This document shows positions 1 to 64,000 of a stretch of 64,000 nucleotides of DNA, piece by piece. Source of the stretch: Microcaldota archaeon (lineage in GTDB: Archaea; Micrarchaeota; Micrarchaeia; Micrarchaeales; Micrarchaeaceae); the NCBI GenBank assembly GCA_021816895.1, contig JAKAWW010000001.1, positions 743,067-807,066 of the forward strand, in the 5' to 3' direction. A program made the translations under genes and the position numbers. The stretch's first letter is position 1, and the number at the start of each line of letters is the position of its first letter. The notes beneath the pieces are model-generated. The model was not told the DNA's origin. It made no database searches and saw only the letters and a list, made by a program, of their open reading frames with translations.

Positions 1-1
1 G

Positions 2-403
2 TTCTACAAGATACACGACTTCACGGCGCCGCTGAGCGGCGTGGATTTCAACAGGATCATAGAAGGCAAGGTAGTAGCAAATCCATCTTATCTTGACACT
101 GTGAAATTGTTCGGCTACACGCAGCTTGACAGCCTCAGGGTCATTCTTGAGATGTCGCCCGCAGAATATCCAAAGCTTTTCGGCTCCACAACAGAGCGCG
201 CATTCATATTCGAGCACGTCTCTACGGGCAGGTCGCCGATGGTTGTAATCAGGGTTGCCCCGATAAAGCCTAAGCTCGTTGTGCTCCACAATATTTCAAG
301 CGTCGACAAGCTTGCCGTGAAGATAGCACAGGTAGAGCACATACCGCTGCTTACCACCAAGCTGCCGCTTGAAGAGGTATACGGCAGGCTTGCCAAGATA
401 TAA
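2..403 (+). CDS. C-terminal part of an unidentified conserved protein (5' end outside window)
   Basis: The reading frame is open from the first complete codon at base 2 and ends with TAA at 401-403, so the start lies upstream of the window. An internal GTG at 41 could start a 120-residue protein, but the upstream residues (FYKIHDFTAPLSG) read smoothly into it, so a longer protein is more likely. The visible part is a soluble alpha/beta sequence with no transmembrane segment, no cysteine pairs and no nucleotide-binding loop. The central segment with ERAFIFEHVSTGRSPMVVIR looks like a beta-rich ligand or dimerisation domain. I do not recognise the family; an archaeal transcription regulator C-terminus is only a guess. 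It converges with the flavoprotein gene at 434. Confidence 0.6.
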   Translation, partial: FYKIHDFTAPLSGVDFNRIIEGKVVANPSYLDTVKLFGYTQLDSLRVILEMSPAEYPKLFGSTTERAFIFEHVSTGRSPMVVIRVAPIKPKLVVLHNISSVDKLAVKIAQVEHIPLLTTKLPLEEVYGRLAKI

Positions 404-433
404 AAAAAGCAGGCAGCAAATTCACAATTATGC

Positions 434-1165
434 TCAGCCCCATACGTCTGCCTTTAGCTTTGAAGTGTCGATGCCTAGGATCTCAGCCGCGTCTTTCATT
501 GCCTTGACAAATCCCAGAGGGCCGCACACGTATACAGTGCGTTCATTGAAATCTGGAGCGTATTTCCTTATGGTATCTGCGCTTATGTGCCCTTTCTCGC
601 CGCTCCAGCCATCGCCCTCTTGCGGCCTTGTGACGGTGACTACAGTTTTAAGGTTCAGCGCCTTTTCAAGCTCATCAAGCTCCTCTTTTCTTATTATCTC
701 TGTAGGGTATTTGACGCTGTATATGAGCACTATGTCATTGCCAGAGCCCAGGTCGCGTATCTGCCTGAGCATGGACATGAACGGAGCAAGCCCCGTGCCA
801 CCTGCAAGGAACAGCACCTTCTTCTCTTCGCTTGGCACGAACCTGAACTGGCCGTACGGGCCGGTAATATAGTATATGTCGCCTTCCTTCGCGGTGTCGA
901 GGTGCGACGTGAACCTTCCGTGTATCATGCTGATGAAGAATTCGAGGTATGGCTGAGTTGGCGATGAAGCTATAGAGAACGCCCTGCTTATTTTTTCCTT
1001 CGTGGAAGCATTTGCGTATTCGACCATTACGAACATTCCGGGATCAAACTTTATCTTTGCGTTGTCTTGCGGATTGAAGCGGAACAGCGTAACCTCTGGT
1101 GTTTCCTTGCCTATGAATGTTATCACATAGGGCTTCTCCTTTATCTGCAGTGGAATAATTTCCAT
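434..1165 (-). CDS. Ferredoxin-NAD(P)+ reductase-like flavoprotein
   Basis: A 243-residue FNR-superfamily protein expected to move electrons between NAD(P)H and a carrier through FAD. The N-terminal beta-barrel (about 1-110) has the flavin motif RAFS at 61-64 and the loop GPYGQF near 102. The C-terminal half has the nucleotide-binding loop GGTGLAP (122-128) and the terminal CGP motif (214-216). There is no cysteine-rich [2Fe-2S] tail as in dihydroorotate dehydrogenase electron-transfer subunits, and no fused ferredoxin, so its partner must be a separate protein. It is the last gene of the oxoacid dehydrogenase gene run, 23 nt after the hydrolase, which suggests a role in re-oxidising or using the NADH made by that complex. 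Substrate specificity cannot be read from the sequence. Confidence 0.8.
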   Translation of the reverse strand: MEIIPLQIKEKPYVITFIGKETPEVTLFRFNPQDNAKIKFDPGMFVMVEYANASTKEKISRAFSIASSPTQPYLEFFISMIHGRFTSHLDTAKEGDIYYITGPYGQFRFVPSEEKKVLFLAGGTGLAPFMSMLRQIRDLGSGNDIVLIYSVKYPTEIIRKEELDELEKALNLKTVVTVTRPQEGDGWSGEKGHISADTIRKYAPDFNERTVYVCGPLGFVKAMKDAAEILGIDTSKLKADVWG

Positions 1166-1188
1166 TTTATCACTTGTGCATTTTTAGC

Positions 1189-1923
1189 TTATAACACAAT
1201 GAAATTTGATACCGCATCACTTACATCGTTTGGATTGTCGTAATGCGGGTTGTGCCCAGCGCCTTTTATCATCTTTACCAAACTGCCATTTATATGCTTT
1301 GACATTATGCTTGCAAACTTAGGGTTTATCACATTGTCGTTTTCTCCCCACAATATGAGGGTTTTGGCCCTTATGGTGCTCAATACGCTTGCACTAAGCT
1401 GCTCTTCGCCAAAATCGCTGTCAACAATGCTCCTTAGCACATACTCCTTGTTATTGTTGAGCTGCATTGCGGCGCTCACCATGCTTTTCTTGTATGCCTC
1501 GGCGCTTTCCGTGCTTAGTATCTCGTCAAAATTCTCCTTGATGCCTGCTGGATCCTCCAGCATGAGCCCCTTCACGCTGTTTTCATGGGCATAATAAGCG
1601 CTCACCCAACCACCATACGAATGACCGAACAGGTATGGATCTGCTTTTACTTCCTTTTCTATGAACTCGTTTACTGCCTTGCTTTGTATTGATATAGTAT
1701 ACGCTATGCGCGGCGCAGATGACAGGCCGTGGCCGAGCATGTCTATGGCGTAAATATCAAGCTTGCTGTCAAGATATTCAAACAGGCGCTTCCATACAAT
1801 CAGGCTTGCCCCGAAGCCGTGCAGGAAAATGACAGGTGCCTTATCACCTGCATGGTGCATGAAGTGCAGGTATCCTAGGGTGGTGCTTGTGTAGCCTTCT
1901 TCAAAATCCTTCGAATAGTCCAT
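1189..1923 (-). CDS. Alpha/beta hydrolase
   Basis: A 244-residue alpha/beta-hydrolase-fold enzyme. The nucleophile elbow GHSYGG puts the catalytic serine at 102. HGFG (35-38) forms the oxyanion region. The acid is D196 in GENDNV and the histidine is H224 in GAGHNPH, so the triad is complete. The ATG at 1923 is chosen over an in-frame GTG at 1932, because GTGA at 1929-1932 sits five bases upstream as ribosome binding site and overlaps the stop of the dihydrolipoamide dehydrogenase gene. In some bacteria a hydrolase of this fold sits in acetoin dehydrogenase operons beside E1-E2-E3, so this placement is notable. The substrate is unknown; an esterase or C-C hydrolase is equally possible. Confidence 0.8.
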   Translation of the reverse strand: MDYSKDFEEGYTSTTLGYLHFMHHAGDKAPVIFLHGFGASLIVWKRLFEYLDSKLDIYAIDMLGHGLSSAPRIAYTISIQSKAVNEFIEKEVKADPYLFGHSYGGWVSAYYAHENSVKGLMLEDPAGIKENFDEILSTESAEAYKKSMVSAAMQLNNNKEYVLRSIVDSDFGEEQLSASVLSTIRAKTLILWGENDNVINPKFASIMSKHINGSLVKMIKGAGHNPHYDNPNDVSDAVSNFIVL

Positions 1924-1928
1924 GGCAT

Positions 1929-3293
1929 TCACTTACCGTAGAAGAAGTGTATAGGCCTGCCCAATGCTGCCTCGGCCGCTTCCTGCACCGCCTCGCTGTA
2001 TGTAGGATGCGGGTGTATGGTGTCGGCTATGTCTTCAACGCTGGCCCCCATTTCTATTGCAAGGGCTGCCTCGGATATCATTGAATCAGCTTCATCCGAT
2101 ACAATTTCTATGCCTTTGACAATGTTCTCTGAATCGTAAGCTATCTTCACGAAGCCTTCTGTAGTGTTGAGCGCTATGCTTCTGCCCAGCGCAGTAAGCG
2201 GGAACTTCTTTACGCTTATGCCTTCCTTCTCCGCAATGTCGCCTGCTATCGCGATAACAGGATCTGAGAATATCACGGCTGGCACGACCAGGTTGTCGTA
2301 TGCTGAATTGATGCCGCTTGCCACCTCTCCCGCTACAACACCCTGGCGTATGGCCTTGTGCGCCAGCATGGGCTCGCCTATCACGTCGCCCACCGCGAGT
2401 ATATCAGCATTGCTCGTGTGCAGTGCGTTGTCTACCTTTACGAAGCCCTTTTCATCAAGCGCCACATGCGCGTTTTCAAGGCCGAGATACTGCGTATATG
2501 GCTTGAGCCCTATTGCGACTACAACTATATCAGCATCAACAGAAGAGCCATCGCTTAGGGCGAGCTTGCCCGCATTGTAAGCCTTTGGGGTAGAGCCGGT
2601 GTATATTTTAACGCCGAGCGTGGACATTTTCTTCTTTATTACTGAAACAGCTTCCTTGTCAAAATGGGACAAGACGTCAGACCTTGCTATTATGCTCACG
2701 CTCGTTCCGAGCTTTGCGTAGAGCATGCCAATCTCAACAGAAACATATCCCGCCCCTATAATGGCCATTGATTTAGGTATGAAGTCAAGCATCAATGCCT
2801 TCTTGTAATCCACTATGCTGCCCCCGAACTCAAAGCCTGCAAGCGATGCTGGTTCGGAGCCAGTGGCGATTATGGCCTTCTTGAACGTAATTGACGTACC
2901 ATCGGTAAGTTGCAGGTTATGGTCATCGGTGAACGTTGCGGCTGCATGTATTGTTTCTATGCCATGGGAGTCGCAAAGGAATTTGACCCCGTTCTCGAGC
3001 TTGCTTGACACCGAAAGGCGCCAGTCGAGCATCTCTTTGGGGTCAATGCTTATTGCGCTTGTGTGGATCCCAAACTTTTCAGAGTGCTGCGCCTTGTAGT
3101 ATATGTCCGATATTTTTATTAATGTCTTGGAAGGTATGCATGCGTAATTGAGGCAGTGCCCGCCGAGCTTCTCCTTCTCTATTAGGACAACGCTCTTCCC
3201 GCACTCGGCTGCGCGTATCGCGGCGACATAGCCTCCGACGCCTGCGCCTATCACCGCGACATCTGTTTCCTCAGGTGTGAATCCCATTACCAT
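1929..3293 (-). CDS. lpdA: Dihydrolipoamide dehydrogenase (E3)
   Basis: A 454-residue E3 subunit that re-oxidises the dihydrolipoyl arm of E2 and reduces NAD+. The FAD Rossmann motif GAGVGG is at 16-21. The redox disulfide is GHCLNYACIPSK (Cys47 and Cys52). The NAD-binding motif IIGAGYVSVEIG is near 178 and the C-terminal HPHPTYSE holds the catalytic histidine-glutamate pair. ATG at 3293 is chosen because GGTG lies just upstream; longer in-frame starts would run into the E2 gene, which ends at 3310. It is the fourth gene of the E1a-E1b-E2-E3 operon. Length and motifs are typical of the family, with nothing missing. Confidence 0.93.
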   Translation of the reverse strand: MVMGFTPEETDVAVIGAGVGGYVAAIRAAECGKSVVLIEKEKLGGHCLNYACIPSKTLIKISDIYYKAQHSEKFGIHTSAISIDPKEMLDWRLSVSSKLENGVKFLCDSHGIETIHAAATFTDDHNLQLTDGTSITFKKAIIATGSEPASLAGFEFGGSIVDYKKALMLDFIPKSMAIIGAGYVSVEIGMLYAKLGTSVSIIARSDVLSHFDKEAVSVIKKKMSTLGVKIYTGSTPKAYNAGKLALSDGSSVDADIVVVAIGLKPYTQYLGLENAHVALDEKGFVKVDNALHTSNADILAVGDVIGEPMLAHKAIRQGVVAGEVASGINSAYDNLVVPAVIFSDPVIAIAGDIAEKEGISVKKFPLTALGRSIALNTTEGFVKIAYDSENIVKGIEIVSDEADSMISEAALAIEMGASVEDIADTIHPHPTYSEAVQEAAEAALGRPIHFFYGK

Positions 3294-3309
3294 GTGAGCA
3301 CCAAGCCAG

Positions 3310-4581
3310 CTATAGCATGTCCAGGAAATCAGGGTCTTCAAGGTACTTTATCAGGGAGTTGCCGAATTTCACCGCTTCGGCGCCATCAACAACCCTGTGA
3401 TCGAAACTTATCGAAAACGGAAGCACCTTGCCCACCACAATGCTGCCGTTCTTTACAACGGGCATGTCGCGCACCAGGTGAATGCCAAGTATTGCAACGT
3501 CAGGGTAGTTGATCATCGGAACCGAAAGAAAGCCGCCTCCGAGGCTGCCTATGTTGGTTATCGTAAACGTGCTGTCCTTCATTTCATCGAGCGTTATTGT
3601 CTGGTCCTTGATCTTCTGGGAAAGCTGCTGCACCTCTTTTGCTATGTCGATTATGCCCTTCTTGTCGGCATTTTTCACCACGACCACCTTTAGGCCGTCA
3701 GAAGCTTCAGCTGCAAGACCTATGTTGTAATAGCTCTTCCTTATTATCTCCAGCTTCTCGCTGTCATAGCTGGCGTTGAAGTTCGGATTTTCTTTAAGCG
3801 CCTCTATCGTGGCTTTTATTATGAATGGCAGATATGTAAGCTTTGCCCCGAGCTCGCTCGCTGCGCGGGCCTTTTCCCGCTCTACAATATTGTACAGGCT
3901 TGTGGCATCGATAAGATCCATGTGCACCGCCCTGGGTATTGTCCATGATGCCTCCATGTTCCTTGCTATCGCCTTTCTTGTTGGTGAGAGGGGTATGCGC
4001 TCAATCTCGCCACTGTGCTGTTCCTCCAATGATGCGGAATAGCCTTGCGCTTTCTTTTGCTGCGCCGGCGCGCCTGGCGTTGCGCTAGCGGCAGAAGGCG
4101 CAGCCGCAGCTGACCTTACATCTGATTCCAGCACCCTACCACTTGGGCCTGTGCCTTTCACTTTTGCAATGTCGACATTCAAATCCCTTGCAAGCTTCCT
4201 CACGGCTGGAGTCGCCAGAATATTCTGGGCTTGCTGCCCTTGCGCTTGCGCTTCTGGGGCTTGGCGCTGCTCTTGCAGCGGCGCTGCCGGGGCGCTTGGA
4301 GCAGCAGACTGCACGGGAGCACCTGCTTTTATGGCATTAAGCTCTTCCGCAGTGCCCACAGCAGCAACAAGGTCACCAAGATGCACATCTGTGCCTTCCT
4401 TCGCAAACACCTTTACAATGCCGTCTATTGGAGCAGGAATGTTCACAACAGCCTTGTCTGTCTCTATCTGGAACAGCGGCTGGTCCTCCTTCACGCTGTC
4501 GCCGTCCTTCACAAGCCACTTCACAACATGGCCTTCTGTTATACCTTCGCCAACATCCACGAATCTTATTTCCTTTACCAT
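3310..4581 (-). CDS. Dihydrolipoyl acyltransferase (E2) of a 2-oxoacid dehydrogenase complex
   Basis: The 423-residue core subunit of a 2-oxoacid dehydrogenase complex, which transfers the acyl group from E1 to CoA. Domains in order: lipoyl domain (about 1-80, with K43 in ETDKAVV as lipoylation site), an Ala/Pro/Gln-rich linker (about 85-120), a peripheral-subunit-binding domain (about 121-157, ATPAVRKLARDLNVD), a second linker, and the catalytic domain (about 190-423) ending in DHRVVDG (His395, Asp399). All catalytic elements are present. Only one lipoyl domain is seen, as in Thermoplasma and Gram-positive enzymes. Acyl specificity (pyruvate or branched-chain) cannot be read by eye. It is 13 nt from E1 beta. 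Confidence 0.93.
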   Translation of the reverse strand: MVKEIRFVDVGEGITEGHVVKWLVKDGDSVKEDQPLFQIETDKAVVNIPAPIDGIVKVFAKEGTDVHLGDLVAAVGTAEELNAIKAGAPVQSAAPSAPAAPLQEQRQAPEAQAQGQQAQNILATPAVRKLARDLNVDIAKVKGTGPSGRVLESDVRSAAAAPSAASATPGAPAQQKKAQGYSASLEEQHSGEIERIPLSPTRKAIARNMEASWTIPRAVHMDLIDATSLYNIVEREKARAASELGAKLTYLPFIIKATIEALKENPNFNASYDSEKLEIIRKSYYNIGLAAEASDGLKVVVVKNADKKGIIDIAKEVQQLSQKIKDQTITLDEMKDSTFTITNIGSLGGGFLSVPMINYPDVAILGIHLVRDMPVVKNGSIVVGKVLPFSISFDHRVVDGAEAVKFGNSLIKYLEDPDFLDML

Positions 4582-4594
4582 GCAAACACCTTTT

Positions 4595-5560
4595 CTATGA
4601 AGAAAGTAGCTTGTCTATCGCTGCTGACACCTTGTTCTCGTTTGGCACGTAATACTGCTCGTAGCCGGGGAACGGGTACGGGAAGCTTGGAGATGCAACG
4701 CGCATTACTGGGGCAGAAAGCTCGAACATCGCCTTCTCCGCTATCCTTGCCGCTATTTCTGCGCCTACCCCGAAGCTGAGCGGAGCTTCATGCACAACAA
4801 GCGCCCTGCCTGTCTTCTTCACACTGTTAAGTATTGTCTCTTCGTCCAAAGGGTTTATAGTGCGCAAATCGATTATGTCAGCTGATACGTTCTTCTTTTC
4901 CACTGCGGCCTGCACCACAGGCACCATTGTGCCGTATGTTATTATGCTCAGCTGGTCTCCCTCTTTGACAACGGAAGCCTTGCCTATCGGCACCTCGTAT
5001 GCATCTTCTGGAACGTCCTGCTTGAAAAGCCTGTAAAGCCTTGTAGGCTCCAGGAATACGACAGGATCGTCAATGTGCGCAGACCTGATAAGCAGGCCCT
5101 TTGCATCGTAAGGATTTGAAGGCTCAACCACCATTAAGCCGCCAACATGCGCATAGAATGCTTCAGGGCTCTCAGAATGATGCTCAAGAGCCTTTACCCC
5201 GCCGCTTACTGGCGTCCTTACAACCATCGGCACCTTGAACCTGCCGCGCGACCTGCTGCGGAATCTCGCTGCATGGTTTATTAGCTGCTCGAAAGAGAGG
5301 TACATGAAACCCGCAAATTGTATCTCTGGCAAAGGCCGCAAACCAGCGATTGCCATGCCTATTGAAGCGCCCAGTATGGCAGATTCGGAAAGAGGGGTAT
5401 CGACAACGCGGTCAGGGCCGAACCTGTCGTACAAGCCGTCGGTTACCCTGAAAACGCCGCCATCCTTGCCTACGTCTTCGCCAAGTATTATTGCATTCGC
5501 GTTCTCCTCCAGTATCAAACCCAATGCGCTGTTTAGCGCCGAAACCATATTCATTTGCAT
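4595..5560 (-). CDS. 2-oxoacid dehydrogenase E1 component, beta subunit
   Basis: The 321-residue E1 beta subunit, which together with E1 alpha decarboxylates a 2-oxoacid on thiamine diphosphate and reductively acylates the lipoyl arm. The N-terminal half carries the LGEDVGKDGGVF segment. The segment HHSESPEAFYAHVGGLMVVE holds the conserved histidines facing the active site, and the C-terminal transketolase-like domain starts near 190. The length is standard for this subunit. It begins 9 nt after the E1 alpha stop and is followed by E2, so the complex is made from one transcript. The family covers pyruvate and branched-chain enzymes. The order resembles the complexes of Thermoplasmatales and Bacillus. 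Confidence 0.92.
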   Translation of the reverse strand: MQMNMVSALNSALGLILEENANAIILGEDVGKDGGVFRVTDGLYDRFGPDRVVDTPLSESAILGASIGMAIAGLRPLPEIQFAGFMYLSFEQLINHAARFRSRSRGRFKVPMVVRTPVSGGVKALEHHSESPEAFYAHVGGLMVVEPSNPYDAKGLLIRSAHIDDPVVFLEPTRLYRLFKQDVPEDAYEVPIGKASVVKEGDQLSIITYGTMVPVVQAAVEKKNVSADIIDLRTINPLDEETILNSVKKTGRALVVHEAPLSFGVGAEIAARIAEKAMFELSAPVMRVASPSFPYPFPGYEQYYVPNENKVSAAIDKLLSS

Positions 5561-5569
5561 AGTATCGCC

Positions 5570-6640
5570 TTATTGGTAGAAGCCATTGGCTACAGCATCG
5601 TCAAGCTCTTCCTTGAGTATTGGCGGTATGTAGCTATACACATTGTCGAACATGCTCTTTGGATCAGGCGTGAACGCTTCGGCCTTTTCCACTGCGGCAT
5701 CAATCTTCGCCTTTTGATCAGCTGCCATCTCTTCCTCAAGCTTGCTGTTCCACAGGCCCTTTGCAACAAGGTATTTGTTAAGCCTGAGCAGCGGGTCCTT
5801 GGCCTTCCACTTTTCCACCTCTTCATCTGGCCTGTACTTGGTAGGGTCATCGGATGTTGTATGCATGCTTAGCCTGTATGTAACGCATTCTATGAGCGAC
5901 GGGCCTTCATTCGCTTTTTCTATAGCGTCTTTTGTGGCCTTGTAGACTGCAAGCACATCGTTTCCATCTACCTGCAATATGTTCTTGAACCCAGCGGCAA
6001 AGCCCTTCTGCGCAAGCGTTTCTGCTGCGCTCTGCCTGCTCCTCGGCACTGAAATGGCCCACTGGTTGTTCTCTATTATCGCAACAAGAGGCAACGCGAA
6101 CGTTCCGCTGAAGTTCAGCGCCTCGTAGAATTCGCCCTCAGATGTTCCCCCATCGCCCACATAAGCAATTACTGCCCTATCCTGCTTCTTGTATTTGAAC
6201 GCATATGCTATGCCGGCAGCATGCGGCATTTGGGTGCCCACAGGCACAGCAACAGTCAGCCCATTTACACTTTCAGGCACTGCGTTGCCTTCCTCTATGC
6301 CGCGCCAGTATATGAAGAACAGATCCAATGGCAGCCCCCTTGCAAGGTACACGCCGTGCTGCCTGAAATTCGGCACAAAGAAATCGTTGCTGCGCATCGC
6401 AAAGGCGCTTCCTATCTGCGTAGCCTCTTCGCCTATGAGGGGTGCATATGTTGCCGCACGCCCCTGCCTCTGCAAGCTGAGCACCTTTGCGTCAAGAGCC
6501 CTGGCAAATGACATGCTTTTGTACATCTCTATAAGCTTTGAATCGTCAATATCGCTTGGCATTAGCGACCGGTCTATATTCCCATTTTCGTCAAGAATCT
6601 GCATGTAGTTTATAGAGCCCTTAAACACTTCCATAATCAT
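5570..6640 (-). CDS. 2-oxoacid dehydrogenase E1 component, alpha subunit
   Basis: A 356-residue thiamine diphosphate-binding E1 alpha subunit. The cofactor motif is complete: GDGGTSEGEF followed about 25 residues later by ENNQWAIS. The phosphorylation-loop-like segment YRLSMHTTSDDPTKYR is also present. ATG at 6640 is preferred over an upstream in-frame ATG at 6667, because GTGGTC stands just before it and the extra residues do not resemble the family. It is the first gene of the E1a-E1b-E2-E3-hydrolase-flavoprotein run. AT-rich DNA at about 6661-6700 would hold the promoter. Together with E2 and E3 it gives the cell a full oxoacid dehydrogenase complex, unusual for a reduced archaeon. Confidence 0.92.
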   Translation of the reverse strand: MIMEVFKGSINYMQILDENGNIDRSLMPSDIDDSKLIEMYKSMSFARALDAKVLSLQRQGRAATYAPLIGEEATQIGSAFAMRSNDFFVPNFRQHGVYLARGLPLDLFFIYWRGIEEGNAVPESVNGLTVAVPVGTQMPHAAGIAYAFKYKKQDRAVIAYVGDGGTSEGEFYEALNFSGTFALPLVAIIENNQWAISVPRSRQSAAETLAQKGFAAGFKNILQVDGNDVLAVYKATKDAIEKANEGPSLIECVTYRLSMHTTSDDPTKYRPDEEVEKWKAKDPLLRLNKYLVAKGLWNSKLEEEMAADQKAKIDAAVEKAEAFTPDPKSMFDNVYSYIPPILKEELDDAVANGFYQ

Positions 6641-6767
6641 TTGACCACAACCCTTATATTGCACCATAATTTATTAATTATTTCTAAAACCACTTGGTAA
6701 AGTAGTTCAATAAGTATTAGCACACATATAAAAATGTGGATTGATGATATGCTTGTGAGGTGTGAGC

Positions 6768-7046
6768 ATGGGATACGTAGAGAGCAATATTGACGAGAAA
6801 ACAATGGACCTTTCAAGGGCGAGGCAGTCGCTCATAGAGGAGCTTCAGGCGCAGATGTGGTATGACGAGCGCATCAGCGCCACAAAGGACGAGAGCCTGA
6901 AGGGAGTTCTTGCGCACAATCGCGACGATGAGAAAGAGCACGCCACTTTGCTCTTGGAATGGCTGAGGAGGCACGACGCTCCGCTGGACAAGGAATTGAA
7001 AGAGATACTTTTCAGCAATAAGGACCTGAAGGAACTTTGGGATTGA
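6768..7046 (+). CDS. Encapsulated-ferritin-like protein (EncFtn family)
   Basis: A 92-residue two-helix protein resembling encapsulated ferritins, which form decamers with iron sites between subunits and oxidise Fe(II). The residues expected for that site occur with exact family spacing: Glu25, Glu55 and His58 (30 and 3 apart, as in Rhodospirillum EncFtn Glu32/Glu62/His65). The motif HNRDDEKEH...LLLEWLRRHD is diagnostic. ATG at 6768 has GAGGTG five bases upstream; an in-frame GTG at 6762 is part of that site. No encapsulin shell gene is in the window. The last residues (FSNKDLKELWD) could be a short targeting tail, but I cannot confirm this. Its stop codon abuts that of speD, read from the other strand. 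Confidence 0.75.
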   Translation: MGYVESNIDEKTMDLSRARQSLIEELQAQMWYDERISATKDESLKGVLAHNRDDEKEHATLLLEWLRRHDAPLDKELKEILFSNKDLKELWD

Positions 7047-7442
7047 TCAGTTTCCCCTGTCGGCCTTGAACACCTTGTAGCTTTTCGGCTTTAGCTTTGC
7101 TAGTATGTATTCTAATGAAGCATCAGGATCGCCATCAACGCCGCAGGTGTATATGTCTACAGTGGCATAGTCGCTTTCCGGCCACGTATGCAAAGCGATA
7201 TGGCTCTCCTCGAGTATCGCTATTATTGATACGCCGCCGTCAAAGCCGTGCATCGGGGAAAACTTCTTTGCGCTCATCTCTATTATGTGAAGCTTTCCAA
7301 TCTTTGCAGCCTCGCCTACGAGCTTCGCCAGCGCGTCCATGTTCGATAGATACCTGCTATCTATCTGGTCCAGGTTCGCATATACGTGCTTGCCTATGAC
7401 CTTGTACACCTGCTTTTCAATCGCAGTGGGCATCGAACTCAT
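7047..7442 (-). CDS. speD: S-adenosylmethionine decarboxylase proenzyme
   Basis: A 131-residue prokaryotic (class 1b) AdoMet decarboxylase, which makes the aminopropyl donor for spermidine. The chain cleaves itself at Glu79-Ser80 in LEESHIALHTWPE to form the pyruvoyl group. Ser80, His85 and Cys100 have the same spacing as the Thermotoga maritima catalytic residues (63, 68, 83). The start at 7442 has GGTG eight bases upstream. Some archaeal paralogues are arginine decarboxylases of the same fold, so substrate assignment rests on overall similarity. It is tail-to-tail with the EncFtn-like gene with no spacer, so both transcripts must read into each other. Confidence 0.9.
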   Translation of the reverse strand: MSSMPTAIEKQVYKVIGKHVYANLDQIDSRYLSNMDALAKLVGEAAKIGKLHIIEMSAKKFSPMHGFDGGVSIIAILEESHIALHTWPESDYATVDIYTCGVDGDPDASLEYILAKLKPKSYKVFKADRGN

Positions 7443-7571
7443 TTTTTCTACACCTTTTCTTTTTGCCTGAAAATTTTTGTTGTAAATATGTTATAATATT
7501 CTATAGAAATACTTTTAAGCATTTACATTTTGCAATTTGAATTTTCGAATTTTTTCTGAAAAAAATCAGCC

Positions 7572-8822
7572 TTACAAATAAGCTTTTGGCTTGTATGTTG
7601 TGGCTATCCCTATGCTTGATATTATGTTTGTAAATAGTATGATCATAAACACCATATCCACAAAATATGGGATATTTATGCCAAGTGTCAATGGCAGCGT
7701 TGCGACTATTGCAGGAGAGAGCCCTCGCGCGACATCAAAGCTTATTAGGCGCCTCTCAATGCTTTTCTTCTCCCTGCTCTGCGACATGAAATTGCCAAGC
7801 AGCGGCGTAAATATCATCCTGAAAGGTATTATTAGCAAGGAAAGCACTACAGCCATGCCAAACGTGAATCCATTTACTTGCTGCACGCTGAAAAGCAGGC
7901 CTATATACACAAAGAAGAAGGTGCTTACAAAAAACACCATCTCCTTCTGATAGTCTATGACTTGGTTTACATCGCTGCCTATTGCAAAGTACTTTGCTAT
8001 TACATCCTTGCTTGTAATCGCTTTCTTTTCGTGCACGCCTAGATTGTAGAACAGCAGGCCGAAAACAAATACAGTTATCGCGCCGTTAAGCCCGAGCTGC
8101 GATGCTATGCCGTATGTGGCTATTATCATTGTGATTGTCAGTATCCACCTGTAGCCCTTGCTGTAATCTTCGAACCTGCGCAACACGTACAGCCAGAAAA
8201 GGGCTGATATGCCGCCAAGTACAATCGATCCTACGATTACAGTAAACACGAAAGAGCCTATGTAAGATGCGGTTACAATCTTCGCGTTTACCAGGAAGCC
8301 GAGCAGCAGTATGGGCACTATAAGCTGTGCAATGTCGGTAATGACGCTTTCATACATAAGCGATACCTTGAGCTTGTTTGGAACCCTGATTACACCTATC
8401 AATACAGGCACTATTATTGTGCTCGGACCCGATACTGCAAAGCCGAATATGAAAGCCTCGATAAGGCTCCACTTGAATGCGTAAAATGAGATTATTGCAA
8501 GGGCGATGCCTATTACAGCCTGGGTTATGAAGGTAAATGCGGAGCTCCTTCCCACGACCTTTTTGAGCTGCTTGAATTTTATGCTCATGCCTATGTCAAA
8601 CAGCACGAAGGCTATTGCTGTCGCGGTCACATACGGGGTCAATTCAGCCACAATGCTCTGCGGCCCGACGTTTATGAGCCTGAGCACAGGACCTATTAGC
8701 AGGCCAATGAGCATAAGCGGCAGAACGTCTGTAAACTTAAGCTTGACAAACAGGGCATTGACTATAAAGCCGAGAAAGGCTATTGCGGCTACAGCAATGA
8801 ACAGTATGCCTACGCTTATCAT
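7572..8822 (-). CDS. Cation:proton antiporter family membrane protein
   Basis: A 416-residue integral membrane protein with about 11-13 hydrophobic segments, resembling the CPA (Kef/NhaP-type) Na+/K+:H+ antiporters. Family-like features are the early LMLIGLLIGP segment, the VLFDIGMSIKF segment (a conserved acidic residue in mid-membrane) and the ESVITDIAQL segment in the middle of the protein. There is no C-terminal TrkA-N or RCK domain. ATG at 8822 is chosen; an in-frame GTG at 8846 is possible, but a TATA-like TATTAAATATG around 8850 puts the transcription start close to 8822. Such a transporter fits pH homeostasis, which would matter in an acidic habitat, but ion specificity is not visible. 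Confidence 0.75.
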   Translation of the reverse strand: MISVGILFIAVAAIAFLGFIVNALFVKLKFTDVLPLMLIGLLIGPVLRLINVGPQSIVAELTPYVTATAIAFVLFDIGMSIKFKQLKKVVGRSSAFTFITQAVIGIALAIISFYAFKWSLIEAFIFGFAVSGPSTIIVPVLIGVIRVPNKLKVSLMYESVITDIAQLIVPILLLGFLVNAKIVTASYIGSFVFTVIVGSIVLGGISALFWLYVLRRFEDYSKGYRWILTITMIIATYGIASQLGLNGAITVFVFGLLFYNLGVHEKKAITSKDVIAKYFAIGSDVNQVIDYQKEMVFFVSTFFFVYIGLLFSVQQVNGFTFGMAVVLSLLIIPFRMIFTPLLGNFMSQSREKKSIERRLISFDVARGLSPAIVATLPLTLGINIPYFVDMVFMIILFTNIISSIGIATTYKPKAYL

Positions 8823-9049
8823 AAAACCAATAATATTTGTAAGCACATATTTAATATTTTGCAGTTAGCATGCATTGATAGGAAGTTGACACCTCTTGGA
8901 GTATGTGATGTGCTCATTTTAAATCTGACGCAATGATAAAATGTAAATGCCAACTCCCTAGCAGCCTGCACAAACACACATTTTTAAATCTTTGCTGCAA
9001 TATGATATACATTTCATATGATATTTCTGTCATATGTTTTGGTGTGTAG

Positions 9050-9412
9050 ATGGCGCAAAAAACAGCGCAACACGAACTGGCAAAGCGCAGGGTGTTTGTA
9101 TTCTTGGCTGTTTTCTTCTTTACAGCCATGCTGCTCGACGCTTTTAGCGAACTTGATGTACTCTCGCACTCTGTTGATGACTTCGGCATTGCGTTAATCG
9201 CCCTAATAGTAATTGTGTACTTCGCTGTCTCGTGGAAACGCACGGAAATAAAAGAGCTTATGACGCAGAACAATGTCGTATTCGTGCTCTTTGCGATTGC
9301 ATTGATCTTACAGGTATATGGTCTTTTCGTTGAGGCCGGAACAAACGACTTCGGAGATGACATACCTGTGCTTTTGGGCTTGATCATAACACTTGCAAAC
9401 AGGTTCACATGA
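9050..9412 (+). CDS. Small membrane protein of unknown function
   Basis: A 120-residue protein with a charged N-terminus (about 1-14) and hydrophobic segments near 15-30, 45-60, 75-92 and 103-115, so three or four membrane passes. The start ATG has GGTGTAG directly upstream. Acidic patches (SELDVLSHSVDDFG, GTNDFGDDIP) lie between the helices. I recognise no family. A long open frame exists on the opposite strand over the same bases, but its composition is not protein-like. It stands alone, with the antiporter divergent on one side and another membrane protein downstream on the same strand. Confidence 0.6.
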   Translation: MAQKTAQHELAKRRVFVFLAVFFFTAMLLDAFSELDVLSHSVDDFGIALIALIVIVYFAVSWKRTEIKELMTQNNVVFVLFAIALILQVYGLFVEAGTNDFGDDIPVLLGLIITLANRFT

Positions 9413-9512
9413 CTAACGCTGCGTAATATGATTTAAAAATGACGCAGGTCGAAGCCGTCGGCCCCATGCCGATTTATCATGCAAAATAAGTTTTGCTTGT
9501 GTTGTTGATTAC

Positions 9513-10370
9513 ATGCATAAAAAAGGCGTAAGCCATACTCCGATTTCACCTCTGCCAGCAACAGAAAGCGATCGGCAAAAAGGGGAGGCAACTGCTCCTG
9601 GTAGCTTTCCTGCATACACTTTAAAGCTTCTACTGCAAGGTTTTCTGCTTGGCTTGATCCCGCCATTGGTGCTTGTGACTGCAATAGCGTTGAAGAACCT
9701 TACACTGCTTACATACACGCACGTCATGTCTGCAGTGCTGTGGACAGGCTTTGATATTTTCATGGCCATAGTAATGGGCAGGATACTTGGCTCGCTTGAT
9801 ATAGCCGGCCGGGTCGAGGTTGCCAAGCGCCTTACACCGTCAACCTTTTTCATAATGCCGTCGCTTGCAGCCACTACAATAACTGCCGGTATATACCTTG
9901 CACAGTTTCTCGGTGTTTTCAGCTTCGCAGACTACTTGATAGTAGCAGCGCTTGTGATAGTTGGGATACTCACAGCGCAGGGATTCGGCATATTCATGCC
10001 AAACAGCATGCGCATATTCATAGAGCTCGCAAAGCCCAACCCGGACAGAGCAAGAATAGCAAAGCTCAACGGTATCAACATAAGGCTCGCAGGCGTCCAG
10101 GGGGCGTTTCAGGTAGGTATAATATTCGTGATGGTGAACATAGCAAATCTTGCAAGCGGCCCGCCGCGCCTGAATTTGCCTATAATATTTTATTCACTGC
10201 TCGCTTTTGCAGCGCTGTTCCTTGGAATCTATCTGTCTATCTACCGCAACGCTTTTGCTAGTTATAAAAAGGGCGAGCTTGACAAGAAGGTCATGGGCAC
10301 CCTTAACTTCGGCCTGTATGGCCACATAGCAATATTCATTATACTGGGCTTGACGCTGATTGCCATATGA
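9513..10370 (+). CDS. Multi-pass membrane protein, possibly DUF2269/CopD-like
   Basis: A 285-residue membrane protein. A hydrophilic N-terminus (about 1-33) precedes about seven hydrophobic segments. The segment YTHVMSAVLWTGFDIFMAI (His in the second membrane helix) is reminiscent of small haem- or copper-related membrane families such as DUF2269 and CopD, where a helix carries HVL.A..W.G. A basic loop with the SYKKGELDKK segment lies before the last helix. ATG at 9513 has TTGATT upstream. It faces the merA gene tail-to-tail (13 nt apart), so a shared role cannot be inferred. Family assignment is tentative. Confidence 0.6.
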   Translation: MHKKGVSHTPISPLPATESDRQKGEATAPGSFPAYTLKLLLQGFLLGLIPPLVLVTAIALKNLTLLTYTHVMSAVLWTGFDIFMAIVMGRILGSLDIAGRVEVAKRLTPSTFFIMPSLAATTITAGIYLAQFLGVFSFADYLIVAALVIVGILTAQGFGIFMPNSMRIFIELAKPNPDRARIAKLNGINIRLAGVQGAFQVGIIFVMVNIANLASGPPRLNLPIIFYSLLAFAALFLGIYLSIYRNAFASYKKGELDKKVMGTLNFGLYGHIAIFIILGLTLIAI

Positions 10371-10382
10371 GCATTCATATAA

Positions 10383-11786
10383 TCAGTCTGTGCAGCAGCT
10401 CAGCTTTGACACGTCTTTGTAGAATGACTGCGCAGCCAGTTTCATAGACTCGCTGAGCGTTGGAAATACATGTACGGTATCTATTATGTCATCGATTGTA
10501 AGGCCGAACTTTACGGCCAAGACGCCTTCGTGTATCAGATCTGCGGCGTTGGGAGCGATGATATGCGCCCCAAGTATCTTGTGCGTCTTGTAATCTATCA
10601 CGATCTTCACGGCACCTCTTGTGTCTCCAATTATGCTTGCCTTAGGCACAAGGCTTAGTGGCAATATATTGCATGAGCATTTCAGGCCTCTTCCGTGCGC
10701 TTCCGCGTCAGTTAAGCCCACAGTTGCAACCTCTGGGTCTGTGAATATTGCTTTTGGCACCTCATCCTTGTTTATCTTTGCTTTAGAGACTGTGAAAGCA
10801 TTGCTAGTTGCCACGCTGCCTTCTTTGGCCGCAAGGGTTTCGAGCATCGGCTCTCCGGCGACATCGCCTGCCGCGTATACGTTCTTTATGTTTGTCTCCA
10901 TAAATTCGTTTGTCCAGATGAACCCCTTTTCTAGCTTGAGCCCTATGATTTCATGGCCCAATTTTTCTACATTTGGCTTTCTGCCTGTTGCAAAAAGGAC
11001 CTCTTCTGCTTCAAAGTGCGTGCCATTCGCGGTTTCTATGCGTTTCATGCCTTTGTACTCGCTTATTTTCGAGAGTGCAATATTTGTTTTTATATTTACA
11101 CCTTCGTCTCCCAGGTATCTATGCAAGAGGGACGCTATTTCAGGCTCATGGTCAGGTATTATGGTATTGCTTCGCTGCAGCAGTGTGACTTCAACGCCAA
11201 GCCTTGCGAAGAGCTGTGCAAATTCGAGTCCGAGCGCCCTGCCACCTACCACAATGAGCGAGTGCGGCAGCTTCTTGAGTGAAAGTGCCTCCTCGTTAGT
11301 AAGATACCTTACCTTTTCTATGCCATCAATGTTAGGCACGCTTGCCCTTGCACCAGTTGCAATGAGCACGGTCTTTGCATATACCTCATTTTTTCCGGCT
11401 CTTATAGTGTTGCTGCTAATAAACGAACCAAACTCGTTTATATAGGTAATATTTTCGAGATTTGCCAGAACATTGTCATATTTTTCCGACCTCAGGGCGC
11501 TCACTAGCGCATCTTTTTCTCTTCCTATCTCGGCATAGTCAACATTTCTCAAGCTGTAGTCAGCGCCATCAAACCGCCGCGACTTTAGGTCGTGTATCCA
11601 CTTCCCGACAGTTATCAGCCTCTTGCTTGGAACGCATCCAACGTTTATGCATGTGCCGCCTAGCACCGCCCCGTTAGTCTCGTTTTTGCCTATCATTACA
11701 GTCTTTATGCCTAGCTCGTTAGCTTTTATTGCTGCCGCAAATGCAGCGGAGCCCTGCCCCAATATTGCATAGTCAAATTTCTCTAT
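10383..11786 (-). CDS. merA: Mercuric reductase, apparently with an AUA start
   Basis: A 467-residue NADPH-dependent Hg(II) reductase core. The redox disulfide GGTCINVGCVPSK gives Cys46 and Cys51. The C-terminus ends in KLSCC plus two residues, the vicinal cysteines (464-465) that deliver Hg(II) to the active site of the partner subunit in MerA; ordinary dihydrolipoamide dehydrogenases lack them. No N-terminal NmerA metal-binding domain is present. The first ATG/GTG/TTG in frame (TTG at 11762) would remove the first Rossmann strand. Reading from ATA at 11786 restores EKFDYAILGQGSA. The ATA overlaps the arsR stop as ATAG and follows a GGTGG site. It is the last gene of the mercury operon. Confidence 0.88.
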   Translation of the reverse strand: MEKFDYAILGQGSAAFAAAIKANELGIKTVMIGKNETNGAVLGGTCINVGCVPSKRLITVGKWIHDLKSRRFDGADYSLRNVDYAEIGREKDALVSALRSEKYDNVLANLENITYINEFGSFISSNTIRAGKNEVYAKTVLIATGARASVPNIDGIEKVRYLTNEEALSLKKLPHSLIVVGGRALGLEFAQLFARLGVEVTLLQRSNTIIPDHEPEIASLLHRYLGDEGVNIKTNIALSKISEYKGMKRIETANGTHFEAEEVLFATGRKPNVEKLGHEIIGLKLEKGFIWTNEFMETNIKNVYAAGDVAGEPMLETLAAKEGSVATSNAFTVSKAKINKDEVPKAIFTDPEVATVGLTDAEAHGRGLKCSCNILPLSLVPKASIIGDTRGAVKIVIDYKTHKILGAHIIAPNAADLIHEGVLAVKFGLTIDDIIDTVHVFPTLSESMKLAAQSFYKDVSKLSCCTD

Positions 11787-12115
11787 TTAACCACCTTCAT
11801 TATATACTCCCTTTTTGCTATGTCGCAGGAAGTTATCCAGTTTTTGTATTTTTTCAAGTACCCCGTTATGCTATTCATCATTGGCCTGACGCCTTTGTTT
11901 AGGCTGTAGACACGAAGCTTGCCATTTTTCCTGACCATAACAAAGCCGCAGTTTAACAGGCACTGCATGTGGTGCGATACGTTGCTCTGCTCGATCTTGG
12001 TTGCTTTTACTATCTCGCTCACGCTCATATCTTTATCCATCAGTTGTGAGAGTATACTGAACCTGCTGTAGTCCCCAATTGCAAAGAAGAACGCTTTGAC
12101 CTCTACGGCTTTCAT
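11783..12115 (-). CDS. ArsR-family transcription regulator of the mercury operon
   Basis: A 110-residue winged-helix repressor of the ArsR/SmtB type. The helix-turn-helix covers about 30-58 (SVSEIVKATKIEQSNVSHHM) and is followed by a beta wing (VRKNGKLRVYSL). Cys52, Cys56 and Cys97 are candidates for metal sensing; Cys52 and Cys56 lie next to the recognition helix, similar in position to metal-binding cysteines in arsenic sensors. ATG at 12115 has GGTGGT six bases upstream; an ATG four codons earlier is part of that leader. It overlaps merA by four bases. Context makes Hg(II) the likely inducer, as for archaeal mer regulators, but the ligand is inferred. Confidence 0.85.
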   Translation of the reverse strand: MKAVEVKAFFFAIGDYSRFSILSQLMDKDMSVSEIVKATKIEQSNVSHHMQCLLNCGFVMVRKNGKLRVYSLNKGVRPMMNSITGYLKKYKNWITSCDIAKREYIMKVVK

Positions 12116-12139
12116 AATACCACCCATATTATACTACTA

Positions 12140-12160
12140 ACATTACACGACCGATACTAT
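12140..12160 (-). promoter_or_regulatory. Possible promoter for arsR-merA
   Basis: The 49 bases between the thioredoxin-like gene and arsR contain an AT run read on the minus strand as TGTATAGATATATAG, which could be a TATA box about 25 bases before a short leader. This would let arsR and merA be transcribed apart from the two upstream genes. Confidence 0.35.
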
Positions 12161-12164
12161 ATAT

Positions 12165-12728
12165 CTATACACTAGCATTTATCGCAGCGGCGAGCTGTGG
12201 CAAGGTTGCAGCAAGCGGGCTGTTAGTGTACAAAATCTTGCCGCTTGGCGATAAAAGATAATAGATATCAAGATAGCCCTTTGGATCATATGTTAGGGTC
12301 ATATTGTATGAAGAGTACATAGGCACAATAACGCCTTTAGCGTATGCTGCAGGCGCGTAACCGCTTACAAAATTGCCTATCGTTGGCCCGCTGTATCCCA
12401 AATCTTTGTACAGTTCTATTTCTAGTATCTTCACGCCTTTTTGATTGAGGAATGCATAGCTAGAATTTAAGATTGCATTTCCTTGGGCGCAGCCGCTACA
12501 CCATGTCGCAACGAACCACAATACCACCATATGCCCCCTATATGCTGACAAGCTTACTGGAGAGCCATTCAGTGTGTAAAATTCCGCGTTTGGCGCATAA
12601 GCCCCAACTTCTGGAAATTTCTGGGCTGCAGCATTGTCATTTGATGCAACAGTGTGAAGCACTATAGCTATGGCTACAACTGCAACGATGGCAATAATCA
12701 CAAGCCTATTTCTCCACTTTTTCAACAA
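12165..12728 (-). CDS. Membrane-anchored TlpA/ResA-like thiol-disulfide protein
   Basis: A 187-residue protein with one N-terminal membrane anchor (about 8-28) and an extracytoplasmic thioredoxin-like domain. The redox motif is WCSGC (Cys77, Cys80) in VLWFVATWCSGCAQGNAI, as in redoxin/TlpA proteins. The long insertion after the active site (about 105-150) resembles AhpC/TSA-type redoxins. The start is TTG at 12728, nine bases after a GGTG. It overlaps the preceding membrane protein gene by 23 bases, so translation is coupled. Within the mercury-like operon it could keep thiols reduced or hand Hg(II) to the membrane protein, but this is inference. Confidence 0.8.
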   Translation of the reverse strand: MLKKWRNRLVIIAIVAVVAIAIVLHTVASNDNAAAQKFPEVGAYAPNAEFYTLNGSPVSLSAYRGHMVVLWFVATWCSGCAQGNAILNSSYAFLNQKGVKILEIELYKDLGYSGPTIGNFVSGYAPAAYAKGVIVPMYSSYNMTLTYDPKGYLDIYYLLSPSGKILYTNSPLAATLPQLAAAINASV

Positions 12729-13236
12729 CGCAGCACCTATTGATTTTGCTTATGCTCCCAGAGTTAAGGTATATGCTGAGCACGAGCATTGAAAGCGAAA
12801 CAGCAATAAACAATGGCTCATATACGGCCAATGGGCCCTGTATTGTTCCAGTCACGCCAATTATTGTGGATGCACCGAGACCTAGAAAGGCGAGCACGCT
12901 GGGCACTACCGTTGTGCAGCATAGAGTTACTGGCAATACACTTACGGCAAGCGATGTGACTTCCAGCCTGCTGCTTTTTTCAGCGCCGTTCATTATTACA
13001 AAGGCGCTAAGCACGATTGACAATGAGAGAAGAATACCCATTGCAATTGAAGCACTGATGGAGTAAGCATTAAGTCCGAATAGGATCTTTGGAGCATAAA
13101 GATTTAGCGATGAATTTGCAAGAAGGAACCCATAGGCGGCAGTAAGCAGTACCGACAATGCAACAAAAACTGCCATATACTTTCTATTAGACAACGCCAA
13201 TGAAACAGTGTTGTATACGCCCCTCAATCCAATCAT
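12706..13236 (-). CDS. Membrane protein with two vicinal cysteine pairs, possible Hg(II) transporter
   Basis: A 176-residue protein with about four membrane segments (roughly 21-40, 57-82, 97-128, 137-157). A Cys-Cys pair (106-107, LPVTLCCTTVVP) starts the third segment, and a second pair (168-169, NRCCVVEK) is in the cytoplasmic tail. MerT, MerC and MerF mercury transporters use a membrane-embedded Cys pair followed by a cytoplasmic pair, so this layout and the position at the head of an operon ending in merA suggest an analogous role. I do not recognise it as a true MerT homologue. Its start has a TATA-like TTTTATATATG about 20 bases upstream. Confidence 0.7.
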   Translation of the reverse strand: MIGLRGVYNTVSLALSNRKYMAVFVALSVLLTAAYGFLLANSSLNLYAPKILFGLNAYSISASIAMGILLSLSIVLSAFVIMNGAEKSSRLEVTSLAVSVLPVTLCCTTVVPSVLAFLGLGASTIIGVTGTIQGPLAVYEPLFIAVSLSMLVLSIYLNSGSISKINRCCVVEKVEK

Positions 13237-13385
13237 AATATATTAATCGCCATTCATATATAAAAATCTTTGTCTTGCCTGGCCGTCTTTGCCTCATCCC
13301 TTTGCTCTAAGCATTACACAAGGCAAGGCATTGCTTTTTTCATAGATTCGTCAATTAGTGAATACTTGGAAAAAACTTTATATCT

Positions 13386-13398
13386 GTTCAAAATGAAC
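13386..13398. promoter_or_regulatory. Short palindrome GTTCAAAATGAAC, possible operator
   Basis: A perfect inverted repeat (GTTCA-AAA-TGAAC) lies directly after a TATA-like TTTATATC (13377-13384) and before the ATG at 13412. A repressor bound here would block transcription start. The regulator is not known; the divergent mercury operon promoter is about 120 bases away. Confidence 0.35.
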
Positions 13399-13411
13399 TT
13401 ATACGATCGAT

Positions 13412-13648
13412 ATGACCGCCAGCATTAGTATAGAAACCAAGGATTGCGTTAAGGAGGCGCGGGAGGATTTTGGCCTGCTAGGAATCAACCGCGATTATGC
13501 AAAAAATCGTGAAATGAGTAATATGCTTAGGACAGAAACAAGCAAGCAGGACAATGAAAAAGCCAGTATCACTAACAAAAAACAAGAAAAAGAAGACAAT
13601 CAGGATGAAGACGACTTATTTATATCGACGGTAAAGAACAACATATAG
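13412..13648 (+). CDS. Small hydrophilic protein of unknown function
   Basis: A 78-residue highly charged protein, rich in Lys, Glu, Asp, Asn and Gln in its second half (KKQEKEDNQDEDDLF), with no hydrophobic core of note and probably disordered. It has one cysteine. A TATA-like TTTATATC is 28 bases upstream, so a leaderless transcript starting at the ATG is plausible; no GGTGA site is seen. Coding evidence is only the open frame and promoter position, so it may not be a real gene. It is divergent from the mercury-like operon. Confidence 0.4.
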   Translation: MTASISIETKDCVKEAREDFGLLGINRDYAKNREMSNMLRTETSKQDNEKASITNKKQEKEDNQDEDDLFISTVKNNI

Positions 13649-13808
13649 TTCGCTGCTTACGGTTTTGACAATCTGCGTATGCTGCAGGAGCACAGCTTGG
13701 TATTATAGTGCCAGCTTTTGAATAGCTGGTTACTGTGCGCTATTTTTAGCATTTTTGTATCTGCCAAATTGGATATTGGCTTCAACCATCAGGAACAGGA
13801 AACGCTAG

Positions 13809-13880
13809 TGGACTCGGCGGGAGTCGCACCCGCGGCCTTCCGCTTGCGAAGCGGACGCTCTACTGCTGAGCCACGAGCCC
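13809..13880 (-). tRNA. tRNA-Ala (CGC)
   Basis: A full cloverleaf: acceptor GGGCUCG with CGAGUCC including the G3-U70 pair that marks alanine tRNA, anticodon stem UCCGC/GCGGA with loop UUCGCAA (anticodon CGC), T stem GCGGG/CCCGC, discriminator A. CCA is not encoded. The T loop reads UGCGACU, with G where U55 is normally invariant. There is no intron. A TATA-like box at 13909-13920 is correctly placed upstream, and the divergent gene is the CCA-adding enzyme. Confidence 0.93.
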
Positions 13881-13908
13881 AAAACGCAATAAGATATATG
13901 CGTATAGG

Positions 13909-13920
13909 TATAATAAATTT
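13909..13920. promoter_or_regulatory. Shared AT box between tRNA-Ala and the CCA-enzyme gene
   Basis: The sequence TATAATAAATTT lies about 34 bases from the tRNA-Ala 5' end and about 33 bases from the GTG of the CCA-adding enzyme gene. It reads as a plausible TATA element in both directions, so one site may serve both divergent genes. Confidence 0.45.
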
Positions 13921-13946
13921 GCAGTGGCATTTATAACTGTGGTTTT

Positions 13947-15341
13947 GTGCAAGATGACGATGCACTGAAAAAGAAGCTAGATTTCTTGAGGGGCAAGGTG
14001 CTAAAGGCAGTAAAGCCCTCGGAAGCAGAGATAAAGCACTTCACCGCGCTAGCAGACCAGATAATGGAAAGGCTGCACGCAGCAGCCCCAAAGGATGTTG
14101 AAATAATGCTTGCAGGGTCTGTTGCAAGAGGCACACAAGTAAGAGGTAGCTCAGATATAGACATATTCCTGCTTTTTCCTAAAAAGCTGAAAGAGCGCGA
14201 GATGGAACGCGTTGGTGTAGGCATTGCAAAAAGCATCGCAAGGAAGCATGCGGGCGAGCGCATTGAGATAAAATATGCAGAGCACCCGTACGTGCAGCTT
14301 ATATTTGACGACCTTGGCATAAACGCAGACATAGTCCCGGCATATAAGATAAGCAACGCAAGCGAGAAGGGCAGCGCTGTAGACAGAACGCAATTGCATA
14401 ATGAATTTGTCAACGAAAACCTATCCGAATACCAGAAGGACGATGTGCGCGTGCTTAAAACGTTCCTTAAGGAGCACAACATATACGGCGCAGAAGCAAT
14501 GGTGGAAGGCTTTTCGGGATACTTGTGCGAACTGCTCATATACCATTACGGCACATTTTATGAGCTTGTACGCGATATGGCAAGGCTTGCTGTCCCCGTA
14601 GCAATAATCCCAAAGGAGAGGGTAAGCCTTAACAAGGAAGACAGCGCCGCATATGCGAAAAGGTTCAATTCTTCTTTCGTTGTAATAGACCCTACTGACA
14701 GCAACAGGAATGTTGCAGCCAATGTTTCAATAGAATCCCTGTCAAGGCTTGTACTTATATCAAGGAGGCTTGCAACCAATCCTGTAAGCAAGAATTTCTT
14801 TGCCACAAGATATTCGGAAATGGATACGGGCGCAAAGCTGCTCAAATTAGCAAAGAGCCTTGATACAGACATGTATGTGCTAAGCGCTAAGGCCAAGGAT
14901 GTCGCAGAGGATATCATATGGCAGCAGACAAGCAGGCTCAGACTCAGGATAGAAAAGCTTCTATCAAAGAACCACTTTGAACCGCTGCTCTCATTGCAGG
15001 GCATTACCGAGAATGGGGCATTGATTGCATTTTTCATTAACAAGACGGGCATTGGCGCGACAGTGCATGAGGGGCCGAGCGCATTCATGGGCGCGGCGGC
15101 AAAAAGGTTTTTAAGATCACACGCAAGCGACATGATCTTCTTGCGTGGAGACAGGCTTGCTGCAATTGCAAAGGCAGAGTTCAAAACGCCAATTGAGCTC
15201 CTAGTGCATTTCATTAGAGACAAAAGAGAGCCATTTCCAAGCTACCTGTCAAAACGTGATGCGCGCATTTACGTAAACAAGATCGACGAAAAGCATGCGA
15301 AGATCCTGTACAGGACATATATTGAGAAATTCAACTTTTGA
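13947..15341 (+). CDS. cca: CCA tRNA nucleotidyltransferase (archaeal class I)
   Basis: A 464-residue archaeal CCA-adding enzyme that adds or repairs the 3' CCA of tRNAs without a nucleic acid template. The nucleotidyltransferase signature is GS (57-58) followed by DID (70-72) in AGSVARGTQVRGSSDIDIF. The central domain and the C-terminal region (for example PFPSYLSKRDARIYV) match the class I layout. The GTG at 13947 is the first start compatible with the family N-terminus. None of the five tRNA genes in this window encodes CCA, so the enzyme should be essential. It is divergent from tRNA-Ala and probably shares its AT box. Confidence 0.93.
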   Translation: MQDDDALKKKLDFLRGKVLKAVKPSEAEIKHFTALADQIMERLHAAAPKDVEIMLAGSVARGTQVRGSSDIDIFLLFPKKLKEREMERVGVGIAKSIARKHAGERIEIKYAEHPYVQLIFDDLGINADIVPAYKISNASEKGSAVDRTQLHNEFVNENLSEYQKDDVRVLKTFLKEHNIYGAEAMVEGFSGYLCELLIYHYGTFYELVRDMARLAVPVAIIPKERVSLNKEDSAAYAKRFNSSFVVIDPTDSNRNVAANVSIESLSRLVLISRRLATNPVSKNFFATRYSEMDTGAKLLKLAKSLDTDMYVLSAKAKDVAEDIIWQQTSRLRLRIEKLLSKNHFEPLLSLQGITENGALIAFFINKTGIGATVHEGPSAFMGAAAKRFLRSHASDMIFLRGDRLAAIAKAEFKTPIELLVHFIRDKREPFPSYLSKRDARIYVNKIDEKHAKILYRTYIEKFNF

Positions 15342-15346
15342 GCGCT

Positions 15347-15928
15347 TCATATGCCATAGCGGTAGCGTTTTGCAATCTTTACTAGAGCGGGCATGCTGTT
15401 TATTTCTTTCTGCGCAGGCTTTTTTGCATATGTGCCTGCAGCACGCTTTTTTATGTATGCAATGATTTTTTCCCTTTGAGATGTGCTTGACGCATCTATC
15501 TCATATACTTCGCTGTATGTGTGGCGTGCCTTGGCCCTGTTTCCGCAATAGTCAATAGCCTCTGCTATCACGTTTTCCCTTATTTTTTCCTTGCCGTAAT
15601 CCCTCTTTTCCAGCCTTCGCACAAGTTTTACCGGATCATATCTCAGCACTACTATGATATCGAACTTTACTGAAAGCTCCGGTACCAGATGGCCCACAAT
15701 AAGCATATGCCCTGCAGTGTGGGCTGCTTCTTTCCTGATGGCATTGCTGAGGGGGTGCACTTTTACAACTGCCGCGCCATTTTTATCGATATACGAATAG
15801 AGCTTATGCTTTTTTACAATGTCGTTTACCTCTACAATGCGCATGCTGGCGTGCTTTGCCAGCTCTTTGCTGAAGAAGCTTTTCCCCACACCAGGAGATC
15901 CAGTGATGCCTATTAGGAGTTTCTTTAT
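15347..15928 (-). CDS. AK6/Fap7-like adenylate kinase, apparently with an AUA start
   Basis: A 193-residue P-loop kinase of the archaeal adenylate kinase AK6 group, whose eukaryotic relative Fap7 acts in small-subunit assembly. The P-loop is GSPGVGKS at 10-17. The NMP-binding part includes HPLSNAIRKEA and a segment with GHMLIVGHLVPE, and the lid has RDYGKEKIRENV. The only in-frame GTG (15889) is inside the P-loop and would destroy it. Reading from ATA at 15928 gives KKLLIGITGSPGVGKS, an ideal N-terminus, preceded by GGTTGAT and five bases after the upstream gene's stop region. The basic C-terminal tail (about 160-193) fits RNA or ribosome contact. Confidence 0.85.
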   Translation of the reverse strand: MKKLLIGITGSPGVGKSFFSKELAKHASMRIVEVNDIVKKHKLYSYIDKNGAAVVKVHPLSNAIRKEAAHTAGHMLIVGHLVPELSVKFDIIVVLRYDPVKLVRRLEKRDYGKEKIRENVIAEAIDYCGNRAKARHTYSEVYEIDASSTSQREKIIAYIKKRAAGTYAKKPAQKEINSMPALVKIAKRYRYGI

Positions 15929-15932
15929 TTCA

Positions 15933-16529
15933 TCAACCGCTTATGAATTCAGCTGCAGCATCAAGCAACGTATCGAGTTCGCTTTTGCTAGTATCAAGGA
16001 GCATCACATTGCTTGCTGGCATATATACGCTAAGCGTATAATTTTTATGCCCGCTAAAATACCATTCGCCAATCTTGAAGTTGTTGTATTCTGTAGTGAA
16101 ATCTGCAATCATCATAGATGAAGCCGCAAGCTTCTCCGCAAGCGCTATGACAGAATCGTCGCTAGAATCTACGTATATGTGCTCCTCGTTGTCGGAATTC
16201 CTGTCTATCGACACAGGTTTTACGAGTGGCACATTGTTCTGCTTTGCCGTTACTGATAGCCTTTGGGATATCTTCTGACTTATGGAATCGGCCCTTTCAA
16301 GCATGTCGTTGAAATTCTTTTCCCTAAGAAGCGCCTGCTGCTTCTGCGATTCTATATAGGAATTGACATCCTCCTTTATGTTGCCTATGGTCACCGAAAG
16401 ATTTTCATTATCGGCAAAATCCTTCGGGTTTGAAAGCAGCTCGGAGAGCGCCACCCCGTATTTTTTCTTTATGTCTGGGTCAAGGTCACTTATCAGCGCA
16501 TCAGTATAATCACTCCACAGTTCAGCCAT
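15933..16529 (-). CDS. Unidentified protein upstream of the AK6-like kinase
   Basis: A 198-residue soluble protein. The first half is helical and charged with coiled-coil character (about 45-95, QKQQALLREKNFNDMLERAD). The second half is a mixed alpha/beta domain ending with a helix (TSKSELDTLLDAAAEFISG). It has no cysteines and no signal peptide. ATG at 16529 follows GTGGTTTTT. It lies four bases before the AK6-like kinase start and is probably translationally coupled to it, so a role in nucleotide or ribosome biology is possible. I do not recognise the family. Confidence 0.65.
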   Translation of the reverse strand: MAELWSDYTDALISDLDPDIKKKYGVALSELLSNPKDFADNENLSVTIGNIKEDVNSYIESQKQQALLREKNFNDMLERADSISQKISQRLSVTAKQNNVPLVKPVSIDRNSDNEEHIYVDSSDDSVIALAEKLAASSMMIADFTTEYNNFKIGEWYFSGHKNYTLSVYMPASNVMLLDTSKSELDTLLDAAAEFISG

Positions 16530-16615
16530 AAAAACCACTTAATTATATAAGTGCAGTTAATTATAAAGTTATATGCTTGCGCAATAAACCATTATTGCCC
16601 ACTTGGTGCATATTC

Positions 16616-16879
16616 ATGGCATACGAAGAAGAGCGCACAAAAGAGCGCATCCTAAAGGACATAAAACTTTTCTACGAGAGTTACAACAAGATGAAACCTC
16701 TTGGCTTAGCCAAAGACGCAGAGCGTGTGATTGAACTTTCAGAAATGTATGCAAGGGATGCAGAAAGTTATCTTGGCAAGGGGGATTTGTATACGGCGTT
16801 CTCGTGCATAAGTTATGCGCATGGATTGCTTGATGCAGTAAAAGAAATGAGCGGTGCTGGCATTGAAAAAGATTTATAG
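16616..16879 (+). CDS. DUF357 family protein
   Basis: An 87-residue all-helical protein: about 1-28 (ERTKERILKDIKLFYESYNK), 34-60 and 65-85 (GDLYTAFSCISYAHGLLDAV). This is the layout of the archaeal DUF357 family. ATG at 16616 has GGTGCAT just upstream; the frame extends further but without a better start. It overlaps the start of trm1 by 17 bases. This gene pair is a known archaeal neighbourhood, which supports the call and suggests a link to tRNA modification, but no biochemical role is established to my knowledge. Confidence 0.8.
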   Translation: MAYEEERTKERILKDIKLFYESYNKMKPLGLAKDAERVIELSEMYARDAESYLGKGDLYTAFSCISYAHGLLDAVKEMSGAGIEKDL

Positions 16880-17957
16880 CGAGGGCAAGGCAAAAGTGAT
16901 TGAAAGCGTCGACGCATTCCTAAATGACGAAGCCAGGTTCTCGCGTGATATCAGCATAGCGTTGGCAAAGAGCACAGCAGACAGCTCTACGCGCGTGCTC
17001 GACCCCACAGCAGCTACAGGCATACGCGGCATAAGGTATGCGCTAGAAACAAGGGCAAGGAATGTCACCTTTTTGGAGATAAACAGCAAAGCATACAGAG
17101 TTCTAAAGAAGGACATAGCACTTAACAAGCTCGACGCAGTAGCTTTCAACAAAAGCTTTCAGGAGTTTGCGAATACAACTGATGAAAAATTTGACATCAT
17201 AGACCTTGATCCTTTTGGCTCGCCCGCTCCGTACATATATGACATGATGAAGATTTCAAAGGACGGAACGCGCATAATGGCGACGGCAACAGATACCGCT
17301 GTGCTGTGCGGCGCGCATGCGTTTGCATGCATGCGGGTATATGGCGCTGCACCGATACACAGCGACATATGCCATGAAGTAGGTGTCAGGATAATTGTAG
17401 GATATATTGCAAGGATTGCGGCGCAGTTCAATTATGGCATTAGCGAGGTGCTCGCATTTTCGCACAGGCATTACATGCGCGCCATGATGAAGCTGGCGCA
17501 CGGATCAGATAGCGTCAAAAATTCCATATCCATGCTTGGGTATATTTACCAGTGCGGAAGGTGTGGCTACATCGGTTACAACAGGGGCCAGTTTCCATCT
17601 TTGATCAGTTGCCCGTTGTGCGGCGGCAAGCTTAGCGTAGGCGGCAAGCTCTGGCTCGGAAGCATATATGACAAGCATGCGATAAAGAGCATATCTGGAA
17701 ACGTTGACGAGGGCAGCGAAGCTATGAAGCTCATAAACAGCATAGGCAATGAGCTTGATGTGCCTGCATTCTTCTCGGTGCCGAAATTGACAAAGCTAAT
17801 GAAAATAGGAGCAGTAAGCCCTGCAAAAGTCATAGAATGCCTCAGGCAGAAGGGCTTTGCCGCTACCCCCACGCACATGCAGAAAGACTCGATAAAGACT
17901 AATGCATCTATACGGGAAATTGAGCAGTGCCTTGCCGTTTTGAACAGTAACAAATAA
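16863..17957 (+). CDS. trm1: tRNA (guanine-26-N2) dimethyltransferase
   Basis: A 364-residue SAM-dependent enzyme that methylates G26 at the junction of the D and anticodon stems. The Rossmann part has DPTAATGIRGIRYALE for SAM binding and the catalytic LDPFGSP motif characteristic of Trm1. The C-terminal domain carries a zinc-binding set (CGRCGYIGY followed by CPLCGG). TTG at 16863 is preferred because GGTG is placed for it; an in-frame GTG at 16854 is part of that site. It overlaps the DUF357 gene. Substrate tRNAs in this window such as tRNA-Cys and tRNA-Ser have G at 26 in my folding. Confidence 0.9.
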   Translation: MKKIYSEGKAKVIESVDAFLNDEARFSRDISIALAKSTADSSTRVLDPTAATGIRGIRYALETRARNVTFLEINSKAYRVLKKDIALNKLDAVAFNKSFQEFANTTDEKFDIIDLDPFGSPAPYIYDMMKISKDGTRIMATATDTAVLCGAHAFACMRVYGAAPIHSDICHEVGVRIIVGYIARIAAQFNYGISEVLAFSHRHYMRAMMKLAHGSDSVKNSISMLGYIYQCGRCGYIGYNRGQFPSLISCPLCGGKLSVGGKLWLGSIYDKHAIKSISGNVDEGSEAMKLINSIGNELDVPAFFSVPKLTKLMKIGAVSPAKVIECLRQKGFAATPTHMQKDSIKTNASIREIEQCLAVLNSNK

Positions 17958-18041
17958 ATATATTCCTATTGCCCGAAACAGCGGATTGACGCCTGAAAGT
18001 GGCAGTTCCGCTTTTCTTCGATACGACATGCAGCTTTGCCC

Positions 18042-18488
18042 ATGAAAGATATAAATATAAGAAAACCCATAAAGGTATCTGAGGCATTTAGCCTGGGTGG
18101 GTTTGAAATGGGGTTTATAAAAAATGAGGCAGAGGTCTGCCCTAGATGTGGCAGGCAGATATACGCGTTCTCCAAAAAGAAGGCTGCATCCGACGGCATA
18201 GAATACTGTATCAAATGCGCTGAAGAGGTAGATAGGGATTACCTTCAGGCGTACGCATGCTCCATGTGCAAAAGGCTTATAGGCAAACAGGAGATCAAAT
18301 TCGTGCTTCCCTCTTCTGCATACGGATCTGCGAATATGCCGATGGAAAAAAGGCTGCTTTGCACAACATGCTACAATAGGTACAGCAAGAGGCTGCCTTC
18401 CAAGATTGCGCTCCTTGGAAGGGCGAGCAAGGTAGCAATTATGTCACGTGCAAGAAAGCAGTTTAGCCAGGTTATTGCAAGGAGGTAA
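18042..18488 (+). CDS. Protein with four CxxC zinc-binding pairs
   Basis: A 148-residue basic protein with four CxxC pairs: CPRC (about 33), CIKC (about 56), CSMC (about 73) and CTTC (about 106). They are spaced so that pairs 1-2 and 3-4 could each hold a zinc, resembling two small ribbon or LIM-like fingers. The C-terminus (about 115-148) is strongly basic (SKVAIMSRARKQFSQVIARR), which suggests nucleic acid binding. ATG at 18042 follows an in-frame TTG two codons earlier. It stands between trm1 and archease on the same strand, so an RNA-related role is possible. I do not recognise the family. Confidence 0.65.
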   Translation: MKDINIRKPIKVSEAFSLGGFEMGFIKNEAEVCPRCGRQIYAFSKKKAASDGIEYCIKCAEEVDRDYLQAYACSMCKRLIGKQEIKFVLPSSAYGSANMPMEKRLLCTTCYNRYSKRLPSKIALLGRASKVAIMSRARKQFSQVIARR

Positions 18489-18643
18489 CCAGCACAATAG
18501 GGCGTTGCTTTCAATTGCTTGGCCGCAAAGCACTTTCGCGCACATGGCAGCAGCTTGGCTTGCATTCTATGGCATTGCTTCATCATGCAGCTTCTCGTAC
18601 TGCTAAAAATATATCTTTCTATATATTAGCGCAGGGTGGCTGC

Positions 18644-19081
18644 ATGCTTAGATACAAGTTCATTAACCACACGGCGGACATAGAGTTCATAGCGTATGGG
18701 AGAGAGCTTGATGAAGCTTTCAAGAATGCATTGCTCGCACTTTTCGATGCAATCGCATATGTAGGGAAACTTAAAAGAGCCGGAGGCAAAACCAAAACGA
18801 TAGCGATAAGTGCGACAGGTGCTGACAAAGAATCACTCCTTTGGGCATCACTGCAGACTTCGCTCTCGGTATGCGATGCAAAAGGCGTTTTCGCATACGG
18901 TGTGGGCAAGCTTTCAATAAAGACATACAAGTCAGGAGCATATGGGCTGCGCGCGAAGCTGCTTGTAAAGGGCAAGTGTCCAGAGTGCGCGAAGTTCGAT
19001 GTCAAGGGCATATCAAAATATGACATGAAGGTAGAGCACAAGAACAAAGCTGTAAAGGCATATGTAGTAATAGATGTGTGA
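18644..19081 (+). CDS. Archease (RtcB ligase activator)
   Basis: A 145-residue archease, which promotes guanylylation and turnover of the RNA ligase RtcB that joins exons after splicing-endonuclease cleavage. The N-terminus MLRYKFINHTADIEFIAYG holds the conserved aspartate of the metal site, and the C-terminus ends in YVVIDV with the second one. ATG at 18644 has GGTGGC upstream and a TATA-like run at about 18605-18630. The frame is open for 43 codons upstream, but that part is not conserved. It converges on tRNA-Cys, which has a T-loop intron, and its function fits the many BHB introns here. RtcB itself is not in the window. Confidence 0.88.
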   Translation: MLRYKFINHTADIEFIAYGRELDEAFKNALLALFDAIAYVGKLKRAGGKTKTIAISATGADKESLLWASLQTSLSVCDAKGVFAYGVGKLSIKTYKSGAYGLRAKLLVKGKCPECAKFDVKGISKYDMKVEHKNKAVKAYVVIDV

Positions 19082-19136
19082 CATCCAACCAAGACTTCGG
19101 TCGTGGGCTTCCAATGGTGGCTTTTTGATTGATAAA

Positions 19137-19225
19137 AGCCAGGAGAGGGAATTTCGTGCTATGAGCATGTCGAACCCTCCTACGCCGCTCTGCAGGCGGC
19201 CGCATAGCTGATCTGCCATCCTGGC
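19137..19225 (-). tRNA. tRNA-Cys (GCA) with an intron in the T loop
   Basis: The cloverleaf has acceptor GCCAGGA/UCCUGGC, anticodon stem GCCGC/GCGGC with loop CUGCAGA (anticodon GCA) and discriminator U, all typical of cysteine tRNA. The T stem GAGGG/CCCUC encloses 25 bases instead of 7. An 18-base intron at 19151-19168 is flanked by a textbook bulge-helix-bulge: helix UUCG/CGAA, bulges ACA and AUU, inner helix UGCU/AGCA. Removing it restores the T loop UUCGACU. The insertion is between positions 59 and 60. CCA is not encoded. Confidence 0.92.
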
Positions 19226-19388
19226 CCATGCTTCAGTCAATAGGCGCGATGCCATTGCAGAATAATTATTGACATGAATAAAAATAAATATTGTTGTTCG
19301 CACAATAGAAAGGGCATGCAGGTTATCATTTGCGGGATTACGCATTTTGCGCGCCGCATGCATATGCATCGTATTGCTTATAACGCAA

Positions 19389-20600
19389 TCATAAAGTTAT
19401 CATTACATCAACGCCGTAATAGCTGCTGAATAGTCCCTCTATCGCATGCACCAGGGAGCTTATATCTGCGCCCAGTTTCTTTCTGTTGTATTCAGCAGCT
19501 TGCTTAGCAATGGCAGCCTCGTTCTTGCTTTCCCTTGACTTGCTCAGCTCTGCCAACCTTACCTTATACGTATCACGCTCCTTGATAAGCTGTTCTTTTT
19601 GAGCATTCAGCTTTCCTACTGCTATCACAGAATCGAATATGCTTGAGCTAAGCACCACTTTGACGCGGCTCTTTACAAGCTCGCGTTCCTTTTCGCTTGC
19701 TTCTATATTGTCGATATCCTTTTGCAAGCCTTCAAGCATTGACAGAAAGTTATTATATGAACTTTCGCTGCTTAGCTCTCTCATTGGATCATCTATTGCA
19801 GCGACAAGCTTCTGCTTGCCTTTTGTTTCATGATCGTACTTGCGGGCTGCGCGCTCTATCGGCTTTAGCATGGAATTTATGCTTGACATTATAGAGCGCG
19901 CCTCGGCTTCGATTGCATATACTTTACTGTCCAGATCACGCATCGCGTTTTCCACCGCGCCAAGTTCGTCATCGCTTTCCTGGGCTTCGACTGCATTGTG
20001 CTCCGAGCCTGTGCCATTGCCGAACATTTCATATTCGCGCTGCATTGACGCAAGTTTTGCTATAGCACCTTCAAGCGTTTCGTAGTTTGAGAAATCCGCG
20101 GTTCCGCGGTCCAGGTCGGTCTTAAGCACGCTAATGCTGTTTTCAAAATCGTTGAATGTACGCTTTATCGTGCTGAAATGATTTCCAAAGCCCAAGAGCA
20201 CACTCCTGAAAGACGCATTTGTCTTGAGCGCATGCTCTATGAAATCCTCGAGCATTCTTTTCTTCGCGAGCACTGCTTCGTATCTTGTTCCTGAATCTTC
20301 ATTGGCGAGATTGCCCTTAAGCGCGCCGATAGAGCTTAAAAGCGCTTTGACATACCTAGATTTCTGCTCCTTCAATGTTTCTGCACTCGCCATGCCGACG
20401 AATTCCGGATCGGGATCAGCTGCGATGTTGCCAAATGCGATGCAAGCAGTTTCAAATGAGGCAAGCGCTGCGCTTGCCCTTGCAACATGGGCGGCGCACC
20501 TGTCGGTTATCCTGGCCACCTTCTTTTCGAAGAGGCCTTTTGCATATGCATCTAGTTCGTCTGCCTTGAGTTCTTCCCGCTTAGGCTTGCCGAAAAACAT
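19389..20600 (-). CDS. Coiled-coil protein of unknown function
   Basis: A 403-residue soluble, mostly helical protein with long heptad-like stretches (about 70-130, 150-190, 205-260 and 275-370, for example EKERELVKSRVKVVLSS). It has no transmembrane segment or signal and only two cysteines. The N-terminus FFGKPKREELKADELDAYAK is charged. Its size and low-complexity helices recall Snf7/CHMP-like or structural coiled-coil proteins, but I see no diagnostic motif. The start at 20600 lies 70 bases after the TyrRS gene end on the same strand, so it may be transcribed with it. Function unknown. Confidence 0.7.
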   Translation of the reverse strand: MFFGKPKREELKADELDAYAKGLFEKKVARITDRCAAHVARASAALASFETACIAFGNIAADPDPEFVGMASAETLKEQKSRYVKALLSSIGALKGNLANEDSGTRYEAVLAKKRMLEDFIEHALKTNASFRSVLLGFGNHFSTIKRTFNDFENSISVLKTDLDRGTADFSNYETLEGAIAKLASMQREYEMFGNGTGSEHNAVEAQESDDELGAVENAMRDLDSKVYAIEAEARSIMSSINSMLKPIERAARKYDHETKGKQKLVAAIDDPMRELSSESSYNNFLSMLEGLQKDIDNIEASEKERELVKSRVKVVLSSSIFDSVIAVGKLNAQKEQLIKERDTYKVRLAELSKSRESKNEAAIAKQAAEYNRKKLGADISSLVHAIEGLFSSYYGVDVMITL

Positions 20601-20669
20601 TTGAACACTTTTTACTTGTAGATTCAGAGGGATACATGAAACTACCTATGCATAGAGGGATTCAAACTG

Positions 20670-21848
20670 CTACCTTGTGGTCTTTACTTTTTGCATCTCC
20701 TCCAGGTATTTTGCCCCATTGCCGTCTATGAAGAATGACCTTGCAGGCTCAAGTATCTCTATTATGTAGTTTGACACTGCTTCCTTCAGGTCTGCTGGAT
20801 GTATCAAAGAATTTGCGAAAGCGCTCTCTAATTCGCCTATGCTTGAATAGGATACTGTGCTTCCTGTCTTTTTGTTTTGTATGTCAAAGGTTAGCCCCTT
20901 CCTCATTAGGTACGGCCATATTACATAGCGCGCAAGGTCCATTATGGGATTGACTTCTGTGGCCCCCATGGGGCAATAAGCGCCGCTTACCTTCTTTCTT
21001 ATCTCATCCTCGCTGTCATGTATGAATATGGCGCTGCCCGGCTTTGACTTGGACATCTTTATGTCTATCAGCTCGTTTTCCATCTCTGCCCTGCTGCCAG
21101 AGTCCCTCGCCTTTATCAATCTTGACCTCTGCTCCTCGGTCATGTGCATGCCCATTAGAAGGTGGTGGTGCAATGCCACCGGTTTGTACCCGAACAAGCC
21201 AGAGCTCTCTATTGCCACTACGTGCGCCTTCCTCTGGTCCATGCCTGCATGAGCAATGTTCACGCCCATGCTGTATATGTCAGCGACCTGCATTGGCACG
21301 TATATGAGCTGCGACAGGCTTATGTTCTCCCCTTCCTTCCTGCCCAGTATGGTAATGCTGCGCTTCGCCCTTGCCATTGTAATGGCAGAGGCCACATTGA
21401 GCACATTCTCGAAATACTGCTCGCCCATCTTTTCATAAAGCTCCGATCCCATTATGAATTTCGTGCTTTCCGCATCGCCTCCTGCGCACTTGAGTGAGAT
21501 CTTTAGGGCCTCGCTGAAGTAGTTCTTCGCGGTGTGCCTTATTGCATCTATGTCCTCGCTGAGCTTCTTGTTTATCAATGTGTGCATGTCAGCAAGGAAA
21601 ACACTTGTCTCTACGCCTGCTTTCTGCAGGTCTGCAATCTTGCCCATGCTGATAAGCCCTGAGCCCAAGTGCACCATGCCAGATATTTCAAAGCCTATGT
21701 AATGCTTTAGCCGTTCCTTGCTCGTTATGTATTCGGTTAGCAGCTCCTCTGTCAGTATCTCTTCGGTAGGCAGCCTCTTTATAAGCGCCAACTGCTCCTG
21801 CTCGTGCCTTGACAGGCTTCCGGTATCCATAAGACGCACTTGTTGCAT
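20670..21848 (-). CDS. tyrS: Tyrosyl-tRNA synthetase
   Basis: A 392-residue class I synthetase of the archaeal/eukaryotic TyrRS type. The first ATP-binding motif is in YIGFEISGMVHLGSG (HLGSG for HIGH) and the second is KMSKSKPG near 263. A tyrosine pocket segment QVADIYSMGVNIAHAGMDQR, and AYCPMGATEVNPIMDLARY after KMSKS, are specific to TyrRS rather than TrpRS. No separate C-terminal domain is present. Starts at 21848 (ATG) or 21830 (ATG) are both possible. Nothing essential is missing. It precedes the coiled-coil protein gene. Confidence 0.9.
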   Translation of the reverse strand: MQQVRLMDTGSLSRHEQEQLALIKRLPTEEILTEELLTEYITSKERLKHYIGFEISGMVHLGSGLISMGKIADLQKAGVETSVFLADMHTLINKKLSEDIDAIRHTAKNYFSEALKISLKCAGGDAESTKFIMGSELYEKMGEQYFENVLNVASAITMARAKRSITILGRKEGENISLSQLIYVPMQVADIYSMGVNIAHAGMDQRKAHVVAIESSGLFGYKPVALHHHLLMGMHMTEEQRSRLIKARDSGSRAEMENELIDIKMSKSKPGSAIFIHDSEDEIRKKVSGAYCPMGATEVNPIMDLARYVIWPYLMRKGLTFDIQNKKTGSTVSYSSIGELESAFANSLIHPADLKEAVSNYIIEILEPARSFFIDGNGAKYLEEMQKVKTTR

Positions 21849-21965
21849 AATACTGTATTACCATTGGCGCTTTGCTTTTAAAAGCTTTATGTGCATTGCT
21901 TGAAGCACAAGGTTTTTATGCCCTAATACCTTATTCTATATAGTAAATAAGCCCAGTGGTTGATA

Positions 21966-23186
21966 ATGGCTGAAAGGATACTCGTGCTTGCAGTAGACAT
22001 AGACAACGATCTGTACAGGAAGACGAAGCTAAGCGGGCCTGTGCTGGGAAGGGCAGACAACCTTAGAGCAGCGGCAAAGCTCGCCCTGGCAGACCCTCAA
22101 GACACTGATGGCAACACAATGTTTGAGGCAGTGCACAAGTTCGACGAGCTCAGGTCCCAAGGTTTGTCTGTCAATATTGCAACGGTTACCGGAGCCGAGA
22201 AGGAGGGCTATGTCGCAGACAGGGAGCTTGCAAGGCAGATAGACAAAGTAATAGACACTTTCAAAAGCGATGCATGCGTGCTCGTTACCGACGGACAAAG
22301 CGACATGCGCGTGCTGCCTATACTAAAGACAAGGATAAAGGTCAACAGCGTCGACGTGCTGCGCATGAAGCAGGCTGAGCAGTTCGAGAGCACCTATTTC
22401 ACCTTGCTTGAAAAGCTGAAGGAGCCCCATTATGCGAGGATTGTATTCGGCATACCTGCGGTATTGCTGCTCCTCTTCGCGATAAGCTACTACTTCAAGC
22501 TCGGATGGCAGCTTCCCGTTGCGCTTATAGGCCTTTATCTGATATTGAAGGGATTCGGCCTGGAGAACGCGCTTGTTGAATCGTTCAAGGGCCTGGGCTT
22601 CAGCGTAGAGCGGCTTAGCTTCGTGTTCTACATAGGCGCCATACTGTTCTTTATCATAAGCCTAATCATAGGTGACATAAGCTACGCCAGCGCAATAAAG
22701 ACAACAAGCAATGCACTCACGACAATATTCTATGCAATAGAGGGGTTCCTGCTTTTGCTTCCGATAAGCCTGCTGCTTTATCTCGCCGGCAGGATCATCG
22801 ATTTCAGGAACAGGCACATGAGCTACAGGGCGCTGTCGCAAGGCACATACATGGGCTACGCAATAATAGCGGTAGGCCTGCTCTTCGTGCTCTCCGCTTG
22901 GATCGTGGGGCAGATCTACTTCTGGCAGTACCTTGCTTACAGCCTGATAGCGCTGCTCTTCGGCTACGGCGTGTCTGTGCTCAGCGCGTTTTTGAGAAGG
23001 CGCTCCATAAGCCATACGAAGCTCAAGGACAAGGGCGTGGTAAATGAAATAGGCGCATACATAGGCAGGATTACTGGAGTAGACGCGAAGCAGGGTGTGC
23101 TGTTCGTAAAGACCGATTATGGCAGCGTGATAAAATATGACATAGACAGGGTGACTGACGTGGCTGAAAGGGTAGTGATAAGCTGA
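21966..23186 (+). CDS. DUF373 family membrane protein
   Basis: A 406-residue archaeal DUF373 protein. The N-terminal cytoplasmic domain (about 1-155) begins RILVLAVDIDNDLYRK, with an acidic DIDND patch. A membrane domain of about six helices (about 158-345) follows, then a C-terminal soluble domain (about 350-406) with a small beta fold (GVLFVKTDYGSVIKYDIDRV). ATG at 21966 has GGTTGATA upstream. The biochemical role of this widespread archaeal family is not known to me. It directly precedes the ribosomal protein operon, separated by 53 bases that include a TATA-like run, so it is probably transcribed separately. Confidence 0.85.
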   Translation: MAERILVLAVDIDNDLYRKTKLSGPVLGRADNLRAAAKLALADPQDTDGNTMFEAVHKFDELRSQGLSVNIATVTGAEKEGYVADRELARQIDKVIDTFKSDACVLVTDGQSDMRVLPILKTRIKVNSVDVLRMKQAEQFESTYFTLLEKLKEPHYARIVFGIPAVLLLLFAISYYFKLGWQLPVALIGLYLILKGFGLENALVESFKGLGFSVERLSFVFYIGAILFFIISLIIGDISYASAIKTTSNALTTIFYAIEGFLLLLPISLLLYLAGRIIDFRNRHMSYRALSQGTYMGYAIIAVGLLFVLSAWIVGQIYFWQYLAYSLIALLFGYGVSVLSAFLRRRSISHTKLKDKGVVNEIGAYIGRITGVDAKQGVLFVKTDYGSVIKYDIDRVTDVAERVVIS

Positions 23187-23239
23187 TGCCGCGAGCGCAC
23201 TGCCGCAAAGGCGCACCATAAAAAGAAAGGTTTAAATTC

Positions 23240-23545
23240 ATGTGGGAATATAATAATAAAAACATAGTGTTACACGAGCTCATCGGACTGAGCGTGAAAG
23301 TGGCAAAAAGCAGGGATAAATCAAGGAAAGGAGTCAAGGGCATCATAATAGACGAGACAAAGAATCTCCTTGTGATCCGGACCGCAAATGGCACAATGAG
23401 AAAGGTGCCTAAGGAAAGCAGCACGTTTATACTAAAGCCCAGCAATGCGGCAAGAGGCTTTAAGGTAGACGGCGAAGAGATAATGTTCAGAAGCCACGAA
23501 CGCACCGAAAAAGCCCTGAGATACTATAAGAAAAGAGACATGTAG
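23240..23545 (+). CDS. rnp1: Ribonuclease P protein component 1 (Rpp29)
   Basis: A 101-residue Sm-like beta-barrel protein of RNase P, which trims the 5' leader of pre-tRNA. The segment ELIGLSVKVAKSRDKSRKGVKG and the central GIIIDETKNLLVIRT.NG are characteristic, and the tail is basic. It sits at the head of the ribosomal protein operon just before S17, its usual archaeal position. The ATG at 23240 is preceded by a TATA-like AAAGGTTTAAATTC, so the transcript may be almost leaderless. Length is normal for archaea. Confidence 0.9.
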   Translation: MWEYNNKNIVLHELIGLSVKVAKSRDKSRKGVKGIIIDETKNLLVIRTANGTMRKVPKESSTFILKPSNAARGFKVDGEEIMFRSHERTEKALRYYKKRDM

Positions 23546-23553
23546 ATGATTGC

Positions 23554-23850
23554 TTGGAATGCAAAGACCCGAAGTGCCCGATACACGGAAACCTGAAAAC
23601 GCACGGGGACAAGATAGAAGGGATTGTGGTTAGCGACAAAGCTGGAAAGACTGCAATAGTAGAGCACACATATACTACGTTCCTCAATAAGTACACCAGA
23701 TCGCTCAGAAACACATCAAGGGTTGCCGCATACAATCCAGAATGCATACATGCAAAGACAGGCGACACCGTGGTAATAGAGGCGTGCAGAAGACTCAGCA
23801 AGACGAAATCGTTTGCGATAACTGCGGTATTGAAGAGGGTGGGAGCATGA
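23554..23850 (+). CDS. rps17: Ribosomal protein S17
   Basis: A 98-residue archaeal uS17 of the small subunit, which contacts 16S domain I. The N-terminus has the archaeal CKDPKCPIHGNLK segment and the body has the OB-fold motif GIVVSDKAGKTAIVEHTYTT. The start is TTG at 23554, eight bases after the Rpp29 stop; no ATG or GTG in frame serves better. Its stop overlaps the ATG of L14 as ATGA, so the two are translationally coupled. Nothing unusual apart from the TTG start. Confidence 0.92.
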   Translation: MECKDPKCPIHGNLKTHGDKIEGIVVSDKAGKTAIVEHTYTTFLNKYTRSLRNTSRVAAYNPECIHAKTGDTVVIEACRRLSKTKSFAITAVLKRVGA

Positions 23851-24248
23851 AGGATATAGGCACTAAGATATCGCGCACGTTGATACCTAGCAGCGTTCTT
23901 ACCTGCGCAGACAATACTGGCGCAAAGACGCTTATGATAATAAACAGGATCGGCAAAAGCGGCAATAGGAAAGGACGCTACTCCAAGTCGGGCATTGGAG
24001 ACATCGTCACGGCAAGCGTGAAGTCAGGCACGCCGCAATACGTGAAAAAGAAGGTGCGCGTCGTGATAATAAGGCAGAAACAGGCGATAAGAAGGCCCAA
24101 CGGCATGCGCGTAAAGTTTGAAGACAATGCCGGCATACTCATAACGGAGACAAACCTCCCTGTGGGCACCGAGGTCAAGGGCGCAATGGCGAGGGAAGTG
24201 GTGCAAAGGTACATAAAGCTTGCAGGGATAGCTTCAAGAGTGGTATGA
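23847..24248 (+). CDS. rpl14: Ribosomal protein L14
   Basis: A 133-residue uL14 of the large subunit, at the interface near the S12 contact and the GTPase region. The signature SSVLTCADNTGAKTLMII and the later GTPQYVKKKVRVVIIRQKQ are clear. ATG at 23847 overlaps the S17 stop. The frame is open 35 codons further upstream, but that is the S17 region read in another frame. Its end overlaps the L24 start by four bases. Family-typical length. Confidence 0.93.
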   Translation: MKDIGTKISRTLIPSSVLTCADNTGAKTLMIINRIGKSGNRKGRYSKSGIGDIVTASVKSGTPQYVKKKVRVVIIRQKQAIRRPNGMRVKFEDNAGILITETNLPVGTEVKGAMAREVVQRYIKLAGIASRVV

Positions 24249-24622
24249 TGATCGAGAGCAGCAAGCCCAGAAAGCAGAGGCGCTACAGGTTCGGAGCGCC
24301 GCTGCACGCCAGGCAGCATTTCCTTCATGCACACATATCAAAGGAGCTTGGCGAAAAACTGAAGCTCACAAAGAGGTCGCTGCAGATAGCGAAGGGAGAC
24401 AGCGTGAAAGTAGTGAGCGGGGGCCACTCTGGCAGTGAGGGCAAGGTCACCGCGGTCAACCTCAGGAAAGGCTTTGTGTATATAGATTCAATAAAAAGGA
24501 AGAACGCGAAAGGTAAGGAGATCAGCATGCCTGTGCATGTAAGCAATGTTTATATAACGGACTTGAACCTCTCAGACAAGATAAGGGCAGCAAAGGTAAA
24601 AAGCTTCCAAAAGCAAAAGTGA
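24245..24622 (+). CDS. rpl24: Ribosomal protein L24
   Basis: A 125-residue archaeal uL24, an early-assembly protein of the large subunit. It has the basic N-terminus (SSKPRKQRRYRFGAPLHARQ), the KOW motif GDSVKVVSGGHSGSEGKV near 58-75 and the archaeal tail. ATG at 24245 overlaps the L14 stop as ATGA. It is followed by S4e six bases later. Regulation is expected with the operon. No oddities seen. Confidence 0.93.
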   Translation: MMIESSKPRKQRRYRFGAPLHARQHFLHAHISKELGEKLKLTKRSLQIAKGDSVKVVSGGHSGSEGKVTAVNLRKGFVYIDSIKRKNAKGKEISMPVHVSNVYITDLNLSDKIRAAKVKSFQKQK

Positions 24623-24627
24623 TGGTC

Positions 24628-25314
24628 ATGGCAAACAAAGGCAATTCCAGGCATATGAAGGCGCTCAATACGCCGCTCTACTTTGGCGTGGAGCGGAAGG
24701 GCAACGTATATGTGACCAAGCAGAGCCCCGGCAGGTTCAAGCTTAGCATGAGCATACCGCTGCTGCTCGCCCTGGACAGGATAGAAACAGGAGCGCGAAA
24801 CCATTCTGAGCTTAGGGAAGTGATAAAGGGAGGAAGCGTAAAGGTAAACTACAAAACTGTTACAGATCCGAGATACCCGGTCGGGCTCAATGATATAATA
24901 GAGCTTGCGGGCAGCGGCAAAGTTTACAGGGCAGGCATAAGCAAGGTGGCAAAGTTCATAATGGATGAATTGGAAGGCGCCCCAAAGAGCAGGATGCAGA
25001 AGGTCGTAGGTAAATTCAAGGCCAAAGGCAACAAGCCCATGATAAGGCTTTATGACGGTACCGTAATAAGCTACGGGGATAACGTCAACGTAAATGACAC
25101 GGTTGAAGTTGACGAGCGCAACAAGGTGCTGAAAGTAACCAAGATAAGCGTAGATTCTAAATGCTTTGTATATGCAGGAGTGCACGTAGGCACAACCGGA
25201 ACGATAAAGGCGCTTGTGCCAGGCACGTCAAACAGGGAGGCAAGCGCAAAGATAGATGACGGCAACGGAAACTCATTCAGCACCCTGCTCAAAAATATAA
25301 TGGTAATAGGTTAG
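24628..25314 (+). CDS. rps4e: Ribosomal protein S4e
   Basis: A 228-residue archaeal/eukaryotic eS4 with an S4-like RNA-binding domain (about 38-95), a central domain (GTVISYGDNVNVNDTVEVD) and a C-terminal KOW segment (FVYAGVHVGTTGTIKAL). ATG at 24628 has GTGATGG directly upstream; an in-frame GTG at 24619 belongs to that site. Position between L24 and L5 is the standard archaeal order, which confirms the call. Confidence 0.93.
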   Translation: MANKGNSRHMKALNTPLYFGVERKGNVYVTKQSPGRFKLSMSIPLLLALDRIETGARNHSELREVIKGGSVKVNYKTVTDPRYPVGLNDIIELAGSGKVYRAGISKVAKFIMDELEGAPKSRMQKVVGKFKAKGNKPMIRLYDGTVISYGDNVNVNDTVEVDERNKVLKVTKISVDSKCFVYAGVHVGTTGTIKALVPGTSNREASAKIDDGNGNSFSTLLKNIMVIG

Positions 25315-25318
25315 CAGA

Positions 25319-25828
25319 ATGGACAAGATGCAGAGCATATACATAAGCAAGGTCGTGCTCAACATAGGCACGGGCAGCGACAGCAACATGCATGACAACG
25401 CGGTAAAGATACTCCAAGTTATAACCAATGCGAAGCCAACTGATGGCATTTCAAAGAAGAGGAATCCCGCTTTTAAAGTTTCGAAAGGGCAGAAGATAGG
25501 TGCTCTTGTAACATTGCGCGGCAAAAAAGCCATAGACCTGCTCCCGCGCCTCTTCGATGCAGTAGACAACAAGATAGGCCGTTCGAGCATATCGACAAAC
25601 AGCGTGAACTTCGGGATAAAGGAGTACATAGACATAAGCGGCATAAAATACGACCCAAAGATAGGAATGCTCGGCATGAACGTAAACGTGGCATTCAGCA
25701 GGCCGGGCATGCGCGCGGCGCTCAGGAAGAGAAAGAGGGCACGCATACCAGCGAAGCACAGCATAATAAGCGCTGATGAGATAAAGGATTATATAAAGGA
25801 GAACTTCAAAGTCGAGGTAGTGCAATGA
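25319..25828 (+). CDS. rpl5: Ribosomal protein L5
   Basis: A 169-residue uL5, which binds 5S rRNA and the central protuberance. The segments [34 protein letters not shown] and [16 protein letters not shown] are typical. ATG at 25319 lies four bases after the S4e stop. The last codons overlap the S14 start by four bases. No 5S rRNA gene is in this window. Confidence 0.93.
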
Positions 25829-25983
25829 AAGTGCGTTATGAAGAAAAACTCAGGGGCAAGGGCACGAGGAAGTGCAGCATATGTGGCACGAGCAGAGGCC
25901 TCATAAGAGCCCATGGGATATACATATGCAGGCGCTGCTTCAGGGAAGCCGCAAAGAGCATTGGATTCAAAAAATATGGTTGA
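25825..25983 (+). CDS. rps14: Ribosomal protein S14 (zinc-binding type)
   Basis: A 52-residue uS14 of the small-subunit head. It is the short zinc form: CSIC near 18-21 and CRRC near 35-38 make the metal site, within [21 protein letters not shown] and the family ending GFKKYG. ATG at 25825 overlaps the L5 stop as ATGA. The C-terminus overlaps the S8 start by eight bases, so all three are tightly coupled. Confidence 0.93.
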
Positions 25984-26368
25984 GCACATGGACAGGCTTG
26001 CAGACGCAATAAACAAGATAAAAACAAACGAGCGCATTGGTAGGAGGGAGTGCGTGGTAAACAGCACCAAACTTGTCAAGGCGGTGCTTGACGTGCTTCA
26101 GAAGCGCGGTTACATTGCCGCTTACGAGGAATATGATGAAGGTAAATTCAAGATGCTCAAGGTCGCGCTTTCGAACAAGATTAACGACATAGGAGTGATA
26201 AAGCCAAGGTTCGCTGTCACATATGATATCATGCAGAAGTATGAAACGATGTATATACCTAGCAGGGATTTCGGGGCGCTGATAATATCTACGCCGCAGG
26301 GAATGATGACGAACACAGAGGCAAACGAAAAGCACATAGGAGGAAGGCTTATAGCGTACGTTTATTAG
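25976..26368 (+). CDS. rps8: Ribosomal protein S8
   Basis: A 130-residue uS8 that binds helix 21 of 16S rRNA. It has [20 protein letters not shown] at the N-terminus, the central [17 protein letters not shown] and the conserved [20 protein letters not shown] near the C-terminus. ATG at 25976 is chosen by comparison with family N-termini; an alternative ATG at 25988 has GGTTGA upstream and would lose four residues. It is followed by L6 11 bases later. Confidence 0.92.
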
Positions 26369-26379
26369 GAATGATGGTA

Positions 26380-26901
26380 ATGGGAGAGATCAATATACCA
26401 GAAGGCACAAAAGTAGAAGTTGTCGGCAACACTATCGTGACAAGCGGAGCCCTTGGAAGGAACAAGCGCGTTTTCAACGCCAATTTGGTCAGCGCTGCGG
26501 TAAGCGGTGACAAGCTCGTAATAAGCGCGATTGGCGGCAAGAAGCTTGAAAAGAAGGCGCAAACCACCGAGGTATCTATAGTAAAGGAGGTGCAAAACGA
26601 CATACGAGGAGTCAACAAATACTATGAGATAAACATGAAGGCTGTTTTCGCACACTTCCCGCTCAGCATGGAGGTAAAGAACGGATACATTTACATAAAC
26701 AATATCTTTGGGGAGCGCGTGCCCCGCAAGGCGAAAATTGTAGGCGATACTAAAGCAGAGGTGAAGGGACAGAACCTTCTCTTAAAGGGTACATCGCTTG
26801 ACGATGTTACGCAAAGCGCAGCCAACATAAGGAAGGCGTGCAAGGCGAAGAACAAGGACATTCGCATATTTCAGGACGGGATATATTATGCAGAGGAATG
26901 A
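26380..26901 (+). CDS. rpl6: Ribosomal protein L6
   Basis: A 173-residue uL6 of the large subunit near the sarcin-ricin loop. It shows the duplicated L6 fold: first copy beginning INIPEGTKVEVVGNTIVTSG, second copy with the archaeal YINNIFGERVPRKAKIVGD. ATG at 26380 has GATGG just upstream. It lies between S8 and L32e, the standard archaeal order. Confidence 0.92.
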   Translation: MGEINIPEGTKVEVVGNTIVTSGALGRNKRVFNANLVSAAVSGDKLVISAIGGKKLEKKAQTTEVSIVKEVQNDIRGVNKYYEINMKAVFAHFPLSMEVKNGYIYINNIFGERVPRKAKIVGDTKAEVKGQNLLLKGTSLDDVTQSAANIRKACKAKNKDIRIFQDGIYYAEE

Positions 26902-26905
26902 TTGA

Positions 26906-27283
26906 ATGGTTACAAAAAAGAGCCACCCAAAATTCAATGTGCCTAACTTCGGAGCGAAGCACATGAAGCGCGTAAAGGAGAGGTGGCGCAAGCAGCGCGG
27001 CATTGACAATAAAAAGCGCATAAAGAAAAAGTTCATGGGAGCAGAGCCCACCATAGGCTACAGGAACCCTGCAGAGCTGCGCGGGACTAGGCGCGACGGC
27101 AAAAAGGCCGTGCTGATCTCGAACATGAATGAGCTGCGCTCCGTTATAGAGAACGGCGCAGATGTTGACATCATACTTGCAGGAAGCATTTCCACAAGGA
27201 AGAAAGCAGAGCTCTCAAAGCTTGCACTTGACAACAAGATACATGTAGCAAACATGCCGCATGGCGAGAAGGTGTCTAAATGA
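26906..27283 (+). CDS. rpl32e: Ribosomal protein L32e
   Basis: A 125-residue eL32, specific to archaea and eukaryotes. The core with RWRKQRGIDNKKRIKKKFMG followed by GYRNPAELRG is diagnostic, and the C-terminal half holds the small alpha/beta fold. ATG at 26906 lies four bases after L6. Its stop overlaps the L19e start by four bases. Confidence 0.92.
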   Translation: MVTKKSHPKFNVPNFGAKHMKRVKERWRKQRGIDNKKRIKKKFMGAEPTIGYRNPAELRGTRRDGKKAVLISNMNELRSVIENGADVDIILAGSISTRKKAELSKLALDNKIHVANMPHGEKVSK

Positions 27284-27753
27284 GCCTGAAGACTACCAAG
27301 CGCATCGCGAGCGAGCTGCTCAATAGGGGCAGCAGCAGCGTAAGGATAAAGCCCAGCGCCATAGAAGATGCCCAAAAAGCCTTGACGAAAGATGATGTAA
27401 GGAGCATGATAAGCAAGGGAGACATTTATGCTATAAAGGAGAAGCACAACATGAGCATCTACGCAAAGCTGCTCAATGCGAAGAGGAGCAAGGGAAGGAA
27501 GCGCGGGCGTGGAAGGCGCAAGGGCACGCTGAAGGCGAGATCAGGAGACATGCACAAGAAGGAGGTAAGGGCGCTGAGGCGCGTTCTTGGCACGCTCAAG
27601 GCGGACAACACGATAGACGGCAAGACGTTCAAGACTTTGTACAGGCTTGTGCGAGGAGGCAATTTCGCAAGCAAAGCGTCGTTGCTCAACCACATACGCA
27701 CAATGGGCATAGAGATAAATGATGAAAGGTTCGAAAAGCTAAGGCATATGTAA
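27280..27753 (+). CDS. rpl19e: Ribosomal protein L19e
   Basis: A 157-residue eL19, a long-helix protein that bridges the subunits. It begins SLKTTKRIASELLNRGSSSV and contains the basic segment KGRKRGRGRRKGTLKARSG. ATG at 27280 overlaps the L32e stop (ATGA). The terminal helix is of normal length. It is followed by L18. Confidence 0.92.
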   Translation: MSLKTTKRIASELLNRGSSSVRIKPSAIEDAQKALTKDDVRSMISKGDIYAIKEKHNMSIYAKLLNAKRSKGRKRGRGRRKGTLKARSGDMHKKEVRALRRVLGTLKADNTIDGKTFKTLYRLVRGGNFASKASLLNHIRTMGIEINDERFEKLRHM

Positions 27754-27761
27754 GTGGTATC

Positions 27762-28298
27762 ATGATTAGGAGACGCAGGAGGCTTTCTTTGACGAATTAC
27801 AGCAAGAGGATAGCATTGCTGAAGAGCGGCATGCCAAGGCTCATAGTCAGGAAGAGCAATCGCATCCTGACAATGCAGATCGTGAGATACGAACCGAGCG
27901 GCGATATCATAATTGCAAGCGCTAATTCGAACGCGCTGAAAAAGTTTGGCTGGGAGCCTAGGGTGAACATACCAACCGCATATCTTACGGGCATGCTCCT
28001 TGCAAGAAGCAGCGCCAAGCTCAATGTAGGCGAGCTTGTGCTTGATATAGGGCTTTATAGGCCCATAAGCAGCACTGTGATATTTGCTGCGGCAAAAGGC
28101 GCGCAAGACGGAGGCCTCAAGCTAAGGGGAAGTTTTGAAGTAGACGAAAAGCGCATATCTGGAGCGCACATTGCAAGCTATGCAAAAAGCCTTGAAGGCG
28201 AAGCTTTCAAGAAGCAGTTCGCTTATACTTCTGTTGACCCCAAGAGCATTGAGGAAGCATTCGCAAGCGCGAAGGCGAAGATAATGGTGGTTGGTTGA
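27762..28298 (+). CDS. rpl18: Ribosomal protein L18
   Basis: A 178-residue archaeal uL18, which binds 5S rRNA with L5. It starts RRRRRLSLTNYSKRIALLKS, with the conserved LIVRKSNRILTMQIV strand pair and VLDIGLYRPISS later. ATG at 27762 is nine bases after the L19e stop. Its TGA overlaps the TTG start of S5. Confidence 0.91.
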   Translation: MIRRRRRLSLTNYSKRIALLKSGMPRLIVRKSNRILTMQIVRYEPSGDIIIASANSNALKKFGWEPRVNIPTAYLTGMLLARSSAKLNVGELVLDIGLYRPISSTVIFAAAKGAQDGGLKLRGSFEVDEKRISGAHIASYAKSLEGEAFKKQFAYTSVDPKSIEEAFASAKAKIMVVG

Positions 28299-28948
28299 AC
28301 TTCAGGACAAATTACAGGGAAGAGAGGACATTCAATATTAACGAATGGGAGCCAAAGACAGAGCTCGGCAGGGAGGTGAAGGACCACAGGACCAACAGCC
28401 TCGAAGAGATATTCAGGTCTGGCAGGCACATCGAGGAGCCTGAGATAATAGACGCGCTTTTCCCAGATCTTGCCTTTGAAGTTATAGAGATAATAAGCGT
28501 ACAGAGGATGACCAAGAACAACCGCAAGCAGAAGTACAGGGCGACTGCGGTCGTCGGTGACAGGAACGGCCATGTTGGAGTCGGAGCCGCAAAGGACATA
28601 GAGGTCAAGGCAGCCATAAGCAGCGCGATAACGATCGCCAAGATGCACATGACTCCGGTTGTTTTGGGCTGCGGCTCGTGGCAGTGCATGTGCGGCACGA
28701 AGCACAGCTTGCCGTTGACAGTGCATGGCAAGTGCGGAAGCGTAGAAGTCACGCTAAAGCCTGCTCCGAGAGGCCTCGGGATTGTTGCAAGCAAGCCAGT
28801 AAAGAAGATGCTAGAATTAGCAGGCATAAAGGACATATGGACATTCTCAAGGGGCAGGACGAGGGCAAAGTACAATGTGCTCATTGCAACACAGAGGGCG
28901 CTTGCCCAGCTCAACGGCATGAAGAACATCGCCGAATTTGAAAAGTAA
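28295..28948 (+). CDS. rps5: Ribosomal protein S5
   Basis: A 217-residue archaeal uS5 at the mRNA entry and decoding-fidelity region. The double-stranded-RNA-binding fold has the core GDRNGHVGVGAAKDIEVKAA, and the C-terminal domain has PRGLGIVASKPVKKMLELAG. The start is TTG at 28295, overlapping the L18 stop. In most archaea L30, L15 and SecY follow S5; here the operon turns to Csl4 and RpoL instead. Given the unusual 16S decoding site, S5 would be worth comparing, but nothing abnormal is visible by eye. Confidence 0.92.
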   Translation: MNFRTNYREERTFNINEWEPKTELGREVKDHRTNSLEEIFRSGRHIEEPEIIDALFPDLAFEVIEIISVQRMTKNNRKQKYRATAVVGDRNGHVGVGAAKDIEVKAAISSAITIAKMHMTPVVLGCGSWQCMCGTKHSLPLTVHGKCGSVEVTLKPAPRGLGIVASKPVKKMLELAGIKDIWTFSRGRTRAKYNVLIATQRALAQLNGMKNIAEFEK

Positions 28949-28984
28949 TAAATTTTTGCTTGAAAAATAATTAATAGCGGTTTT

Positions 28985-29599
28985 ATGGAAGAAAAGCTTG
29001 TCTTACCTGGAGAAAAGATAACCACCGAGGAAGAATTTGCAGGCGGGGCCAACACTTATACTGAAGAAGGCGTTGTCTATTCCACGGTAATAGGCATACC
29101 TAGCGTTGCTGAGAAGAAGATGAGCGTGGTGCCTCTTGGCAGGGACGTGAAAACGATAGACAGGAACATGCTTGTCATAGGCACTGTTACCGATATGGTA
29201 AAAGGCATCGTATTTGTAAAGATTGACGACATAAACATAGACCACAAGGAGTACCTGGCGCTCAAAGACGGCAAGATACTGCTCGAAAGGCCCAGGCCGA
29301 GGTTTGGCAGGGGTCCGCAAAGGCGCGAAGCGCAAAAGCCGGAAAGGGTGTGCAGCGTCGGCGATACGGTGCTGGCCAAGGTGCTATACAACGACAAGGA
29401 CGCATATACGCTGACGCTCGACTGCCAGGAGTGCGGCGTGGTGCATGCAACATGCGAGCTTTGCGGAGGCGAGCTTGAATACAATAAGGATGCAAATGCG
29501 CTCGTCTGCAAGGAATGCGGCCACAGGGAATACAGGAGGGTAAGCGCCCTTTACGAAAAACCCGAAGAGATAAGGAAGCTGTTCGTATACTCGCAGTAG
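28985..29599 (+). CDS. csl4: Exosome RNA-binding subunit Csl4
   Basis: A 204-residue cap subunit of the archaeal exosome that guides RNA into the Rrp41/Rrp42 chamber. Its N-terminal domain (about 1-60) starts KLVLPGEKITTEEEFAGGAN. An S1 domain (about 62-148) follows, and then a zinc ribbon with CELCGG and CKECGH (about 158-180). All three parts match the archaeal form. ATG at 28985 is 36 bases after S5. It heads a small set with rpoL and DUF99, so exosome and RNA polymerase parts are expressed together, as often in archaea. Confidence 0.92.
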   Translation: MEEKLVLPGEKITTEEEFAGGANTYTEEGVVYSTVIGIPSVAEKKMSVVPLGRDVKTIDRNMLVIGTVTDMVKGIVFVKIDDINIDHKEYLALKDGKILLERPRPRFGRGPQRREAQKPERVCSVGDTVLAKVLYNDKDAYTLTLDCQECGVVHATCELCGGELEYNKDANALVCKECGHREYRRVSALYEKPEEIRKLFVYSQ

Positions 29600-29609
29600 C
29601 GGTGATGTT

Positions 29610-29879
29610 ATGGATATTAAAGTTGTGAAAAACGAGGGCAACGAGGTATGGCTCGAATTCCAGAGCGGCGACCTCACGGTGCCGGATTTCATTGCCGGCG
29701 CGCTTTTGGACAGAAGCAGCATAGAGTTTGCAGGCGTTAGGAAAGACCACCCGGAAACGGGCAAGCCAGTGCTCGTGGTGAAGGCGAAGAGGAACGCCAA
29801 GGACGAGCTGCTAAAGGCGCTCGGCGAGCTCGACGATGAGCTAAAGGACATCGGTGCCCAAGTGTCAAAAATCAAATAG
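29610..29879 (+). CDS. rpoL: DNA-directed RNA polymerase subunit L
   Basis: An 89-residue RpoL (Rpb11-like) that pairs with RpoD in assembling the archaeal polymerase. The motif GDLTVPDFIAGALLDRSSIE and the core FAGVRKDHPETGKPVLVVKA are family-typical, followed by a long helix. ATG at 29610 has GGTGAT nine bases upstream. It is 10 bases after Csl4 and 12 bases before the DUF99 gene. Confidence 0.92.
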   Translation: MDIKVVKNEGNEVWLEFQSGDLTVPDFIAGALLDRSSIEFAGVRKDHPETGKPVLVVKAKRNAKDELLKALGELDDELKDIGAQVSKIK

Positions 29880-29891
29880 CAAGTAGATTGG

Positions 29892-30458
29892 GTGAAAAGC
29901 GGCATAAGGCTTGCTGCGTTTGCAAGCGGCCCTATAGGCGCGGACAAGCACGCTGCTGCAGGCCGCACTATTCTTATTGCAGTAGTGGCAAAGAAAGGCG
30001 AGGTAGAGGGCGTGCTCTCTTCTAGCATAGGTATAAACGGCACTGATTCAACTGATAGAATTTTGACCTTAATTAAAAAAAGCAGGTTCGCCAGCCAGGT
30101 AAAGCTTATAGTGCTCAACGGCATCGCGCTTGCGGGATTGAATGTGGTAAACCCTGGCAGCATTTTAAGCTCAGGCAACGCGTTGATGATTATAACAAGG
30201 CACAAGCCAAGGCCTTCAAAGCTCATACAGGCGCTCAACGCTTTTTCAAAAAGGAGCGGCATTGCCGCAAATGAGAGGAAAAATATCGTAAAAGATTTTG
30301 CAAAGAACAAGCCGCGCCGCATGGAAGGATTCTACGTGCAGTCCACACTGCAAGGGCAAGACAGCAAAGTGCTCTTTCCATACGCGGTAAATGCGCTAAG
30401 GTTGGCGCATATGATTGCGAGCGGCATGTCTAAGGGCGAATCAAAAGGCAGGTTATGA
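29892..30458 (+). CDS. DUF99 family protein (endonuclease V-like fold)
   Basis: A 188-residue archaeal DUF99 protein, related in fold to endonuclease V but of unknown role. The central segment LIVLNGIALAGLNVVN corresponds to the family LDGVTFAGFNVVD. Here the aspartate before G is replaced by asparagine (LNG), and the usual N-terminal GIDD acidic pair reads AAFASGPI, so key acidic residues of the nuclease-like site seem lost. GTG at 29892 is the start. It follows rpoL by 12 bases and is probably co-transcribed. Confidence 0.75.
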   Translation: MKSGIRLAAFASGPIGADKHAAAGRTILIAVVAKKGEVEGVLSSSIGINGTDSTDRILTLIKKSRFASQVKLIVLNGIALAGLNVVNPGSILSSGNALMIITRHKPRPSKLIQALNAFSKRSGIAANERKNIVKDFAKNKPRRMEGFYVQSTLQGQDSKVLFPYAVNALRLAHMIASGMSKGESKGRL

Positions 30459-30560
30459 CATGAAGCAAAAAGCCCCAGAGACAGCTATTGAAGAGCGGTA
30501 ACGGCATACTGGAAGATGGAGGAGCAGCTACAAAATAAAGAGAAAAAGAGGGGGCATAAA

Positions 30561-31580
30561 TTACAGACCTAGGGGTTGATTGCTATCTGCCCTTAGCAGT
30601 TTTCTTGACTTTGATTTCTCAACACCCAAGGCGTATAGGAAGTCACTTATTTCCTTTTCCCCTTTCATCTCCCTGTCAACAGCCTTAAGCGTTGGGGCAC
30701 CGCCTTCGCCTTTTGCTTCGCAGACAATTACAAAATCGGGATTGTATGCTTTTTGTGCAAGCTCTTCCAGCGTCGCAGAAGCGTCAGAGCCGCTCTCTGG
30801 AAGATACAGATATGCACCTATGCGTGCGCCTTTGTATCCGTTTTCTTCTTCGTATTCCTTAATAAGTGTTTTCAGGAAACTCCTTACCTGCTCAGGGCCC
30901 ATAAACTTGTCCCACACGCCATCAAGCACAGGCTCATTGAATGAGCGATTCTCGCGTATATCTATAAGCAATGGATGTGTCATGATAGCCAAATGCACCA
31001 AATTCCCATATTCTTCGATGCTCGGCACAGTCAGCGTAAGCTTAAAGGTAGGCCTATACTGAGTAGCAAATAATCTGTGAATTATGATGCCATACTTTTC
31101 ATCATCTTTGAGCTCTCCATATTTTTTCCCAAAAGTTATTTTTGAAAGCATGTCACGTTCCACATCCTTGCCTGCAGAGAGCACGTCTACTATGCCTTTA
31201 TCATAAAAAGTATCGCCTGAAAGCATGAGCTCTGGAAATGCTACAGAAGAACTATAATGCAGAGATAAATTGTTATGCAAAAGGGACCAGTACAATCCAA
31301 GTATGCTTTCGGTGAGCCTTTTATTTTTATCTTTAGGCAGGTAGAGTGTCGCCACATGGCTTCCACTAGGTTCGACTATATACATACCGAAGACCTTGTT
31401 TTTGAATCCCACAGAGGGACCATCTTCTATGACGCCAATCGCCCTTTTAAGTTGAAATTTTGCTAGCTCTTCCTTGTCTAAGTTTTTTATCTCCTCCTTG
31501 AAAAGCCTTTCAAAAGAAGTTTCGGATTCGAGCAGTTGCATATGAGCCAGCATTTTATATGCGCTTTTTTCTTTTTCCAT
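30561..31580 (-). CDS. Unidentified 339-residue protein
   Basis: A soluble protein with a helical, charged N-terminus (about 1-50), a middle with several predicted strands (for example KVFGMYIVEPSGSHVATLYL), and a C-terminal region with KGARIGAYLYLPESGSDASA followed by FVIVCEAKGEGG. It has one cysteine and no signal or membrane segment. ATG at 31580 opens a monocistronic gene flanked by AT-rich DNA. It is more AT-rich than the ribosomal genes nearby. I do not recognise the family; the neighbours suggest no function. Confidence 0.65.
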   Translation of the reverse strand: MEKEKSAYKMLAHMQLLESETSFERLFKEEIKNLDKEELAKFQLKRAIGVIEDGPSVGFKNKVFGMYIVEPSGSHVATLYLPKDKNKRLTESILGLYWSLLHNNLSLHYSSSVAFPELMLSGDTFYDKGIVDVLSAGKDVERDMLSKITFGKKYGELKDDEKYGIIIHRLFATQYRPTFKLTLTVPSIEEYGNLVHLAIMTHPLLIDIRENRSFNEPVLDGVWDKFMGPEQVRSFLKTLIKEYEEENGYKGARIGAYLYLPESGSDASATLEELAQKAYNPDFVIVCEAKGEGGAPTLKAVDREMKGEKEISDFLYALGVEKSKSRKLLRADSNQPLGL

Positions 31581-31747
31581 CCAAACACCCGCTTAACTAC
31601 TTCCACAAAAACAAATTAATATGATTGTGTGAATGCAATTTATGTTTGTAAAACTATGTTACTTTTTGTAATAGTTCACAGTCAATAGATCAAGTTGCAA
31701 CGATTAACCAGAATATAAAGTGCCACACCAGAGGTGTGGCAGCAAGC

Positions 31748-32722
31748 CTATAACTCATATACTGCTCCAGGAATCTTTGGGAATGGCTGTACTTCGCCGA
31801 TGTGCCTTGCACTGGTTATCCATGCAATAAGCCTCTCTACGCCAATGCCTGCTCCAGCACTCTGCTTTATCTTGCCATCCTTCGCAAGGTCAAGCAACGT
31901 GGCGTAGAGCTCCTCTTTCACTCCTGCTTTGCGCATCTTCGCGAGCATCTTGCTGTGCTCGTATTCCCTCTTTGCGCCTGTGACAAGCTCGCCGCGCTTG
32001 GGCAGGTAGAGATCGAAGTTGTCCCATTTGTGCGTTACAGGATCCTCGAAATCGTAGAATTCCCTTGGCAGGTCGGTTATCCACACGGGCTCATCTATGT
32101 GCTTGGGAAGCTCCTCTTCCCAATCTGTGCCATATCGCGCTTCTAGCTCTTCCCTGGAAAGCACCTTGAACGGCGTGCTGAACTTAGGCAATGATGCATG
32201 CAATGAAGAAAGCTCGGCTTTCTTGCTTGAGCCTATATGCTTTACAAGACCTGCGAGCATGCCTTCTATCAATTTCCGTATCTGCTTCGACGTCGCGCCT
32301 CGTGCCTCGAAATCCAATTGCGAGAACTCGAACAGATGCCTGCCAGTCTTGCTTCGTTCCGGCTTTTCCAATCTTATGTTCGGCGACACTATGAAGATTT
32401 TCTTGTGCAACAGCGATACAGCGACAAGCTTGTGCACAATCATGCTGTGCATCGTGCGCACTGTTTTGCCGTATATCTCGAATTCGAGGCGCTTGTATAT
32501 GCCTGCCGCAGGATCCGGCCAAAGCGGATCTGTTATTGGCGACAGAAGCACTGGCATGAGCTGCACGAAGCCCTTGCGCCGCATGTATGATTCCATATAT
32601 GCGACTACCTCCGCGCCAATCTCCGTCATTGCTCTTTTCTCGGCCAGTTCTTCTTCTGAAAGTCTATGCACAGGCTTGGGCAAGCCTGTTTCCACTAACT
32701 CGGTTTTCATTGCGTATCCCAT
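31748..32722 (-). CDS. Archaeal asparagine synthetase-like protein (AspRS/AsnRS catalytic core)
   Basis: A 324-residue class II synthetase catalytic core without the N-terminal anticodon-binding OB domain. The motif 2 region RLEKPERSKTGRHLFEFSQL and motif 3 GAGIGVERLIAWIT are clear. This architecture matches the archaeal asparagine synthetase that evolved from AspRS/AsnRS and amidates aspartate with ATP and ammonia. AspRS and AsnRS themselves are about 100 residues longer. ATG at 32722 has GGTGAG five bases upstream. A truncated AsnRS acting on tRNA is the alternative; the tRNA-Asn gene is some 8 kb away. Confidence 0.8.
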   Translation of the reverse strand: MGYAMKTELVETGLPKPVHRLSEEELAEKRAMTEIGAEVVAYMESYMRRKGFVQLMPVLLSPITDPLWPDPAAGIYKRLEFEIYGKTVRTMHSMIVHKLVAVSLLHKKIFIVSPNIRLEKPERSKTGRHLFEFSQLDFEARGATSKQIRKLIEGMLAGLVKHIGSSKKAELSSLHASLPKFSTPFKVLSREELEARYGTDWEEELPKHIDEPVWITDLPREFYDFEDPVTHKWDNFDLYLPKRGELVTGAKREYEHSKMLAKMRKAGVKEELYATLLDLAKDGKIKQSAGAGIGVERLIAWITSARHIGEVQPFPKIPGAVYEL

Positions 32723-32952
32723 ATTCTCACCTTAGCGTAAATGCCAGCGCCAAAACGCCCTGAAATTAGGCAAAGACGTGCAAGAAACAGTGATAATGAT
32801 ATAATCAGCAGCTCAGCTAACCTTGGATAATGGAGAACAATTCCGCGCTAGCACCGTTGCAGCTGACATTCTAATCGAAATTAGATTCTACGCATATTAT
32901 ATTTAAGCGTTTTGTGCAAAAGTCGCAAACCGCTTTGACGGTTTTGCATTAA

Positions 32953-33687
32953 TTAGCTTCTTGACGTGCCCTTATCTTTGCTTACAAGACTGAGCAAAGC
33001 AGCACGTGTGCTTTCTCTTAGCTTCTGGTAAGCGCTTTCCAGCAAGGCGATCTCCTTTTCGTTGAGACGCTTTATATTCCCGCCCTTGTCGATCGCGACA
33101 ATGTCTATGGGCTCTGCTATGAATTCTGGCGAAAGCCTCAATGTGTCTTTTATGGCTTTAAACACGATGAGCTTTCCTTCTTCTATGCCTATTTCTACGT
33201 CTTCGAACTCCTTTAGTGGCATATATGCGAGATCGCCATAAGAAAGAACAATGAATTTCTCGTCAACGAACCTGCCCTTCAACGAGTTGTCTGCTACCCA
33301 TATGAAGTTTTTGCCCTTTTTGCTGTCCCAGTATGCCATTAATATGTCCAGCACAATGCTGTTCTTTATTTCTGCCCTGCTTTCGATGTTTGCTGAAAGC
33401 CTTCGTTTTATATCATTATAGAGTATGTCCCCTATGCCAGTAAGAAAGCCTTCAAACATTTCGCCAGTGAATTCTGGCTTGCTGCCAAATATGTCTTTTG
33501 CCAGATTTCTTATCTTTTGATTTATCCATACACCGCCAGACATTGCAAAAACATAATTGCCCTCGTCATATATCTTTTTAGCCTTCAATGAGACGTAACT
33601 TGCTTCGCTCCTGAGACTCATTGCAGTATCTGAAGCGATTACCAAGCTGCCGTCATCACATTTAAGGCCTATTACAATAGACACCAA
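32953..33687 (-). CDS. Proteasome beta-like protein (paralogue A)
   Basis: A 244-residue protein with the Ntn-hydrolase fold of proteasome beta subunits. The N-terminus VSIVIGLKCDDGSLVIASDT aligns with the beta-subunit start. Counting back from the conserved DG, Ser3 takes the place of the catalytic Thr1, so the active residue would be serine after loss of two residues, or the protein is inactive. KAKKIYDEGNYVFAMSGG matches the strand with the catalytic lysine. It ends with a charged helix. It follows paralogue B by five bases. Similar two-gene sets of divergent beta-like proteins are not familiar to me. Confidence 0.75.
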   Translation of the reverse strand: MVSIVIGLKCDDGSLVIASDTAMSLRSEASYVSLKAKKIYDEGNYVFAMSGGVWINQKIRNLAKDIFGSKPEFTGEMFEGFLTGIGDILYNDIKRRLSANIESRAEIKNSIVLDILMAYWDSKKGKNFIWVADNSLKGRFVDEKFIVLSYGDLAYMPLKEFEDVEIGIEEGKLIVFKAIKDTLRLSPEFIAEPIDIVAIDKGGNIKRLNEKEIALLESAYQKLRESTRAALLSLVSKDKGTSRS

Positions 33688-33692
33688 AGCAC

Positions 33693-34478
33693 CTAATTTA
33701 CATTCTTGCTCTTTTCAGCGCCTTCACTTCTAAGCATAGAGACGTGCCTTTCAAAAAGCGCCGTTTCTTCACTTACTGAGGTAACATAAGCGCGCTCAAG
33801 CTTTGATAGGTCTTCGCTGCTAAGCCGCTTTATGCCTTCCTTGTCCATGACAACCATGCTTATGGGCTCCATGAGCTTTCCGGGCGAAACCTTCATCGTA
33901 TCCTTTATGACCTTGTATGCTACAAAGCTGCCTACTTTTGTGTCAAGCTTCCCTTCTGCTTGGCCGATTGAGCTGAGTTTGCTCAGGTAAGCATTTGCAA
34001 TATCCTCACCCTCGCCTATGGCAAGCATGCTCAATCCATTTGTGTCGCTTTTGAAGGTATTAAGCAGGGCGTCGTTCGATATGACTATTACTTCGTTGCC
34101 TTCTTTCTCGTCATGCCTTGCCATGATCAGAGTCACATACAGGGCCTCTTGTATGCTTTCATCGTCTTCTTCTGAATCCAAGCCCCTTGAAATCTTCATT
34201 CTTTTTATAAAGTCATGCTTGGCCTCTGCAAACTCGTCCAATATGTCGCTCCTTATCTTATCTATCTCCTTCTGCTTTGCCACCTTTTTGGAGATGTCCT
34301 TGTAAAGCTGCTCTATAAGGCTGTAATCTCCAACGCCAGAAAACAAGAATTGGTTATTCATGCTTATTATCTTCTCTCCATTTACCATTATGCCCCTGCC
34401 AGAGTAATTGATTTCAAAGCCGCTGTCTGCGGCCATCACTATTCCATCGCTGCATGACACGTATACTACAAGCGTTAT
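33693..34478 (-). CDS. Proteasome beta-like protein (paralogue B), apparently with an AUA start
   Basis: A 261-residue proteasome-like Ntn hydrolase. The first ATG/GTG/TTG in frame is GTG at 34460, which would remove the first strand. Reading from ATA at 34478 gives initiator Met then TLVVYVSCSDGIVMAADSG, placing a threonine exactly at the catalytic Thr1 and Asp17 in AAD at the right distance. GGTGAG at 34482-34487 is an ideal ribosome binding site for this ATA. A lysine of NGEKIISM fits Lys33 with a small insertion. A charged central helix (about 65-115) is longer than in standard beta subunits. It heads the pair with paralogue A. Confidence 0.75.
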   Translation of the reverse strand: MTLVVYVSCSDGIVMAADSGFEINYSGRGIMVNGEKIISMNNQFLFSGVGDYSLIEQLYKDISKKVAKQKEIDKIRSDILDEFAEAKHDFIKRMKISRGLDSEEDDESIQEALYVTLIMARHDEKEGNEVIVISNDALLNTFKSDTNGLSMLAIGEGEDIANAYLSKLSSIGQAEGKLDTKVGSFVAYKVIKDTMKVSPGKLMEPISMVVMDKEGIKRLSSEDLSKLERAYVTSVSEETALFERHVSMLRSEGAEKSKNVN

Positions 34479-34595
34479 GCGCTCACCTATCTGGTTTGGT
34501 AGATAAAAACTATAAATGTTAACTTAGTTATAGCTTAGAGGCTAAGTCGCAATGCCATGAGAGAAACGGCATTTGCGAACAGGGATACAGCAAGC

Positions 34596-34603
34596 TTTAA
34601 ATA
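34596..34603 (+). promoter_or_regulatory. Probable TATA box of the 16S rRNA transcript
   Basis: TTTAAATA preceded by a purine-rich AGCAAGC (BRE-like) lies about 155 bases before the mature 16S 5' end and about 90 bases before the processing stem. It is the best promoter candidate in the 273-base spacer after the proteasome-like genes. Confidence 0.55.
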
Positions 34604-34695
34604 TGTTATTCAATAAATATATCTGCTATTTGTTTGTATTCATAACGAATACTTGGCTTTTAGCTTTGCGTGAAAATTCCTGCTTGGAATTGGAT

Positions 34696-34720
34696 GTAGT
34701 CTTGAGGATTGCAAAAGGAT
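34696..34720 (+). other. Left arm of the pre-16S processing stem with BHB
   Basis: The arm GTAGTCTTGAGGA (34696-34708) pairs perfectly with 37658-37670. It is followed by TTGC, a bulge AAA (34713-34715) and AGGAT. With the right arm this forms a bulge-helix-bulge; cutting after 34714 would release the pre-16S. Confidence 0.8.
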
Positions 34721-35801
34721 TGCAGCGATTCTCGCAATTGCGATTGCGACGACTCCAGTCGATGCTGCTGGAGGGCACTGCTATCAGATTTCGACAGCCA
34801 TGCAAGTCTGCTCAGCCACCTGGCTGGGCGGCGTACGGCTCAGTAACGCGTGGTCAATCTAATGTAAGGAAGAGGATAACCTCGGGAAACTGAGGCTAAT
34901 ACACTATAGGCTAAGGCATCTGGAAGGAGCTTTAGCTTAAAAGGTGGCGAATTGGAGCATTACCGCCTTACAATGGGACTGCGTCGGATCAGGCAGATGG
35001 CGGGGTAACGGCCCACCATACCAATAACCCGTAGGGGATGTGGGAGCATGAGCCCCGAGAAGGGCACTGAGACAAGGGCCCTAGCGCTACGGCGTGCAGC
35101 AGGCGCGCAAACTCCACAATGCGCGAAAGCGTGATGGGGGAAATCTGAGTGGTTCACTTCGGTGAACCTTTTGCCAAGTTTAGCAAGCTTGGCGAATAAG
35201 TGCTGGGCAAGACCGGTGGCAGCCGCCACGGTAATACCGGCAGCACAAGCGGTGCTCACGATTATTGGGCTTAAAGCGCTCGTAGCTGGCTGATGCCGTC
35301 TCATGTGAAATATTGGCGCTCAACGTCAATGCGTGCATGAGATACCCATTAGCTAGGGAGCGGGTGAGGTCAAGAGTACTTATGGGGGAGGGGTAAAATC
35401 CTATAATCCTATAAGGACTAACAGTGGCGAAGGCGCTTGACCAGAACGCATCCGACAGTGAGGAGCGAAGGCTAGGAGAACGAATCGGATTAGATACCCG
35501 AGTAGCCCTAGCAGTAAATTATGCAGACTCTGGTGTTGCATACATCACGAATGTATGCAGTACCGTAGCGTAAGTGTTAAGTCTGCCGCCTGGGGAGTAC
35601 GGCCGCAAGGTTGAAACTTAAAGCAATTGGCGGGGGAGCACCCAAGGGGTGGATGCTGCGGTTTAATTGAATCCAACGTCGGGAATATTACCAGAAGCGA
35701 CGGCAGGATGAAGGTCAGACTAAAGATCTTACCTGACGAGCCGAGAGGTAGTGCATGGCGACCGTCAGCTCGTGGTGTGAACTGTCCGGTTAAGTCCGGT
35801 A

Positions 35802-36333
35802 AGCTGGTGAGTGTGATTTCATGTCAAAAAAAATTCCAATGAATCCAGATACAAGCTACATGCTTGGCCTATTCCATTGCTCCGATATTGATAAGGGTAT
35901 AGGGATAGAAGCGAAGAATGAAAGGCTAATAGAGAGGTTTGTTGCCATAGCCGTAAACGACTTGGCGATAAAGCCAGAAAGCATAACAATAGAGAGCACA
36001 GGAGAGGATAAATTGGTGCACGCGCATTTCCACAATGCGAAGTTGCGAAAGCTTCTCCAGAAGGCTCTTGAAGAGAGGGAGCACATATTCAAGTACAGGA
36101 ACGAGTATTCAGCTAGCTACTTTGCAGCACTTTATGACCGCTGCGGCGGCATAGGCAGAAGCGGCCTGTACATAAGGCATTTGGATGTATTAGATGAAGT
36201 GCTCCTTGAAAGGCTTGGCTTTTACATAAGCTCTACTAAGAAAGCCTGCTATATACGGAACGGCAAGGAGTTCCTTGCTTTCATAAGCAAGTACAGCGTT
36301 AAGTGATGCTTACGCACATTCACCAGCCCGGAA
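35802..36333 (+). other. 16S rRNA intron 1 (archaeal BHB intron)
   Basis: A 532-base insertion near E. coli position 1101/1102. Helix CCGG (35796-35799) pairs with CCGG (36328-36331). The bulges are UAA (35800-35802) and AAA (36332-36334). The inner helix GCTGGTGAGTGTG pairs with CACATTCACCAGC. Cutting after the second base of each bulge joins GTCCGGTA to ACGAGCG, giving the archaeal consensus. It encodes a LAGLIDADG-like protein. Confidence 0.92.
35821..36306 (+). CDS. LAGLIDADG-like intron protein with altered catalytic positions
   Basis: A 161-residue protein filling intron 1, of the two-motif LAGLIDADG homing endonuclease type. Motif 1 is SYMLGLFHCSD (about 12-22) and motif 2 is SYFAALYDRCGG (about 98-109), 85 residues apart. 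At the eighth position of each motif, normally the metal-binding Asp or Glu, there is Ser (motif 1) and Cys (motif 2), so DNA cleavage is probably lost. It may persist as an RNA-binding or maturase-like protein, or be decaying. The start ATG has GGTGA about 10 bases upstream, inside the intron helix, so folding of the BHB would hide the ribosome binding site. Confidence 0.8.
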   Translation: MSKKIPMNPDTSYMLGLFHCSDIDKGIGIEAKNERLIERFVAIAVNDLAIKPESITIESTGEDKLVHAHFHNAKLRKLLQKALEEREHIFKYRNEYSASYFAALYDRCGGIGRSGLYIRHLDVLDEVLLERLGFYISSTKKACYIRNGKEFLAFISKYSVK

Positions 36334-36603
36334 ACGAGCGAGACCTTTGCTGACAGTTGCTAGCAGCTTAGAGATAGGCTGCGCACTCTGTCGGGACCGC
36401 CTCTGTTTAAAGAGGAGGAAGGAAAGGGCGACGATACGTCAGTATGCTCTGAATCTTCTGGGCTACACGCGGCATACAAAGGTTGGCACAATGAGATGCA
36501 ATGCCGAGAGGCAAAGCAAATCCCCTAAATCCAACCTAGGTTCGGATTGAGGGTTGAAACTCACCCTCATGAAGCTGGAATCCCTAGTAATCGCTTGTCA
36601 CCA

Positions 36604-37446
36604 AACTGTGACGAGCCGAAAGGTATATATTAATCACCGGTATTACATTAGCGGTGACTATATACCAAACAACCCTTTCGCAACCCTCTATGAAGAAGTA
36701 ATGCAGGCACAGCATACATCAGACTATTTTGAACCAGAAGTGCTCGAAAACTATCCAAGAAGATTGCTTATATTCAGACTGGCCCTTAATATGGACCAGC
36801 GGAAATTGGCAAGAAAATTGGGAGTGAGCCAGGGCACTATTTGGGCGATAGAATCGGGATACAAAAAGCAAATCAAGACCAAGACAGCACTAAAAATACT
36901 CAATCTAATGGCTGCAAACAATATAAGAATCCCAGATTATCAAACCTTGCTTAATAGATATTCAAATATTGCAGAAAGAGGAAAGTTCCACGGAGAATAT
37001 GCAAGGAGAATGGCAAATAAGGCAGTCTCATTAGGAAGTGGGATCAAAAGCGCCATTCTTAAGAAACCAACAGCACAAGAAGCTATTTTATTGAAAGAAC
37101 TAACTAAACAAGGGATAGCATTTCAGTTCCATGGCGTTATTGTAACACCTAGGAAGTTTGTAGTAGATTTTGTATTTCCATCGGATAAATCGCCAAAGGT
37201 CGTCATTGAAATGAAAGATTTAAAATCAAATTACAGAAAAAGAATGCAAGCGATAGATTTAGCTTATAGGGCACTTAAGATGCACCAAAGTCATCCGAAT
37301 CTTAAACTGATTGCAGTTGTCGATGGTACACTACAAGATGACGCATTAGGGATACTTAAAGATGAATATGATAAAGTCCTGCAAAATCCTTCTTCTAGAG
37401 AGGTTGTTAAAGTCGTGAAAGGTTTGATCGGTTCCACAGTGTGAAA
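36604..37446 (+). other. 16S rRNA intron 2 (archaeal BHB intron)
   Basis: An 843-base insertion near E. coli position 1363/1364. The outer helix CGCTTG/CGAGCG is continued by helix UCAC (36598-36601) with GUGA (37441-37444). The bulges are CAA (36602-36604) and AAU (37445-37447), and the inner helix is ACTGTG/CACAGT. Splicing gives CGCTTGTCACCA joined to TCGAGCGG, a normal helix-43 hairpin of the same length as in E. coli. It encodes a nuclease-like protein. Confidence 0.92.
36701..37444 (+). CDS. Intron-encoded HTH + PD-(D/E)XK nuclease, candidate homing endonuclease
   Basis: A 247-residue protein inside intron 2. An XRE-type helix-turn-helix (about 22-60, MDQRKLARKLGVSQGTIWAI) is followed by a linker and a Vsr/DUF559-like nuclease domain (about 122-225): Glu127 in a helix (TAQEAILLKEL), Asp156 in RKFVVDFVFP and Glu170-x-Lys172 in KVVIEMKD. 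The set E...D...ExK is a complete PD-(D/E)XK site. ATG at 36701 is chosen; the open frame begins upstream in exon 2 at 36554, which is rRNA, and in-frame ATT codons at 36629 and 36647 are other options. The coding DNA is more AT-rich than the flanking rRNA. The stop overlaps the 3' BHB. Confidence 0.8.
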   Translation: MQAQHTSDYFEPEVLENYPRRLLIFRLALNMDQRKLARKLGVSQGTIWAIESGYKKQIKTKTALKILNLMAANNIRIPDYQTLLNRYSNIAERGKFHGEYARRMANKAVSLGSGIKSAILKKPTAQEAILLKELTKQGIAFQFHGVIVTPRKFVVDFVFPSDKSPKVVIEMKDLKSNYRKRMQAIDLAYRALKMHQSHPNLKLIAVVDGTLQDDALGILKDEYDKVLQNPSSREVVKVVKGLIGSTV

Positions 37447-37451
37447 TCGAG

Positions 37452-37486
<35 letters not shown>

Positions 37487-37645
37487 TACCAAGTCACCCA
37501 AGCGGGGTCCTAGCGAGGCAGTATCCGTAAGGATGCTTTCGAGTTAGGGTTCTGTGAGGAGGGCTAAGGTATAACAAGGTATCCGTAGGGGAACCTGCGG
37601 ATAGATCACCTCGAAAATTAGTGTGCACATGGCATGATCCTGCAT

Positions 37646-37670
37646 ATCCTGCAAATTTCCTCAAGACTAC
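37646..37670 (+). other. Right arm of the pre-16S processing stem with BHB
   Basis: ATCCT, GCAA, a bulge ATT (37655-37657) and TCCTCAAGACTAC (37658-37670) pair with the left arm at 34696-34720. The 13-bp outer helix is perfect. Cutting after 37656 would release the pre-16S. Confidence 0.8.
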
Positions 37671-37736
37671 GATTTTTACATCCTACTGGACAGCATGCAC
37701 ATTGCAAGCTTAATTGCAGTGCATGCATACAAATCT

Positions 37737-37775
37737 ATTTATTCCTTTTTTTGATAGTATCTGTGATAGCATGCA
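37737..37775 (+). promoter_or_regulatory. Conserved upstream element of LamG pilin-like gene 1
   Basis: A 39-base block containing ATTTATT, a run of seven T, GATAGTAT and GTGATAGC just before the ATG. It is nearly identical (three differences) to 62826-62864 before the paralogous gene. It combines a TATA-like element and the ribosome binding site GTGAT. Confidence 0.7.
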
Positions 37776-38700
37776 TGAAAGGGCGATGCATCCAAAGCGC
37801 AGGAAAGCGCAGAGCGCAATGGAATACCTGATGACATACGGCTGGGCGATCCTGATAATAAGCATAGCGCTTGCCGCCTTGTTCACATTGGGCGTTTTCA
37901 ATCCTTACACCTTCGTTTCAAAGGCGCAGCCTGGCTCGTGCCAAGTTTACAGGCCCGAAGGCCCTGGCACAACGCAATTCGAAAGCCTCCAAGGCCTGTG
38001 CACTGAAGAAATACCACAGTATGTAGCAAGCATCCCTGGTGCGCCTACTGTTTATCCCATAACCGCGAATATTATAGGGGAAAGCTTTATTCCTTCTGGA
38101 ACTAATGCAATCAGCATTTTTGCTTGGGTTAAGATATCACCTTCAGATACTAGCGCATGGCAGAGAATAGTATCTTATGGGACAGAAAGTTGTAATGGAG
38201 AGAGTGCTGCTCTGGAAATAAATGGTGCTGGAGTAACAGGCTCGGTGACCTATGACTCTGAATGTGGCCCTAGCGCATGGACTACAGGATTAAATGTCAA
38301 CGATAATGCATGGCATTTCATCGGATTTGTTTTGCCAAGCGGGGCTGAATCAACAAACGTTCAACTCTATTTTGATGGAGCATTACAGGCTCATCAAGGA
38401 ACAAATACAGGAGCAGCAAGTGTTAACCCTAATTATATAATTATCGGTGGAGGTCCTGGAACTGATGCGATGCTTGGAGATATAGCTGATGTCCAAATCT
38501 ACAATAGCGCACTTTCGGAAAATGATATCCAGGCCCTCTACCTTGAAGGCATAGGTGGCGCGCCCATAAAGCTGCAGAATCTTGTTGGCTGGTGGCCCCT
38601 CAACGGCAACGCGAACGACTACAGCGGCAACGGCAACAATGGCGTAGCTACTGGCGTTAATTTTGTGAGCAATTGGTATTCAGGCTACACACAGCCGTGA
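37771..38700 (+). CDS. Pilin-like surface protein with LamG domain (paralogue 1)
   Basis: A 309-residue protein with a class III (type IV pilin-like) signal: basic HPKRRK, then AQSAMEYLMTYGWAILIISI (about 13-32) with the conserved glutamate five after the glutamine. Cleavage is expected before Q14. The rest is extracellular. A conserved collar has PGSCQVYRPEGPGTT, then a concanavalin-like LamG domain (about 105-275), then the strongly conserved end ALYLEGIGGAPIKLQNLVGW and NGNANDYSGNGNNG. LamG domains bind sugars or proteins, so an adhesin is likely. ATG at 37771 has GTGATAGC upstream. Its paralogue is at 62860. It lies 159 bases after the 16S gene. Confidence 0.82.
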   Translation: MHERAMHPKRRKAQSAMEYLMTYGWAILIISIALAALFTLGVFNPYTFVSKAQPGSCQVYRPEGPGTTQFESLQGLCTEEIPQYVASIPGAPTVYPITANIIGESFIPSGTNAISIFAWVKISPSDTSAWQRIVSYGTESCNGESAALEINGAGVTGSVTYDSECGPSAWTTGLNVNDNAWHFIGFVLPSGAESTNVQLYFDGALQAHQGTNTGAASVNPNYIIIGGGPGTDAMLGDIADVQIYNSALSENDIQALYLEGIGGAPIKLQNLVGWWPLNGNANDYSGNGNNGVATGVNFVSNWYSGYTQP

Positions 38701-38727
38701 ATATGAAAAGAAAAAGAATCCTTATGC

Positions 38728-39234
38728 TTATACCCTTCTGCCCCTTCTGCCTCCGGGCCTTCTTGTGGTATCAGTTGGTATCGGCGTCACATCTTCTATC
38801 CTGTTTACCCTGAGGCCGCTCCTTGCCAATACACGGACAACAGCCTGTGCGCCGCTGCCCGGCGTTTTCGCGCCATGGCCGCCTGGGGCGCGTATCTCTA
38901 TGTTTACGTTTGTTATGCCTTTTGCCTTAGCCTCAGCAGCGACCTTGTATGCTGCCTGCATTGCGGCATATGGCGACCCTTCCTGAGAATCCGCATTGAC
39001 CATCATGCCGCCGCTCCCAACGGCAATGGTTTCGGATCCGCTCATATCGGTAAGCGTTATGATTGTATCATTCTTTGATGAATAAACATGCGCGACAGCC
39101 CATCTCTCGGCTTTTGGCTTGGCAAGAGGCTGCTCCATTGCTTTGGCTTCGTATGAAACTTCTTCCTTTTTCTCTGGCTTCTCCTTCTCCGCCTGCTCCT
39201 TTGGCTTTGCCCTTATTTTTTTGCTGCCTGCCAT
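38728..39234 (-). CDS. rps11: Ribosomal protein S11
   Basis: A 168-residue uS11 of the platform, contacting the 690 and 790 loops. The core starts [19 protein letters not shown] and includes [21 protein letters not shown] and the C-terminus [14 protein letters not shown] charged N-terminal extension of about 42 residues ([16 protein letters not shown]) is longer than in most archaea. It is the last gene of the S13-S4-S11 operon, nine bases after S4. RpoD, the usual next gene, is absent. Confidence 0.93.
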
Positions 39235-39243
39235 ATAAGCACC

Positions 39244-39888
39244 TCAACTGCTTTCATTGCCTTCCTGGGAAGCCGCACCTTGCTCTGCTGCTTCTTGCGC
39301 TTCCTCGCCTTTGGCTGCTTCCACTTCAGTGCTAGCCTCGCTTGCTGCCTGCTCTTCGTGCTGCTCCTGCTGTGCGCCTTGCTGTTCGGCGCTCGGCTTT
39401 GCCGGTGGCATTATATCTATTGGCTTGTAATAGCCAATGTGCTTCTCTGCTTCAGAATCAACAATGAATCCAGGCCTGTTGACGCGCCTGCCATTTATCG
39501 CTATGTAGCCGTGCACTATGAGCTGGCGGGCCTGCTTCATGCTTCTTGCAAGCCCTTTCCTGAATACGATTGTCTGGAGCCTCCTTTCAAGCATTGCTGA
39601 TTCGCTCAAATCAAGAAGGTTGTCAAGGGTTGTGCTGTCGTTCGCGATGCCCAGCTTCTTGAGCCTCGCCATTATGTTGTCTTCCATGCTCTTGTATTTT
39701 ACGTTTCCGGAAAGCATCTCCCTTACATTGCCCCTGAGCCTGCTTATCTCGGTCTGCGCCTTCCAAAGTTCCTTCATGTTTTTCAGCCCATACTGCTCGA
39801 CAAGCCCGTGATCGGTCTTTATCCTCTCCAAGTTGCGTATGTCGCCTGGTTTTTCATACTGCTTCCTGTTCCTTCTCGGGGCTCCCAT
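39244..39888 (-). CDS. rps4: Ribosomal protein S4
   Basis: A 214-residue uS4, a primary 16S-binding protein. It begins GAPRRNRKQYEKPGD and has the S4 RNA-binding domain (RSMKQARQLIVHGYIAINGR near 117-136). The last 50 residues (about 165-214) form an acidic, Glu/Ala/Gln-rich low-complexity tail that is not part of the core fold. It is four bases after S13 and upstream of S11. The tail is unusual for S4, although extended tails are common in this operon (S11 N-terminus, S13 C-terminus). Confidence 0.93.
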   Translation of the reverse strand: MGAPRRNRKQYEKPGDIRNLERIKTDHGLVEQYGLKNMKELWKAQTEISRLRGNVREMLSGNVKYKSMEDNIMARLKKLGIANDSTTLDNLLDLSESAMLERRLQTIVFRKGLARSMKQARQLIVHGYIAINGRRVNRPGFIVDSEAEKHIGYYKPIDIMPPAKPSAEQQGAQQEQHEEQAASEASTEVEAAKGEEAQEAAEQGAASQEGNESS

Positions 39889-39892
39889 TGGA

Positions 39893-40441
39893 TCACTTCT
39901 TTGCAGGCTCCTTCTCTGCTGCCTTTGCTTCTTTCTGCGCCGCTACGATTGCCTTCTTTGTAACGCCCACTGTCACTCCTGTCCTGCCAGTAGACCTTGT
40001 ATGCTGGCCGCGCACCTTCTGCCCGTACTGGTGCCTGAAGCCGCGCCACGCTTTTAGCGAAACGTCCCTGTTAACATCCTGCCTTGTAGTGAACAGAAGG
40101 TCGTTGCCGACATAGTGCTTTGGCAGGCCTGTTTCTGCGTCCTTGTTGTGGTTAAGCATGAAGCTTGGTATTCCGGCGCTTGCCGGATCCTTTATTATCT
40201 TTTCTATTTCCGATATTTGCTGCTCGCTCAATGAGCCCAAAGGCGTGCTCCTCTGTATGCCGAGCTTTAACTCAACGGCCTTTGCGATAGAATTTGAAAG
40301 GTTGTAGCCTATGCCCTTTATCCTGGAAAGCGCGCGCTGTATGTTCAGCGATCCATCTATGTCCCTTCCTGACAGTCGTATTATCGAAGCCGCTTCTTCG
40401 CGCTTTGGGGCACCTTTGTGCTCGCTGCCTTGCTTTTCCAT
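39893..40441 (-). CDS. rps13: Ribosomal protein S13
   Basis: A 182-residue archaeal uS13 of the head, touching P-site tRNA and L5. It has IIRLSGRDIDGSLNIQRALS at the N-terminus and the helix-rich GFRHQYGQKVRGQHTRSTGR near 134. A lysine/alanine-rich tail follows. The start ATG at 40441 has GGTGTTCAA upstream, and this ribosome binding site begins immediately after the 3' end of tRNA-Ser, so the tRNA and the ribosomal operon probably share a transcript. Confidence 0.93.
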   Translation of the reverse strand: MEKQGSEHKGAPKREEAASIIRLSGRDIDGSLNIQRALSRIKGIGYNLSNSIAKAVELKLGIQRSTPLGSLSEQQISEIEKIIKDPASAGIPSFMLNHNKDAETGLPKHYVGNDLLFTTRQDVNRDVSLKAWRGFRHQYGQKVRGQHTRSTGRTGVTVGVTKKAIVAAQKEAKAAEKEPAKK

Positions 40442-40451
40442 TTGAACACCA

Positions 40452-40565
40452 CGCCAGGGCTGGGATATTCAGCTACAAGCTTTTGAACCCAGAAGGCTCA
40501 GGAGAGCCATACGCTTACAAGCATACTCTCCAGGCGTACGCGTTACCGGATTCCGCCACCCTGGC
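40452..40565 (-). tRNA. tRNA-Ser (GGA) with two introns
   Basis: A class II tRNA: acceptor GCCAGGG/CCCUGGC, discriminator G, serine-type D arm, long variable arm GGCUC/GAGCC. The anticodon arm UACGC/GCGUA holds loop CUGGAG...A (anticodon GGA) interrupted by 12 bases (40516-40527) at the canonical 37/38 site with a relaxed BHB. The T loop has a second intron of 16 bases (40466-40481) with a perfect BHB: helix UUCA/UGAA, bulges AAA and UAU, inner helix GCU/AGC. Removal gives the standard T loop UUCAAAU; the site is 59/60, as in tRNA-Cys. It lies directly upstream of rps13. Confidence 0.9.
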
Positions 40566-40721
40566 ATTTTACTATTATTGTAGCGTCATGCTTATTAAAG
40601 CTTTACAATAAGCCCTTTTGCTAAAAAGGTTAATGCAAAAGGATTATTAAGCGTTTCGGTAGCCTATGCACTAACGGTTCTGATACCACATTGCTTCGTT
40701 TTCTGCAAGTGAAATTAATAG

Positions 40722-40796
40722 CGGGCCCGGTGGGATTTGGACCCACGACTTAGAGGTTAAAAGCCTCCCACTCTGGCCAAACTGAGTTACGGGCCC
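40722..40796 (-). tRNA. tRNA-Lys (UUU)
   Basis: Acceptor GGGCCCG/CGGGCCC, anticodon loop CUUUUAA (anticodon UUU), discriminator G, no CCA encoded, no intron. The T loop is UCCAAAU, with C instead of the usual U55. A TATA-like TTATATAA at 40828-40835 is placed for its transcription. Confidence 0.93.
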
Positions 40797-40827
40797 ATAT
40801 GGGTAGATAGATGTAGTGTTGCTCAAT

Positions 40828-40835
40828 TTATATAA
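40828..40835 (-). promoter_or_regulatory. TATA box of tRNA-Lys
   Basis: The palindromic TTATATAA is centred about 35 bases upstream of the tRNA-Lys 5' end, the spacing expected for an archaeal TATA box with a short leader. Confidence 0.5.
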
Positions 40836-40926
40836 CTTTTGCCATGCGCCAGCACGGCAGGCTTCGCTTATGAAATCTTCAGGATTGGGCGCTCCGCACA
40901 TTACAGGTATTGGAACCCAGAACTTC

Positions 40927-40998
40927 CGCCCGAAGCAGGAATCGGACCTGCAACCTACTGGTTAACAGCCAGTCGCTCTACCATTGAGCTACTCGGGC
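40927..40998 (-). tRNA. tRNA-Asn (GUU)
   Basis: Acceptor GCCCGAG/UUCGGGC, anticodon stem ACUGG/CCAGU with loop CUGUUAA (anticodon GUU), T stem GCAGG/CCUGC, discriminator G. CCA is not encoded and there is no intron. The T loop UCCGAUU again has C in place of U55. Confidence 0.93.
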
Positions 40999-41066
40999 AT
41001 GCTTAAACATTACAGCATGGATTTTTAGGACATGCTAATTTTTAGCACTTGCCTTCAGCTTTATTT

Positions 41067-41789
41067 TTAGATATTGAAGAACGGGAACGGCTCTGCAAGG
41101 TTTATTACGCGCACATACGTATAGGCTTTGTCCGTTACGGAATTTGTGGGCTCTATGGAGTCGGTGCTGTAATTGTATTTCAGGTAGTTGAATATGTTGC
41201 CGCTTCCGAGCTTGACATATGTGAATATCTTTCCGTTGTCGCGCATGAGCTCGAACGAGCCCAGATAGTGCTCGCCCTTGTAGAAGAATGCATACGCCTT
41301 TGCGCTGCTGCCTCCGTATTGCGAATCATTGACAAGTGCCTTCGCAAACGACTCGAAGTCGCCTGCCTTCACGATGGTGAGCTCTATGTCCTTTGCCTTT
41401 GCTTCTACAAAGAAGCCTGTCTCGAGCTCCAGTACCGGCGCCTTCATTATGCTATAGTCGCTTAGGCTCGCCGCTATTGTGTCCCGCATCTCTATGTATT
41501 CGCTTGCTGCGCTTGGGTTATAGACAATGAACTTGCTTATCTTGTTTGCATTTGCATAGTATACGACCTGCATGCCGCTTATCTTTTCACCTGTTCCGAA
41601 TACCTTGTATGCGCTGCCGTCTTTTATGGCGCTTACGTGCTTTAATGTGCCGGATGCGGCCATGTACCTTGCTAGATCGACAATAGAGTTCAGCCTTACA
41701 TAAAGCACCTCGATTTTACCTTTAGCAGATCTGCGGCTGCCTTTGGCTCCTGCTTTTGCTTTTGAGTTTTTCTTTGCACTGATCGCCAT
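41067..41789 (-). CDS. Unidentified protein following an exported protein gene
   Basis: A 240-residue protein with a very basic N-terminus (about 1-30, AKKNSKAKAGAKGSRRSAKG) and an alpha/beta body without membrane segments or cysteines. Strand-rich parts such as GMQVVYYANANKISKFIVY and a C-terminal TDKAYTYVRVINLAEPFPF suggest a compact domain. ATG at 41789 has GTGAT upstream and lies four bases after the stop of the exported protein gene, so the two form an operon. The basic tail could bind nucleic acid or acidic surface polymers. I do not recognise the family. Confidence 0.65.
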   Translation of the reverse strand: MAISAKKNSKAKAGAKGSRRSAKGKIEVLYVRLNSIVDLARYMAASGTLKHVSAIKDGSAYKVFGTGEKISGMQVVYYANANKISKFIVYNPSAASEYIEMRDTIAASLSDYSIMKAPVLELETGFFVEAKAKDIELTIVKAGDFESFAKALVNDSQYGGSSAKAYAFFYKGEHYLGSFELMRDNGKIFTYVKLGSGNIFNYLKYNYSTDSIEPTNSVTDKAYTYVRVINLAEPFPFFNI

Positions 41790-41793
41790 TTTA

Positions 41794-42627
41794 TCACGCC
41801 AAGCTCCTCGCAAGCTTGTCTATAAGGTACATTACAGAATAGGCAGGGGCATAGATGTTAGGAAACGCTATTGCGCCCTGCCCTATCGCACTGTAATCGT
41901 TCGGTATGCTCGCCTTTACAAGCATGTCTATGCCTACTGTCTTCGACACAAGGGAGCTTGCCGATGAATTAACAGCTAGGCGAAGCTTGTAAAGCCCTGG
42001 CTCGTCCTCATATATACTGTATGCGAATGTCTTCGATGTTGAGTGCGGCGCTATCACTGTTTCCTCGTAGCTCCACGCGGGGGCGCCTGAAACGCTTATT
42101 GTGAACGGGCTGTCTGATACGCCTGTGTTGTTTATGCCTATGTGTATTAGCGCTGGCTGCCCAGGGCCAACGCTTATGCTGCTTGGATAAACATTCAAGT
42201 TAAAGACGTTTGGCGTCACATTCACGAGAGCGCTGAACGTCAGGTTGCCTATCTTCGAATAGTTGCCGGTGTTTATCGCCTTCAGGTAAAATTTGTATGT
42301 ACCGTTTTGGGCCTGCGGCGAAGCAGTGATCTTGACAGAAAGCTGCGGCACGTTCAATGCCGAATTGACAACAACCCATCCAGGCGGCAGGCCGTACGCC
42401 ACGAATTGGTTCCAGCCATAATCGAGGAATGCGCCAGAGCGGTTTGTGGTCGCAGACGATATCGTAATGTAAAAAGGCTCCCCAGGGCCCACATTGCCAA
42501 GGAATATGCTGCCGTTGGGATTGATAGTGGCGTTATATGGCTCTACCACATTCACATAAGTGCCATTGGCATACGCTGCAAAAGCGAACAGTATTGCAAG
42601 TGCGAGTATGGCACTCTTCATTTTCAT
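41794..42627 (-). CDS. Exported beta-rich surface protein
   Basis: A 277-residue protein with a signal-like N-terminus (about 3-22, SAILALAILFAFAAYANG). The body is strand-rich with many N-x-S/T sequons, which suggests N-glycosylation. The layout resembles two tandem Ig-like or NPCBM/NEW3-type domains: PGEPFYITISSATTNRSGA, then QLSVKITASPQAQNGTYKF, and GQPALIHIGINNTGVSDSP, then EPGLYKLRLAVNSS. The C-terminus has a weak hydrophobic end (AYSVMYLIDKLARSLA) that could be an anchor. ATG at 42627 is preferred over one 15 bases upstream. Function is unknown; a cell-envelope component is likely. Confidence 0.7.
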   Translation of the reverse strand: MKMKSAILALAILFAFAAYANGTYVNVVEPYNATINPNGSIFLGNVGPGEPFYITISSATTNRSGAFLDYGWNQFVAYGLPPGWVVVNSALNVPQLSVKITASPQAQNGTYKFYLKAINTGNYSKIGNLTFSALVNVTPNVFNLNVYPSSISVGPGQPALIHIGINNTGVSDSPFTISVSGAPAWSYEETVIAPHSTSKTFAYSIYEDEPGLYKLRLAVNSSASSLVSKTVGIDMLVKASIPNDYSAIGQGAIAFPNIYAPAYSVMYLIDKLARSLA

Positions 42628-42685
42628 TTCAACATTGCCCACAATTATGCTGCTTATATTTCACTGCTCAATAATATAAAACTTT

Positions 42686-43225
42686 TTATCCTTTGCTGTT
42701 CATGGCATTGGCCGCCATTGCAAGCACATAGTTCACATCATTGCGCAATGCAGTTATGCTTGACGAGTTTGACACTATGAAATCAGCGCCTTCTGCCAGC
42801 CTGCCCAAGCCAAACTTGTCCTCTTCGCTGTCTCTCTTGCGCATTACCGCATAGGTATACGCACGCTCCCTCTTCTTCAGCCTTTCCAGCCTTATGGTGC
42901 TGGGTGCGGTCACGTATATCAGCACAACCTCTTTGCCAGTGCTTTTGCGTATGTAATCGAGCTCGCTCTTGCTCCTCAGTCCACTGAACACGGTGTTCTT
43001 CGCTATCCTGTTGTGTTTCATGGCAAGCCTTGCCACTGCTGACTTGCCGTATCTTCTGCGCAGCAGCTTGCCTTCTTCGAGGACGCTTATCGGAGTTATA
43101 GGCTTGCGCTCCTTTTTCATGAGGAGCCTTATCTGCGCCGAAAGCTCAATCACCTTGAAGCCGCGTCTTTTCATAATGCTGGCTACGGAGGATTTGCCAG
43201 CACCAGGCCGACCCGCTATTGCCAT
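42686..43225 (-). CDS. Dephospho-CoA kinase-like P-loop kinase (UPF0200 type)
   Basis: A 179-residue P-loop NTPase with GRPGAGKSS (about 6-14) at the N-terminus, a segment SVLEEGKLLRRRYGKSAVA in the substrate region and a lid-like RLERLKKRERAYTYAVMRKR. This layout fits the archaeal UPF0200 group, related to dephospho-CoA kinase and adenylate-kinase-type enzymes. Substrate is uncertain; it could phosphorylate dephospho-CoA or a nucleotide. ATG at 43225 follows TTGATA. It is ten bases downstream of the pilin gene on the same strand. Confidence 0.75.
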   Translation of the reverse strand: MAIAGRPGAGKSSVASIMKRRGFKVIELSAQIRLLMKKERKPITPISVLEEGKLLRRRYGKSAVARLAMKHNRIAKNTVFSGLRSKSELDYIRKSTGKEVVLIYVTAPSTIRLERLKKRERAYTYAVMRKRDSEEDKFGLGRLAEGADFIVSNSSSITALRNDVNYVLAMAANAMNSKG

Positions 43226-43235
43226 TATCAATGCA

Positions 43236-43784
43236 TCACGTATATTTAGTGCTTATTGTAGCCACTTCTTCAATATTATGCATATTCTGCGGAAGTCCCG
43301 TATAGGTATAGTTAAGCCACACATATCCTGTAAACGCTGATCCAAGCGATGCTTTTGCTATGCCGCCGCTGCCATAGCAGTATAATCTTACTACAACGCT
43401 GTTGCTTGAATATACATCAAGCCCGCCTTGCAGCTCATTGGATGGATACTGCGCTGCGCCATAGCCCTTTACGCCTATGTTGCCATACATTGGCCCGTTT
43501 CCTGTTATGTTTGCGACTGTGGAGCAGGCTGCGCCAGTTATGTCCATTTCGCCTCCTGTAGCCTGCGCAAACGAAAAGGTAAGCACCCCGCTGGTGTTTA
43601 TCGAAGCGAGATTGCACATGAATGAAGGCGCAGGGTTGCAGTATGAAGGCACTATTGTAGGATTGAATACGCCTATGCGGTATATTACGTAAAGCGCCAC
43701 AGCTATTATGAGTATTGCTATACCGTATGCTATCAGGAAGTCAAGCGCCGCCTGGGCCTTGCTTGGATGCGCGCTATGCCTCAT
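43236..43784 (-). CDS. Type IV pilin-like protein
   Basis: A 182-residue protein with a class III pilin-type signal: RHSAHPSKAQAALDFLIAYG, then a hydrophobic helix AILIIAVALYVIYRIGVFNP, the same layout as the two LamG proteins. The mature part (about 45-182) has cysteines (CNPAPSFMC and two more) and no LamG domain. ATG at 43784 is chosen; an ATG three codons upstream is possible. It overlaps the end of the response regulator gene by 11 bases, so pilin translation may be coupled to the regulator. Confidence 0.78.
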   Translation of the reverse strand: MRHSAHPSKAQAALDFLIAYGIAILIIAVALYVIYRIGVFNPTIVPSYCNPAPSFMCNLASINTSGVLTFSFAQATGGEMDITGAACSTVANITGNGPMYGNIGVKGYGAAQYPSNELQGGLDVYSSNSVVVRLYCYGSGGIAKASLGSAFTGYVWLNYTYTGLPQNMHNIEEVATISTKYT

Positions 43785-44988
43785 CCTTATCATCGCCTTT
43801 ACCTACCTGCAGCTTCACGCCGCTAGAATCGCGGGTTATCTTTACGTCAAGGTCTTTGTCGCCGAAAAGCTTTTGCAGCTCGTCATACGTGTATGCACCG
43901 ATGGGCCTCGCTGCATCGCCTTTGCTCCTCAGTATCTCTTCCCTTCTCTCCTTTATCTTCTCCTTTTGCAATACCTCGAAAGTGAGGGTAAGCTTTGGCA
44001 CCTCGTTTGAATCGAACAGGTTATCGATGTCAAGATCTAGCATCCTGTAGCCCTCATCCTGAAGTATGAAGGGCAGCACGGCGCTGAACTCCTGCTTCAC
44101 CTCGTCGACTGCTTTCAGCACGTCGTCATGAAGCCCCGCAACCATGAACATTTCGCTGTTCAGGAAGCCGACGAACACGTTCTGCACCTTTGTGCTTATG
44201 ATATCTTGCAGCAGCTGTGATATCAGGCGCAGTATCACCATCGCTGATCTTTCCCCGAATTTCTTTGCATAGTCGCCCAGATTGTTTACCTTGAGGGAGC
44301 CGATTGTATAGCGCGAATCCTCCTTTATGGAATGCTCTATCTCATTGGTAAGCCTTTCCTCGTCAGGCAGGTCTATCAATGGATCAAACCTCTTGCCCTT
44401 TTTCTTCAGGAACAGCGTGACCAGGTTCCTCAGGTCTGCAGGCTCGAATGGCTTCTTGATGTAGTAGTCAGCGCCGTACTTTATCCCTTTGAACCTGTTG
44501 CTCGTGGGGTCCATGGCGCTCACTATTATTACTATGGTGTTGCTGAGCTCGGGATCACTCTTTATGGTCTGGCATATGTCGAGCCCGTCCTTGTGAGGCA
44601 GCATGAGATCTAGTATCACCAGGTCCTGCTTGCTTTTCCTCATGAAAGGCACCGCTTCTGCGCCGTCGTAAAGCTGGTTTATCTCAAAATCCTTGCCTAT
44701 CGATATGGCCATCAGCTTGTTTATGTTCTTGTCATCCTCTACTATGAGCACCTTGCGCAGGTCTTTCTCCTGCTGCAGCATGTAATACGTGAGTATGCCT
44801 CCGCTGCTCCTCGAAGCGATCACCTTCATAGCTGCCAGCTCTGCCAGGCCCTGCTTGAGCGAATTTTCGGCAAGGCCCCTGCTAAAGGCCAAGCCGCTCA
44901 GCTCGCTGTACGTCACCTGCTGCCTGTCGTTCAATACATTCAGTACAAAATCCGCGCCTTCCCTCGCATTGGTCGCACCGGCATCCAT
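43774..44988 (-). CDS. Response regulator with N-terminal winged helix and C-terminal GGDEF-like domain
   Basis: A 404-residue protein in three parts. At about 1-72 is a small winged-helix-like domain (DRQQVTYSELSGLAFSRGLA). At about 78-195 is a receiver domain with Asp85-Asp86, the phosphoacceptor Asp127 in VILDLMLP, Ser157 and Lys179 in IKKPFEP, all in place. At about 200-350 is an alpha/beta domain that resembles a degenerate GGDEF domain without a GGDEF motif, followed by a charged tail. ATG at 44988 has GGTGAC six bases upstream. It is followed by a pilin gene and is probably paired with the kinase at 46222. Confidence 0.82.
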   Translation of the reverse strand: MDAGATNAREGADFVLNVLNDRQQVTYSELSGLAFSRGLAENSLKQGLAELAAMKVIASRSSGGILTYYMLQQEKDLRKVLIVEDDKNINKLMAISIGKDFEINQLYDGAEAVPFMRKSKQDLVILDLMLPHKDGLDICQTIKSDPELSNTIVIIVSAMDPTSNRFKGIKYGADYYIKKPFEPADLRNLVTLFLKKKGKRFDPLIDLPDEERLTNEIEHSIKEDSRYTIGSLKVNNLGDYAKKFGERSAMVILRLISQLLQDIISTKVQNVFVGFLNSEMFMVAGLHDDVLKAVDEVKQEFSAVLPFILQDEGYRMLDLDIDNLFDSNEVPKLTLTFEVLQKEKIKERREEILRSKGDAARPIGAYTYDELQKLFGDKDLDVKITRDSSGVKLQVGKGDDKDEA

Positions 44989-45108
44989 ATAGTCACCTAC
45001 TAGCATATCGCACATAGGAATATTATACTTTTCCATCTTTGCTTTTTATTGCCGGTCCATGGGCTTAGCAAGAGATAAAAGCTTTTCTGGGCAATATATC
45101 CTGATGCT

Positions 45109-46113
45109 ATGGCCATCATGCAGAAAAAGAAGCAGAGAGGCAGGGCGCCAGTTTACGCTGCAATAATAGTTATATTGATAGTCGCGATTGCCGCTTCCAT
45201 ATATTTAAATGCGGTATCGGTCAAGGCCATTGCGGTAAGCGCGCCTTTGAATGCGACCATAGGCAGTGCGCCTTCTATATTCTCAATCAAAGGCAATGAA
45301 TATGCAATGTATGTTTCAGGCGCGCAAGGCGGCAATGTCGCATATGTCAATATAGCCCAGTTTCCTACAATGGTAAAGCCAATGCTTTATGTGAAGCTGA
45401 CGCTGCACAACACTACAAAGATAAACGCAGGGAGCAATTACACCACAATCGAGATAAGGCTTAACTCCATATCAAACAAAAGCATAGGCGTTACAATAAT
45501 ACCCATAAGCGCAAGCCTTCTCATAGCACCAGATTCCGCTAGCATAAAGACAGTATATGTAGGCCTTGGAGGCCCTGCGGGGAGCATATCCATACACACG
45601 AATTATACTTCAACAACTATTGCTTCGAGCACCACGACCGCCACGACGAGCACAACTTCGATAAGCGCGCAAGTAAACCAGACGCAAGTTGAGATACAGA
45701 ACCTGCTCAACAAAGACAAATTCTATCCATTGGTGATGAACTTCTCAAAGCTTTACAGCAACACAAGCTCTTGCACGCTGCAGTCGTATGACACCGCGTA
45801 TGTTGGCTACTATGGAAGCACGCCTTCTGGAACGTACACATACCAGAACGTAAGCCAGTTCACACCATACAACATGCTTGAAAGCACCATAGGCCAGCAC
45901 GGGCTGTACATAACTAACTTTGTGGCGCTGACAAGAAGCTCTTTCTACAACAACACATCGGCGCTGAAGATTACCATGAATGTCACATCTGGCATAATCA
46001 CCAATACAACCCTTGGCGGAGTATATGCAGGGCTTAGCTATGCAACACTCCAGAATTTGTACAAGGAGGCCGTTGTCATAGGAGGCCCATGCGGCATATA
46101 CGTTGCGCACTAA
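45109..46113 (+). CDS. Single-pass exported protein with Ser/Thr-rich linker
   Basis: A 334-residue protein with a basic N-terminus, one membrane helix (about 15-33, VYAAIIVILIVAIAASIYL) and a large outside part rich in Asn, Ser and Thr with many sequons. A Thr/Ser-only linker (about 165-185, ASSTTTATTSTTSIS) separates two domains, typical of glycosylated archaeal surface proteins. The second domain has two cysteines (about 222 and 330) that could form a disulfide. It is divergent from the response regulator gene. No family recognised. Confidence 0.7.
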   Translation: MAIMQKKKQRGRAPVYAAIIVILIVAIAASIYLNAVSVKAIAVSAPLNATIGSAPSIFSIKGNEYAMYVSGAQGGNVAYVNIAQFPTMVKPMLYVKLTLHNTTKINAGSNYTTIEIRLNSISNKSIGVTIIPISASLLIAPDSASIKTVYVGLGGPAGSISIHTNYTSTTIASSTTTATTSTTSISAQVNQTQVEIQNLLNKDKFYPLVMNFSKLYSNTSSCTLQSYDTAYVGYYGSTPSGTYTYQNVSQFTPYNMLESTIGQHGLYITNFVALTRSSFYNNTSALKITMNVTSGIITNTTLGGVYAGLSYATLQNLYKEAVVIGGPCGIYVAH

Positions 46114-46221
46114 GCGCATATTTTTCATTGGGCATGTGCGCCCGTTGATTCTTGCTTGGATTGCATTACTAATGCGCGCATTCATGAAGAAAGGGAGATA
46201 CTAGCTATTGCATGCCATTCA

Positions 46222-48471
46222 CTATGGCACGACGCTTTTGCCTGCTTGCTTTTGCCTCGCAGATTTCGGCTTAACCCTTAGGGTGAACCAGAACCTGCTG
46301 CCCACGCCAAGCTCAGACTCGAATCCGATCTTGCCGCCGTGCAGGCGCACAATGTCCTTTGCTATTGAGAGCCCAAGGCCCGTGCCTGCGCCGTCCTGCT
46401 TCACAAGGCCCTTCTTTGGAGCCTCGTAGAACTTCCTGAAAAGCTTATGCTTGTCCTCGTCGCTGATGCCGATCCCCGTATCAATGACATCGCACTGTAT
46501 GTATTTGGAGCCCTTCCTGTATATTTTAACAGTTATTCCGCCCTTTTCAGTAAACTTTATCGCGTTGCCTATGAGGTTCACGAAAACCTGTATTAGCCTG
46601 TTAGGATCGGCGTAAACCTTTGGCGCGTCGAATGCGACGTCCCATGCAAATGAGAGGCCTTTGCCTGCTGCGCTTTCCTGCAATGCTTTTATGCTCGGAT
46701 TTTCGTAGAGGTCGCGCATATCGACTTCTTTCGGCTCAAGCTTCACCTTGTTTGATTCGAGCTTTGCGGCATCGAGAACCTGCTGTATTATGAGCATCAG
46801 CCTGTTGGCCTCATCTATTATTGTCAACACATAGCTTTTTTGCTCATCGTTGATATTGCCGAACTCGCCGTCATACAGCAATTTGGAGAAGCCCTTTATA
46901 TTGGTAAGTGGCGTTTTCAGCTCGTGCGAGATGTTGTATATGAATTGCGACTTCAGGTCGCTGGTCGAATGCAGCCTTTTGAGCTGGTTCTGCAGGTCGC
47001 GTATTGCAGAATCCTGGTCCCTAAGCATGCGCTTCGTCTCCAGCTCTTTTATCACTATTATGTAGCTGCTGCTGTTGTCAGCGCCTTTGAATGCGCGTAT
47101 GGAATGCGTTGCGGCTATGCGCGCGCCGCTCTTTGAAATTATGTCGGTATATGAATTGTTGACCTTTCCGCCGTTCCTCACATAGGTTATGTCCCTGTCT
47201 AGCAGCGATGGGTCTGCGTATATGGCCTTTATGTCCTTGCCGGCCATTTCTGATTTAGAGTAGCCCAATACGCTTTCCACAGGCATGTTCACGTCAATTA
47301 TATAGCCAAAGTTGTCTACGGTCAACACCATGTCAGATGTGCCATTTATGAAATCGTAGAAGGCGTCCTTTATGTCAGAGAGGTACTTCTCCGCGTTTGC
47401 ATTGTATACGAAAAACATGAACCCTCCGGCCCAACGTGATGCAATGAAGCGCACGTGCGTGGGCATCGCATTTATGTTCACAAGGTCAGTGAATCCCGAT
47501 ATGCTCCCATTGTTTAGCACAGACATGTTATTCTTAAACGCGCCTTTCTCACTGTCTATCACTAGGTCCTCGATGTTTTTTCCCGCCACATAGCCGGCAG
47601 GGTACCCTGTAAGCTTCTCTATGTTCTGCGTGGCTTCTATTATATTGCGCTGCTCATCAGTATAGACGAGCATGGACATTGGATCCTTGCTTATGGTCTC
47701 GCCAAGAGCATTGAATTTTTCTGCGCTTGTAGCGTCGCTAAGCGCCACATGCAGAAGCTTGTCGCTTATCTTGCTTGAAGAGACGTAATATATGCGCTTC
47801 TTTCCATCTATCTGTATTACTACTTTTGCTGTTTTGCCGGAAAGCCTTGCAAGCGAGTTAAAATCCATCCCGGTGAACTCATTGACCTTTGACTGGAGCA
47901 ACTGGCGGAACTCGCCTAGCGCCGCCTTGTTGCTCTTCACTATGGTATTGTCGGTGGCCACAAGCAGCTGTATTGGTATATTGTCGAAAGCTCCGCTGAA
48001 ATAGTTCGCCACTTTTGTGTTTTTTATCTTCTCGTAGCGGTATGCAAGCTCAAGGCCCATCGCGGAGGAGGCCATAGCTATACCGCCTACAATCTGCTCG
48101 TTGAATTTGTTCTCTGTTCTTGAGAGAAGCTCGACTATCATTGACGCCTTGCCGTGCAGATTTATCGGCAGCACCGCGCAGCTGGCATAGCCCTGGTTCC
48201 TGTAGCTTATAAGCTCCTGGAACGATGAGTATTCGCTTAGCTGGTTGTCTATGTAATACTTGCCTGTGTTGGATACGTATCCATGCAGCGTATTCTGCTC
48301 GGCGTTCTGCTCCACTACATCATTGTTTATCACATTTATCACGTTTACTGTATCAACGCCATAGATGCTGCTTACTGCGGCCTTGAAATGCCTTATCATC
48401 TCGTCCTCGCTCACGCTCGAGCTGTATATTGGCGAAAGCTCGCTGAGCAGCTTTGGCATAAGGTCGTCCAT
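46222..48471 (-). CDS. Sensor histidine kinase with PAS domains
   Basis: A 749-residue soluble kinase. The N-terminal region (about 1-150) is GAF-like. PAS-type domains follow, with the clearest at about 265-370 and 375-490 (VLTVDNFGYIIDVNMPVESV). The HisKA helix has the phosphorylated His516 in NISHELKTPL. The HATPase domain has NLIGNAIKFTE, DTGIGIS and GTGLGLS. There is no membrane segment, so it senses a cytoplasmic signal. ATG at 48471 has GGTG nine bases upstream. With the response regulator 1.2 kb away it forms a likely two-component pair, rare in reduced archaea. Confidence 0.88.
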   Translation of the reverse strand: MDDLMPKLLSELSPIYSSSVSEDEMIRHFKAAVSSIYGVDTVNVINVINNDVVEQNAEQNTLHGYVSNTGKYYIDNQLSEYSSFQELISYRNQGYASCAVLPINLHGKASMIVELLSRTENKFNEQIVGGIAMASSAMGLELAYRYEKIKNTKVANYFSGAFDNIPIQLLVATDNTIVKSNKAALGEFRQLLQSKVNEFTGMDFNSLARLSGKTAKVVIQIDGKKRIYYVSSSKISDKLLHVALSDATSAEKFNALGETISKDPMSMLVYTDEQRNIIEATQNIEKLTGYPAGYVAGKNIEDLVIDSEKGAFKNNMSVLNNGSISGFTDLVNINAMPTHVRFIASRWAGGFMFFVYNANAEKYLSDIKDAFYDFINGTSDMVLTVDNFGYIIDVNMPVESVLGYSKSEMAGKDIKAIYADPSLLDRDITYVRNGGKVNNSYTDIISKSGARIAATHSIRAFKGADNSSSYIIVIKELETKRMLRDQDSAIRDLQNQLKRLHSTSDLKSQFIYNISHELKTPLTNIKGFSKLLYDGEFGNINDEQKSYVLTIIDEANRLMLIIQQVLDAAKLESNKVKLEPKEVDMRDLYENPSIKALQESAAGKGLSFAWDVAFDAPKVYADPNRLIQVFVNLIGNAIKFTEKGGITVKIYRKGSKYIQCDVIDTGIGISDEDKHKLFRKFYEAPKKGLVKQDGAGTGLGLSIAKDIVRLHGGKIGFESELGVGSRFWFTLRVKPKSARQKQAGKSVVP

Positions 48472-48631
48472 GTCGCACACCTGGCAATGCAGCAGATGCA
48501 AAACCAAACATTTTATAGTTTACCAACAAAATATATAAAATGCAGTATGCAATTCTTCTTTGCTTTGCATATATTGCATAGGTTGCACTTGGCGTTTTTG
48601 TCGCTGCGGCTTTGCATGAGATGGTAATCCA

Positions 48632-49300
48632 ATGGAAGACAATGACTTCAGAGAGCTGTTTGACGGCATATACATGGTAGGAGGCAGGCTTGCAACCCTT
48701 AACCTTACAAAAGGCCGCAGAGTATACAACGAGGAGCTTGTAGAGAGGGACGGCAAGGAGTACAGGCTTTGGAACCCGTACAGGAGTAAACTTGCAGCTG
48801 CGGTGCTTAAAGGGCTCAAGCACATGGTGATAAAGAAGGGCAGCTCAGTGCTCTACCTGGGCGCTGCAACAGGCACAACCTCAAGCCATGTGAGCGACAT
48901 TGTTGGAGCTGAGGGCAGTGTCTATGCAGTGGAGCTCTCCGAGAGGAACATGAGGGAGTTTATAAAAGTATGCGAAGCGCGTGCAAATATGGTGCCCATA
49001 CTTGCAGATGCGCGCGATAGCTCTGCATATGAGCAGTATATCGAAGCATGCGACGTGATATACCAAGACGTATCGACAAGGGAGCAGGCCAAGGTGCTAC
49101 TGGAAAACAGCAGATTCCTTAAAAAAGGAGGCACTGCATACTTCATTGTCAAGTCGCAAAGCATAAACATAAAAAGCAAACCAGAGAGTATTTATGAAAA
49201 AGAATTAAATTTGTTGAATGGCAAGTTTAAGGTGCTTGAGAGATTCGGGCTTGAACCGTACGACAGCCTGCACCTCTTTGCAGTCCTTGAAAAATTGTGA
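48632..49300 (+). CDS. flpA: Fibrillarin-like rRNA/tRNA 2'-O-methyltransferase
   Basis: A 222-residue fibrillarin, the SAM-dependent catalytic part of C/D box guide RNA particles that 2'-O-methylate rRNA and tRNA. It starts with the archaeal core REYRLWNPYRSKLAAAVLKG-type segment (about 45-62). It has the SAM loop LYLGAATGTTSSHVSD and the later DVIYQDVSTREQAKVLLENS with the catalytic aspartate, followed by lysine in IVKSQSI. The partners Nop5 and L7Ae are not in the window. ATG at 48632 is preceded by GGTAATCC. The next gene begins five bases after its stop. Confidence 0.92.
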   Translation: MEDNDFRELFDGIYMVGGRLATLNLTKGRRVYNEELVERDGKEYRLWNPYRSKLAAAVLKGLKHMVIKKGSSVLYLGAATGTTSSHVSDIVGAEGSVYAVELSERNMREFIKVCEARANMVPILADARDSSAYEQYIEACDVIYQDVSTREQAKVLLENSRFLKKGGTAYFIVKSQSINIKSKPESIYEKELNLLNGKFKVLERFGLEPYDSLHLFAVLEKL

Positions 49301-49304
49301 GCGC

Positions 49305-50102
49305 ATGTTTGACTTTGTCAGATATTCAAGGCGTACGCCGAAGCCGACAGGCAGCTTCACATGCAACTATTGCGGCGCAGAAAACAGCTTTTTTGGCGGC
49401 ATTGCCATATGCACAAACTGCGAAAGCATGACCAGCACATCTCAGCAATCAAGCGCGGGGCATGCATCTGCAATTCGAAGCATTAGAGCGCACAACAAAA
49501 ACAAAGAATACGAAGAAAGCATAAAAGCTTATGACGTGCTTTTTGGCTTGGAGAAAGACCCCATGCTACTTTATGCAGAGGCCTTGACGTATATAGAATA
49601 CTCGAATTATGAGGTTTCCAGGATAAGGTATGACAGGGAGGGATTCATGGAAGAAAACTCAATGCTTAACCATCATGCCTCTGAGCTTTCGGCAAAGGCA
49701 AAACTGCTGCTCGCAAAATGCGCAAGCATGATATCAGGCAGCGCCGTTGCAGGAGATGCAAAGGCTGCAGCATACCACCTTTTTCTAGCACACCTCAAGT
49801 TCGGCGACATCTCTGCTGCGAGGGTATCCATTGAAGGGATAAAAAAGCTGAATGACAGCATGCTCTACGAGTATGCTTCAATGCTGCTTGACAGCGAAAC
49901 AGGCAATTTCAAGAGCGTACTGATGCATTCGGAAAAGCTCTTGAAGGCTAACTGGGAGCCGCATATTGCATTGTATTATTCAGCATATGCCCTTTTCAAG
50001 CTTGGCAGGATAAAGGATTCAAAAGCTATTGTTGCTTCGATAAGAAATGCGATAAAATCAGAGAATGCAGTGCACCTTATGGAGGCGATTGGGCGTAGCT
50101 GA
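49305..50102 (+). CDS. Zinc-ribbon protein with helical repeats
   Basis: A 265-residue protein. The N-terminus (about 17-38) is a zinc ribbon: CNYCGAENSFFGGIAICTNC with two CxxC pairs. The rest is helical, with TPR-like segments (YEESIKAYDVLFGLEKDPML and ALYYSAYALFKLGRIKDSKA) suited to protein contacts. ATG at 49305 has GTGAGC just upstream; the open frame before it lies inside the fibrillarin gene. It is probably co-transcribed with fibrillarin. Family not recognised. It ends directly at the GluRS gene end, tail to tail with no spacer. Confidence 0.7.
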   Translation: MFDFVRYSRRTPKPTGSFTCNYCGAENSFFGGIAICTNCESMTSTSQQSSAGHASAIRSIRAHNKNKEYEESIKAYDVLFGLEKDPMLLYAEALTYIEYSNYEVSRIRYDREGFMEENSMLNHHASELSAKAKLLLAKCASMISGSAVAGDAKAAAYHLFLAHLKFGDISAARVSIEGIKKLNDSMLYEYASMLLDSETGNFKSVLMHSEKLLKANWEPHIALYYSAYALFKLGRIKDSKAIVASIRNAIKSENAVHLMEAIGRS

Positions 50103-51827
50103 CTATTTCGAGATGAATATGAACTCCATATTTTTTATGTTGTCAGCTATGCAATAGCCGTACCGCTCCAGCTGCACGATATTGCCATTGCTGAGTGCTG
50201 CTGCATGGCTTTCTATGTATCCGGTGCTGTGCTGGATGCTGTTTTCGTTGAATGAACCGTCATCGTTCAGGGGACTGCCCGGAATTGTTATTCTGCATTT
50301 TACAAAGTTGCCTTCAGAAACCCACTGAAGCTTTTTTGCAGGGAGGCCGCCCTCGATCTTCTCTGCTGTGATTATGCCACCTTCATGCCCGGTTACTTTT
50401 ATGTTGTACAGGTCTTTCAGCCTTATTACCTCGCCATTCGAAAGCTCAGAATCGCGCCTGCTTATGTAGAACGTTGAATTCACAGTATAGTGCCTTGAAC
50501 CCATGTCAACAGTTGGGTGCATGCGGAGATCCACTTCAGTGCTTTTGGCGTTGCTTATGACAAGCTTCACCGGATCCTCAACATAGAAAAGCCTCTTTGC
50601 CATCGGGTCTATTATGCTCTTGTTTTCCGAGAGCAGCATGTCCATGCTAACCACGCTATCGACCATACTCATGCCGAAGCGCAGCACAAACTTCCTTATG
50701 GCTTCAGGCTGCACGCCGCGCCTGCGGAGCGCTGCTATGGTTACAAGCCTTGGATCGTCGTAGCCAGAAAGCTTGCCCTCGCTTATCAATGTGCGCAATA
50801 CCCTTTTGTGGGTGACATTGTTCTTTATTACCAGCCTGGCTTCGAGATGCATTCTTGGCTTCCTGAGCCCTACGGCATCGAGCACCGCATAATACAGCTC
50901 ATTCCTGAGCTCGTATTCCTTGCTCCTTATAGCATCAGTGATGCCATGGAGCGAGTCCATTATGGGCGTGTTGAAATCGTATGTTGGCCATACAATATAT
51001 TTGCTGCCTTGCCTGTAGTGCACATGCTTCTTTACGCGCATTATGACAGGGTCGCGCATCACGCTGTTTTGCGATTTCATATCGCCTTTGAGCCTTAGCG
51101 CCGCTTCTCCAATATCGTGCTCTCCTGAAAGCATCGATTTGAACATCTGCATGTTTTTGTCAATGCCCTGATCCCTGTGCTCGCACTCTAGCATCTTGAA
51201 TCTGTTGTCCTTTATCTGCTCTGGCGTGCAGGTGCACATGTACGCCTTGCCGTTAAGTATTGCCTGTTCAGCATATTTGTAGATGTCTTCTATGCTGTCG
51301 CTTGCGTAATATTCTCCTGAAAAGGTTATCCCGAGCCATTTAGAATCGTATCTTATCGCATCGACAAATTGCTGCTCTTCCTTCTCCGGGTTGGTATCAT
51401 CGAAATAGAGGAACATCTTCCCGTTATATATCTTGGCGAACTCATCGGCAAGCATGGCCGCTTTTGCATTGCCTATGTGCATGAAGCCGTTCGGCTCCGG
51501 CGCGTACCTAGTTGCAAACGCACCGCTTACCGCGCCTTCAAGCACCATGCCCGGCTTTGAAGTTGCTGCTATTTTAGCTTTCTCTTCTGCACTAAACTCA
51601 TCATTGTGCTTGGAGTACTCGCTGCTGAGCTCTTCTCTTGACATGAGGTTTACTTGCGACACTATTTTGTCAACTTCTTTTCTTACCTGCGCTACGTTAC
51701 CCTTGTCTTCATTGGACAGCTTTGAGAGCACTTTCCCAAGCACGCTTGCCAATGAAGCCTTGCCGTAATCGATCGCATTTTTAACTGCGTACTTGAGTAT
51801 TAGGCTATCAAGCTCACTTTCGTTCAT
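50103..51827 (-). CDS. gltX: Glutamyl-tRNA synthetase (archaeal type)
   Basis: A 574-residue class I synthetase of the archaeal GluRS/GlnRS type. The HIGH motif is in RYAPEPNGFMHIGNAKAAML and the KMSKS equivalent is degenerate in VIKNNVTHKRVLR (archaeal enzymes usually have SKR). The C-terminal part (about 390-574) is the beta-barrel anticodon-binding region of GluRS/GlnRS rather than the bacterial helical cage. An N-terminal helical domain (about 1-95) precedes the catalytic core, as in archaeal enzymes. Whether it also charges tRNA-Gln for amidation cannot be told. It overlaps the exported protein gene by four bases. Confidence 0.9.
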   Translation of the reverse strand: MNESELDSLILKYAVKNAIDYGKASLASVLGKVLSKLSNEDKGNVAQVRKEVDKIVSQVNLMSREELSSEYSKHNDEFSAEEKAKIAATSKPGMVLEGAVSGAFATRYAPEPNGFMHIGNAKAAMLADEFAKIYNGKMFLYFDDTNPEKEEQQFVDAIRYDSKWLGITFSGEYYASDSIEDIYKYAEQAILNGKAYMCTCTPEQIKDNRFKMLECEHRDQGIDKNMQMFKSMLSGEHDIGEAALRLKGDMKSQNSVMRDPVIMRVKKHVHYRQGSKYIVWPTYDFNTPIMDSLHGITDAIRSKEYELRNELYYAVLDAVGLRKPRMHLEARLVIKNNVTHKRVLRTLISEGKLSGYDDPRLVTIAALRRRGVQPEAIRKFVLRFGMSMVDSVVSMDMLLSENKSIIDPMAKRLFYVEDPVKLVISNAKSTEVDLRMHPTVDMGSRHYTVNSTFYISRRDSELSNGEVIRLKDLYNIKVTGHEGGIITAEKIEGGLPAKKLQWVSEGNFVKCRITIPGSPLNDDGSFNENSIQHSTGYIESHAAALSNGNIVQLERYGYCIADNIKNMEFIFISK

Positions 51828-52435
51828 TGGCACTCAACCCCTTCATACGTGCAGGTCAGGTTATTGCCATACACTGTGCCATTCGCAAAAACCAAGGCGG
51901 TTATATGCAGCGGTATTTTTGTGCCTATGGGTATTATGTTGCTCGATACTATTGAAAAATTTGTATGGGTAAGCGTGCTGTTTATCGGATAGCCATTAAA
52001 GTACAGCCTTACGACACTTGGGGCACGCACAAGGGCGGTGGCGGTCACCGCAGCAGTAAGGTTGCGCGCCTTGATTGCCTGGACAATGCCCTGCGCAGTC
52101 ATATTGGCAAGATAGAGCTTGTATGAATAGCCCGATCCTATATAATTGCTGATTGAGCCGTTGGCAGACAGCGCAGAAAGCATTGCCGCTATGGATGAAT
52201 TGCTCGTATTGCTGCTAAAGGCCACAGAAACATTTGAATAGCCGTATATTGTGGCATTTACGTAGTTGTTCGACACATAATATGTCTTCGCTACCACTGC
52301 TGGTTTTTGAATCACCGTAGTAGTGGCACCAGCAGTGTTGTTGTTGCCGAATGCGCCATATGAACTGAGGAACATGGCTGCAACTACCAGCGATCCCAGT
52401 AGAAACAGGACTTTCTTCTTTTTTTCGCTTTCCAT
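51824..52435 (-). CDS. Exported protein with one membrane anchor
   Basis: A 203-residue protein beginning ESEKKKKVLFLLGSLVVAA, a signal anchor, followed by an Asn/Ser/Thr-rich outside domain with many sequons (for example NTSNSSIAAML, NGSISNYIGSG). It carries two cysteines near the end (CTYEGVEC). The ATG at 52435 is chosen because upstream in-frame residues (an ATG at 52588) do not look like a signal peptide and are AT-rich. It overlaps the GluRS start. Similar in style to the exported proteins at 45109 and 60578; function unknown. Confidence 0.68.
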   Translation of the reverse strand: MESEKKKKVLFLLGSLVVAAMFLSSYGAFGNNNTAGATTTVIQKPAVVAKTYYVSNNYVNATIYGYSNVSVAFSSNTSNSSIAAMLSALSANGSISNYIGSGYSYKLYLANMTAQGIVQAIKARNLTAAVTATALVRAPSVVRLYFNGYPINSTLTHTNFSIVSSNIIPIGTKIPLHITALVFANGTVYGNNLTCTYEGVECQ

Positions 52436-52690
52436 GACAATCAGCATTTGGGCACTTACTATTTTAATCCTTTTATCGCAATTCCTTTTATATGTTGCTT
52501 TTGAAATGTGTTGGCTTTCTGCTATAATTTTTGTAACACTATCGATATTTATATGATTATACGTACTAGCAATGAGCGATTCATCCATGGCCCTAAGGTA
52601 GCGGTTTTTGCAATAGGTTATAAATATTTGCGGAAAAAGATATATAGCTATTTTGCATCAATGCATTAAGCGCAAATTGTGGTAGTAATT

Positions 52691-53410
52691 ATGGCTTTCA
52701 AAGACGGGGATTTCCTGGAGATAGAGTACAGCGCATGGAATGCTGCTGACAAAGGCCTTGTGCTTTCTACAGATGCCGCAAAGGCAAAGGAAGCCGGCAT
52801 ATACAGCGACAAGGCACGGTATGGGCCTGTGCTCATAGTGCTTGGCTCGAAAAGCACGATAAAAGGGCTTGACAGGGAGCTAAGGAGCATGAACATAGGA
52901 GAGGTGAAGAAATTCACTTTTAAGCCAGAGGATGCTTTTGGTGAAAGGGATGAAAGCCTTGTGAGGGTGCTACCCCTATCGGATTTCAGGAAGCGTGACA
53001 TAAACCCGTATCCGGGCATGAGCATCGACATAGACAACGTGCCTGCAGTGGTAAAGAGCATTAATTCAGGCAGGGTCGTGGTAGATGCAAACCATCCATA
53101 TGCCGGGAGGGAGCTTATATATGAGGTAAAGGTCGTTAAGCAGCTTAGCACGCTTGAAGACAAGATAGGCGGCTTTGCCAATGCGTATGCCCTGGCTCCT
53201 ACAAAGATAGAAATTGCAGGCAGTGGTGTCAGGATAAGCTTCAGCAAGGACGTAAACAAGGATGCCGATTATTTTGTGAACAAGGCAGGCATGATAGCAT
53301 CGATATTCACATACGTAGACGGCGTCAGCACTGTGAATGTTGAAGAGGAATATGCAAAGCCGGCACAGGGCAAGCCTGAAAACGGAAAACAAGAGGAGCA
53401 GGAGCAATAG
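52691..53410 (+). CDS. FKBP-type peptidyl-prolyl isomerase (archaeal long form)
   Basis: A 239-residue prolyl isomerase and chaperone. The FKBP core (about 1-90 and 135-160) is split by an insert-in-flap domain, as in SlyD: DGDFLEIEYSAWN at the start, LGSKSTIKGLDRELRSMNIG, then the flap DINPYPGMSIDIDNVPAVVK, then VVVDANHPYAGRELIYEVKV. A C-terminal alpha/beta domain (about 170-225) is characteristic of the archaeal long form. The tail is acidic and Gln-rich. ATG at 52691 follows GTGGTAGTAATT. It acts in the cytoplasm on folding proteins. Confidence 0.9.
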   Translation: MAFKDGDFLEIEYSAWNAADKGLVLSTDAAKAKEAGIYSDKARYGPVLIVLGSKSTIKGLDRELRSMNIGEVKKFTFKPEDAFGERDESLVRVLPLSDFRKRDINPYPGMSIDIDNVPAVVKSINSGRVVVDANHPYAGRELIYEVKVVKQLSTLEDKIGGFANAYALAPTKIEIAGSGVRISFSKDVNKDADYFVNKAGMIASIFTYVDGVSTVNVEEEYAKPAQGKPENGKQEEQEQ

Positions 53411-53447
53411 CAATTGCACAGAGCAAGCAACTTCAAGCCCTATGCAT

Positions 53448-53639
53448 TTATTCCTTTATGTTGAGCGCATAGGTGCCATTCATCTTTATCCCAAGCTTCT
53501 TTGCGGCATCTGAATTCTCAGCATTCATTACGATGATGTACCCGCTCCATTTTGTGGTTAGGTCGGATGAGCCGCATATAGGGCATACCGTACCGTGGCT
53601 TATTATGAGCCTGCAATGCTTACAAGCCTTTTCTTCCAT
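53448..53639 (-). CDS. spt4: Transcription elongation factor Spt4 (RpoE2)
   Basis: A 63-residue Spt4, which pairs with Spt5 to keep RNA polymerase processive. The zinc site is formed by CKHC (about 6-9) and CPIC (about 19-22), followed by the conserved GSSDLTTKWSGYIIVMN. ATG at 53639 is used. It is 40 bases downstream of rpoE1, the usual archaeal order. Spt5 is not in the window. Confidence 0.92.
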   Translation of the reverse strand: MEEKACKHCRLIISHGTVCPICGSSDLTTKWSGYIIVMNAENSDAAKKLGIKMNGTYALNIKE

Positions 53640-53679
53640 ATAATATCACTTTTAATTGTATCTGCATGAATGATGTGCG

Positions 53680-54267
53680 CTATTTCTTTGCGTGGCTTTT
53701 GCCCTTGGGCTTTTCTTTCTGCACGCCCGAAGAGCCTCTTGAAAGCCATTCAAGCTTGCCAAGGCCTTCTGGTTTCATTGTAAGCGCTATCTTTGAATCC
53801 TTTACAGAGCTCTTCATGCTTACTGTGGATATCTTTGCGTATACAAGGTCACCTTTCTTGAGATTCTTGCCGGATTTTTTTGAAACGAAGGCCTGCGCCT
53901 TCCTGTCGAACGAAAGGAATTCGTTGAGTATCTGCGATACGTGGACAAGACCATCCATAGGGCCTATCCTGACAAATGCGCCAAACTCCGCTATCTCTGT
54001 GACTTCGCCTGCAACTACCTCGTCAACGTATGGCGCATATGTAAGCAGGTCAAACTCTACATCATGATGCGTGGAAGGATCTCCGGGCATTATGTAACCA
54101 TCGCTTATGTTGCGCACGTTATTCACAGACAATATGATGCCCATGTCCTTGTCGACCTGCCCTTCGTATTTCTTCTGAAGCAGAGCCGCAGCTGCATCAT
54201 TTATGTTCATCGTAAAGTATTCAGGAAGCAGCCTGAAATTGTCTTTTATGGAATATATGTAATACAA
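53680..54267 (-). CDS. rpoE1: DNA-directed RNA polymerase subunit E' (Rpb7-like)
   Basis: A 195-residue stalk subunit of RNA polymerase. The N-terminal domain starts YYIYSIKDNFRLLPEYFT and the S1 domain (about 80-165) has VAGEVTEIAEFGAFVRIGPM. The C-terminal tail is basic (KEKPKGKSHAKK). The start is TTG at 54267 with an ideal GGTGAT three bases before it; longer in-frame ATG starts would add residues foreign to the family. It lies between the Fcf1-like gene and spt4, as in many archaea. RpoF, its partner, is not in the window. Confidence 0.9.
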   Translation of the reverse strand: MYYIYSIKDNFRLLPEYFTMNINDAAAALLQKKYEGQVDKDMGIILSVNNVRNISDGYIMPGDPSTHHDVEFDLLTYAPYVDEVVAGEVTEIAEFGAFVRIGPMDGLVHVSQILNEFLSFDRKAQAFVSKKSGKNLKKGDLVYAKISTVSMKSSVKDSKIALTMKPEGLGKLEWLSRGSSGVQKEKPKGKSHAKK

Positions 54268-54379
54268 TGGATCACCCTTCAGATGGCAGCGCATGCGGCA
54301 CGTGCCTGATTTCAGGTGCAGATGCGTGGCTAAAATGCGCTTGCTATAAGATAATGCCACAAAAGTTATATAAGCCTTT

Positions 54380-54775
54380 TCAATTCTTGCTGTGCGTGCT
54401 GACGAAGGCGCGAAGGCTTCCGCTTATAGAGAGCTTGAACACCCTTACCCCTGTTTCAAGCAACCTTTTCGCAAGTGCTGTGTCATTTGTAATTACAATT
54501 GCCTTGATGGGCCGCGCATTCGCAACTATCCACGAATCCACATTTGAGCTACTCCGCATGGGCACGACAGTAATGCCATGCAGTGAGGCAAGCGCAGCTT
54601 TAGCATACGACCCTTTCTTTCCAGAATTGCGCGCCTTTTTAGTTAGCTCGCGAATCGCTCCGCCAGGAATGAGCAGCCGTGCACCGTGCCACCGCTTCCG
54701 CGCTATTTCGAATACGTCCTTCATGTTCTCAAAACCGAACAGTATGGAGCTTGTATCGATTATTATGCTGTACAT
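54380..54775 (-). CDS. PIN-domain protein, Fcf1/Utp24-like
   Basis: A 131-residue PIN-domain nuclease of the archaeal group related to Fcf1/Utp24, an endonuclease of small-subunit rRNA processing in eukaryotes. Acidic residues fit the metal site: Asp7 in IIDTSSILFG, an acidic residue in the helix IRELTKKA, and Asp near 97 in IVITNDTALAKRL. The neighbourhood with rpoE1 and spt4 is the usual archaeal one. The start ATG at 54775 is clear. A role in maturing this interrupted 16S precursor is possible but inferred. Confidence 0.82.
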   Translation of the reverse strand: MYSIIIDTSSILFGFENMKDVFEIARKRWHGARLLIPGGAIRELTKKARNSGKKGSYAKAALASLHGITVVPMRSSSNVDSWIVANARPIKAIVITNDTALAKRLLETGVRVFKLSISGSLRAFVSTHSKN

Positions 54776-54790
54776 GAGATCACCGCGCAG

Positions 54791-55144
54791 TCATTTGTAA
54801 TTCTTGCGCTTCAAAAATTCCAGCAGAACTACAGCTTGGTTGTGCTTCGTATCTTTAGTGCTGTATACCAGCGTCACTTCATTATTTGCGTTTATTATAT
54901 CTATCAGTTTCTGCACTGCTTTGTTGTCGTGAAGCTCCTTCAGGTACCTCTTCCGGAATTCCCCCCATTTTGAGGTGTCGTGGGCAAACCACTTCCTCAG
55001 GTCGTCGCTCGGGGCTACGTCCTTGAGCCACAGATCTATATTGCGTGAATTTCGCCTTATGCCGCGCGGCCACAATCGATCTACAAGAATACGCACTCCG
55101 TCAGTTATGTCAAATTCGTCGTAAACACGCTTCAGTTTTATCAT
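54791..55144 (-). CDS. DUF488 family protein
   Basis: A 117-residue DUF488 protein. The characteristic segments are RILVDRLWPRGIRR, IDLWLKDVAPSDDLRKWF and LVYSTKDTKHNQAVVLLEFL. The role of this widespread small family is not established. ATG at 55144 is preferred over an upstream ATG (55165) by family length. It lies 15 bases before the Fcf1-like gene on the same strand. No cysteine or metal site is visible. Confidence 0.85.
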   Translation of the reverse strand: MIKLKRVYDEFDITDGVRILVDRLWPRGIRRNSRNIDLWLKDVAPSDDLRKWFAHDTSKWGEFRKRYLKELHDNKAVQKLIDIINANNEVTLVYSTKDTKHNQAVVLLEFLKRKNYK

Positions 55145-55333
55145 TGATTTTATATTACAAAGCAACGTATTTTAAACCTTGCGTGAGCCACAACGCAGCA
55201 CAAAGCCGCAAAAAGCAGCTGTAACACGCACATGCCATTGTGTTTTTATGTCAGTGCCGCAAAAGCGCAAATTATCGAAAGTATTTTAAAACTAACATGC
55301 ACATTACTTATCGAAGGCGACAAGGTGTATTGA

Positions 55334-55711
55334 ATGAGCATTTACGAAAAACTGGGTAAGGTATTCGGAGTTTCAACGAAGGAGATAGATGTTGAAGAGT
55401 ACATGAACGCGGCGGAGATGGAGAACGTCGACGTAATGCACGAGCCTGCAGACCACTACATAAAGCCAGTAGCATTGCAGACAGAAAGCGATGCAGAGCT
55501 CATAAAGAAAGAGCTTGGCAACAACAATATTGTTCTAATGAACATTGCCGAGATGTCCAAGAGGCCAAACACTCTCAAGGGCATTGTAGACGACCTCAAG
55601 GCGTACACGGAAAAGATAGATGGCGACATCGCGAGGATAGACGACGAAAAGATACTCATAACGCCGAAGAAGATAAAGATAATAAAGTCGAAGAAAACGC
55701 CAGCAAAATAA
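55334..55711 (+). CDS. sepF: Archaeal SepF cell-division protein
   Basis: A 125-residue SepF, the membrane anchor of FtsZ in archaea. The SepF core (about 42-115) includes YIKPVALQTESDAELIKKEL, NNIVLMNIAEMSKRPNTLKG and the end DEKILITPKKIKIIKSKK. The short N-terminal helix (SIYEKLGKVFGV) is the expected amphipathic membrane-binding part. ATG at 55334 follows AAGGTGTATTGA. Its FtsZ partners are encoded 2.5-5 kb downstream on the other strand. Confidence 0.92.
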   Translation: MSIYEKLGKVFGVSTKEIDVEEYMNAAEMENVDVMHEPADHYIKPVALQTESDAELIKKELGNNNIVLMNIAEMSKRPNTLKGIVDDLKAYTEKIDGDIARIDDEKILITPKKIKIIKSKKTPAK

Positions 55712-55723
55712 TTGCGCAATTAT

Positions 55724-56428
55724 CTATTTTCTTGAGAGCGCTACTGCTAGCGCCCTCAGCTCCTTTTCAGTGGGCATTGACCTGCTTATAATGTGGCTAA
55801 AAGCCATCATCACCGCTTCCTTGTTCCTTATGCGCTTGTTAGAGTATACAAGCTCGCGGAAAAGCATATTCACGGATTTTTTTGTGCGGCTTGTGGCAAG
55901 CATGCCCGCTGCACTATAGCCAGGATTGATTGGGAGCAACGCGTAAAGCAGTATCGCGAGCGCATGAGAAACATTGAGCACAGGATATGCCTTGCTTGTT
56001 GGTATTGTGACAACGGCATCGCATTCCTCCATTTCCTTGCCAAGCAAGCCTATGTCGTCACGCCCAAGGAGCAGCAATATGCTCCTTGCATTCTTGTAGC
56101 TCTTTGCGAACGCGTTCGGCGTGTATATGTTGTAGAATGACCTTTCTGATTTCTCCCATATGCCGGTGGTGCCTACAACAATGTTTGAGCCGCTTGCTGC
56201 CTTTGCGGCGCTTATGCTGCCAACTTTCTTGGCGTTCTCCAGTATGTCGCGCGCGTGCTTCGAGTACATTATGGCCTTTGCGCCAAGCGGCTTGCAGCGT
56301 GGATTTATAAGGTACAGCTTTTCTACTCCAAAATTTTTCATCGCGCGCGCTATGTAACCTAGGTTCACCTGGTACAGAGGCTCAACAATAGCTACGCTTA
56401 TTTTTGCATTGGATTTAGCATCAGGCAT
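55724..56428 (-). CDS. TrmJ-like SPOUT RNA methyltransferase
   Basis: A 234-residue SpoU/TrmH-class methyltransferase of the TrmJ type, which 2'-O-methylates position 32 of tRNAs. The N-terminus VAIVEPLYQVNLGYIARAMK, the middle LLLLGRDDIGLLGKEMEECD and the knot segment IPTSKAYPVLNVSHALAILL are complete. The helical tail (about 180-234) is typical of the archaeal form. It overlaps the next gene (a CPBP protease) by eight bases. Position 32 is C in three of the five tRNAs here plus tRNA-Ser, which fits a substrate role. Confidence 0.87.
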   Translation of the reverse strand: MPDAKSNAKISVAIVEPLYQVNLGYIARAMKNFGVEKLYLINPRCKPLGAKAIMYSKHARDILENAKKVGSISAAKAASGSNIVVGTTGIWEKSERSFYNIYTPNAFAKSYKNARSILLLLGRDDIGLLGKEMEECDAVVTIPTSKAYPVLNVSHALAILLYALLPINPGYSAAGMLATSRTKKSVNMLFRELVYSNKRIRNKEAVMMAFSHIISRSMPTEKELRALAVALSRK

Positions 56429-57203
56429 AGCTTATCGCCAATATTGTCACTATTGTAAGCATGTTCACCAGCATATGTCCTGTTATTGATGCGTAAAGCG
56501 ATCCTGTCCTTTTGAATACGTAGCCGGCCAATATGCCGAACACGAAGGCCGCGGCCACCTCTGATATTGAGGCATAAGAGAAATGGAGCAGCGCAAATAT
56601 CAGTGCGCTTGCTATTATGCCGATCCTTGGCACTAGGAAGCCCCTGAAAAGTATCTCCTCGTCTATTGGGGCTATTATGAACGAGAAGAGCAAAAGGTAC
56701 AGGGGCATTCCTGAAAGCAGCTGCTGCACATGCGTGGGCAGCTGCACCCCAGTTATTTCGGAGAATATTCCGAACCCCAGGCTCAGCAGCAGTATTGCGG
56801 CAAAAAGGCCAACACCTATTCCAATATTCCTAAGTGTGAACTTTGACTTTGAAAGGCCCAGATCGCTTATTATTGATCCAAGTGTCTTTTTCTTAAAAAG
56901 CAGGTACGTGAATACAATAGATGGCAAGAAGAGCGAGAGGTATATTGTAGCGTTTGCAGAAGAGAGCCTGCATTGCAACGGCATTGATGCAAATGCTTCG
57001 GTGCTGTATTGAAGGCACCCCATTGCGTAATAGTTGTACTGCGAGTATATGAGCGCAAAAATAAGCGCCACTGTTATGGCATATGAAGCATACGATATGT
57101 ATGCAGCGCTCCTTGAAGCTTTTTTGTAACGCGCACTGCGGCGCGGCACTGCCTTGCTGCGTGTAGCCTTTATATCATCACCTGATCCCGACAAGATGCC
57201 CAT
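56421..57203 (-). CDS. CPBP-family intramembrane protease (CAAX/Abi type)
   Basis: A 260-residue membrane protein with a basic cytoplasmic N-terminus (about 1-35) and about eight membrane helices. The glutamate pair and arginine of the family are in PIDEEILFRGFLVPRIG (about 165-180), and a histidine in FALLHFSYAS follows. A later segment GSLYASITGHMLVN supplies the second conserved histidine. These are the residues of intramembrane glutamic proteases such as Rce1. ATG at 57203 is chosen so that the gene begins after the S27ae stop at 57224; longer in-frame starts would overlap it. Substrate unknown. Confidence 0.82.
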   Translation of the reverse strand: MGILSGSGDDIKATRSKAVPRRSARYKKASRSAAYISYASYAITVALIFALIYSQYNYYAMGCLQYSTEAFASMPLQCRLSSANATIYLSLFLPSIVFTYLLFKKKTLGSIISDLGLSKSKFTLRNIGIGVGLFAAILLLSLGFGIFSEITGVQLPTHVQQLLSGMPLYLLLFSFIIAPIDEEILFRGFLVPRIGIIASALIFALLHFSYASISEVAAAFVFGILAGYVFKRTGSLYASITGHMLVNMLTIVTILAISYA

Positions 57204-57223
57204 AGGCTTTGGCCATGGGTAGT

Positions 57224-57370
57224 TTACTTCTTTTTGAATTCTGTGTAGCCGCACCTTCCGCACGTAAACCTGTCAGCGTGCTCGGCCATGCGGGAATTGC
57301 ATTTCGGGCACATCTTCGGCGGCTTGTACTCCTTTACTTTCTTTTCTTCTTTGCCTTGTTGCTTTGCCAT
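57224..57370 (-). CDS. rps27ae: Ribosomal protein S27ae
   Basis: A 48-residue eS31 zinc-ribbon protein of the small subunit. The zinc site is CPKC (about 21-24) and CGRC (about 37-40) in [19 protein letters not shown], followed by YTEFKKK. The N-terminus is charged ([17 protein letters not shown]). It is translated 10 bases after S24e, its standard neighbour. ATG at 57370 has GGTGATCC upstream. Confidence 0.93.
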
Positions 57371-57380
57371 TTGGATCACC

Positions 57381-57701
57381 TCACTTTTTCGCTTCTGCTG
57401 AATTTGCTTCCTTCTGCGCTGCTTCTACCTTCTTGCCGCGACTGAAGAGGTACTTGAGCTCATGCTTCTCCATGTCCTCCTTTGACTTGTATACATGGAG
57501 AGTGCCATTGCTGCGGCTTACCCCAAACTGCTGGGATATGCCCACAATCACAGCATAATCGGGATTTACGTTCAGTTTCTTGCACAGCTCCTTCAGCACT
57601 TCGCCCTTCTGCGCGGTAGGCCCCTCTGAAACTACCGAAAACTCTACCTCGCGCCTATTGAAGTAAGTACTCTGCTTGTCAGATATAACCTGTATCTCCA
57701 T
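57381..57701 (-). CDS. rps24e: Ribosomal protein S24e
   Basis: A 106-residue eS24 of the small subunit. It starts [20 protein letters not shown], has the core [20 protein letters not shown] and [19 protein letters not shown], and ends with an Ala/Glu/Lys-rich tail. ATG at 57701 has GGTGAAAAG upstream. It is 22 bases after aIF5A, so aIF5A, S24e and S27ae probably form one transcript. Confidence 0.93.
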
Positions 57702-57723
57702 CTTTTCACCAATTTAAAGAGCA

Positions 57724-58125
57724 TTAACTCAATATCCTTGAAAGGATTCTCCTGCCCATTGCCTCAAGCACCTCTACTTCGGCTCCGGCATTCACCTTTC
57801 CTGCCAAATCGGGTGGTATGGGCAGCTCGAACACGTCGTATGTTTCTGTATCCATAAGCTGGGCTACATCGCCCTTCACTGAAACCACTTGAGACTTTGC
57901 TTTCTTTATCACAGGCGCTTCTGTTTCTGCGTCGCTTGGCTTCAGCAGGGTTTTCTTCTGGCCATCAAATATGCCTATCGCGGTAACGCGCATCTTTGCA
58001 GAGCCATGCTTTCCGGGGGAGCTTGTCTCTATGTCAACAACCCTGCACGGTATGTCATCTATTATTATGAAACGGCCGACCTTCACGTCTTTCATAGATA
58101 TTATAGTCTTTCCCTCTTCTACCAT
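57724..58125 (-). CDS. Translation initiation factor aIF5A (hypusine-containing)
   Basis: A 133-residue aIF5A, which helps the ribosome through difficult peptide bonds such as poly-proline. The modified lysine is in the loop SSPGKHGSAK (about 40-49), and the C-terminal OB fold begins after IGIFDGQKKTLLKPSD. ATG at 58125 fits the family N-terminus (VEEGKTIISMKDVKVG); an upstream in-frame ATG at 58149 adds foreign residues. Deoxyhypusine synthase, needed for the modification, is not in the window, but SpeD in this window belongs to the spermidine pathway that feeds it. Confidence 0.93.
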   Translation of the reverse strand: MVEEGKTIISMKDVKVGRFIIIDDIPCRVVDIETSSPGKHGSAKMRVTAIGIFDGQKKTLLKPSDAETEAPVIKKAKSQVVSVKGDVAQLMDTETYDVFELPIPPDLAGKVNAGAEVEVLEAMGRRILSRILS

Positions 58126-58234
58126 ATAAACACCACTGACAAGCAGCAATGAATAAATGACATGTTAAGGTATATATAGATTTCTCAACCGTGCGCAAGA
58201 TGCAATAAAAAGAAGAAAAAGAGAAATAGTTTGC

Positions 58235-59254
58235 TTAGATGCTCTCTATGCTCTTTATGAAGCTCGTATCCACAGCACTTGCGTTCAGCCTGGGTGCAAC
58301 CCCGAGCCTTGGCTTCACTCCTGTCACTATTGACATGACTTTTATCGTGTCTGTGAGCTCAGGCAGCAGCCTTGCGCCGAATATCACGTTTGCCTTTGGA
58401 TCAAGATCAGCAGTGACACCTTCTCCTATCTTAGTCGCTTCCTCTATTGTAAGCGATTCGCCGCCTGTCACATGCACCAGAGCGCTCTTTGCGCCGGTCA
58501 TGTCAACATCCATAAGTGGATGCTGCAATGTGGTGCGCACCGCCTTCTCGACCTTGTCGGTGCCGTTGCCGTAGCCTATGTTTATCACAGCCGTGCCTGT
58601 GTCGCGCATCACGCTCCTCAAGTCTGCAAAGTCAAGGTTTATCAGGCTTGGCAGTGTTATCGTATCTGCTATGCCTCTGACTGCGTTTGCCGCTATGTTG
58701 TCTATGAGCTCGAGGGCCTTGTCCATCTGGAGGTTTGGCGCGTAGCTCAGCAGCCTGTCGTTCTCTATGACAATTGTAGAGTCGGCGTTCTTGCTCAGCT
58801 GCTCGAGGCTCCAGTCTGCCTTCTGCTTGCGGCTTCTTTCAAGCGAAAACGGGTACGAAACGAATGCTACCACTAGCGCTCCTGACTCCTTTGCGAGCTG
58901 CGCTATGATTGGAGCTGCTCCGCCGCCTGTGCCGCCGCCCATGCCCGCGGCTATGAATATCATGTTATAGCCTTCTACCGCCTTGAGTATGTCTTCCCTG
59001 CTCGCATCTGCGGCTTTTGCGCCGACTTCTGGAAACCCGCCTGCGCCAAGTCCCCTTGTAAGCTCCTTGCCTATGAGCACCTTCTTGTCTGCCCTTATTA
59101 TGTTAAGATGATTGGCATCGGTATTGATTGCAATAGTAACTGCGCTCTTTATCCCGCTTGCATGCAGCCTGTTCACCAGGTTGCTTCCCATCCCTCCGGC
59201 ACCCACAACGGCAATCTTGGGGGTGAAATCCTCATCGCCTTCCATTCCATTCAT
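58235..59254 (-). CDS. ftsZ: Cell-division protein FtsZ (copy A)
   Basis: A 339-residue FtsZ GTPase. The N-terminal VVGAGGMGSNLVNRL binds GTP and the tubulin signature reads GMGGGTGGGAAPIIA. The T7 loop has NLDFADLRSVM. The C-terminal domain ends near 330 without a long linker or a conserved tail. ATG at 59254 has GGTGAG just upstream. Copy A reads GGGTGGG where copy B has the classical GGGTGTG. It lies 32 bases after copy B on the same strand, so the two are co-transcribed, as FtsZ1 and FtsZ2 both act in archaeal division. Confidence 0.92.
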   Translation of the reverse strand: MNGMEGDEDFTPKIAVVGAGGMGSNLVNRLHASGIKSAVTIAINTDANHLNIIRADKKVLIGKELTRGLGAGGFPEVGAKAADASREDILKAVEGYNMIFIAAGMGGGTGGGAAPIIAQLAKESGALVVAFVSYPFSLERSRKQKADWSLEQLSKNADSTIVIENDRLLSYAPNLQMDKALELIDNIAANAVRGIADTITLPSLINLDFADLRSVMRDTGTAVINIGYGNGTDKVEKAVRTTLQHPLMDVDMTGAKSALVHVTGGESLTIEEATKIGEGVTADLDPKANVIFGARLLPELTDTIKVMSIVTGVKPRLGVAPRLNASAVDTSFIKSIESI

Positions 59255-59286
59255 CGCACTCACCTAAACAAAACAAAGATGGGCGT

Positions 59287-60339
59287 TTAGCCCACCACTT
59301 CAAGGTCCGAATATGGCTGTGCGCGCTTCTCTTCCAGCTTGCCCACTATGCTCGCTCCCTTTACTCCAGTAACTATTGCGACTATTTCTATCTGGTCGTC
59401 ATAGCCTGGGATTATGCGCGCGCCCCATTTTATGTTAGCCTTCGGATCCATGCGCTCCGTTATTATCTCTCCAGCCTTTATCGCGTCGCCTATTGTCATC
59501 TCTGCGCCGCCCGATATATGTATCAGAGCGCCAGACGCCCCTTCAAAGTCAACATCGAGAAGCCTGTTCTTCAGTACTGACTCTGCAGCTGCACCTACCT
59601 TTTCAGTACCCTTGCCGCTGCCTACTGCTATGAAGCCAACTCCGCCATTGCCCATAATGGCTCGCACATCGGCAAAGTCTATGTTTATCAGGCTTGGCTG
59701 CGTTATTGTCCAAACAAGCCCGCCTATTGCTTTTGCAAGCACCTCGTCTGCAAGGGCAAATGCCTGGTTCATCGGCAAGTTCGGGACAAGCTTTACCAAG
59801 CGGTTGTTGTCAAGTATTATCACGCTGTCGCTGAACTTCCTGAGCTTCTGTATGCCCTCTTCGGCCTTCACCTTCCTGACCCTTTCTAGGTCGAACGGGT
59901 ATGTCACGACAGATATTACTATCGCGCCCTGCTGCTTCGCAATCTGCGCTGCAACCGGTATCGAGCCGGTGCCTGTGCCACCGCCCATGCCGGCGCATAG
60001 GAATACAAGCTGGGTGCCGCCGAAGACATCTTCAAGCATCTGCCTGTCAACCTCTGCTGCCTTCTCGCCTACGCCGGGTTCGCCGCCGGCGCCTAGTCCA
60101 TGGGTGAGCGTCTTTCCTATAAGCACTTTCTTTATCCTGTCATCAATTATCTTAAAGTGTTGAGCATCAGTGTTCACTGCAACAAAATCAGTGCCTTTTA
60201 CTCCTGCCTTGAGCAACCTGTTTACTATGTTGCATCCAGCACCACCAAAACCAGCAGTTACTATCTTTATCTGCGATGAGCTAAACAACTCATTCGACTC
60301 CTTCGGTTCTCCCAATATCTCATTTAGTCCGTCCGCCAT
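59287..60339 (-). CDS. ftsZ: Cell-division protein FtsZ (copy B)
   Basis: A 350-residue FtsZ. It has GFGGAGCNIVNRLLKAGVKG for GTP binding, the tubulin signature GGGTGTGSIPVAAQ and the T7 loop NIDFADVRAIM. The C-terminal residues after 320 (EKRAQPYSDLEVVG) are short. ATG at 60339 is preceded by GGCGATCGTT. It is the first gene of the ftsZ pair. The 238-base AT-rich spacer upstream holds several TATA-like runs (for example about 60500-60530) and no other feature that I can see. Confidence 0.93.
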   Translation of the reverse strand: MADGLNEILGEPKESNELFSSSQIKIVTAGFGGAGCNIVNRLLKAGVKGTDFVAVNTDAQHFKIIDDRIKKVLIGKTLTHGLGAGGEPGVGEKAAEVDRQMLEDVFGGTQLVFLCAGMGGGTGTGSIPVAAQIAKQQGAIVISVVTYPFDLERVRKVKAEEGIQKLRKFSDSVIILDNNRLVKLVPNLPMNQAFALADEVLAKAIGGLVWTITQPSLINIDFADVRAIMGNGGVGFIAVGSGKGTEKVGAAAESVLKNRLLDVDFEGASGALIHISGGAEMTIGDAIKAGEIITERMDPKANIKWGARIIPGYDDQIEIVAIVTGVKGASIVGKLEEKRAQPYSDLEVVG

Positions 60340-60577
60340 AACGATCGCCTGTTTTAAAATTAACTACTAACCTTTAAAAGCCTTTTGCTTTTTTTGCTAG
60401 TTGATGAATTCCTTGTATTGCAGTAAACGTTTTGTACTTAAGGCAATTTAGTATATCGAAGTATATAGTATCATGGTAAACATTTGCTACAGTGATAAAC
60501 AGATATATTTTAAAGTATACGAAAATAGATTAGTGTATTAGCCGTATTTTAACGTCGTAAATTTACGCGCAGTGCGG

Positions 60578-61231
60578 CTATTTGCTCTGGTTGAAGCTGT
60601 ATATTATGCCGCCCGTGTTGCTCATTACCACATAAAGGGAAAAGTTGGAATGTGATGCAGAATATAAAACAAGCCACACGTTTGAAAAAGTCCTGTTAAG
60701 CGCGGTGAAGTTCCGGTTGCTCAGTTCAGGCATGTATCTCGCACTTACATCAGTATTTGCATAGCCATATTTGTCAACATATGCGACTATTGGGTAGTAG
60801 CCAGATGTGTAGGATTTCACTTGGGCAACATAAGGAGAGTTAATTATGTAATAGGGCGCGCTTGCAAGGCCGCTTATGGTGCAGTTGAGCGACGTGTAGT
60901 TGTTTATTATTGTAGGGAGCAACCCGGAGCCAGGATAGCTGAAGCTTTCTATTGAGAGCGCAGGGCAGGCCCTTGTGGCATTTTCCACTATGCTTGCAAC
61001 TATGTACCAGCTCTGGCGCTGTTGGCCGATTCCTGCAGAAAGGTTCTCCCTGCTCACATTGATTATGCTTATGCTCGCACCTGGAAAGGTGTTGTTGAGC
61101 TTGCTCATCACAATGCTTACCGCCTGGCTCTCGCTGTATTGAGGCACAGATATCGACTTGAATAGGAACAGCGCTCCGATTAGCGCTATTAGCACAATCG
61201 CGGCAATGCCAACCCTTACCAGCAGGTCCAT
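60578..61231 (-). CDS. Exported single-pass protein of unknown function
   Basis: A 217-residue protein with one N-terminal membrane helix (about 5-24, VRVGIAAIVLIALIGALFLF) and an outside domain with many N-x-S/T sequons and two cysteines (about 89 and 117). Segments such as SESQAVSIVMSKLNNTFPGA and WLVLYSASHSNFSLYVVMSN suggest an alpha/beta fold resembling PepSY-like or pseudopilin-type domains, but I cannot place it. ATG at 61231 follows AAAGGAATAGT. It is divergent from the site-2 protease gene. Confidence 0.65.
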   Translation of the reverse strand: MDLLVRVGIAAIVLIALIGALFLFKSISVPQYSESQAVSIVMSKLNNTFPGASISIINVSRENLSAGIGQQRQSWYIVASIVENATRACPALSIESFSYPGSGLLPTIINNYTSLNCTISGLASAPYYIINSPYVAQVKSYTSGYYPIVAYVDKYGYANTDVSARYMPELSNRNFTALNRTFSNVWLVLYSASHSNFSLYVVMSNTGGIIYSFNQSK

Positions 61232-61344
61232 ACTATTCCTTTAGCTGCTAAGAATTAAAAATATATTGTGACAACATGGCAGGCAAGCATGCATATCATT
61301 TTATTATTTTGCGCTAAAATATATGCTATTGAAGTTGTTTTTTC

Positions 61345-62784
61345 ATGAACGGAAGAAAAGGCATTGCACTTGCTCTTGTCGTGCTTGGCATTGCGCTGAT
61401 AGTTTTTGCCGCTTATGCCAGCTGGCTTGGCGTAGCTTATCAGGCCGCGGTTGCAATAGTAGCCATGGTTGCAATAGGTATTGCCATGAAAAGCACGCTG
61501 AAGCTTCACGGCGGCTATGGATTCTACATGATAGGGGGCAAGAGCGGCATAGGCGCAATAGACCGCATCTCAAAAAACCACCCCAAGCTGTGGGAAGCGT
61601 TCGCCACATGGGGCCTCACGATGGGGCTTGGCATACTTACTTATTTCATCCTGAAAGGCAGGATTGACAAGCGCGTCTTTGTGCTTGGAATAGCATCTGC
61701 AGTACTTATCTTCATTTTTGTGCTGCCTTATACATACATGGGCCTCAGCTTCATAAATGTGCCGCAGCTGCAGAGCGAAGTTGCCGCAAGGAGCCAACAA
61801 CCTATTAGCTACATCTACTCTTACATCATACTTGCCATACTAGCAATTGCAGGCTTTGCCGGCTATGTGATTTCTGTGATAATATACAGCGCAGGGCTCA
61901 TACTGGCAAGGCTTGCGCACATACTGTACAGCTTCTCCATTGGAGTTCCGGCTGCACAGGGCTTCCAGAACCTCATATCGGCATTGCCCATAATACCAGG
62001 GATTGACCTGCCACTGCTTGCGGGGCTGCTTTCGCTCGCGATACTGCTCATAATACACGAGTTCAGCCATGGCATACTTGCACGCATCTTCAAGGTAAAG
62101 CTGAAATCGATAGGGATGCTCCTCTTTGGCATAATACCCATAGGCGCGTTCGTTGAGCCTGATGAGAAGATGGTAAAGAAGCTAAGCGCGCAGAAGCAGA
62201 CAAGCATCTTCGCCGCTGGCATATCTGCAAACTTCGTTGCTACGCTTGCCTTCTTCGCACTCACGATGCTCATGGTGCTCGCGCTGGATCACGTGCTTAC
62301 CTACAACGTTGTCATTACAAGCACTATGGCCGGCTATCCGGCAAACAACATCATTGCTCCTGGAACGATTGTGTACAGCTGGGACGGCCACATTGTCAAC
62401 AACACAGCCACTTTGGAGAGCGCTGCGGCGCAGGACAAGCCGGGAAGCATAGTAAGCCTTGTAACAAACAAGGGCGCATACAAAATAAAAGCCATCGCAG
62501 ATCCAACCAACAGCTCAAGGGGCCTGATAGGCGTGGAGCTTGCGCTGAAGCCAAACACAACTACCCCAATAGCGAAGACTACCTATTTCCTGTACATGCT
62601 GTTCGCGCTTTCGATGCTGCTGAATTTCCTTGTTGCTGTGGTGAATCTGCTTCCTATACCGGGATTTGACGGCTGGCAGATCTTCAACGCAAACATTAAG
62701 AGCAAGAAGGCGCTCAACGCGCTTGCAGCGGTAACGCTCGTCGCTTTCGTGATAAACTTCATACCGCTTGTTACATTCCTGTGA
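61345..62784 (+). CDS. Site-2 protease family membrane metalloprotease (M50)
   Basis: A 479-residue intramembrane zinc protease. Four or five membrane helices precede the catalytic helix ILLIIHEFSHGILARIF (HExxH-type site HEFSH near 236). A PDZ-like domain (about 325-400, TMAGYPANNIIAPGTIVYSW) lies between the active-site helices. The third ligand motif is NLLPIPGFDGW near 440. The start ATG has a TATA-like AAAATATATG 30 bases upstream and no GGTGA site, so the mRNA may be nearly leaderless. Such proteases cut membrane-bound regulators or signal remnants; the substrate is unknown. Confidence 0.9.
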   Translation: MNGRKGIALALVVLGIALIVFAAYASWLGVAYQAAVAIVAMVAIGIAMKSTLKLHGGYGFYMIGGKSGIGAIDRISKNHPKLWEAFATWGLTMGLGILTYFILKGRIDKRVFVLGIASAVLIFIFVLPYTYMGLSFINVPQLQSEVAARSQQPISYIYSYIILAILAIAGFAGYVISVIIYSAGLILARLAHILYSFSIGVPAAQGFQNLISALPIIPGIDLPLLAGLLSLAILLIIHEFSHGILARIFKVKLKSIGMLLFGIIPIGAFVEPDEKMVKKLSAQKQTSIFAAGISANFVATLAFFALTMLMVLALDHVLTYNVVITSTMAGYPANNIIAPGTIVYSWDGHIVNNTATLESAAAQDKPGSIVSLVTNKGAYKIKAIADPTNSSRGLIGVELALKPNTTTPIAKTTYFLYMLFALSMLLNFLVAVVNLLPIPGFDGWQIFNANIKSKKALNALAAVTLVAFVINFIPLVTFL

Positions 62785-62825
62785 TTTCTGCAATGGCGCA
62801 ATGCGCAAAGCACACTGACAAACAT

Positions 62826-62864
62826 ATTTATTTCTTTTTTTGATAGTATTTGTGATAGCATGCA
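62826..62864 (+). promoter_or_regulatory. Conserved upstream element of LamG pilin-like gene 2
   Basis: The same 39-base block as at 37737-37775, with three differences. It carries ATTTATT, seven T, GATAGTAT and the ribosome binding site GTGATAGC before the ATG at 62860. Confidence 0.7.
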
Positions 62865-63819
62865 CAGGCAGGCAGTGCACTTAAGGCGCAATAAAGCCCA
62901 AAGCGCGATGGAGTACCTGATGACATACGGCTGGGCAATCCTGATAATAGCGATCGTGCTCGCTGCGTTGTTTTCTCTTGGAGTTTTCAATCCGATGGCG
63001 TATGCGCCAAAGGCTCCGCCGGGCGCATGCCAGGTCTTCAGGCCTAATGGCCCTGGAACAACCTTTTACATAAACCTTGAGGGGATATGCAACGGTGAGT
63101 TGCCACAATATACCATGGCTTTTTCAAATACTTCTGTACACGGTGTTATAGTACAACAGTCACCATCAATGAGCACTGCTTGGGGTGGTGGTTCATGGAC
63201 TATAGCAACATGGTTCAAAGAAACCGCGTTACTGAATGCGAGCACCGGCAGAGATCTAATAGAAGAGAACACTGGCTGCACTTCGGGCTTGTGGGTTGGA
63301 TCATCTTCAGTGACACAGTTTTCTGTGTTCACAATCCAGTGGTATAGTTCTGGAGGTGCCTGTACTAATGAAGGTGCTGTAAGTGCAGGATATGGTGGCC
63401 TCCCTTACAACACATGGCTTTTTGTGGTTTCAACTTTCCATTATAATCCAGGTAACAGCTGGGTTGCCATATGCGTAAATGGCGTATGCAACAATTCAAC
63501 ATGGACTTCAGATAGCCCATCTGATTATGCTCAATACGGATTTACATTTAGCATAAATGACAATGACTGCTGTTCTGTACGCAGCCCTGGTGGAGAGTTA
63601 GCAAATGTGCAGCTCTATAACACCTCTCTTTCACAACAAGAGATTCAAGCTCTCTACCGAGAGGGCATAGGCGGCGCACCAATAGATTTGCAAAACCTTG
63701 TTGGCTGGTGGCCTCTCAACGGCAACGCTAATGACTATTCAGGTAATGGCAACAACGGAGAGCTTAATAATGTTGTACGGTTCGATGGAAACTGGTATCC
63801 AGATTACACGCCACCGTAA
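62860..63819 (+). CDS. Pilin-like surface protein with LamG domain (paralogue 2)
   Basis: A 319-residue paralogue of the protein at 37771. The N-terminus (basic residues, then AQSAMEYLMTYGWAILIIAI), the collar PGACQVFRPNGPGTT and the last 65 residues (ALYREGIGGAPIDLQNLVGW and NGNANDYSGNGNNGEL) are nearly the same. The middle LamG domain (about 90-250) is clearly different and contains more cysteines. That middle part also looks more AT-rich than the ends. A class III signal is expected to be cut before the glutamine. The protein is probably an adhesin or pilus tip displayed with a variable binding domain. Confidence 0.82.
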   Translation: MHRQAVHLRRNKAQSAMEYLMTYGWAILIIAIVLAALFSLGVFNPMAYAPKAPPGACQVFRPNGPGTTFYINLEGICNGELPQYTMAFSNTSVHGVIVQQSPSMSTAWGGGSWTIATWFKETALLNASTGRDLIEENTGCTSGLWVGSSSVTQFSVFTIQWYSSGGACTNEGAVSAGYGGLPYNTWLFVVSTFHYNPGNSWVAICVNGVCNNSTWTSDSPSDYAQYGFTFSINDNDCCSVRSPGGELANVQLYNTSLSQQEIQALYREGIGGAPIDLQNLVGWWPLNGNANDYSGNGNNGELNNVVRFDGNWYPDYTPP

Positions 63820-63911
63820 ACGAATTAGAATGTACAGTACTTTGATGAAATGCGAACATCACGTGGGAGCACATCGGGAATGCAGTAGTAAAAGCCATAC
63901 ACACAAGCGCT

Positions 63912-64000
63912 TTACTGTGCCTGCTTGAGCTTGCCCACCTTGCCGAAGTCTATCGTGGAGCCGTAGCCTATTGCTATCGCATGCATCGCGTTTATGTCTA
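63912..64000 (-). CDS. C-terminal end of an unidentified gene (continues beyond window)
   Basis: The minus-strand frame is open from the window edge and ends with TAA at 63912-63914. The visible 28 residues end in GYGSTIDFGKVGKLKQAQ, a plausible soluble C-terminus. There is too little sequence to name the product. It converges on the LamG pilin-like gene 2, 92 bases away. Confidence 0.5.
   Translation of the reverse strand, partial: DINAMHAIAIGYGSTIDFGKVGKLKQAQ

Follow-up and report, generated by a model that had tools for sequence, protein, structure and literature searches.

On the minus strand of the window (the whole stretch of 64,000 nucleotides that we analysed, belonging to the genome that we call G000) lies a gene for a proteasome-like protein whose most plausible start codon is an ATA. 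It stands in tandem with a paralog, the one being of a T-type and the other of an S-type (32953-33684), and the pair is likewise in tandem in the related genome G014 (L011). Divergent from it lies the 16S rRNA gene (window 34752-37613, plus strand), which is split by two or more insertions that contain open reading frames (35821-36306 and 36554-37444), the first of which looks like a homing endonuclease. The features of the tandem pair are the following:

33693..34478, minus strand: proteasome-like N-terminal nucleophile protein, 261 aa including the initiator Met
34483..34488, minus strand: Shine-Dalgarno (SD) sequence AGGTGA, which pairs with the 16S 3' end
34476..34478, minus strand: predicted ATA start codon, with ATG at the same codon in the ortholog L005 and the SD at modal spacing
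34473..34475, minus strand: ACG, encoding Thr1, the residue predicted to act as catalytic nucleophile; Thr or Ser in 8/8 family members, right behind the start codon
34458..34460, minus strand: GTG, the first canonical start, rejected; a start here would cost the protein its first strand and, with it, the nucleophile
32953..33684, minus strand: S-type tandem paralog, with a GTG start (or TTG 33687) directly before Ser1; 27% identity, E=1e-18

The frame of the proteasome-like gene is open from 34523, below an upstream stop (TAA, 34526-34524 on the minus strand), down to its own stop at 33693, and no ATG, GTG or TTG occurs in it ahead of GTG 34460. After the TAA the leader reads GTT AAC ATT TAT AGT TTT TAT CTA CCA AAC CAG ATA GGT GAG CGC, and continues with ATA (34478) ACG CTT GTA GTA TAC GTG (34460). 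The preliminary description had singled out this ATA, six codons upstream of the first GTG, as a start with an SD at ideal distance, and this is what we find: AGGTGA (34488-34483) stands at a spacing of 4 nt from the ATA, which is the mode for ATG starts in G000 (62 of 494 first ATGs with an SD; next best spacing, 14). The chance expectation, given by the ATA codons inside genes that have an SD match of at least 5 at spacing 4, is 39/11,151 (0.35%). We take AGGTGA for a real SD with an anti-SD partner because the 16S 3' end, encoded in the same window, reads AUCACCUC.

A close ortholog of the gene is present in G014 only, among 60 relatives (L005, 53% identity). It reads GGT GGG TGC ATG ACG CTT GTA GTG TAT where G000 has GGT GAG CGC ATA ACG CTT GTA, so that the ATG of the ortholog falls exactly on ATA 34478, which is independent evidence for the predicted start. 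Initiation at GTG 34460 we reject, as it would remove the first strand together with the nucleophile. AUA 34478 is the likely start, and from there the protein would expose a Thr of the catalytic type.

Family, fold and predicted active site

The start contexts of the homologs reveal the rule of the family, a start codon followed by Thr or Ser, with the start immediately before this residue in 7/7 homologs. More distant members begin with ATG ACC, GTG ACT or ATG ACA, and Ser-type members with GTG TCT or TTG TCT (the tandem paralog and the gene corresponding to it in G014) or TTG TCC (a further paralog in G000). The Thr that had been proposed to occupy, as second residue, the place of proteasome Thr1 does align with the nucleophile site in every homolog. 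D17, K35 and G49 are invariant in our alignment of eight family members (A1), in which position 1 is Thr or Ser, and we take these four positions to correspond to the proteasome nucleophile, D17, K33 and G47. The protein has, in other words, an N-terminal Thr with equivalents of D17 and K33 (T1, D17, K35), a constellation that requires the AUA start.

When the profile of the family alignment was compared with the PDB it matched proteasome subunits (E 1.3e-8), and the AlphaFold model (pLDDT 81, pTM 0.81) matched proteasome subunits by fold as well (E 7.6e-11, TM-score mostly 0.5-0.7). The predicted fold is that of a proteasome subunit, an Ntn-hydrolase sandwich. By itself the protein misses the gathering score of Pfam PF00227 (17.0 bits vs 22.4), and the profile is matched by 6/8 family members, with a best E of 5.9e-10. 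Canonical proteasome alpha and beta genes (L002, L001) are found elsewhere in the genome, in addition to the tandem pair.

Predicted AUA starts across the genome and its relatives

Two other genes of the window had been put forward as AUA starts, and both are real cases:

10383..11786, minus strand: merA (mercury(II) reductase); ATA 11786 follows immediately on a TAA, with AGGTG at 11796-11792, spacing 4
15347..15928, minus strand: AK6-like kinase with a predicted ATA 15928 start; NF003012 at E=1e-25, below the curated cut-off

The merA product scores above the cut-off of TIGR02053 (NCBIfam MerA), position 1 of the profile lying at residue 3 after the ATA, and in the 24/60 relatives with a homolog the alignment begins mostly one or two residues behind it. 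The first canonical codon of the AK6-like kinase is a GTG within the P-loop GSPGVGKS, downstream of ATA 15928, and homologs in 57/60 relatives span the part upstream of that GTG.

Beyond the window, we called genes in 833 kb of the 929 kb of G000 and in 780 kb of Mancarchaeum acidiphilum Mia14 (G008), some 1.6 Mb with 1,459 genes, and took smaller samples from G014, G024, G030 (200 kb) and G039 (200 kb). The Mia14 genome is circular, measures 952,257 bp and comes from a culture (PMC5498576); Mia14 and Micrarchaeum harzensis have been grown in co-culture (PMC5498576, PMC8975820). In G000 and Mia14 the SDs of first ATGs are sharply concentrated at spacing 4, and those of ATA codons that precede the first standard start are concentrated there too. 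An SD at 4 nt accompanies 14/571 upstream ATA codons versus 38/9,883 other codons, near-cognates being set apart (6.4-fold, Fisher p=4.6e-7), and versus 122/22,995 ATA codons inside genes (Fisher p=5.8e-6). ATA ranks first among all codons for this association (next codon, p=0.046), and there is no signal for ATT, ATC and CTG upstream of the first canonical start, which together have an SD at 4 nt in 1/721 cases in the two genomes. The enrichment at ATA is significant in each genome separately (p 0.0006 in G000 and 0.0003 in Mia14). Spacing 4 was chosen as the mode of ATG starts, but the choice was made once initial results were in from a wider window of 3-5, which for G000 alone gives a weaker result (p=0.055) than spacing 4. 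If a strong SD were as frequent among AUA genes as among ATG genes, about 90 AUA starts would be implied in the 1,459 genes; since AUA may rely on the SD more heavily, this number is a rough upper estimate.

Individual genes were sought through homology. The lists of homology extensions were limited to called genes, the first ones having been swamped by shadow ORFs, and the mapping of ortholog ATGs onto the query was dominated by offsets of 1-3 codons; only exact matches count as evidence. Such an exact match of an ortholog ATG with the ATA codon is seen in the NMD3-family, CysRS and nucleotidyltransferase genes of Mia14 and in an EamA transporter gene of G000. PheT of Mia14 fills TIGR00471 from position 3 only with an ATA start. 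In G024, uL29 has an ATA at the expected place and no canonical start for 37 codons, and a cis-prenyltransferase-like frame begins with ATA, a canonical start being absent for 142 codons. For several conserved genes canonical starts are, judging from the sequence, impossible. No SD-supported AUA case was seen in G030 or G039 (200 kb each). The preliminary description had suggested that AUA is a regular start in this organism, and the genome-wide search for genes that need ATA did find further cases in G000 and its relatives. That AUA is a recurrent start codon in G000 and its family is well supported by these comparisons; it is, however, used by a minority of genes, probably no more than a few per cent of them.

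On the minus strand of L143 in G039, the frame 6425-7208 reads AAAGGTGATAGA ATC ATC GAC and aligns to MIDEASLL of G000; it is a candidate AUC start from a member of the neighbouring family. Separately, three genomes (L021:4358, L075:1126 and L064:1398, all on the plus strand) share the peptide Q(G/D)L(Y/H)L..(C/R)D, in frame and immediately above the first ATG; it would be a leader under conservation or a further start that has gone unrecognised.

Proposed initiation at AUA and alternative explanations

A special initiator tRNA had been envisaged as a basis of AUA starts, and the inspection of its anticodon does not bear this out. The only initiator-type tRNA found in G000 (L164) has nothing unusual: its anticodon is CAU, its end pair A1-U72, and its anticodon stem is GC-rich as in ordinary archaeal initiators; the elongator tRNA-Met is separate from it. 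The genome also encodes aIF1 and a pair of M24 peptidases. Among Ile codons AUA is the most frequent (4,867/89,944 codons), and a tRNA-Ile with anticodon UAU is present (L156, G000:C1:90559-90633), by which AUA sense codons are predicted to be read; no tRNA-Ile2(CAU) was among the 30 tRNAs read in G000. We considered a reassignment of AUA to Met and rejected it, given this dedicated tRNA-Ile(UAU) and the role of AUA as main codon of the Ile box.

It is very probable, in our judgement, that the proteasome-like gene is translated from AUA 34478 by the CAU initiator, that the Met is removed and Thr1 exposed, and that the same AUA initiation recurs in the family (Micrarchaeota, with Mia14). The SD duplex at optimal distance would place the ordinary initiator tRNA-Met(CAU) on AUA, and its anticodon would accept the codon by a third-position C.A pair and insert methionine. 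A methionine aminopeptidase, which we assume one of the M24 proteins to be, would then take off the Met before the Thr, and Thr1 would thus become the nucleophile of a proteasome-like hydrolase that has no propeptide. Methionine initiation, methionine removal, enzyme activity and C.A pairing are the parts of this explanation that we infer.

A different cause for AUA initiation would be the altered decoding site of the 16S rRNA (1404-1406/1495-1497), encoded in the window:

37475..37491, plus strand: 16S decoding strand 1392-1408, GCACACACCGCCUACCA (1404U, 1405A, 1406C)
37566..37573, plus strand: 16S decoding strand 1492-1499, AAGGUAUA (1495G, 1496U, 1497A), compensating

The change, to which the preliminary description had tentatively linked the AUA starts, is real and compensated: C1404-G1497 has become U-A, G1405-C1496 A-U and U1406.U1495 C-G. 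The helix presumably adjoins the P site, and it is altered in G000 and Mia14, which are the two genomes with a significant AUA signal. The altered helix does not track AUA starts, however. G024 retains C1404-G1497 and G1405-C1496 and yet has AUA-start genes, so the altered helix is not required for them, and G030 has the same helix as G000, yet no SD-supported case in its 200 kb. C1400U is found in Mia14 and G024 and not in G000, and no single rRNA change follows the predicted use of AUA among the genomes sampled. We consider it unlikely that the decoding site is what permits AUA initiation. Position 1400 of the 16S rRNA, which we take to lie under the P-site wobble pair, is a U in four family members: L197 (G008), L195 (G024), L202 (G032) and L210 (G017).

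As for the start itself, GTG 34460 is the first standard start of the gene, and its use would yield a truncated, non-catalytic proteasome-like subunit, the residues upstream being a fossil left after the loss of an ATG start to ATA. The paralog could supply the activity lost in this way, and a single ortholog with ATG could equally mean that the start was lost in G000 by mutation. But this GTG lies within strand 1, 22 nt from the SD, and the residues from ATA to GTG are identical in the G014 ortholog (TLVVYV). The SD retained at modal spacing and the retention of D17 and K35 argue against it too, as does the genome-wide association of AUA with the SD, which leaves this reading with little to recommend it. 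It is very improbable that another non-canonical codon of the leader (ATA 34490 or ATT 34517) starts the protein and that a propeptide is then cleaved off autocatalytically to free the Thr, as happens in 20S beta subunits: the frame is indeed open to 34523 and contains ATA 34490, but neither codon has an SD (longest match 1 nt at spacings 3-6), and all homologs start right before the nucleophile. That ATA 34478 should really be an ATG, misread in sequencing or assembly, is hardly credible: the ortholog does differ by this one base, but the enrichment is specific to ATA and seen in many genes of two independently sequenced genomes.

Significance and comparison with known systems

A broader proposal, which to us seems as apt to prove right as wrong, gives AUA the rank of a permanent fourth start codon throughout the Micrarchaeum/Mancarchaeum family, where several per cent of genes would begin with it, among them essential ones (PheT, uL29 and an NMD3-family gene), and where the ordinary CAU initiator would read it. 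A protonated A.C wobble in an acidophile with a slightly acidic cytoplasm could perhaps help, although this is speculation, as could a loosened P-site rRNA (C1400U in Mia14 and G024, h44 changes in G000). Archaeal annotation treats AUG, GUG and UUG as the universal start codons. If AUA starts are true, gene finders limited to ATG/GTG/TTG would mis-start or miss AUA genes, and annotated N-termini would change; in the proteasome-like protein, the choice of start decides whether the catalytic residue is present. A family in which AUA serves as an extra start and still is the principal codon for isoleucine would lend itself naturally to studies of initiation fidelity. In the open-licence literature we found nothing on point about AUA/ATA start codons in archaea, Micrarchaeota or DPANN, and an earlier notice is possible.

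The proteasome-like protein has its predicted fold and its Thr1/D17/K33 constellation in common with the 20S proteasome beta subunit and HslV. HslV has a start codon followed by Thr, without a propeptide, and this trait would be shared too. In contrast to both, the protein falls below the PF00227 cut-off and forms a tandem of T-type and S-type genes besides the usual alpha and beta genes.

Among bacterial genes with rare starts, infC begins at AUU. Streptomyces sigR starts at GTC (PMC5472188). Such bacterial starts resemble the archaeal AUA in that initiator tRNA-Met reads a near-cognate codon, in most cases behind a good SD; they are, however, single regulated genes, whereas the archaeal AUA recurs over housekeeping genes and does so without ATT, ATC or CTG. 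In animal mitochondria, AUA inside genes also stands for Met. AUA starts occur there (e.g. PMC7748720), and the AUA initiator is common to both systems, but in G000 internal AUA would stay Ile, with its own tRNA-Ile(UAU).
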